Source: Brachyhypopomus gauderio (Eukaryota > Chordata > Actinopteri > Gymnotiformes > Hypopomidae). Taken from it: a stretch of DNA of 64,000 nt. Positions 1-64,000 of the stretch are shown in pieces (the first letter of the stretch is position 1; every line of letters begins with the position of its first letter). Below the pieces are notes generated by a model. That model saw only the letters and a program-made list of their open reading frames with translations. It did no database searches and was not told the DNA's origin. Location of the stretch: positions 20,790,048-20,854,047 of the forward strand of contig NC_135212.1 in the NCBI RefSeq assembly GCF_052324685.1, read 5' to 3'. The position numbers and the translations under genes were made by a program.

Positions 1-529
1 CCTGTTGATGCTCTACTTGAGCATTGCTGAGGGTCTTCACCCTCTCTGTGAGCGACTTCACTTCTCTAGAGACATCTTTAAGTACAGCCATACTGTCTAG
101 TATATGCTGATGAGATAGATGAAGTTTCATGTTCTCGATGCGAATCTCCTGTAGTTCAGCTTTGTATGCTTGAACGGGGTCACTGCTCTCATCATACTCA
201 GGGCTGGATGGACGTGGCATTCTACGCTGTTCACGCCGCCTCTCGTGACCCATGGCGTGAAAGTGGGGATGGTCGTCCTCTTGTGCGCTGAGTGTTGGAT
301 CCCACTGAACTTGGCGGCCAGAACACTGGGTGTAAGGGCTTGTGGTGAGTGTCATCTCAACTCCTTCCTCCATGTGGGGCGTCCACTCCCTCCCCGGTGA
401 GTCTATCCGCATCTCTGTCGATCCACTGAGATGTTGTCTATAGCTGGCTGCATCAAGCTCATAGTCTTCAAGATAGGCAGGGGGGCGCGTCTGCCGCTTA
501 GGACGAACTGCTTCACTGCTTTGTTGCAT
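1..529 (-). CDS. Gag-like N-terminal part of an LTR retrotransposon (partial, runs off the left edge)
   Basis: Reading the minus strand from an ATG at 529-527, the frame stays open for 176 codons to the window edge, with no stop codon on codon-by-codon inspection. The product starts with a basic, proline-containing stretch (RPKRQTRPPAYLEDY at about residues 10-24), of a type seen near the start of fish retroelement proteins. It continues through a charged, His-rich middle and ends in a helical, heptad-like segment (about residues 130-176) that could be a coiled coil. No zinc knuckle, protease or reverse transcriptase is inside the window. The placement, 20 bp past a tRNA-Tyr-like primer-binding site and a 680 bp LTR, is why I call it gag-like. 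A host gene of similar composition is not excluded. The open frame suggests a fairly young copy. Confidence 0.55.
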   Translation of the reverse strand, partial: MQQSSEAVRPKRQTRPPAYLEDYELDAASYRQHLSGSTEMRIDSPGREWTPHMEEGVEMTLTTSPYTQCSGRQVQWDPTLSAQEDDHPHFHAMGHERRREQRRMPRPSSPEYDESSDPVQAYKAELQEIRIENMKLHLSHQHILDSMAVLKDVSREVKSLTERVKTLSNAQVEHQQ

Positions 530-547
530 CTTGATCCCAAATCAACA

Positions 548-568
548 CGAATCCGGCTCGAAGGACCT
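548..568 (-). other. Primer-binding site matching the 3' end of tRNA-Tyr
   Basis: The plus strand here reads like the 3' end of vertebrate tRNA-Tyr (AATCCGGCTCGAAGGACC, then T where the tRNA has A). The minus strand is therefore complementary to it, as expected for a first-strand primer site. Two bases separate it from the TG that starts the LTR at 571. The tRNA comparison is from memory of the tRNA-Tyr acceptor and T-arm sequence. Confidence 0.6.
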
Positions 569-570
569 AA

Positions 571-1251
571 TGTAGTTGAGAACTTTTAAAGGACTGTATG
601 TGCTGGTTCTGATCTTAGGATGCGTGTTGTATGGGGGGTGTCGGTAAAAACACCACGAAGCGGTTGTCTTCTTTCCTTTTGTCTCTTTATTAAACTTCAC
701 CCTTCGATTACATGAGTAAGAGTCTCAGTTGCGTTTGTGCGTGTGTGTGTGTGTGGTCTGTGAACACAGAATAAGGCTAATCAACATACTGAATTAACAT
801 GACTTGCGGTTTTCTGCTTAGCATGCTAATCGCGATTAGCATGCTAATCTAACAATAGTTGCACATCAACACTACAACATATAAACTTCGGAACTACCTA
901 CTAGCTAGTTATCTAAACACTTAATAACACTTACTTGGTTAGAATGTACGCACACAACTCTTCACATGCTGTCATCTTAAAGCTGTGATCTAGCCAACTG
1001 AAGCAATAACTTGCATGAAGCAGCAAAGCTGAACGTATGCTCTATGCTCCGTACAAAACTGACTAAACTGCCCGCGAAAGGGGGCGGGGTTCGGCTTCAG
1101 TGCTAGTCTTTCGTACACCAGCTCACAGTGTGTTAGCACACCAGCTCACAGTGTGTTAGCACACCAGCTCACAGTGTGTTAGCACACCAGCTCACAGTGT
1201 GTTAGCACACCAGCTCACAGTGTGTTAGCACACTGGCTCACAAATACAACA
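571..1251 (-). mobile_element. LTR (5' LTR of the minus-strand retrotransposon)
   Basis: The segment begins TGTAGTTG at 571 and ends ...ACAACA at 1251, giving the TG...CA termini typical of LTRs. Read on the minus strand, an AATAAA lies at about 691-686, leaving roughly 115 bp of U5/R before the primer-binding site and a long U3 to the right. U3 contains five tandem 23-bp units. The right boundary is inferred from the TG/CA rule; the target duplication cannot be checked because the partner LTR is outside the window. Confidence 0.55.
1116..1242. repeat. 23-bp tandem repeat, about 5.5 copies, inside the LTR U3
   Basis: The unit caccagctcacagtgtgtta(gca) is repeated five times without change from 1116 to 1230, followed by a degenerate partial copy. 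Near-identity between units suggests recent expansion. Short tandem direct repeats in U3 are often enhancer-like, but that role is only inferred. Confidence 0.85.
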
Positions 1252-4200
1252 GCTTTAGGGAAGAAGAGGCCTACTGTTGTTAACCAATTAGCGTTAAGCT
1301 GATCAGAGTTTTCTCATTTACAACACCCTCAAGGTCGTTGCTTTCATTCATTCCTCTCTCTCTTTTCTCTCTCTCTCCTTTTTCACGATGTATTTCCCAA
1401 CACGCCCATCCTCCTTCCTCTGCCATTCTCTCTGTTCATCTTCAGTTCCTCAGTGTAGCATTTGCCAGATTATTTTATCCAAAGCAGCTTATGTAGTAAT
1501 CGTATGACAATATATCTGTCCCCCGGGAATCAAACCCCTGACTTGAGTGTGAGCAGTTAACGCTTTGTCTTTTTTAAAGTTCTGTGTTGCATTCTCTTAA
1601 CTCAGACAAGCTCTATATCTTGTTTTCTGTGATCTAAGTTAACATTAGTCTGTTTCTGGGGCAGTGGTCTTGGTGATCTCCCACTGTGTTATTGAATATT
1701 TCTAACGCTGCTCAAAAATAGGGTTCGCTTGTAAACTTCAGTACACCAACATCTAGATAAAGGAACAGTTGTTGTCTTTCATCTCGGTCAGTTGATTCGT
1801 ACAGGACATTGCATTGTTCTCTTGCCTGTTAGTAACCATGACTGGCTTGGTCAGAAAACATCTCATCCTCCTGTTTGTGTGACAAAACCCATCCACCATG
1901 CAATGACATTTTACACTAGTTGCCATACATTTTAGAGGTTAATGATCAACAAAGCTTCACCATCAAGCTAAACTAGTTTATTCCAAATAGATCTTGTGCT
2001 TGGATTTATTATTCTTAATAGCTATTTTTGTCATGATTCTCAAATATATGTATTTAAAAATATATATTTATATTTGATTTTAAAAAATCCTAAAATAATT
2101 TTTTTAATTGCTTATGTGTCATTTGCTTTTTAGTGTGAATAAAATGGGGGTGAATTTATCTTCGTTGGCTTAGAGCAGCATTGTCCTCAGAACTTCATAC
2201 ACCAGCCCAGAACACAGAGCTCATCAACCTTTCTTCACTTCAAATCTGCTCTGACAGCGACTTCTGTTCAGCCATGGGGCAAGCCAGGCAAATGTGGGCA
2301 GTTCTGGGGTTACAGTGGTGATCCACCCCATCTGAACACCCTCCCCACACCGTGGTATACGTGTGGGACATTCTGAGGGACCGGGTCCTGCGCATGATGC
2401 TCTTATGTTGACATTGAGCTCCAGGTGTGTTGTTGTGGTCTCCATCTACCAAGCATAACACTACAGATTCAGTTCATATGTGACAGCAATAGTGATGCAG
2501 TTGCTATCACAGTTTAGCCAGCATAATTATAGGACAATTATAATGATAACAATGACCAATCATTTTTCATATAGCACTTTGCCATTTAAAAAATGCACTT
2601 TAAATCTTTAACCCTAAATAAAATAGTTAAGTTTTTTTCTGTGGTTTTTACTCTTTAAGTATAATAATCAGTCAGTGCACTTCATAATCGAAGGATTTAT
2701 TCAAATTTTATCCCAAACAGATTGCTCAGAGCCAACTGAATTGTTGGAGTCAAGCCAATCAGCTAGAGTCATGAGGAAGAATATTGAGATGTTTACATTA
2801 GCATATAAATATAGCACATTTACATATTCATATAGATATTGCTTATATTAGAATCTTTTTATTGACATTACAAATAAGTAATATATGCTGAAAGAATACT
2901 ATAAGCTATAGTGAGAATGGGTATCTGGATCATGTAGGCCTATAGAGTGTTTCTTTAGATCCATGGAAGTTTTTTTGTACTTTAATACTCTGCTGAAACA
3001 GAAATAATTGTGCATTTTACTTGTTTAGTAACCAATCGGAAGTTCCCTTTCTCGTTGAATGACCTGTTCCCCATGTAAAAGCTAATTGCTGTAGATTTCA
3101 GGTCTAGCCTATAGCTGAGAATTAATGACTAATGGTATTACAGTATATTGCATTAGACATAATTTATGATACATTAGCATTTTCCTATTCTAGCTGTTTG
3201 TAGAAATTTTCAGCACGTTGAATTTTCTGATCATGATGTCATGCGCTTCAGGCTGTATCCGCATTTATTAGTCCAGTTCAACGAGTCGCACTCTGCTCCA
3301 CACTCCACAATCTCCACAATCTTTCACCACACAACCAAAACTGTAAACCGTAAAATGTCCAATATAATATATAACTGCCAGCCTTTGGAATACCAGCCTT
3401 TGAATCAAAGTGTGCAGGGCAGAGGAACCGATGAACTTAAATGAACTTAAAAAAATAAACAGTAGGGGGCGACATCTTTCCTTGACAAGCAATTTACTTG
3501 CTTACAAGACTCCAAAGAGAAAGTTGTGGTTTCTTCTTTCTCTAATCTAAGACCAAACTGTCTTTGCCAAGTACCAAACTGGCACCATTATAGATAAAAC
3601 CGATCTCAGACAAGAGGAAATAGTATAGCTATAGGACAGTTTGTAAAACAAAGAAACTGTCTGGAGACCGAACCACTCAAAGAGTACACATCTTACACAG
3701 CGCTGATGTCTCCGTAGCTTAGCCTGTTAGTCACTGATAGTGATCAATTGCATTCCCTGAATTATTTACCGAGAATTACGAGTTCTTGACACCACCAGCT
3801 CGCAATATCTCGTTCCACGTGTGGGTGACAGCAGAACTCTACCCTAATTCCTCCTGACATAGCCTCACCGGGGTTATTTTGCCTACCATCTCGTCTCTGC
3901 TAGTAATATCGCCTGTATTTGACAGAGGTCAGAGGTAATAGTAACATTTGACTCAACAAACGTGATTTATTAATGGACAAGAGTCCATTAAATGCAAAAG
4001 TTCCCATTTGCATTTAAATGGATGTGAGTTATTTTATGGCGTGTGGCCCCTTCTGTTTTCAACTGGGATTCTAATGATGGAACACGGTAAAGCTCGGACG
4101 TTAACACCCGTGTTTGGACACCTCGCTCGGCGGGGATGGGAGCGCAGTACGCACTAATCATATTGCCCTTTTGTTGTGAACACCGTTGTGCTTCGGTACC

Positions 4201-4474
4201 CTTCTGTAGCACTTCCAGGACATCCCGCAGAAGAGAGAGAGAGAGAGAGAGAGAGAGGGGAGAGAGAGAGAGAGCTCACAATAGGCTGCACCAATCAATT
4301 ATTCACACGCTGGTTGCTAGGACTGTGTCCAGGCTGCTGTCCGCCCCGTGCTGCTCTCCTGGACACCACAGCTGCGTTCTCGTGGTGTAGGGTTCTCCTC
4401 CCTGGATTGATTTGCCTGCTGTGTATTTAGTTAATTAGAGAGCTGTATATTATCAGGGGATCCACCTCCGCCCA

Positions 4475-4515
<41 letters not shown>

Positions 4516-4760
4516 CACACTCATGGCCCTCTATCGGGAGATAGATGTAGAAGAGCTAAGCCTTTTGACCTGGGGAGAGGAGCTTTAGGAGCTGGGCAAA
4601 GGGTGAGATGGTATAGTTACAGCCGGGGCGGTGGGGGCGAGCCAGTAGTCAGAGGAGCCATCTGAGGACTGAGCAGCACCGGGCAGTCGGTGCAGCAGCA
4701 GGCCCTGATCAGAGAGGTTAGCTGGAGACCGGACAGCCCTCCAGGACCTGTGTCCTCACT
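1252..4760. other. Upstream flank of myo7a; no coding exon recognised
   Basis: The stretch is AT-rich with scattered relics. At 1460-1560 there is a degenerate copy of the common teleost repeat with 'catttgccaga...ttttatccaaagcagctta'. At 4234-4275 there is a GA tract and at 4477-4513 a CA tract. Around 4620-4768 the sequence is GC-rich and ends in a plausible donor (actgc|gtatgtg), so it could be a non-coding first exon of myo7a, but nothing confirms it. The short reading frames here overlap on both strands and resemble no protein I know. Confidence 0.4.
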
Positions 4761-5125
4761 CAAGACTGCGTATGTGTTTGTTTGTGCGGGTCTGTGTCCG
4801 AAGAGGTTCTACAGAGCAGCAGGAATGTGGAGAAGTGTCTGACTGTCTTGTTTGGGTTTTATTTTTACTTCACTGTGGGACTCCTGAGGAAGAAACTGCA
4901 ATTTAGCATAATATCCTGGCTTTCTGCGGGGGCCACGGTCTGTTTTGGTTTGTCAGTCTCACAGAAGGTTGCAGCGTGTGTGCGCACACACACATACACA
5001 CACACACCTGCTAAGGAAGTGTGCATAGACACCCGCGTCTGAGGGTGTAAACTGTCGGTGGGCAGTAGGGAGAATTGATCGGGAGATTGCGCTGCATGTA
5101 TGGATAAAAGTTTGCACTGCGGAGG

Positions 5126-5230
5126 ATGTACAAACGTCGAGATTACGTTGAGCTCTACCAGCAGGACCAGGCAAAGTGGGCACTGATAAGGAACGTCAAC
5201 ACAGTCTTCAAACACTCCACTCTTCTGCCG
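5126..5230 (+). CDS. Candidate alternative or 5' exon of myo7a (35 codons, phase 0)
   Basis: An ATG at 5126 opens 35 codons and ends in a usable donor (ctgccg|gtacga). The phase (0) fits the first certain myo7a exon at 5955. The predicted peptide (starting MYKRRDYVELYQQ) does not match the canonical myosin VIIa N-terminus of six residues (MVILQQ), and no exon encoding that hexapeptide was found between 3000 and 5954. It could be an alternative first exon, a 5' untranslated exon, or chance. A GT microsatellite begins about 20 bp after the donor. Confidence 0.3.
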
Positions 5231-5245
5231 GTACGACCTGTGTTA

Positions 5246-5294
<49 letters not shown>

Positions 5295-5954
5295 AGAGTG
5301 AGAGAAGAAGTATCACAATACATTGTAATCATTATTCATAAAAGCTATGGTATACGTTTTTTGATCAAACACACCTCGAGTCACGAGTCAGGTCATGAAG
5401 GCCTTGATATTTTTGCTGATGAGTTAAATAAGGGTTGTTAAAGCTAAGAGACACAACAATGAATGAGTGTGAATGACTAATGTAGAGATATTTAGCCGTA
5501 GGCTAGTGGTTCCCAGTGCTGTCCCTGGAGTTCCTCTAAACTGCAGGTTTCCCTTGTCAACACATAAAGGGATTGTTAATTAGCTGATTAGTGGAATTAG
5601 GTGTTGGGAGGAGAAACAGCAGCCAAGCATGCAGTGTCTGGGAGCTGCTGTCTCATGCAGAAAACAAGTCCTGTTTATTTCTGGAAGAGTGTATATTAAA
5701 CACAACTGCCCCAAATGTTCCAATTGTGCTTTAAACTGCTGTTTTTTTTTTTTTTTTTACTGAAGAAGCCTCATTTTCATCAGACACAAACTGTGTGTTT
5801 GTCAGAGGTTTGAATTTGTGCATTTTGGCAACGCTCACTTGATTACTGTTGATGATGTCATTATTCTGCCTATAGTGGCACTTATCTTTGCTTATGTCAA
5901 ATGGTAATGAATGAATGATGGTCGCGTTATGAAGGCTGATGACTCCTGTTCTAG

Positions 5955-28535
<22,581 letters not shown>

Positions 28536-29304
28536 ACGTCTTACTGGCGGGAGGCAGTGGAGCTGGTGCGCATGCTGGGGCCCGTGGGCCACCCCTGCAG
28601 CTGGGGCCGAACCTTCGCCCACCAACTGTGGTGGATGAGCCGCTCCCCGTCGGCCAGCTCGTGGGGCTCCGCCTACCCCGACGAGGATGACAGCTCTTCG
28701 TCGGCCTCCAGCGAGGACGACTACCTCTGACCGGGCCTGCGCTGATCCGCAAGCGAAGCCGCTCGCCTCCCGCCCCAGCGTAAGAACAGTTGGCCTCGCT
28801 CCACACGAAGAATGATGACCTTCAGACGGTGGCCCTGTGGCCCCGGTGGCAAATGCAGCCAAGGCCAGCGACGAACATGCTGCCGAGATTTGTGTTTGAA
28901 GTTGAAAAATAGAATTTGTACTACTATTATAATTACTAGTGTGTGTTTAAGAAGTGGGCACAGTTGAAGTGATGGACATCCAGGGACTCTTGAAGTTAGA
29001 GGCACTGGACTGCAAAGACTGTGCAGAAAGATTTTTTGTTCCTCTCTTGTTTATACTTATGGCTGTTATTAAACTGAGATTTGTTGCTTTTTTGAATAGC
29101 CCATCCCCCACTGAGTAACAGGCATGATAATGGGGTGGTTTGCAACCAACATTATTATATTCTTTTACAGACTACAGCTGTGACCATTTAGACAACCATT
29201 TACATAAATGCATAATAAGTCTGAGTGATTTCTGCGCTCAGTAGAAAATATGTATTGCCACATAAATTGCTAGTTATAAACTTCCATAAGACTGTAATAA
29301 ATAA
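28536..29304 (+). terminator. myo7a: myo7a 3' untranslated region and polyadenylation signals
   Basis: After the TGA the sequence stays GC-rich to about 28890 and then becomes AT-rich. Candidate signals are ATTAAA at about 29068-29073 and AATAAA at about 29297-29302. The end of the transcript is inferred, not shown. Confidence 0.5.
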
Positions 29305-31786
29305 TATTTGTGTATCCATTTCTGGCAGTGTAAACAGATGGGGTTTGGATAAACATTTTTTATGACCGTGTTCTCTTGGAAGCCTTAATGTTTATATTTT
29401 CAAGGGCAAATTTATGTGCTGTACATTTTTATAGGTTAGAGCCCAATGAATTAGATTTGTTTTTAGATGCTTTTTAGATGCTTCTTAAAACCTTTGGCTC
29501 ATTGCAGAGCCTTCCTTAAAGAAATGTTTCCAGATTATCATAGCTTCAACAGCAGAAACATTGTCTAAGATGAAATATTGTTAGGCAGAGGTATTTGTTA
29601 TATGCTATCTAAGCTGGAGAAAACAGATTTCTACAACCCATGGCCTTATTTCAAAATGGCATAGATGAAGGTTGTGGTCTGGATAAGTATAACCCAGTTT
29701 GCATTGGTCATAACTCTATATGTCTTGTAGCATAAACTTCTTTTAAAGCCGATAGCTGTTTATCAAATATATACAGGCATCTACAATCTAATTTCTTGCT
29801 ATAGTAGAAGTAACATTGTAGCAAAGATTTAGAAGTCTTGTGACTCTGAGATTAATCCCTGAGTAAGAGGGGAGGAGAGGAGAGGAGAGTAGAGTCTTAA
29901 GCTGTGTGGCAGAAATACTGGCTGCCACCTTTTACACCTGTGACTGCACAAATGTACTTTGGCCATTGCATTTCAATTGTGCCCAGTAGTGACTTTGGTG
30001 ACCGTCACATTTGATGAGAACATAGTAGCTGTATATGTCAGTGACTGCCTTTAAGCTGGACGGGAAAGTTATGTTTGCATTAGTTCCTTCCCAGTGAAAC
30101 ACTTTGGGTTTCCCCAAGTATTTTGATTGTTCCCGCTGCCGAATGTTGAATGTCTGATATACAGGGAGCAAAATCACAAACTGTAGGGTGGTCCCCAAGG
30201 ATTCTGTTGGAAAACGTTGCTCTTGTATAATGTCAAACAAATGTGTTACTGTGCAAGCTGTGCTCCAATTGCTTTTATTTGACAAGGATAGTGAATTCTT
30301 GCATGATTTATCAGCCGTACAGTAAAGAGGAACTACGCTAATTGGTCATAACATACTTCTGTAAGTAGAAGTCGTCTTTCTGATTAGGAACATGCTCAGA
30401 TTAAGGCTTATGTACTTTACAAATGTTGAGGTACAACAGGTGGTGTCGTGTTTTGAAGCTCCGTCCGTTCTGTCAGAGAACAACACGAGTTGTGATCCTC
30501 TAGCTTTGTTTACATCCAAAATGATTTTCACAGTACATTTTGTTCCAATTTCATTTTGATCGTATATACAGCCATACATACTACACAGCTGTAGTTACAG
30601 AAAAATCAATGCAAGAAATTAAATAAATATAAGTCCTCCTGGCTGTCGTTACATTTCATATAGCTGGCAAACTGAATTTCTGTTTACTGGGAATGATGAT
30701 GGCATGGCATGATAAAAAAAAACACACAAGTGCTCCCTTTATGAATAATGACTGGACCTGTGAGGCAGGATAGGGTGTGTACCTACTGTGGCAGCTTGTA
30801 TATGTAAAAGTGCTTCAGGTGCACCATCTGTCAGATTTGTGGACTACCATTTTCCTTCCGTGTTGGTTCAACAGGGTTCCTCGCACCCGTTTTAGACAGC
30901 GATCTTCTTCACACATCCCATTACTGCACGTTCTTCAAACCACCACAGAAAAATATTTTCCATCAACATTTTAATATGCAGATTGTCGATTGCTCCCAGA
31001 TCTTAAAAACACTAGCTCCGTGCCTTTTTGAATACGGCTGGAGCCAATTGCGCAGGAGCTTTGCAGCCCTCACAGTAAATTCGTTACAGCTGTTCAATTA
31101 CTGGTATCCGCATAATGACAGGATGCTGCTGACTGGTATATGGTCATTTTTCCACATCACAACTCTGACAGAAGATACAGAAGCTAACTGAAAATGAAAA
31201 TCAAAACTGGTGCTTTTTGATAAAATACATTCAGCAATAAGCAGTAATTCATTATTATTAAGACTCTAAAGTAACTGACCTTAGATATCTTTACTACAGT
31301 ATAATATGCTACTCTATATATTTATCCACATATTCTGTCACAAAGTGCAGTACGTTTTTTTTTTTTTCTTCTAGTTTCCTCAGCTTCTCATTTTAATGAG
31401 TCAGCCGATGGCTGAAGAATTCATCTTCAACATGAGTGTGTCCATGAATTCCTGCGCATCACCCTCTTGGCAGCACGTGGTGCCCAACAGTTCCACGCTG
31501 TAGACTGCTCATAGTACCTCGCCGTGGTCCACAGAGACTGGAGTTCCTCTTGGTTTTCAGGTCAGAGGATGCTGTTTGCTTCATGTGTAGTCAGTCACAT
31601 ACAAAGCAGTCCACATTTTGCGCTACATCTCACTCATGCCAGTCTGAAACTCAATAGCGAATATACAGGCGATGGAGATTATGAGGCCTGAGTGGATGGA
31701 TGGATGTCTTTGTGTAGGCAACAGCTAGGAAGCACACACACATTGCTCCTAACACTTGCTTCTCTTGAGCCCTCACCGGGCTGGCC
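29305..31786. other. Interval between convergent myo7a and gdpd genes
   Basis: This AT-rich stretch probably contains the 3' untranslated region of the minus-strand gdpd gene at its right end. A 117-codon minus-strand frame at 29932-30285 was inspected and resembles no family I know, with no splice or start context, so I do not call it. No transposon was recognised. Confidence 0.4.
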
Positions 31787-32044
31787 TCAGACCGGAGGCT
31801 CCTCAGATATGGTGGGCAGGGTTGGCGTTGTCGGCAGGCCACGCCCCTCCCCTCGCACACTGAGGCTAGAGATGGACCACACGTCGTTGAGCTCTGTCGA
31901 CGGGCGAGTCAGATATGGCGGAAGGGGGGAAAATGGGGTTATCAGAGTACGTCCATGGGGTTCATTAGAGTACAGCAGAGGGAAAGGTGAGGGGTCACAC
32001 CAGCACAGAGCAGCCATGCACGGGGTTGTGGAGGGGACATGCAT
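31787..32044 (-). other. Candidate C-terminal exon region of the gdpd gene (unresolved)
   Basis: A minus-strand frame here ends ...TISEEPPV and is Ser/Thr/Pro-rich, as the cytoplasmic tails of this family are. A good acceptor (ccccatag) lies at about 32056-32063. Its phase does not fit the last placed exon (which ends in phase 1), so at least one intervening exon or another acceptor (for example ttcag at about 32128) is required. Confidence 0.3.
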
Positions 32045-32340
32045 GGGGTGGGTGGGCTATGGGGGCAGAGAGGCGGAGCTCCAGGTGGAACGTTCAGAGA
32101 ACACGGGATTCCAACGAATGCCCTGAATTTCCAAGGAATCTACAACACAGAAAGCGATGAATTTCAAAGCAAAGCTCTGTGCATGCAAGCAGGTGAGCAA
32201 TACTGCAGTCTGTGAAGACAGGTACAAAATGCACCAAGGTTTTGCCATCTGATTTCACTTCAAGCTGGTTGGCAGTTTTGTAGTTGTTTAGTTATTTATT
32301 TTACATTTTTATTACTTTATTATCAGTCATGGTCATGACA

Positions 32341-32640
32341 GTCATAGTCTGGTGGTAGGAAAATGGTCTTGTGACCAGAGGGTCGTGGGTTCATTCATTC
32401 ATTCAATTCATGAGGCCATGACTGAGGTGCCCTTGAGCAAGGCACCTAACCCCAACTGCTTCCCGGGCTCCGAGACAAGAGCTGCCCACCGCTCTGGGCA
32501 CGTGTAATCCACAGCCCCATGGTAATCACTAGTGTGTGTGTGTGTTCTAACTGCACAGATGGGTAAAAAGCAGAGGACAAATTTTGATTGCCGTGAAAAA
32601 TCACAATTGACAAAATATGGCACATTTACATATATATATA
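32341..32640 (+). mobile_element. tRNA-derived SINE, longer copy
   Basis: The head is tRNA-like (ggtggtaggaaaatggtctt, then gggtcgtgggttcattc as a decayed B box). The body carries the common teleost segment gaggtgcccttgagcaaggc...aaccccaactgct and a 3' part ending in a TA tract. The copy at 59741 shares both halves but lacks about 75 bp near the 3' end. Confidence 0.8.
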
Positions 32641-33346
32641 TATATTTTACATTATCAAATGTTTGTATAAAAATAATATTAGTAATAAGTTATTAATAGT
32701 AAAAATAAAATAATAATGTTATTTAGTCCTTTTATTTGCCTGATAATAAAATAAATAACTATGGAAGATTAATTAGAAGTGCAAATTATTTGTAGCTACA
32801 CATACAGTGTCACTGACTAATTGGCACTACTCTCCATGTTTGATATTTATATCAGAGCCCAGGACAAATAATACATCTACTTAAGGAGAACATATCTGCA
32901 GCACTCCAAACTCCCAGCCACTACCTCTCTGCTCATCAAGGACTGAGGAAAAAAGCCTAATTCATGTACCCTTCTGTTACCGCTCATTCAAGTACCCTTT
33001 TTTTTACCCCTCATTCAAGTAACATTCTGTTACCCCTCATTCAAGTAGCATTTTGTTAGCTATTTGAGCTCTAATATGCCATGTCACTACTTAAAGCCTC
33101 AATTTATTTTCCCCATATTCACCATATTGTACACTAAAAACGATAAAACCCTAGGCTTTATTACATTTTGTCTTTTTGAATGAACCTTGGGGCATTTATG
33201 GCAACAAGGAGAACAGGTACCAAGACATTAGGGGCAACACATGTAAATGGGCCACAACAGTAGTGCAAAGCCAGCCTACGCGTTCACAGATAGGCAACAA
33301 CAGTAGCACATGCCAGCCTGCACATTCACAGACTGGCCGCTCTTAC

Positions 33347-36037
33347 CTGTCCTGAACTTGCTGTAGAGTCCATTCTCATGAGCCTGCCTAGCACCTGACC
33401 AGAAAGGCAAGCCTCTCTCCCGCCACCTTTAAGAAGGACAGTAACTAGTGACTCTCCACCCATAATTAACCAAAAGGTCTTTGTAATATTAAATGTGACA
33501 CCGTGAAAATGAACATGGCTTTTGAATATTCAGAGAAAGACCTGGCAAGGCAAATTCTCGAGTGTGAGGGCATTCTAGACACTCTTGCATCAATGACACT
33601 CTGGCACAGCAGTTCGACCACTGATGTTTTGTTTCGACGTCTGATGTTTTGTAAGATTAGTGTGCTGAAGGTTGGAGTGAATACTGGCCTTAACACTCCA
33701 ACGTGCACTATGACCTTTGAAGCGCTCGCTCCAAACTCACCAGTGGAATATGAAAACGGCTGTGATGAAGATAGCGGAGACGATATCCGTGAGGATCCAC
33801 ATCACGCTGTACTCGTGCGGGCTCTGTGTGAGAGACGGAGACGAATCAGGAACGTGTTGAGATGAGCGGTCGGAGTTAAGGGTGTGGATCGGGCAGCTCC
33901 ACTCACCATGAGGAAGATGGGCTTGCGTAGGGTCCTGAGGAGGTGCAGGGCGTTGGTGGTGACGGACTGGGCCCCAGCGCACCAGGCCAGGGAGAAGAGC
34001 CAGGGCTGGCTGATCACATACAGGTTGGTGCTGATGTTCACAGACGCGTATTTACTAGTGGGGAAGAGGAGCAGGAACACAAGGAAGAGCAGAAGGGGTG
34101 AGAGGGGCTGACTCCAGCTCTCTCGGGTCCTGACAGGAGTGGAAAGTGACGTGGTGAGAAGAGCAAAAAGGAGCACTTAAAGACAAAAGCTGCACTCAGT
34201 CAGAATAGTGCTGATTTTAATCAGGCACATCTTAGACCTCTAAAGTATGGTTAGATTATATCACAGTCTTCATATAATTGCATCAAAGATTTTGTTCATA
34301 TCTTGCACATCTTTTTATATCAAAAACATTGCTAAACATTTCGATTGACCACAAAGAACACTCAAAGGTCTAAAGAACACTCATCTGGAACAGCTTGCCA
34401 CAAAATATGCTCATTTGCATTTTGCAATCTTCTGCTATATTGGTATTGTACTTAACAATCTGTATATAATTTATACTCTATTAATCTCTACTGTAAAGAC
34501 AGAAATACCATACAGTACATTTAAATAATTTGAGGTGCATTTCTGGCAAAAAAGAAAATTATGGTTCATGGTGGTTTAATGCCGAAAAACAAAATTAACT
34601 TTATGGATCTTTCTGCTGATGTTAAAGGCGTGCACACAGATCCCTGTAGATCTCTATAGAACATGCTACTCCTGGATCTCTGCTTCAGTCTCAGCCAGCC
34701 CACAACATTTTGTGAGAAAGATCTATAAAGATCTATAAAGCTGAGGTCATCTCTGTATGAGCAGTAATTCAGTGTCACACTGCCAAGTTTAAGTAGCTTA
34801 CACTTCTTTGCCAGAGCTGCCATGGCAGAGACGACCCTGTTACATAAGTCTGAAACACAGCAGACTGGGCCCTCTGGGTCCCATGTCTTGGCTCTTATTG
34901 CCTGGCACGTATTAAAAAATTGCTCCATGCCCCATCCAGGCAACCTCTCTGGGCCTCTGTGTGCGTGTGTGTGTGTGTCAGTGTGTTTAAAGAAACTGAC
35001 AAAACTGACATTGATAAATGAACTGAATAAGGAATGAAAAAATATTAACTGTTTCGTGTTCAAGTTTAAGCACCGAATAATCTAAATCTTATAGGTTAGG
35101 TTAACCTTGCTCTTCTGGATATGGGTAAAACGTGCCTAATTAACTAATGACTCATTTATCTCGCCTCCTCTTGCTTCCCTTGCGATGTAAAATAGTTGGT
35201 CTTAATACTGGGTAAAGCCAACATGTGGCTATGTTGTTGAAACGAAGCTCAAGCAATATTTAACCATCCATGGAGTTTGAAATGTGTGTACAAGCCGACA
35301 GTTTTATTTTCATCCTGCTGAAAACAAGCAAACAAAAAACAAAACACTAATATTCCAGTAGCTCCATGTGACTGAGGCTATTCTAGGGCCAGGAATTGAG
35401 AATGCTTTGCAAAACCCTTCGTAGATTTATGGGTGTATGACTCCGAGTCCCCCTGCGTGTTTATATTCAGCTCTGCATGCGCAGCAGTAACCTAAAAGTC
35501 TGTGAAGACTTTAGCTTTGCATTCAGCACAGTCATTTCTGACAAGCAAACTGTCAATCAGTGTCAATCATGCTCACTGGAGTATTAAGACCACACCCAGA
35601 ATGTCCTCATCTCGGATTGTTTAAGGCTGAGTTGATTTAACTGTAAAGGTTGAACAGACTCTAACTTAAAGTGCTAGCGAAAAAATATGCACTTGGAAAA
35701 TGTTCAACATTCAGTCCATGACTGTGGTTTTGGCTAAGAGACCCAGACCGATCCAGACCATGTCAGGATAAGCTGTTCATACTTTTGCAGTGTGACACAC
35801 TGCCTGGCCTTTATTACACTAAGCAGCAGGGGCTCTCCTTTCCCCATGCGGGCAGTGAGGGCCGGGGGTGCTGTGGTACCTGATCTGATCCTGGGACATG
35901 GAGCTGTAATGGAGGTTGAGGCGGACGATGTGTTCCTCCTGCAGCTCCTCTATGGATGCTCGCACCCCTGACGTCTGCTGCAGCTCTGGGTCAAACTCCT
36001 GGACCAGTTTCCTCTTATACGCTGGCAGCCACAGCAC

Positions 36038-36085
<48 letters not shown>

Positions 36086-39000
36086 TTTTATTAAACACAC
36101 AGGTTTTAGTTTAGTTTACCCAATCTCTTCTCTTTGTTTTTCTATTTCACATTATAATGCAAGGCCTGCTCTAATATTTGGGAATCAAATAAGCGAAATA
36201 GATTTGCTTGTGTTTTATGTATGGCACATAGCAGGAATACCGGCCTACCTTGCTGGAATTGATGGAGGATTCGTTATGGATGACCTCCAGTGTTCGGTTG
36301 ATCCATGTATCCCGATACGGGTGTCCTTGGGGTGGTCGCCGGAGGTCAAAGATCACCATGCGACTGTGCTGGGCAGCCAGGTCCAGAAAGTCTTTCAGCG
36401 TGGGTACCGTCTGGTTCTCCACCTGGGCCCGCTCCTCAGGATCAAGACCTGAGGCCGTGCCAAATGGATCCCTCTGCAGGGCAGGGGGGCATGCAAGAAA
36501 ATGGCTCATTTGTCCTGTGACTGTAAATGTGAATATATCCATTATAAACAGATTATAAATATAAATTTAGTTCTACTGTGAGATTCACCCCCAACTTTGT
36601 AGTAGGAACAGTTTAGAGCTGGCCCTTTTCTCTTCCAACATGACTGTGCACCAGTGCATAAAGACATCCATAAAGACATGGATGGTAGAGTCTGATGTGG
36701 ATGAACTTGACTGGCCTGCACAGAGTCCTGACCTCAACCCGATAAAACACCTTAAGCTCATATGTGAGTCAAGGAAGGTGAGCAAATACTTTTGGCAATA
36801 TAGTGTATTTCTATGTCATGTTTGCCCTCATTGCTGCTTGTGAATTAACTAACTGGAGTCACTGGAAGTCCAGTCATTGTTGAATTGAGAATAGAGGAGA
36901 GGTGAGAGCATGTAGTCTTGCAGTACGCCAGTGCTAATAGACTGACTGAAGTACACAACCGTTCAAACATACTGAACCTGTTAGTTAGGACGCTGTGGCT
37001 CCATTTGCAGGTGGCCTGTTCTACCTTCATTTAGGAAAGTTTGCTAAGCAATACATCAGGAATGACTGCTGAATGCAAAGCTAAACCAGTACACACAATA
37101 GTAGGGAATTAAGGAGAGGCTATTATGGTCTTTAAGCATGTTAGCATTAGGTGTTCAAATGTCTTTTTACTGTTGCAAGAGCAGCAGGTCTTTTATGAGA
37201 TCACAGGCTATTTTTTTTCCTTTTCCAGACCAGAACAGTAATGGAAGATTTAAGATGACAAGTTACAAAAATATCCCTTAAGATGTGAATCTGTATTTGA
37301 TCAATAGACACTTCCCTTCGTTCAGTGTCTCCCCTTCTACTCTCACATTACCGGCATTATTCAAACAACATTACAACATATGATACAGCATGAACTCATA
37401 GGTACTGAAAATAAGTCACCATTTCAGTGTGTGGTAGACAAGAGCATTTTCCACTACTGTGTTACACCATCTCATTTGCGACATGATTTTAAATGGACGG
37501 ATGAATTATTGTAAGCTGAAGATCTGGTAACAGAACTGCAAAGCCAGAATAAACAACAGCACTGTTTATACAGATTTCCTTTTACACTGAGCAGTTGCTA
37601 AATTAGGTAGTTGCACAATAGCATTTTAAAGTCAGCCTGCAATCCACCACTGCCAGTATCACTATTGGACTCTGATGCCAGTTGGCTGACTGTACCCAAG
37701 TCCTGTAGTCTGGGTGCGTTGTGGCTAACCATTTTTACGCCTCTCATGAGTGACCTGGTTTCCAGCAGAGGGCAGGTATTAGCAGGACGCTTTAACACAA
37801 AATTCCCAGACTTCACCGTCCCTGTTTTCAAAGCAGGTCACTCAAAAAAGAGGCCACTGGCAATACAGCGCAGCTGTTCAAAGAACAAGTTACTATCAGT
37901 CAACAAGAAGGAAAAAAAGCAGCAGGCCTATGGTAGAAGAGAGAATGGTAGAAGAGAGAATGGTAGAAGAGAGAATGGTAGAAGAGAGAATGGTGGAAGA
38001 GAGAATGGTAGAAGAGAGAATGGTAGAAGAGAGAATGGTAGAAGAGAGAATGGTGGAAAGCTATAAAACATGTTAATGTGTTTAGAGTCCTGATGAGGAG
38101 GTTTGTAATTGGGTGAGAGTTGGTGTTGATCATGTAGTGCCTCGTGAGACTGAAATCACACAAGTAAGTTGTCTAGAGACGCTACTGGCTTGAAGTGGAG
38201 CCCTCATGTGGAGCAAGGAGGCTCAGCGAGAGTCTGACCTGTAAGAACCACGCTCCAGCGCTGAGCACCTCCAGTTCAGCCCAGGTGAACATGGCTGCCA
38301 GGGTGTCCGTCCGGTTGGGGAACACCTCATGCACGTTGGTGGTTCTCCTCAGTGTGCCGTCATGCATGAGGAAGGGGACGCCGTCATAACTGTGGGCAGG
38401 AAGTTTGGGTCGACAGTAGATTTACAGTCGGCAGGGAGGCAGGAGAAGATGGTGGTGGAGTTAACACTTCCAGGTTAAAGTGAAGTTCTCATTATTATGA
38501 CTGACGAGGTTGCCCAAGAAGGATAAAAAGACCATGTTATGTTTATATTAATATATCAGAAATACTGTTATGCAATATTGTGAATACTTGATGTGACAAA
38601 ACATTAATCGCTATTATTTTGACCAAAATATTTCCATTTGTTACGTGTGAACCACTTCACTTTTAAAATCAGCCACTGAGCATCAATAAGGACCATCTAG
38701 GATTAGCCAGGACACTCTGGTATTTGATAATCCAGTCAGCCAAGTCAACTGAAGCAGAAAAAATGAGAAGCTTCAATGGCTACAGAATACAATCAACAAG
38801 CAAACAAATCAACAAACTTGCCACATTCTGGTTCATTTGCATATAATCCCATCCAACCAAAATTCATTTTTTTTTGGATGTTGTACGTGTCTTTGCAACT
38901 ATCATCTTGCCATGGTAACACCAAATGTGGTCATGACTAGCGCTACCTGTGGATCCAGCTAAGGACCCACTAACAGGATTAGTGTGTTTCTAATGGCTTT

Positions 39001-42000
39001 ATCTACTCATCATAGGAGGAGCAGGGTGACCTGGAGTCCCCAGCTAACGTCTGGTCTCTATTTATAGAGGCTGCCCGGACAACATCTCCCTGGGTCTGGT
39101 AAATGAGCAGGGGGCAGGAGACATTGCCTACGCCAGAGGGACCCCAGCAGCAGAACTGTGCGTGTGCGGAGGTGGTGGAGGAGGTGTCTGGGGATGAAAT
39201 GAGCAATGTCTTCCTCTGTATGGAGTAAACAGGGTAATGGAATGTAAGAGCGAAGGAGTGAGAGAAAGAGGGAGAAAGAGTGAGACAGAACAAGTGACAG
39301 AAACAAGAGAGGCAGAAAAGAGCAAGACAAAGAGAGAGAGAGGGAGAGAGAGAGATGGAGAGAGAGAGAGGGAGAGAGAGGGAGCCTGTGCTTACCTAAT
39401 TGTGACGTCTGTCTCCAGGCCGTCTCCGCCCACCTCCACGGCCTTCTGGAAGGACAGCCGGGTATTCTCTGGTGCAAGCTGACCACACACAACAGAACCT
39501 TCATTCAAGGACTCAGTATTACTCAGAAATATGTTCATCTGATAGTAGTAAGAAATGCGTATATTGATTTCTCACAACTTTTAAATTTACTTTTTAACTG
39601 TTCGCTAATTAATGAAAAAATAAGTTAACAAATAGGGCACAACTAACTTATCTAATATCTAAATGACTTCTGTATGCTAACAGAAGATGTGCAGGAACAC
39701 AGACACGTTACCATGGGTGCGCCTCTGTGGCCAATCAGAAAGGGCACTGGGCCCAAGGTGCCCTCTTCTTTGATGCAGGGGGAATACATGCCCAGTGGAA
39801 CCAGGTATAAGGCGAAGAGCACAGCCAGAAACGAGCCCAGGATGGCCACCTGCCTTACTGCAGAGACAAGACCCGAGAGCTTAGAGGAACATCGCATGCC
39901 CGCACACACTCCCATTCAGCCAATCACGTGTGACCGCAGTGCAATACCAAAGCGGGCCATTACATTTATTATAATTGTACGCGGTTATATGATGTCCTTA
40001 AAAGTACAGATAGCAATTATAACCATACTAATCAGGCTCTGACCTAATGCCTGTTCAAGCCTCACGCAGTATTCTGATTGGCTGAGCTCTCATGGTAAGG
40101 CTCATTCATTCAGGTGGACTGAGTGTAAATATTGGATGTAAGCTGTGGTCCTTCTGCAGCTCCGCAATGGCGAGGGATTAGAAGGACTGGATCTGGCAAC
40201 AATGCTGGTCTGTTAAATCACTGAACAGTTCTACTCAGTTGGTCCATTGTGGGGGAACACAGAAGATGATGCATGGGTTTCTAACCACTGAGAAAGGCCA
40301 ATCGGCCTGCAGTTAAAGCGTCCCAAGCTTGTTGGTCCGTTGATGGCATTTATGACATCGTCGTGCAAGATTAAGTTTTAGCTCAGACTGAGAGAAATGG
40401 ATGTTTTACTGTCAGAAGCTTGAAAATCACACTGTCCTTGCAGGCGAAGACAGCAATGAACAGACACAAGATACACGCAAAGGAGATAAGAAATCGATGT
40501 GTAAGGTCAATGTTAAATTGAAGCTGACTCCAAGATGAGAAAGTGAACATATTTTCCCAGAGAGAGAGGGATAGAGAAAGAAGAGAGAGAGAAGAGAAAG
40601 ACGTCTGTATGGTGTATGAACAATGGATGGGTGTGTGTATGGTGATGAGTGTCTGACACGGCTGGTGCAAAGAGGGTGAGGCAAGCCTGTGGCTCTCACA
40701 CCAGTCTTTCCCATTCTCTCTTTCTCTTTCCCTCTCTCTCTCTCTCCCTGTTTCATTTGTCATCCTCTCATCATGGGCTCTGCGAGAGCCCCAGACATGA
40801 GTCAGCCTCTCAGCCAGCCTCACGACAGTGCCCATGACAACCAGAAACCAGGAGTGAGAGGAATACAAAGAAAGAGGGAAGGTTAGAAATCCACAGAAAG
40901 AAGCACTCCACAGGAGGACGAGTGACACGTCATGAAGAGTGACGCAACTAGACTTTCATAACCGCACACCACTCACCACATCACAATAGTGGGCTGATGT
41001 CATTCTGAGGTTTTTACTGACATAACCACACTGCTTTATTAATACGGTAAAAAAGCTATCTGACCATTTACGTGGGGAATGGTCAGTGAGCAAAATGAGA
41101 CTTCCAAATAAAACCCGGACATACACTCACCGGCCACTTTACACCTGTCCAACTGCTCATTAATGCAAATGTCGAATCAGCCAATCACATGGCAGCAACT
41201 CAATCACATCAAATCAAATCAAATTTTATTTATATAGCGCTTTTTACAACAGTTGTTGTCACAAAGCAGTTTTACAAGTGTCCAAGTCCAAGCCCCCAGT
41301 GAGCAAGCCAAGGGTGAAAGTGGCAGGTAAAAACTCCCTAAGGGCATGAGGAAGAAACCTTGAGAAGAACCAAGACTCAGTGGGGGAACCCATCCTCCTC
41401 TGGCCGACGCCGGTCACCATTACAACAATTTAAAAAGAGAAAAACAAAGAAAAGATGTGAGGGATAAATAAAGTCCATCTTGGTGTGTATTATATACATG
41501 AGTTCTTTATGTAATTCCTGTTCAGTCCCAAATGTCTTGACGGTTGGTCATGTTAGTCATAGCAGAGGAGAATTCAGGGTGGTGAGAGGGCCCAGGGTAG
41601 TGGGTTTATCCTTCATCAGCACTGGTTAGTCAGGGCAGTGGGTTGATCCTCCATCATATCTGGTTAGGCAGGAGGTGGCTGGCCCAGCATGGATGGCAGC
41701 AACTCAATGCATTTAGGCATGTAGACATGGCCAAGATATTCTTCTGCAGTTCAATCCCAGCATCAGAATGAGGAAGAAAGGTGATTTAAGTGACTTTAAA
41801 CGTGCCATGGTTGGTGCCAGGTGGGCTGGTATGAGTATTTCAGTAACTGCATTTGGACAGGTCAATCTAAAGTGGCTGATGATTGTACAAATTATTGTTA
41901 CTTTGTCTACTAGTGTAGACCAGATAAACTGGTCTAAGTACTAAGGATAAACTTAGGCAAATGTGTTTACATGGCAGTCCTGACATGGGTATATTTAGCC

Positions 42001-43474
42001 AATGAAAAACATGGAGATAGAAGCATCTCAAAATTAATTATGATCATCCTGGCCTCTTTTAAGAACACATAAACCAAAAATGATTTTACTTCTGCCAGAA
42101 AATGGCTGACCTATTACAACAAACCAAAAACAACAGCAACTCCGACAAGCCAAAGGAAGCCAAAAGGTCTTTGTCTTTTACAAATGCAACACCTGTGATG
42201 TTGTATAAGCTTTAAAGGACATTTGCACAGAGCAACACCACAGCATGTAACGACACTCACCTCTCTTATTCATTCGGAAGAAGTGTAAAGCTATTGGCCA
42301 AGACAGGAGGGTCATTATTGAGACCGCGCCCACATGTAGAAAAGGTGCCGTGACCTACAACCAGTAAATAAATGGCAATGTTATTTATACATGAATCAGG
42401 CACTTTACCGAGCGACACATTGCTAGTTGGACCTTGAGTACCTGAGACCCGTAGACAATGCAAATTTGCCAATTTTCCAATAAATAAACAAACAGGTAAA
42501 CTAACCAACCTGAAATGAGAGGAGGAGGGTCTTCCATTCTTTGCTCCACACGTCAGACAGCACAGCTGTGGCACTCACAGAGAAGGTGAGGGTCACCAGA
42601 ATACCAATCTGTACAACCCAAAACCAATACCATTAATGATGCATCCTAATTAATTCCTATTAAGTTTCAAAAAAGTAAAAAGAATAAGTAAAAAAATAAT
42701 GGTGACTAAAGACTACAAAGCCTTTACCTTATGGCTCCAGTGTAGATAAAGCCTCTGTCCCTCAGAGAGAAGGCACACTGCTAAGACCTGCGAAGGCATA
42801 GTTGTTTTTTTTTTAAACAATGCACAAAATTGAATGCATTGAATTTTGCTGCATGTTCCCTATTCTCACCAGAAGGAGGGCGATGTAGGTGAAGAGCGCT
42901 GCGGCCACCACCAGCAGCACCACGGACCAGGGGAACCAGAAGCCCATGGTCCCGAAGTTAAACCTGAAAGACGGCACAAACGGGACACAGGACTCGGTGA
43001 TCTAGGTCGGCGGAGTTTTCACGAGTGCACATTTCTGTGGGGTTCTCACTCACCAATCAAAGTCATTGTAGTCATTCTGAGCCTCGCTCCAGAAATACAG
43101 GAACACCAGAGTCAGGAAGAAGGTGGCAAGAAGGAGACCAAAGCTACTGCACTCCAACTGAAATGAGCAGAGAGTGGGCACACGCGGCTTTTAGTAACGA
43201 CCCCGCACCTGTTCAGTGGAGGGGTAGGGAGTCCTGGAGGAGCGGGACTCTGAGGGAGTGCTTCTCTAGATCACCCCTCCCAACTCCACACATCTATAGG
43301 GCACTATCAGAGTGAGGCATTGTGGGTAAGGTGCAGATGTTCTAATATTCCAGGGAAATTGTAACACGAAATTGTATGCCAAGTGGCTGCTCCGCTATAA
43401 GCTGTTAGTGCTAAATTAGGGCAGAATAACAAAAAACAGAGTGTCAGCAAAGAAAGGGACAGAGAGAGAGAGAT

Positions 43475-43509
<35 letters not shown>

Positions 43510-43870
43510 ATAATCAATGCATCGTTCAGCAGGCTGAGGATAGTGTAATCAGCAAATACGGCAAAAGTGAGAGCGTAAGCTGTTTCTAATGGGGGTGGGC
43601 GACCTGAGAGCTTCCAGCTGGCGTGTGTGTAGCGCACTGCATGGGCAGACACTGTTTAAAGTGAGAGGAAACTTCATCTGCTTTCTATTGAGTGTGTGGG
43701 AGGGTGTCATCTTGGAATTACGTCATATACAGTTGCAAACATAATGTTCCTATATTTCACGTTGTTTACTGCATGCCAAGGATATATCCATATGCTCCAT
43801 GTGTGTGTGTGTGTATACAGAGCTCACCCGGCTACAGCAGGACTCCCCAGGCTGGGCCCTGTATGTGTGT

Positions 43871-43939
<69 letters not shown>

Positions 43940-44122
43940 CCGGCTACAGCAGCACTCCCCAGGCTGGGCCCTGGCCCGCTGGTATCGTCTCCACTGGCAG
44001 CCATACAGGCCGGCCAGGCAGGAGACGAACGGCTGGTGCTCGTAGCGCTGAAGCAGCTGGCGCCGCACGACCTTTAACCTCCCCAGCTTCAGTGTGGACA
44101 GGCTGACGGGAGAGCGGCCCAT
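33347..44122 (-). CDS. gdpd4: Glycerophosphodiester phosphodiesterase domain protein (GDPD4/GDPD5 family), C-terminal tail unresolved
   Basis: The encoded protein is a multi-pass membrane enzyme whose extracellular GDPD domain hydrolyses glycerophosphodiester-type bonds; the relative GDE2/GDPD5 sheds GPI-anchored proteins. Fourteen exons in phase total 556 codons: 44122-43940, 43157-43054, 42963-42870, 42787-42728, 42608-42510, 42354-42261, 39857-39712, 39478-39396, 38389-38239, 36473-36249, 36037-35880, 34054-33907, 33823-33741, 33387-33347. Start chosen: ATG at 44122, giving [10 protein letters not shown] then ...[16 protein letters not shown], like the GDPD5 N-terminus. The symbol gdpd4 rests on position between myo7a and pak1, as in human; by sequence alone gdpd5 is equally close. 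The final exon(s) below 33347 are not settled. Confidence 0.88.
33907..39857 (-). CDS. gdpd4: gdpd catalytic-domain exons
   Basis: Catalytic-type residues are present in order: GHRGAP (39857-39712), APENTRLSF and GLETDVTI (39478-39396), then [18 protein letters not shown] (38389-38239). The His of HRG, the Glu and Asp of ETD and the His-Asp of MHD are all retained, so an active metal-dependent phosphodiesterase is expected. Later exons carry [38 protein letters not shown] and [20 protein letters not shown], which follow the GDPD barrel of the GDE2-type proteins. N-glycosylation-type sequons (NQT, NRT, NES, NIS) fit an extracellular location. Confidence 0.88.
36590..36810 (+). mobile_element. 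Internally deleted Tc1-like transposon remnant
   Basis: The sequence encodes a fragment of a Tc1-family transposase ([16 protein letters not shown], the conserved stretch before the last catalytic residue). It ends in the terminal sequence gcaaatacttttggcaatat agtgta characteristic of fish Tc1 elements. The 5' inverted repeat and most of the transposase are missing. It lies in a gdpd intron. Confidence 0.85.
37926..38060. repeat. 15-bp minisatellite, about 9 copies
   Basis: The unit gaatggtagaagaga repeats with two variant (tggtgg) units in the gdpd intron. The five-codon period leaves frames open on both strands. Confidence 0.9.
39712..44122 (-). CDS. gdpd4: gdpd N-terminal and transmembrane exons
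   Basis: Seven exons encode the cytoplasmic N-terminus and five hydrophobic helices, one per exon from the second on apart from the short fourth exon: [73 protein letters not shown] and [20 protein letters not shown]. The last exon then enters the catalytic domain with LIGHRGAPM. The intron 39858-42260 holds a nested repeat insertion. The donor of the first exon (43940) abuts a GT microsatellite. Confidence 0.88.
41123..41885. mobile_element. Old TIR-type repeat ('cactcaccggccacttta') interrupted by a retroposon
   Basis: The left end acactcaccggccacttta and right end caatctaaagtggctga are diverged inverted repeats of a repeat common in teleosts. The body (caatcacatggcagcaact ... gcatttaggcatgtagacat) is split at 41204/41693 by a later insertion. 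Confidence 0.7.
41205..41692 (-). mobile_element. Retroposon ('tatagcgcttt' family) with 16-bp target duplication
   Basis: The 488-bp insert is flanked by exact copies of atggcagcaactcaat at 41189-41204 and 41693-41708. Its left end is a (caaat)n-like tract followed by tttatttatatagcgctttt, which on the minus strand would be a short-repeat 3' tail. The long duplication and tail mark a retroposon rather than a cut-and-paste element. No coding frame was found. At least four relatives lie in the window. Confidence 0.82.
43826..43973. repeat. Duplicated exon end flanking a GT microsatellite
   Basis: A 36-bp segment, acccggctacagcag..actccccaggctgggccctg, occurs at 43827-43862 and 43938-43973 with one mismatch, separated by a GT tract of about 57 bp. 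The right copy is the coding 3' end of the first gdpd exon plus its donor. Confidence 0.9.
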
Positions 44123-44292
44123 GGGTCATCCGCTGCCCACCATGGAGCACGGTGGGTCCCACTCACTCGAGCTGGAGGAGGGGCAAATGTTTGGGGAGAG
44201 GAGCCTGAGAAGGAGCAGCAGGACACCTGAAATAGAGGGAGAGAGCAAGAAATAGAGAGAGAGAGCGAGATGGAGAGAGAGAGAGAGAGAGA

Positions 44293-44327
<35 letters not shown>

Positions 44328-47310
44328 GGAGAGAATTATTCAAACTCCAAGGTAGGATGTAGGAGACAGAGCTTGGCTTATACCATTGATGAAACTTGTA
44401 ATCCTGAGGAGAAGAGCTAGAGAAAGATGGTGTAGCACCATCAGTAGAGGATGGTAAATACGCTTCTAAACTCGGCAGCAAAGGAGAGCAGCAGGCAAGC
44501 TGCCAGTCGACACTGCATGCACAATATTAGCAATATAATAAATATTATATATAAATAAATATTAGCAATATAATTTTGAATATGGAATGAAGTGTACGAA
44601 GTGTTAGGTTGCCTATTTGAACTCTATTTCCCAGGATGCCGCATTCAGTCAATTGAACCGCCTGCCACCTAGCTCCACCTAGCTCCACCTACTCCACCTA
44701 GCTCCACATACTCCACATACTCCACCCACTCCACCTAGCTCCACATACTCCATCTACACCACATACTCCACCTAGCTCCACCTACTTCCAGCGACTCATT
44801 GGCAATCCACTTCTCACTAGTATTTATTAGTTACACCTCTTCTTGTTGCTCTTCTTGGATTTGCACCCTCTGTTTCATTGTGACTAATCTACTCTCTGAT
44901 CGGAGATGAACTTCTGTTGTCGCTCTGGAAACCCCCCTTTGCCACATTTTGCTCTGTTCTGGTTTTGATCCCTGCCTGTGTACTGTTTATGCCTCTGGTG
45001 TGCTCCAATATCAGTAAAGTTTTACCATCCAATTCAATATTCAATCTGTAAGAGTCTGTGTATTTTTGTCTCATCACACAAAGTAAATCAGACAAGGGAT
45101 TCCAGCAGTTCCTGAAATACCAGCAACCTCATTCATATACCTACACATTCTTCTCATAACTAGGGCACTGCAAAACAGCCTAGCAAAACGAGTTGTTTCA
45201 AATCAACCACAAGCTTGTTTGTTATGAATGTGCAGGAGGATGCATTTTGCAACAGCTGACTTATAGTACAAAAATGTTCGTTGCTGTTTCTGCAGCAACA
45301 CTCAAAACAGCAAAAAATTTTAGTAATGATTTAAGTCCCTTGAGGTTTAAACTTTTTTTAGACTTAGAACTGTCAAAATAAAATGTTTCTAGTTGAGAAC
45401 TTCTGTATTATTAATACTGTAAAGCATAATCCTGCTATGTTGGTTCTTAAAGAGTCAGAACCTCAGAAGAGGTCAGACAGGGGTCACAGCATCTAACCCT
45501 GTCCAGACACGATAAGAATGCAAAGATCAGGAGTGCAGAAAAGGAGAATTTTCACTTTCTGTCACAGGGCAAGTCAACCTGTCAGCTGTTCAGAACTTGT
45601 TTAGCAGCCCTGCTGCTTCGAGCGAATGTGGGTCCAAGTAAACACATTTCCCCCTCACGTGATGGGCAGCTAAGGGAAAACGGCACAAGAGCTTTTAATA
45701 ACGTACTAACACGGCCACTACACCTGTTTTGAAGCTATTTCCAATCCATACATATGGAACCTGAAGTGAAAATTGTGGCTACATTCAAGGTGAGGGAGCT
45801 GAAGTTAAGAAGTGAAGGGGAGTACAGGAAGCTCAACCCCCCCCCCAGTCCTCCTTCCCCAGGGACGTGTCACCTGCCACTGACGGCCCTCCATGGCCAG
45901 AGCAGGTGCCAGGTGCACCACAGATTCCCCCGCACGGTAGACAAACCCGCAGGCCTGAGCCGGGGAAAGGGAAGGACCCCTGGAAGTCCCACTCACTCAG
46001 TCCAGGGGCAGCGTTTCCCAGGGATGGCCCCCACCATGGAGACAGTGCTGGTGCAGAGAGGAGCCTGATCTGTCTCTCATCATTCCACAATCAGCAGTAC
46101 ATTTCCCACTCCTGCAGTTAAGACACTGCTCCCAAATACTGGTTGTCCAAATGGTCAAGTCCAAAAAATAACTAAAAATAATTAATACATTTATTTTAAA
46201 TACAAATTAATATATTGTTATATATTCATAATAGTGTCAAAAGTAAAAAAAAAATATCTACCTTTACTTGCAGATGGAACAAGTAATGATTGTAATTATG
46301 ATTTCATTATTACTGTTACTGCTTATATAATACAGATTTTTCCTGTTTTGACGTGAAGAGTATCTAGAGTGAGGTGAATGAGAGATTAAATCAAGGGTTG
46401 TTATCACACTGCAGAAATAGTGAGTGACTTAGAACGTGGCACGAGAGCTGTACTGAAGCTCTGCAGGAAATGAAACCGAGTAGGGCAGCCCTATTTCACA
46501 CAAAGGGTGTCGAGAAAAGGAGTCAGTGTGCGGTTTAATGACTGTTAGAAAAGATTATGCTAGGGGGCTATCGGGGAGAGTAGACGAGATAATGACAGTC
46601 ACCATACACTGACATTTAAAGGCGGTTTATCTCTTACCCGTGTTTACACGCAGATGCTCTCTGAGGGTTTAAGCGGCACTTTGAAGCTAAACGTGTCTCT
46701 TCATTAACTAATGGTCATCTCATCATTTTTAATGTTGGTTATTTGTAGCTATATCTTGAAGTCTACAGTAAATTGTCTGATACAGTTAAGAATTCACAAA
46801 TTGATATGAATTTATGAAAAAATTAAGATAAGTTTAAGGACCATCCATTTTAAATAACCGAAGGATTCAACACCAGTAAGGAAATAAAACAAACAGGAAT
46901 CATTTTCTGGGCTGGGAAGTAATAAACGAAGACCCAAAGTTCAGCTGCCCGTGTCTAGTGTGCTCGGATTACGCCATAACGCCATAACATAAGGAGAAAT
47001 CATTAGACGTGCTGGCAATTAACAGCCGAGACACAAAACTGCAGATTCCCGACTACAAGTCAGCTTAAAGTAACGATATGAGATTACACGAAAGAATCTA
47101 TCTGCTCTCAGTTCAAGCATAGGCAACTTATATCCCTGGGTCTTTGTTTCGCATGTAATTTACACAATATCGAATTACTGCCATGTATTAACCCTGTCCT
47201 GGTCGGACCCGGTATACAGTTCCACCGCATAGAATCCGCCTGTAGAGACGAACCGGAGCAGAGCGCCAGAGAACGATCACTGAAGTAGGAGCACTGCTGT
47301 TCATTCTCCA

Positions 47311-47353
<43 letters not shown>

Positions 47354-47880
47354 GCACACACACAAACACACACCACACACACACACAACGTTACGGCTGC
47401 AAAGATAAAAGGAGTCTCCCTAATGCTTTTCTGGACTCATAAAGTTGGTTTACATAACCCTAACAGACAACAATTCATATACGACAACATTTTTAGAAAC
47501 TTATGTGTTAAATGGGTGGATGTTGAAGCACGTAGAAGTACCCACACATTGATAACCGTATATAATGTCAAACCCATAAAAATAAAGCGTTGTCATAATG
47601 ATGTAAACCACACATGATCCTAACAACCATTTGCACGAGTAAAGAGAGTCATTAACCTCAGAAAGTGATGGACTGCTAAACAAAACGCATTTGTCTTCGT
47701 ACTTCTCGAATGTGCGTCCAGTTGGAAAAAACCTGACCGCCCCAAACTGTGATTCGTGCCATAACGAAGTATAACGACCAACGTCCGTGGCAGGTTGAAT
47801 CATTATAGGAACACATCTCCAAGACTCAGTACAATTAGACATGTTGCGTCAGTGAGGTTATAACACCTCCATGAGGTTAT
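44123..47880. other. Upstream region of gdpd; no coding exon recognised
   Basis: It holds GA-rich tracts at 44230-44330, a ctccacctactccac-type degenerate tandem repeat at about 44670-44790, and a GC-rich block at 45835-46065 that might be a 5' untranslated exon (no proof). A CA tract lies at 47312-47350. Reading frames in the GC-rich block overlap in several phases and look like chance. Confidence 0.4.
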
Positions 47881-48190
47881 AACACTCGTTTAACGTTCGT
47901 CCGGGCCAGGCGGTACAACAACGCTAATACGTTTAACTTACAAAGATGGAGCTTGACTTATTCCTCCACCTCCACCACCGAAAACGAATATTTACGGACA
48001 CGACGTCCGTGAACGACCCGAGCAGCCAGCGTCACTCTCCTGCTGTGAGCAGTACCGCGCGGACCGGGCAGAAGCGGACCCGTCCCGTTCGTTAGCCCCG
48101 CCCACTTGTTGCATGGCGCCCCGCTCCGTCTCCGCCCCCTCTCTCGAGCTCAACGTCCCCGTCCGCTCTCCCTCCTCACTATCGTCGAGG
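47880..48190 (-). promoter_or_regulatory. CpG-rich segment, candidate gdpd promoter
   Basis: CpG dinucleotides are dense here (for example accgcgcggaccgggcagaa and cgaacgttaaacgagtg on the minus strand) compared with the AT-rich surroundings. A CT tract follows at 48430-48466. The location, 4 kb upstream of the first gdpd coding exon, suggests a promoter, but the transcript start is unknown. Confidence 0.35.
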
Positions 48191-48427
48191 ATCATTAAAC
48201 CCTGGCTGGTTCACTGACACAAAGTGGGGCGTTAAAACCTCTCGTGACTTTTTTTCAGCGAGATGCAAAACATACGCATTACTTGTAATCTACAACATCG
48301 TTTTCTACGTTTTAACGAAGGACAATCATAATTAGTGTGGTTCATTATCTAAAAGTTATTATATTTGAGTAATACTGTCACCTCGCCCTTATTCAGGAAT
48401 ATCTAATACATGTCTACATCGGACATA

Positions 48428-48468
<41 letters not shown>

Positions 48469-48828
48469 CTTTGTTTGCGAAGCATAAGGGCCATAGCGGT
48501 TTGCGTTGTGTGGACACAGGAGCCCCCCCATCTGTGAGACACTGGATACAGTTACTCGTTTTTAAGCCTTTTCTACATGGTTGACTGAACGACTCTTATT
48601 CAGCTAAGATGGAGGGGTCCTGTCTCGAGGAGACAGGCACTTTTATTGTTGTACTTGACAGTCTGATATAATGTTCATCTCCACAAGGTGGAAACTCTCT
48701 CTAGTTTCACTGCCAGTGAAAAGTCTGAAACGATATATTATCATAACAACAGATAAACAAAAATTAACTTTCTTTGACAAAAAGGAAATTTCTTTAGTTG
48801 TAATTATATAAATCTATATCTATCTATA

Positions 48829-48886
<58 letters not shown>
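48829..48886. repeat. TA microsatellite
   Basis: An uninterrupted TA run, capable of cruciform extrusion, flanked by (tatc)n-like sequence. Confidence 0.95.
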
Positions 48887-48890
<4 letters not shown>

Positions 48891-49485
48891 TACTTTGTAT
48901 GGCTTCTGCATTTTTACTACCCTAAATAAACCTAAATGTTTCAGTTCCGTCTAACTTTCATGTTGTCATAAGTTTGTTTGTATTGGGATATAAATACAGC
49001 TATAGAACCTTTTAATAACAGCCTTTTTAATAGTGGTATAACATTTGTGTTCTCGCTAATTATTATTATAGTTCTTTATTTTAGAATTAAAACAATGAAT
49101 ACCCAACAACTGCAAGCCAAAGAGGGAACGATTATAAACCAGTGTTAAAGTCCGAATGTTGGGGCCTCTATTTTACTCAACATATTATATAGTGCCCTCT
49201 GTAGGTCAACATAGGCTACTACACATTAACCACGAAGCAATAACAGTCTATGAATTAAGGATCATCGATGAGATACAGTCATTAAGCATGTCTGAGGACA
49301 CCAAGCATGATCAAGGTTAGTAGAATCTCCAAATGAAAGAAAGGAAGCATGAATGTACACTGTCTGTGTGCTTTATTACAAACACTTACCTTGTGCCCAT
49401 GTACCCATAAGGTAGATGCAAGGTGCAAGGTGTTTTACATACACCTGTCAAATAGGTGCCCTATATATATATTTACATATTGTCC

Positions 49486-50090
49486 TACTCTCTCGGCGTT
49501 ACACTGGCTTCAGAATTTTAAATTCTTTTGTTGACCTATAAGGCGTTAAATGGTCTTGCTCCACAATATCTGAGCGAACTCATTGCATACTATAACCCAT
49601 CTCGCCTTTTGCACTCCCAAAATGCAGGTATGGGGCTCGGGGGGACGTTGAGACTTCTGGTAATCTGAGATGTTGATGCTGTCATCCAGCTGTGTCAAGG
49701 CATCACTCTAGTTGTGTCAATGACTTGGGTGTAAAGCAATGTCTCAGTGAGCCCTCATGACTGTGGTCACCTCTGAACCCCTCCCTTTAGTTATGCTGCT
49801 ATAGATTAGCCTGCTGGAGCCACATATGCAAATCACTGGCACGTGAGCTATGTATGTTTAAATCAGTGGTTGTTTAAATTGATGTCCACATACTCAACCT
49901 GTATTTTATATATTTTTTGCATGCCTCTACCTAAGACTTTTCCATACAAGCACCTGGAAGATGGTCTGGTTTGCAAGTGGATGTGCTGATGCCGGGGTTG
50001 GATGTGCCATTCTCACCCTCTGCACTGAAGGGACTGTGACTACTTGGCCTGGGAACTATAACTATAACTATAACTATAACTATAGAACTA
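49486..50090 (+). mobile_element. 5'-truncated, internally deleted L2-type LINE 3' end
   Basis: From 49486 the sequence parallels 63175-64000 (for example ttaaatggtcttgctccaca and gttgatgctgtcatccagct). The parallel breaks at about 49627, where the copy jumps from the end of the coding region into the 3' untranslated region, losing about 180 bp. It ends in a (aactat)n tail at 50051-50084, a tandem-repeat 3' end as in L2/CR1-type elements. Confidence 0.85.
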
Positions 50091-50152
50091 CATTTGGACC
50101 ACAAATACGAATATGGATACGAATCTCCACCATCATAGGGAGTTTTGACTTG

Positions 50153-50154
<2 letters not shown>

Positions 50155-50234
<80 letters not shown>
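50155..50234. repeat. TA microsatellite, about 40 units
   Basis: A pure TA run shortly after the L2 tail. Confidence 0.95.
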
Positions 50235-50238
<4 letters not shown>

Positions 50239-52619
50239 ATTATTTGGGTGAGGTAACTATGAAAGTAGGTTGCCACTTCCACATTCCTAAAGCAGATTCA
50301 ATATTAAGAGCCTAGCTGTAGATGCAATACAAACACAAGAGCATGGCACAGTACAGACGTTGCACAGTACAGACGACACAGTACAGACGACACGCTACAG
50401 ACAACGGGTGCACACGCAGCAGGCCCACTGCTATCATGATCACAAACTGCAATGTTAAAGGAGCTCACATGCAGTCACGTGAATAACTGGGTGAAAACAC
50501 CAAAGATTTGTTGAGGAAGCCAGAAACGACAGCGTCCACGCTCTTTTGTGTCCGTCCATCAACGCTGGACACCTGTGCCCAGTTGAATAGTCCCAGTCTG
50601 CGTCATGTTGAGCAGTGCATGAGGACCACGCTGATATTTAACTGAACTGCAACCTTGAAAAGTAACTATCTGAAAACAGCAGTGCTTTCCTCTCTCTGAT
50701 GTAGGCACTTGTCAAATTCCTCTCTCACCAAGCCCTGCTGGCATTACAGAATGAGATACTTAGTGCACTTTGCGGAAAAGCCAGATCTTCCTGCTCTAAC
50801 ATAGAGGTTGGATAGCCAATAACCTAAGAATGTAAACATGGTATAAATGAAAACTTTACCCCAACACTATGGAATCTAATTTCCAAAGGCTTACCTTCAG
50901 TTCAGACGCGCTGATAAATAAAAAGCTCCGTACCAATTGTTTTTACAGACTTGGCAACGCGTCTTGACACACGAGCTCCTATTCAGCTCCCAGTTCTGGA
51001 ACGCAATTGAAAATCCCAAGAGAACGTCACGGGCATAGCCTGAGATGTCTGCACGTGAGGGTAGATTTCCTCGGCTGCGATCGGGGGAGTGGTGGCGACA
51101 GATCGGAGGAGGGCTCTAACGCATAAAGCCCAACACTGCTGCAGTCTCGTACTGGCCGACACGCTTTGAGAGATGTATTCTGACGGACTCGGCGTGCGTG
51201 CGTGAGCGCGACGTGCGACATTGACTCTACATCTTGCGCAGTAATTTGGATGCTGAAAGCGTAGCAGCCCTCGCGCACGGAAGCCTATCGACTGCTGTTA
51301 CGTAACTATATTCTTGGGACGTGAATGTTGATGTAGGACATTAACATGTAGGAGTTATCTAAAATTCCCAGGCACACAATTACACGTTATCTCAAAACTA
51401 ACAGGCTGTAACGTCGTGTTACTGCACAGTGTCGTCAACAGACAGTTGCGTTGGCGTTGTGCTTTAGTGCACTGAATCTTCAATTAAAGGAAATTAAAGT
51501 TCCCACTGAAAAACTGAATTCCAGAGTATAAAGCTACGTCAAAACCAGGTAGATTATGTAGGAAACACTGTCCTTATTCTCTGTATATTGTTTGTCTTAA
51601 GACACATTATTCAATAACTACTATGAATAGATCAACAATAGCGCTGGTATTAATACGCAAGATACTCAGTTGCAGTGAGGGACACCTCAACCGAGAAGCC
51701 TTGGTGGCTGTAAAAGCCTGACCGCCACCTTCACTTCCTGAGTGGTTTGGGGAGGTTGTTGGCACGTAAGCAGATTCAGGGGGTTTTCTATTGCAGCAGT
51801 GAACAATCTTGACAGAAGGGGTCAGCGTTTTGTACGGCAGCATCACAAGCCAGGCGAGGAGGTCCGGGCAAAGAGTTGTAAAAATGAACTATGAATCACT
51901 GGCTCTGTGAATCCAACAGTCAGAGTTCATTTATGCTTGCTGCAGGAATAAAATAGGTGCGAAATTTATAGGCCCGGAGTCATTCTGTTCACGACTGGTT
52001 TTCCTAGCCTGGTTCTCATTGGGGAAAGTTCAGTGGTAAGACTCATCAGAAGGCAAAATAAAAATAAAGAATCTTTAAATCTGGAAATGGCTGACACTGA
52101 GCACTGTAATAGCTTAGCCACCATTTTGATTCAGTTCCCCTCTGCTGGAGTGCTGACCCAAAACAACAGGAACCGTCACTTAGTTTTACTTCCGGCACAC
52201 TGTAGTTTCCAGAGATATTTACAGTCCAGTTTGTGGCCAAGTGAAAGACAGGATTCACATTCCAAATACAGGACTTTACAGAAATCCTCAGTTCTGATCA
52301 CTCGTTAAAATTTGGTCCTAATGTCAAATTGTATCTCTGTAGTTCAAAGGTGCTCCTACACTCTACTGCAGATCAAAAATTACATTATTCTATTGGTTAC
52401 ATTATTCTATTCATACAACTACACATCTCTGCTGTGGCCATGTGCCTCAGAACAAAGCCTCGTGTTTCTTGCTAGGACGAAGTAGCAGATTGAGTAAATT
52501 AGACTTCAGTGGTCTCTGGCCTGCTGTGTGCTGAGATTAATGGTTAATGTGTGAAACCATTTTCCATCAAGTTCTCGATTTGCAACAACAAAACAGTCTG
52601 AGAATGAGGGGAAAGAGGA

Positions 52620-52666
<47 letters not shown>

Positions 52667-52870
52667 TGAGACATTTATTGCTTATTAAAGGTCATTGGCA
52701 GGAGGCTTTACCATATCAGTAAAAGTTCTTAAAAGGTCACGTAAAAACATTTATTAATTAGCTGACAGTGTAAATTAGTTGAAAATTAGTTTAAATGATT
52801 ACAATTAAAATGTATTAAATTAAATCCTCAAATTAAAACATTCCACAAGGTTTAGTAACAATCTGGTGCC
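50235..52870. other. Intergenic stretch with a CpG-rich block
   Basis: Around 51000-51290 CpG density rises sharply (cgtgcgtgcgtgagcgcgac), which could be a promoter or first exon of gdpd or another transcript. There is a GA/G tract at 52626-52667. No protein-coding exon was recognised. Confidence 0.35.
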
Positions 52871-52920
52871 TTAATTATCAGTGGCGGAGCTAGACTTTTT
52901 TTCAAGGGGTGGCCAAGGGG

Positions 52921-55467
52921 TAGGGCTGCAAATCTTTGGGAATCCCACGATTCGATTCAGAATCAATTCTTGGGGTCACGATTCGATTTTTTCCCGATTC
53001 TTTCAGATCCCAACGATTCGATTCAAAAACGATTATTTTCCGATTCAAAAACGATTCTCAATTCAAAACAAGCTACTCCGGTCTGCTGGCATGAAAGCAG
53101 AGTACATTTATAAAGATATTATAATTGTAAAGGTTTATCAACATATTGCAATAATGTAAACACACAAAGGTAAATCCAAGACAACATGTCTGTTTGAGGC
53201 TGACACTCAGAACACTACATTAAACTAATAAAACTGTAGTAAAGTAAATAAAATTGGTAGGCTTAGGCTAGCTGCCAGAACTGGCCACTACTCAAAAATT
53301 TTATTATACAAAAATACTCACCCTAACCCTAACCCTAGCTTTCTGTAAAAACAACAAATTGCTTCATACAAGAATTAGGCTTAGGCTAGCTGCCTATTTC
53401 TGAGAACATGCCACTTCCAGAAACAAAATTACACGTTTTTCCTTAACAAATCACAAAAATAAAAAATATATGAAAGTGCTTCCAAAAATAAAAGTGCTGT
53501 TACATTAATAAAATGGGTAGGCTTACGTTAGCTGCCAGAACTTCCTCTTCACAGATGAAAAAATATATAGGCTATACCGTATTTTCTAAAAGCCGCATAT
53601 ATCTACTGAACTGAATTCATTTAACTGAACTGATGTTCACTCATGTGCGACGGTTTTGGCTTGTGTGTTGTGGCGAATTCCGACTCCCCTCGTTTACCCA
53701 CATAAAGACGCTACAGATTATGTTGTCGATTTACGTTTCTATGCATAAATAAGAGCTAGACTTTAATTATCTATCACGGCAAACGGCATTAACTATGTCC
53801 AAAGCCACACTGGCTCAAGGGTGTTAATTATTTTAAATAAAATACACACTGGCTATAACGAAGTTTACCTCTGACCACGACTTTGCAGTATTACAGCAGT
53901 ATTATGTCTAAATATATAGTTACGACAAAACTAGAGTGCTCAATGAACCAAGTTAATTTTATTTTTTATTGTAACTTTATTTTACCAGGAGTTATAATCA
54001 CTGTAACTCCCGAATATCATCTGTAGCGCCTTTATGCGTGTGCAAACAATCAAGCCCATTCTAACTCGGGTCGGGTTGACGGTAAAATCTAAAGTGTTGC
54101 TTTCAAAGACCGTGGAGCCGTTTGGACTTCATACTTTAGCGGCGCAACAACAAATACCGTACACTACACAACCCGCTATAGCTTTACTAGCATGCCTGTA
54201 CATAGTCAAAGCTGTTTCCTTGTTTTGCCTAGCTCTTAGTGATGTGTCGTTCGCGAACGATCCGGCTCTTTGAAGTGAACGATTGGAACCGGCTCCACAA
54301 TGGGAGCCGTTTTAGGATCCTATTTGGGAGCCGCTTTTTCCTTCAGTATTGCGCTTGTGCTCTGCAAGTGCCACAGTTTTTTCCAACATCGTTTTTATTT
54401 GTCCTTCGGTGCCTCGCTGTCTCTCCCTCTCCTTGCGCGTATTGCTCTGTTTCTGCCAGTGGTAGAGCATGCTTGGTGCGTCGTTACCAGCGCGAGAGTC
54501 CGTGCGCCGAAAATGACGCAATCGCGGTGGCTCCGCCCCTGCGTGAGGACCCCCATGCGAAGCGAAGTCGTGCACCTCTTCAAGCACTTGTACGTCACTT
54601 TTCAATATTAAAAACGGCCATTTTCAATATTTCCCAGCACCTTAAACTTAAATATTTATACATATACTCGAAATTATTCGAAATAATTTGCTTTTTTATC
54701 ACATCGATTCAGTCAGACATATTTGTTGTGAAACAAAATACAGTTACATTTTTTAGCACTTTTCAAACCTGGAACACAATGCAACATTAATTTCCGTCAG
54801 GTAAATGTTCCTTCCCCTGTTTTTGAGGGGTATTTCTTTATACTACCACACATATCGTTTCGGACAACACTGCAAAGAATGTCTCCACTGCCTGCATGTT
54901 AAGCGTGTGCTCCACGTATCTGACCAATCACACGCAGCTTTCAGTTAATAATGTGGTGGGAAAACACTGAAAAAAAAAAGTCTCCACTTTTTTTGTGGAA
55001 ACGGCAGGCAATTGGCCAAACTGTATTGCATTCTATTTTGTGATAATTTTATAATTGGTTATAATAAAACTATTTTTATTTATTTATTTTTTTAATTAAT
55101 TAATTTATTTATAATAAAACTAACTTTATTTATAAAGCATTGCTATGCAGCATTTTTACTAATCACAAGTGCTTAACAATGTCAATAATGAAACAAAATG
55201 TTATAAAATTAGGTTTAAGCTATTAATTAATTAATAATGTAAAAAATATATATGGGGAGCCGTTTGGGAGCCGAAAAGAGCCGGCTCTCCACAGTAAGAA
55301 GAGCCATTAGAGCCGCATCTCAAAATAGAGCCGAAAATCCCATCACTACTAGCTCTACGGTGGCTGAGAAGGCACACACGCACCCGAAAAAAAAATCGTT
55401 TTTTGAAAATGAGAATCGATTCTGAATCGTTCAATGTTAGAAACGCGATTCTAGCTCGAATCACCTA
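52921..55467. mobile_element. Middle hAT-type element with 8-bp TSD CCAAGGGG
   Basis: The left end TAGGGCTGCAAATC and right end (reverse complement TAGGTGATTCGAGC) are flanked by CCAAGGGG at 52913-52920 and 55468-55475. Subterminal gattcgattc-type motifs recur in both ends. About 1430 bp remain when the inner element is removed. No transposase frame is seen. Three loosely repeated blocks with taggcttaggctagctgcc lie at about 53260-53540. Confidence 0.87.
54237..55348. mobile_element. Inner hAT-type element with 8-bp TSD CTAGCTCT
   Basis: The ends are TAGTGATG inverted, with repeated subterminal gagccggctct / gggagccg motifs on both sides. CTAGCTCT flanks it at 54229-54236 and 55349-55356. 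The 1112-bp body has a GC-rich block near 54460-54560 with overlapping frames, none resembling a transposase. Confidence 0.9.
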
Positions 55468-55675
55468 CCAAGGGGTGACCAAAGCTTTATCCGAGGGGTC
55501 CACGGGGTTTGTCGACGAGTGTAAGTTGTCGACAGGGGTGGCGAGTGTAAAATGGACACAAATTAAATATTATGTCGCGATCGACCGGTCGCCAGTGGTT
55601 CAAGTTACCATTTCCAGTGGGGTGGCACTAGAAGTGGCACAGGCTCCCCCCTTTGGCTCCGCCACTGTTAATTAT

Positions 55676-58600
55676 GAAACGATGAGTCACTGCAGCTTTA
55701 GTGTAGATGACTAGAACATTAGGACCCCCTTTAAGTGAACAAATACCACTTCCACATAGCAACGCGATTTGAACAGCACCTTTCCTGAGTTTTACTAGCA
55801 GACTTTACATCTGGCTTTAAGACAAAGCTCCTCACAGTCTACATGTTTACCTCCATCTCCTAATGCACTGTGGGATGTGGAAGACTGCTGTTACGTAAAA
55901 AAAAAACCTTTACACTGTGCAGCACAACAGGCATTTATTTAAAAGACAGACACATGCACACATACAGTTAATGGCTAATTGGGCTGCCTGGACTGGATAA
56001 GTTCCAGGTCAATTAGATCCAATACAACTGTGTAATTTCAGAAAAATAACCTCAAAATTATATACCAGCTTTATTGATTGCATGAACATAGGGTTTGACT
56101 ACTCCTGCATTTTTGCTCTGTGTGTGTGTAAGTATATAATCTCCAGCACACACCTTGGCTGCAAATTCTTTTGTAAGCTTTGATGATGCCTGTTGAGGTG
56201 GAATTTGGACATTACCGTTTTATAGACCTCTGTTCTCTGCTGTGTTGAGTCAAGCGAAGGGATCAAACAAGAAAATTGCACCTGAAGGTAACCCATGGCA
56301 ACAGTGACATCAGTGCCAACGTCACGTTCAGGTTAACGGCAGAACGCTGCAATCAAAAGCTTGCGTGTCAAGCCTCACCTTCAGCACTGCTGTTGTCTGG
56401 GGTCAAACTAACCTGAGGTCTGTTTGCTTATGTGGTTCCGGAATAATTATTGCATGATTCTGGAATCAGATGACATGATCAAGAAAGCAGAAGAAAGGCA
56501 AACGATTTCAAAAAAGGGGCTCACATTACCCATAATCCTACTTCCTTCAGAAAATGTTTTTTTGCCAGTGTTGATGAATCTGCACTGCAGTCTTTCATCC
56601 CTCTCTTCCTCCACACACATCTATATCTACACACACACACACACACACACAACATATGTAGCCTGGTGTGTTTTCCATCACCCCCCCACCCCCCCACCCC
56701 CCACTTATTTTGCTAGTCCCATTTATCCTTGTGACAGCAACTTGTCTTTGTCACACTGGAGGACCTCTATAAAGCCAACTCAGCGGGACTTCTAGCGCCT
56801 CCAAATACATCGTAGGCGGGGTGGAAAGGCGGGGTGGGGGGGGGGGGCGGCTTGTGACTGCATCTTTTTACAGGATGAGAGCAAAGAGAATTCTGCAGGA
56901 AGTCTATTACAAAAAGACATCCCCAGTCTGAAACTGCTGAGACAGTCCCTGTCCTCTGTGTAGATGCATGAATGATACACGAGAAGAAATTAAGTGATAA
57001 CAGCTATCTGAGGATGCTAGGAAGATCCTAAATAAACAATTTTGATCAAACTGTTTTTTATGACACATCAAAAAGACATAGACAATCTTTCAGTCATAAA
57101 CGAAACCTCAGTCAACTGAGGAAGGATTACGTTCACTTCAGATGCACTATACATAGACATACATGCGGCACCTTACAGAAATAGCAGCATTCAAGGACTG
57201 CAGAAATAACCCCAGCATAAAGCAAATTGCTTCTGGCTCACAGCTCACTGCATTGCATATGCAGAACAGGTTGGTAACTGGTTACCAGAGGTAGCAAATA
57301 GCTTCTCAGAATGGATTGGTGGCAGAGTGCTTTCATTAAAACTAGCCAGGAATTGAAGCACTACATTTGCTGGATGCACAAAGGGAAACTGCTTCCAACT
57401 GTCATTTATCCCACTGGAAATATAAGTAATCTGCAGCGTTCTGTAATGGGGAATTAACCCCTACAGGGCCTTTCCGGGTTGAAGCTGAATTTTCCTGCTG
57501 TGCTTAACTCTTCTAAATCCTTCCAAATCCTTCTCCAAGCCCTCAAGGATGAGTCAAGATCACTTATAATCAGCTTATAAAGGAGCTAAAAAAGTATAGG
57601 ATCTATATTTATGAGCTCCTATACTTATTATAAATATCTATATGTATGAATTTCTCCCCATCTCTTCCCTGGTTCACAGTGAGGACACTTGCACACAGCA
57701 GTGCAGAAGTCCTGATGTAAGGGCTATCTATGAAGGCTAATTTGCATACATGCTGGCGGTCCTATCTGAGGCCTTTAATTCACATTGAATAGAAAGACAT
57801 CAGAAAATCCAACCAATCAGATATACTTCTTGGCAGTACATGTGAGAGTCACCAAGTGTTAATACTCAATGGGTTCGGTTCCACTAATCTCAAAACAGAA
57901 CATATATAGAGACACCCCACACTTTTTTCCAATACGGACAGGTAAGGAGTCAGGAAACAGAACTCAACACTGGGAATCATTTTGTAGTTTATTTCTTCCA
58001 CTTCAGATAAGAATTTTCAATTAATCAAAATGCCTTATAAACAGGGTTTATGGCTCGAAACCATGGTGACAGCAACGCTGTCCGTTACAAAGATTTTCTC
58101 CCACACTATCTCACATCCTTTAGCGTGTAAACCACAGGCTTGGAGATTGTATGCTGTACCATTATAATGTCATCCACTGTTTGCATCACAGTTTAAGGCC
58201 AAAGGGTACGTTGACGCTACATAAAAAAAAACAGAAGAACTGCTTAAAACATAATTTATTTTTGAAGCCTCTACTTTTGTTGAATATCATTGAGAAGCTC
58301 CGTGTGTGGTACAACACATGCTGCTACACAACACTGCAATGTTTGGCTGTGTGGTCATTTTTTGTAATGTCAGCAAGAAATGTACATCCTTTATTTGGCA
58401 GAGGGGCAGAATAAGTTTTGCAGATTTTACTGACTGAAGTGAACTGATGACTGGTGATGAACTGAGGGTGACACAATTACGTCATGCATGTGTGTCCAAT
58501 TTAACATTCTCACTGAGTCACTGTCATTTACGTGCACTAGAATCCCCCAATTCCCCCCCCCCCAAGTCTGTAGCAACATCATTCCAAAGACTGACTTTCA

Positions 58601-59149
58601 TCAAAAGAGATGCAGTAGTGATGAACCGTACCACTCTTCATATTGCAACATCCACTCAGTGACCCCCACCCACCGCACCCACACACCCACCCCACCCACA
58701 CACCCACCCCCACATAAACACTTTCATTCAGCCACAGCTGTACAAAAAGGCTTTTAAAAAACTTAGTGAAATAAAAAAAGAGAGACCAGAAGTCTCTTCC
58801 TCCATTGAATACCTGAACACATGAACTCGGACAGGCAGCCAGACAGGCCAGAGAACGAAGACACAAACAGAAATATGATCACAAGGAGAAAATAAAACTT
58901 AAAAACAACATAAGAGTCAGTGAGACAGTCTGGCTGATCCGTCTCTTGTGAGCAAAATGTACAGTGTGTCCCACTCCCATCAGTGGAGATCTTCATAAGC
59001 ATTGGTACCATTGTTCTCAGCTCTGTGACCTCTTTGAGTGGACCACGGATACCCCCCACCCCACCCCTGATACCCTATCAGCATTGTGTGTGTGTGTGTG
59101 TGTGTCATACATATGGAGGTGTGTGTGTGTGTGTGTCATACATATGGAG

Positions 59150-59185
<36 letters not shown>

Positions 59186-59358
59186 ACGCAAGTGCATGGC
59201 CATGTGTGTTTACATGTATCTGGAGAATCCCTGAAGGCCCCTGTTCACTCAAAATCCCCCAACAATGGGGAAAGAGAGAAAGGGGTGAGGAGGGGTGAGG
59301 AGGGGGTGCTCCAAGGTTCGGTGCAGAACAGAGATGGACATGGACTCCTTGGCGCCAT
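55676..59358. other. Region downstream of pak1, including its probable 3' untranslated region
   Basis: Since pak1 runs leftward and stops at 59359, the adjacent few kilobases should hold its 3' untranslated region. GT tracts lie at 59083-59102 and 59115-59177, a CCCACA-rich tract at 58660-58715, and C/G runs at 56680-56702 and 56836-56846. No exon or transposon was recognised with confidence. Confidence 0.4.
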
Positions 59359-62169
<2,811 letters not shown>

Positions 62170-62199
62170 CTAGTCAGGGGCACGCACTGCAGAATATAC

Positions 62200-64000
62200 A
62201 ACAATACAATATACAATTTTAGAGAAAGTAGTTTCTTCACAACTCTCTTCCTTCTTACAGACAGAACATTTCAGAGTTATTTCAGTCTGGATTTAGACCC
62301 CATCACAGCACTGAAACGACACTGACTAAAGTACTGAACAATCTCTTAATATCCTCTGATAAAGGACGTTTCTTTTCTCATACTGCTAGACCTCAGTGCT
62401 GCTTTTGACACCATTGATCATAATATTCTACTTAATAGGTTGGAGACACTCATTGGCATAAGAGGTCAAGCACTCTCCTGATTCAGGTCCTACCTGACAG
62501 ATCGTTACCAATTTGTACTAGTAAATAACGAATGCTCAGAGCATTCTAAGGTCAAATATGGCGTCCCACAAGGATCTGTACTGGTCCCCATATTATTCTC
62601 ATTATATATGCTACCACTGGGCACCATCATTCGTAGGCATGGTATTAGCTTCCATTGCTACGTAGATGATACGCAGTTGTATATCTTCCAATCCGGATGA
62701 TATCACTACTACTCTCAAGATTGAGAACTTCGTCCAGGACATTAAAAACTGGATGGCATCTAATTTTCTTCAACTAAATTCCGATAAGACTGAGGTGCTG
62801 ATTCTTGGGCCTAAAGCTGCTAGAAGCAATTGGGCTGATATTCCCCTTACTCTAGTTGGTTTTTCAGTAACACCTACATCTACCGCAAAAAGCTTAGGTG
62901 TCACTATTGATTCGGATCCTTCATTTGACACACACATATGCAATGTCACTAAGGCTGCCTTTTTCCATTTACGTAATATCGCCAAGCTGAGACACTTACT
63001 TTCATTAGCTGATGCAGAGAAGCTGGTCCATGCTTTTGTCTAGTCAAGATTGGACTACTGTAATGGTCTTCTAATTGGATGCTCTAAACAGTCCATAAAG
63101 AAGCTACAACTTGTAGAAAATGCTGCAGTTAGAGTCCTAACTAAGGCTAGAAAATTTGATTATATTAGTCCCACTCTCGCAGCATTACACTGGCTTCTGA
63201 TTAAAAAATTTGTCTGTTAACCTATAAGGTGTTAAATGGTCTTACCCCACAATATCTGAGTGAACTCATTGCTTACTACAACCCATCTCGCCCTTTGCAC
63301 TCCCAAAATGCTGGATCACTCCTAGTTACAAAAATTTGTAAGACTACAGCCGGAGGCAGAGCTTTCTCCTTTAAAGCCCCTCAATTATGGAATAGCCTTC
63401 CAGCTCCAATCCGAGATTCTGACACAGTTCCAATCTTTAAATCTAGACTTAAGACTCACCTATTTAATCAAGCCTTCAGCTAATATTCCCCTTGTAAGGT
63501 GTGGGGCTCGGGGGCCCTCAGACGTTGAGATTTCTGGTAATCTGAGATGTTGATGCTGTCATTCAGCTGGGTCATGGCATGACTCTAGTTGTGACAATGA
63601 CTTGGGTGTAAAACAATGTATCAGTGAGCCCTCATGACTGTGGTCATCTCTGAACTCCTCCTTTTAGTTATGCCACTATAGATTAGCCAGCGGGAGCCAC
63701 ATGCTCTGGCACGTGAGCTATGTATGTTTAAATCAATGGTGGTTTAAATTGATGTCCACACACTCAGTCTGTATTGTCTATCTTTTTGCATGCTTCTACC
63801 CAAGACGATTGCATGTAAGCATCTACAAGCACCTACAAGCACCTGGGAGATGGTCTGGCTTTTCCGGTGGATGTACTGATGCTGGGGTTGGATGTGCCAT
63901 TGCCACAAGAGGACGTGCTGATGCTAGTTCCTACCTGAGGCTCACCATCTGCATTGAAGGGACTGTGACTACTTGACCGGGGAACAAGAACCATAACTAT
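62200..64000 (+). pseudogene. Decayed L2-type LINE reverse transcriptase and 3' tail in a pak1 intron
   Basis: Translation in shifting frames shows reverse-transcriptase blocks in order: a [13 protein letters not shown] start (about 62280), [12 protein letters not shown] (about 62390), GVPQGSVL (about 62560) and CYVDDTQLY (about 62660), then ...LWNSLPAPIRDSD and FKSRLKTHLF near 63400-63470. These fit the L2/CR1 group of non-LTR elements. A TGA at about 62479 replaces a conserved Trp codon, the frame shifts at about 62685, and another stop lies at about 63042, so it is dead. The 3' region runs to the window end with the start of an aactat tail. It is antisense to pak1. Confidence 0.88.

What the first reader, a model, noticed from the sequence alone, without database searches (positions are those of the whole stretch)
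52871..55675. Three hAT elements nested inside one another, each with an intact 8-bp target duplication
Seen directly: TTAATTAT flanks 52879-55667, CCAAGGGG flanks 52921-55467 and CTAGCTCT flanks 54237-55348, with matching inverted ends CAGTGGCGGAGC, TAGG and TAGTGATG. Three exact duplications in the correct nested order give an unambiguous history: a 234-bp MITE, hit by a 1.4-kb element, hit by a 1.1-kb element. The unmutated duplications suggest all three insertions are fairly recent. hAT assignment follows from 8-bp duplications and terminal motifs.
Basis: partly seen in the sequence, partly recalled or inferred. Interest (0 to 1): 0.75.

Follow-up and report, generated by a model that had tools for sequence, protein, structure and literature searches.

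The report
Three nested non-autonomous hAT transposon copies
A small transposon copy in a fish-like genome was hit by a second one, which in turn carries a third, and solo copies elsewhere in the genome confirm the limits of all three; this is ordinary genome history, and the order of the last two jumps is less certain than first claimed.

Summary
The nest is real. A is 234 bp (TSD TTAATTAT), interrupted by B, 1427 bp (CCAAGGGG), interrupted by C, 1112 bp (CTAGCTCT); all three duplications are exact. Copies elsewhere in the same genome have the same limits with their own duplications: exact in 7 of 9 A copies, 11 of 21 B copies, and at 9 distinct C sites. No nest or pair was seen elsewhere; the B/C junction word occurs exactly once. 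hAT membership is well supported for C: a 2901-bp element with TAGTGATGGG ends, exact 8-bp TSD and Hermes-like transposase. For B it is likely; for A it rests on 8-bp TSDs and the end motif. Three corrections. (1) B's 'TAGG' end is damaged: this copy lost a net 15 nt of the family's right end. (2) Nested TSDs do not order B-into-A against C-into-B; private divergence does not differ (26/1407 vs 17/1053). One time-mark exists: both C TSD copies share a B mutation absent from 18 of 18 aligned B copies. (3) Intact 8-bp TSDs date little. Ordinary; low interest.

The parts
52871..52878 (.). left TSD of element A, TTAATTAT
52879..52920 (+). element A, left part (42 bp, TIR CAGTGGCGGAGC)
   Evidence: (40 matches scored of 216 candidates) the other 39 stop at or within one base of the B junction's shared T
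52913..52920 (.). left TSD of B, CCAAGGGG (part of A); lies in a pre-existing 11-bp near-repeat of A
52921..54236 (+). element B, left part (1316 bp, TIR TAGGGCTGC)
54229..54236 (.). left TSD of C, CTAGCTCT (part of B; other B copies read CTAGCACT)
54237..55348 (+). element C (1112 bp, TIR TAGTGATG)
55349..55356 (.). right TSD of C, CTAGCTCT
55357..55467 (+). element B, right part (111 bp) with right end shortened by a net 15 nt
55468..55475 (.). right TSD of B, CCAAGGGG
55476..55667 (+). element A, right part (192 bp, TIR CAGTGGCGGAGC)
55668..55675 (.). right TSD of A, TTAATTAT

Best explanation
Three non-autonomous hAT elements from three different families landed one inside another by ordinary cut-and-paste transposition. 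A 234-bp MITE (A) sat at a TTAATTAT site; a 1.4-kb element (B) inserted into A at CCAAGGGG; a 1.1-kb element (C) inserted into B at CTAGCTCT, before or after B reached A. Each was moved by a hAT transposase supplied from elsewhere (inferred); no sign of a transposase was found in any of them. After insertion (inferred, not shown) B lost a net 15 nt from its right terminal inverted repeat, which probably crippled it.
For: Exact TSDs in nested order. C family: 22 of 29 other loci have 8/8 TSDs at the predicted ends; 14 of those share one TSD and flank (taken as duplicated segments), leaving 9 distinct exact sites. B family: 21 of 29 other loci examined for ends, 11 with 8/8 and 5 with 7/8 TSDs. 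A family: 18 distinct loci examined with a strict end pattern, both ends found in 9, TSD 8/8 in 7 and 7/8 in 2 (its printed tally, 7 of 10, counts one locus twice). Empty sites in paralogues: A copies read GTGGCCAAGGGGTGACC exactly in 3 of 9 distinct copies, with one change in 2, and lack one 11-bp unit in 4; B copies run through the C site without insertion in 18 of 18 aligned. No A/B or B/C association elsewhere in the loci examined. hAT: 8-bp TSDs; sites of all three pooled favour T at 2 and A at 7 (45 of 80, p 1e-7 against an assumed 28%; mostly due to B, 25 of 36), the Hermes preference given in PMC10368747 (passage read); a transposase-bearing element with C-type ends. No Pfam match above cut-off in 10 of the 29 ORFs.
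Against: No transposase-bearing partner was found for A in the 20 hAT loci sampled, and for B only right ends of the GCAGCCCTA type near two hAT domains (left ends untested). The C-type transposase-bearing element shares only the terminal bases with C, not its interior. A and C sites by themselves show little of the nTnnnnAn preference. 10 of 21 B copies, 7 of 29 C loci and 2 of 9 A copies lack an exact duplication. No orthologous empty site in a related species could be examined.
Confidence: 0.93

Rival explanations
1. C was already inside B when B transposed into A, so the last jump was a 2.5-kb B+C unit rather than C alone.
For: Nested TSDs are identical under both orders. Private substitutions of B (26/1407, against 18 other copies) and C (17/1053, against 14 other copies) do not differ (Fisher p 0.76).
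Against: No other B copy with C at that site (0 of 29 loci) and the junction word is unique, though cut-and-paste need leave no donor copy. Tree branch lengths lean to B older (0.032 vs 0.021), without a test of significance.
Confidence: 0.3
2. A, B and C form one composite element that moves as a unit.
For: They are contiguous and share an outer TSD.
Against: All three occur separately with their own TSDs; none of 29 C loci has B next to it, none of 29 B loci has C inside.
Confidence: 0.01
3. The CCAAGGGG pair is a pre-existing repeat of A, not a duplication made by B.
For: A carries an 11-bp near-repeat, CAAGGGGTGG/CCAAGGGGTGA, around the site, so the window has three units where the longest form among the 9 other copies has two.
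Against: Removing B and one CCAAGGGG gives exactly the sequence of 3 of 9 other A copies; other B copies have 8-bp TSDs at the family's ends.
Confidence: 0.02

Closest known systems
hAT superfamily, Hermes-like (Ac-type) elements
   Same: 8-bp TSDs; short TIRs; C ends TAGTGATGGG shared with a 2901-bp element coding a Hermes-like transposase in the same genome; T2/A7 site preference for B, as reported for Hermes (PMC10368747, passage)
   Different: no transposase found in A, B or C; C interior unlike the transposase-bearing element; A and B have no shown partner; that Hermes belongs to the Ac group is recalled
hAT MITEs, such as mar in Drosophila (PMC3517528, start of abstract seen in search listings)
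   Same: short non-coding hAT-type copies with TIRs and 8-bp TSDs, moved in trans (inferred)
   Different: B and C are 1.1-1.4 kb, longer than typical MITEs (recalled)
Nested or clustered transposon insertions (clustered insertions of Stowaway-like MITEs are mentioned in PMC3695323, start of abstract seen in search listing)
   Same: one element serves as target for the next
   Different: nothing in kind; here three layers, all hAT-type, all TSDs exact

Membership tests
hAT superfamily (A) | 8-bp TSD at element ends across independent copies | tested here: met
   7 of 9 distinct copies exact, 2 with 7/8; both ends found in 9 of 18 loci read
hAT superfamily (A) | transposase-bearing relative with the same ends | tested here: inconclusive
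   no CTCCGCCACTG end in 20 stretches downstream of hAT domains; 20 of 150 listed hits sampled
hAT superfamily (B) | 8-bp TSD across independent copies | tested here: met
   11 of 21 exact, 5 of 21 7/8
hAT superfamily (B) | target preference nTnnnnAn | tested here: met
   T2 in 11 of 18, A7 in 14 of 18 sites
hAT superfamily (B) | transposase-bearing relative with the same ends | tested here: inconclusive
   2 of 20 stretches contain GCAGCCCTA, the complement of B's TAGGGCTGC; left-end searches unanswered
hAT superfamily (C) | 8-bp TSD across independent copies | tested here: met
   22 of 29 loci exact, 9 distinct sites
hAT superfamily (C) | transposase-bearing relative with the same ends | tested here: met
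   C8 element, TSD GTACACAG both sides, ends TAGTGATGGG, 506-aa frame matching Hermes at 6.6e-22 and PF05699; interiors differ
hAT superfamily (A, C) | target preference nTnnnnAn | tested here: inconclusive
   A: T2 4 and A7 5 of 11; C: T2 6 and A7 5 of 11
non-autonomous element / MITE | no transposase coding, dispersed copies of similar length | tested here: met
   no Pfam match above cut-off in 10 of 29 ORFs; copies

The most novel reading that the evidence does not exclude
B may have jumped into A with its right end already cut down to about TAGG, which would mean a hAT transposase can use an end that has lost most of its terminal repeat and still make a perfect 8-bp duplication.
Probability: 0.06. 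Interest if true: 0.45.

Novelty: new member of a known kind. Interest (0 to 1): 0.15.

Why it matters
It is a clean, fully bounded nest that fixes the ends of three repeat families in this genome and gives a worked example of what nested duplications do and do not say about the order and age of insertions. It does not change ideas about hAT transposition.

Tried and rejected
Composite element moving as a unit: rejected by solo copies. Counting 8-bp repeats plus inverted ends in the window against shuffles: useless, swamped by a TA microsatellite near 48.8/50.2 kb. A stricter scan lists 9 pairs: C, one further hAT-like element at 23463-23843, and seven with 8 or 9 of 12 end matches that I did not follow; its complexity and TIR filters exclude A and B. 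Dating: private substitutions and branch lengths do not separate B and C; no species-specific rate was available, so no years are given. The identity percentages printed by the genome search for near-full-length hits (mostly 80-91%) are lower than the ungapped values (93-97%), because indels are counted; an early impression that the copies were old came from that. A search of papers for terminal letters listed two papers on other subjects; searches on nested insertions, teleost hAT and hAT target sites showed nothing on this locus in their listings. The shortened B end was sought elsewhere: 12 places at up to 2 mismatches (control pattern: 18); the window's own has 1 mismatch, the other 11 have 2; five of these, read, are normal B ends matched on the other strand of a palindrome; the remaining six were not read.

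Full report
What is there. The window lies on contig C2 of a 797-Mb genome; its left part codes exons of a myosin VIIa (PDB 9dfv E 6.6e-38; Pfam myosin head). That the genome is a fish's is my inference from size and repeats; no call names it. The nest lies at 52871-55675, some 30-40 kb to the right of those exons. With the inserts taken out, the layers are A 234 bp, B 1427 bp and C 1112 bp.

Are the limits real? Yes, judged by copies elsewhere in the genome. Only the best candidates are scored by the search, so copy numbers are lower bounds. C: 30 loci fetched including the window (40 candidates scored of 4538); 22 of the other 29 carry an exact 8-bp duplication at the predicted ends; 14 of these have the same duplication and flank (ATTAACTC) and I take them as duplicated segments, so there are 9 distinct exact sites. 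The 7 without an exact duplication include truncated matches. B: 30 loci fetched (40 candidates scored of 1352); of the 29 others I checked ends in 21: 11 have exact duplications and 5 have 7 of 8 (which takes the best match near the end); of the remaining 5, one has N in its flank and one (L062) shows its duplication displaced by 2 bp, by eye. A: 40 candidates scored of 935; 18 distinct loci read, both ends found by a strict pattern in 9, duplication exact in 7 and 7 of 8 in 2.

Do the layers travel together? Not in what I saw. In 40 scored matches to the A/B junction only the window's own runs on into B (216 candidates). Among 29 other C loci with 1.5-kb flanks none has B, and among 29 other B loci none has C inside B or A around it; short A fragments (34-66 bp) lie in the flanks of three loci and short C fragments in three. 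The B/C junction word occurs exactly once; the two places with one mismatch contain neither B nor C beyond chance-level matches. 559 places lie within 3 mismatches (control pattern: 32); the tool listed only the first of them, mostly one recurring other word.

Empty sites. In B, all 18 aligned copies run through the C site without an insertion. 17 of 18 read CTAGCACT there and one has a 5-nt deletion that spares the A; none reads CTAGCTCT. Since both duplications around C in the window carry the T, that substitution most simply arose in this B lineage before C arrived and was copied with the target. This is the one direct time-mark in the nest: this B lineage had already parted from the aligned copies when C came in. 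In A, 3 of 9 distinct copies read exactly the sequence obtained by removing B and one CCAAGGGG, 2 have one change, and 4 lack one unit of an 11-bp near-repeat that happens to lie at the site. That near-repeat makes the CCAAGGGG pair by itself weaker evidence than it looks; the empty-site match and B's duplications elsewhere carry the case.

The damaged end of B. Most B copies examined end in ...CGAATCGATTTTTTCCTGCACCCCTA or close to it, followed by the duplication, so the family's ends are TAGGGCTGC and TAGGGGTGCAGG. The window copy ends in ...CGAATCACCTA: a net loss of 15 nt that leaves the last bases and the duplication intact. No other place with this end was found at up to one mismatch in the genome; of 11 places with two mismatches five were read and are ordinary ends, six were not read. 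It is therefore most simply a private deletion after insertion, but the order is not shown.

Age and order. B's terminal branch is 0.032 and C's 0.021 substitutions per site (18 and 14 other copies); A differs from the majority of its aligned copies at 5 of 219 columns. Private changes are 26/1407 in B and 17/1053 in C, not different (Fisher p 0.76; the numbers of compared copies differ). At such distances an 8-bp pair survives untouched in 61-72% of cases, so intact duplications say little about recency. Other B copies, such as L043-L045 (99.9% alike at different sites), are much younger than the window's. Nesting alone cannot tell C-into-B before B-into-A from the reverse.

Are they hAT? The genome is rich in hAT transposases: 150 of 150 scored PF05699 matches pass the cut-off (2223 candidates). 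I read 0.9 kb downstream of 20 of these, chosen by eye for variety. One (C8, L104+L109) is a 2901-bp element with TAGTGATGGG at both ends, the duplication GTACACAG on both sides, and a 506-aa open frame matching Hermes transposase (6dww, E 6.6e-22) and the hAT dimerisation domain. The first 11 bases of its left end equal those of C's right end; the interiors do not match beyond chance. Two others (L092, L101) contain GCAGCCCTA, the complement of B's TAGGGCTGC; their left ends could not be checked. None has A's end. Insertion sites pooled over the three families (40 sites, 7-of-8 pairs included) favour T at 2 and A at 7 (45 of 80, p 1e-7 against a 28% background that I assumed), driven by B; A and C alone show little. 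The pattern 5'-nTnnnnAn-3' is the Hermes preference (PMC10368747, passage read). hAT elements have 8-bp duplications and short TIRs (PMC3942097, passages read). Of 29 ORFs of 40 aa or more over the nest, the 10 tested have no Pfam match above cut-off, so I take all three as non-autonomous and moved in trans (inferred).

Verdict. A well-formed, three-layer nest of non-autonomous hAT elements: a new instance of a common thing.

Noticed in passing
window 23463-23843: Another hAT-like element: 365 bp, exact TSD TCCTATGG, ends CAGGAGTGACCA/CAGGGGTGGCCA (10 of 12).
   Followed up: partly
L019-L025, L027, L030-L033, L035, L038: 14 of 29 other C loci share one TSD and flank (ATTAACTC): C seems to ride in a much-duplicated segment on small contigs, on C23 and on C1.
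   Followed up: no
L043, L044, L045; L063, L064, L065: Groups of B copies 99.4-99.9% identical at different sites, five of six with exact and different TSDs and one 7/8, point to recent bursts of the B family.
   Followed up: no
L075, L076, L080: A-family matches with only the right part of A in the stretch read, or with about 0.7 kb of other sequence between the halves: the family's parts combine with other interiors.
   Followed up: no
window 53227-53282 and 53487-53542: B contains an internal direct repeat (56 nt, 82%), seen in many other B copies too.
   Followed up: no
window 10379-10828: Exon of a myosin VIIa gene.
   Followed up: partly
window 62666-63043: Open frame that looks like a LINE reverse transcriptase fragment (recalled resemblance; no Pfam match at 0.01).
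   Followed up: no
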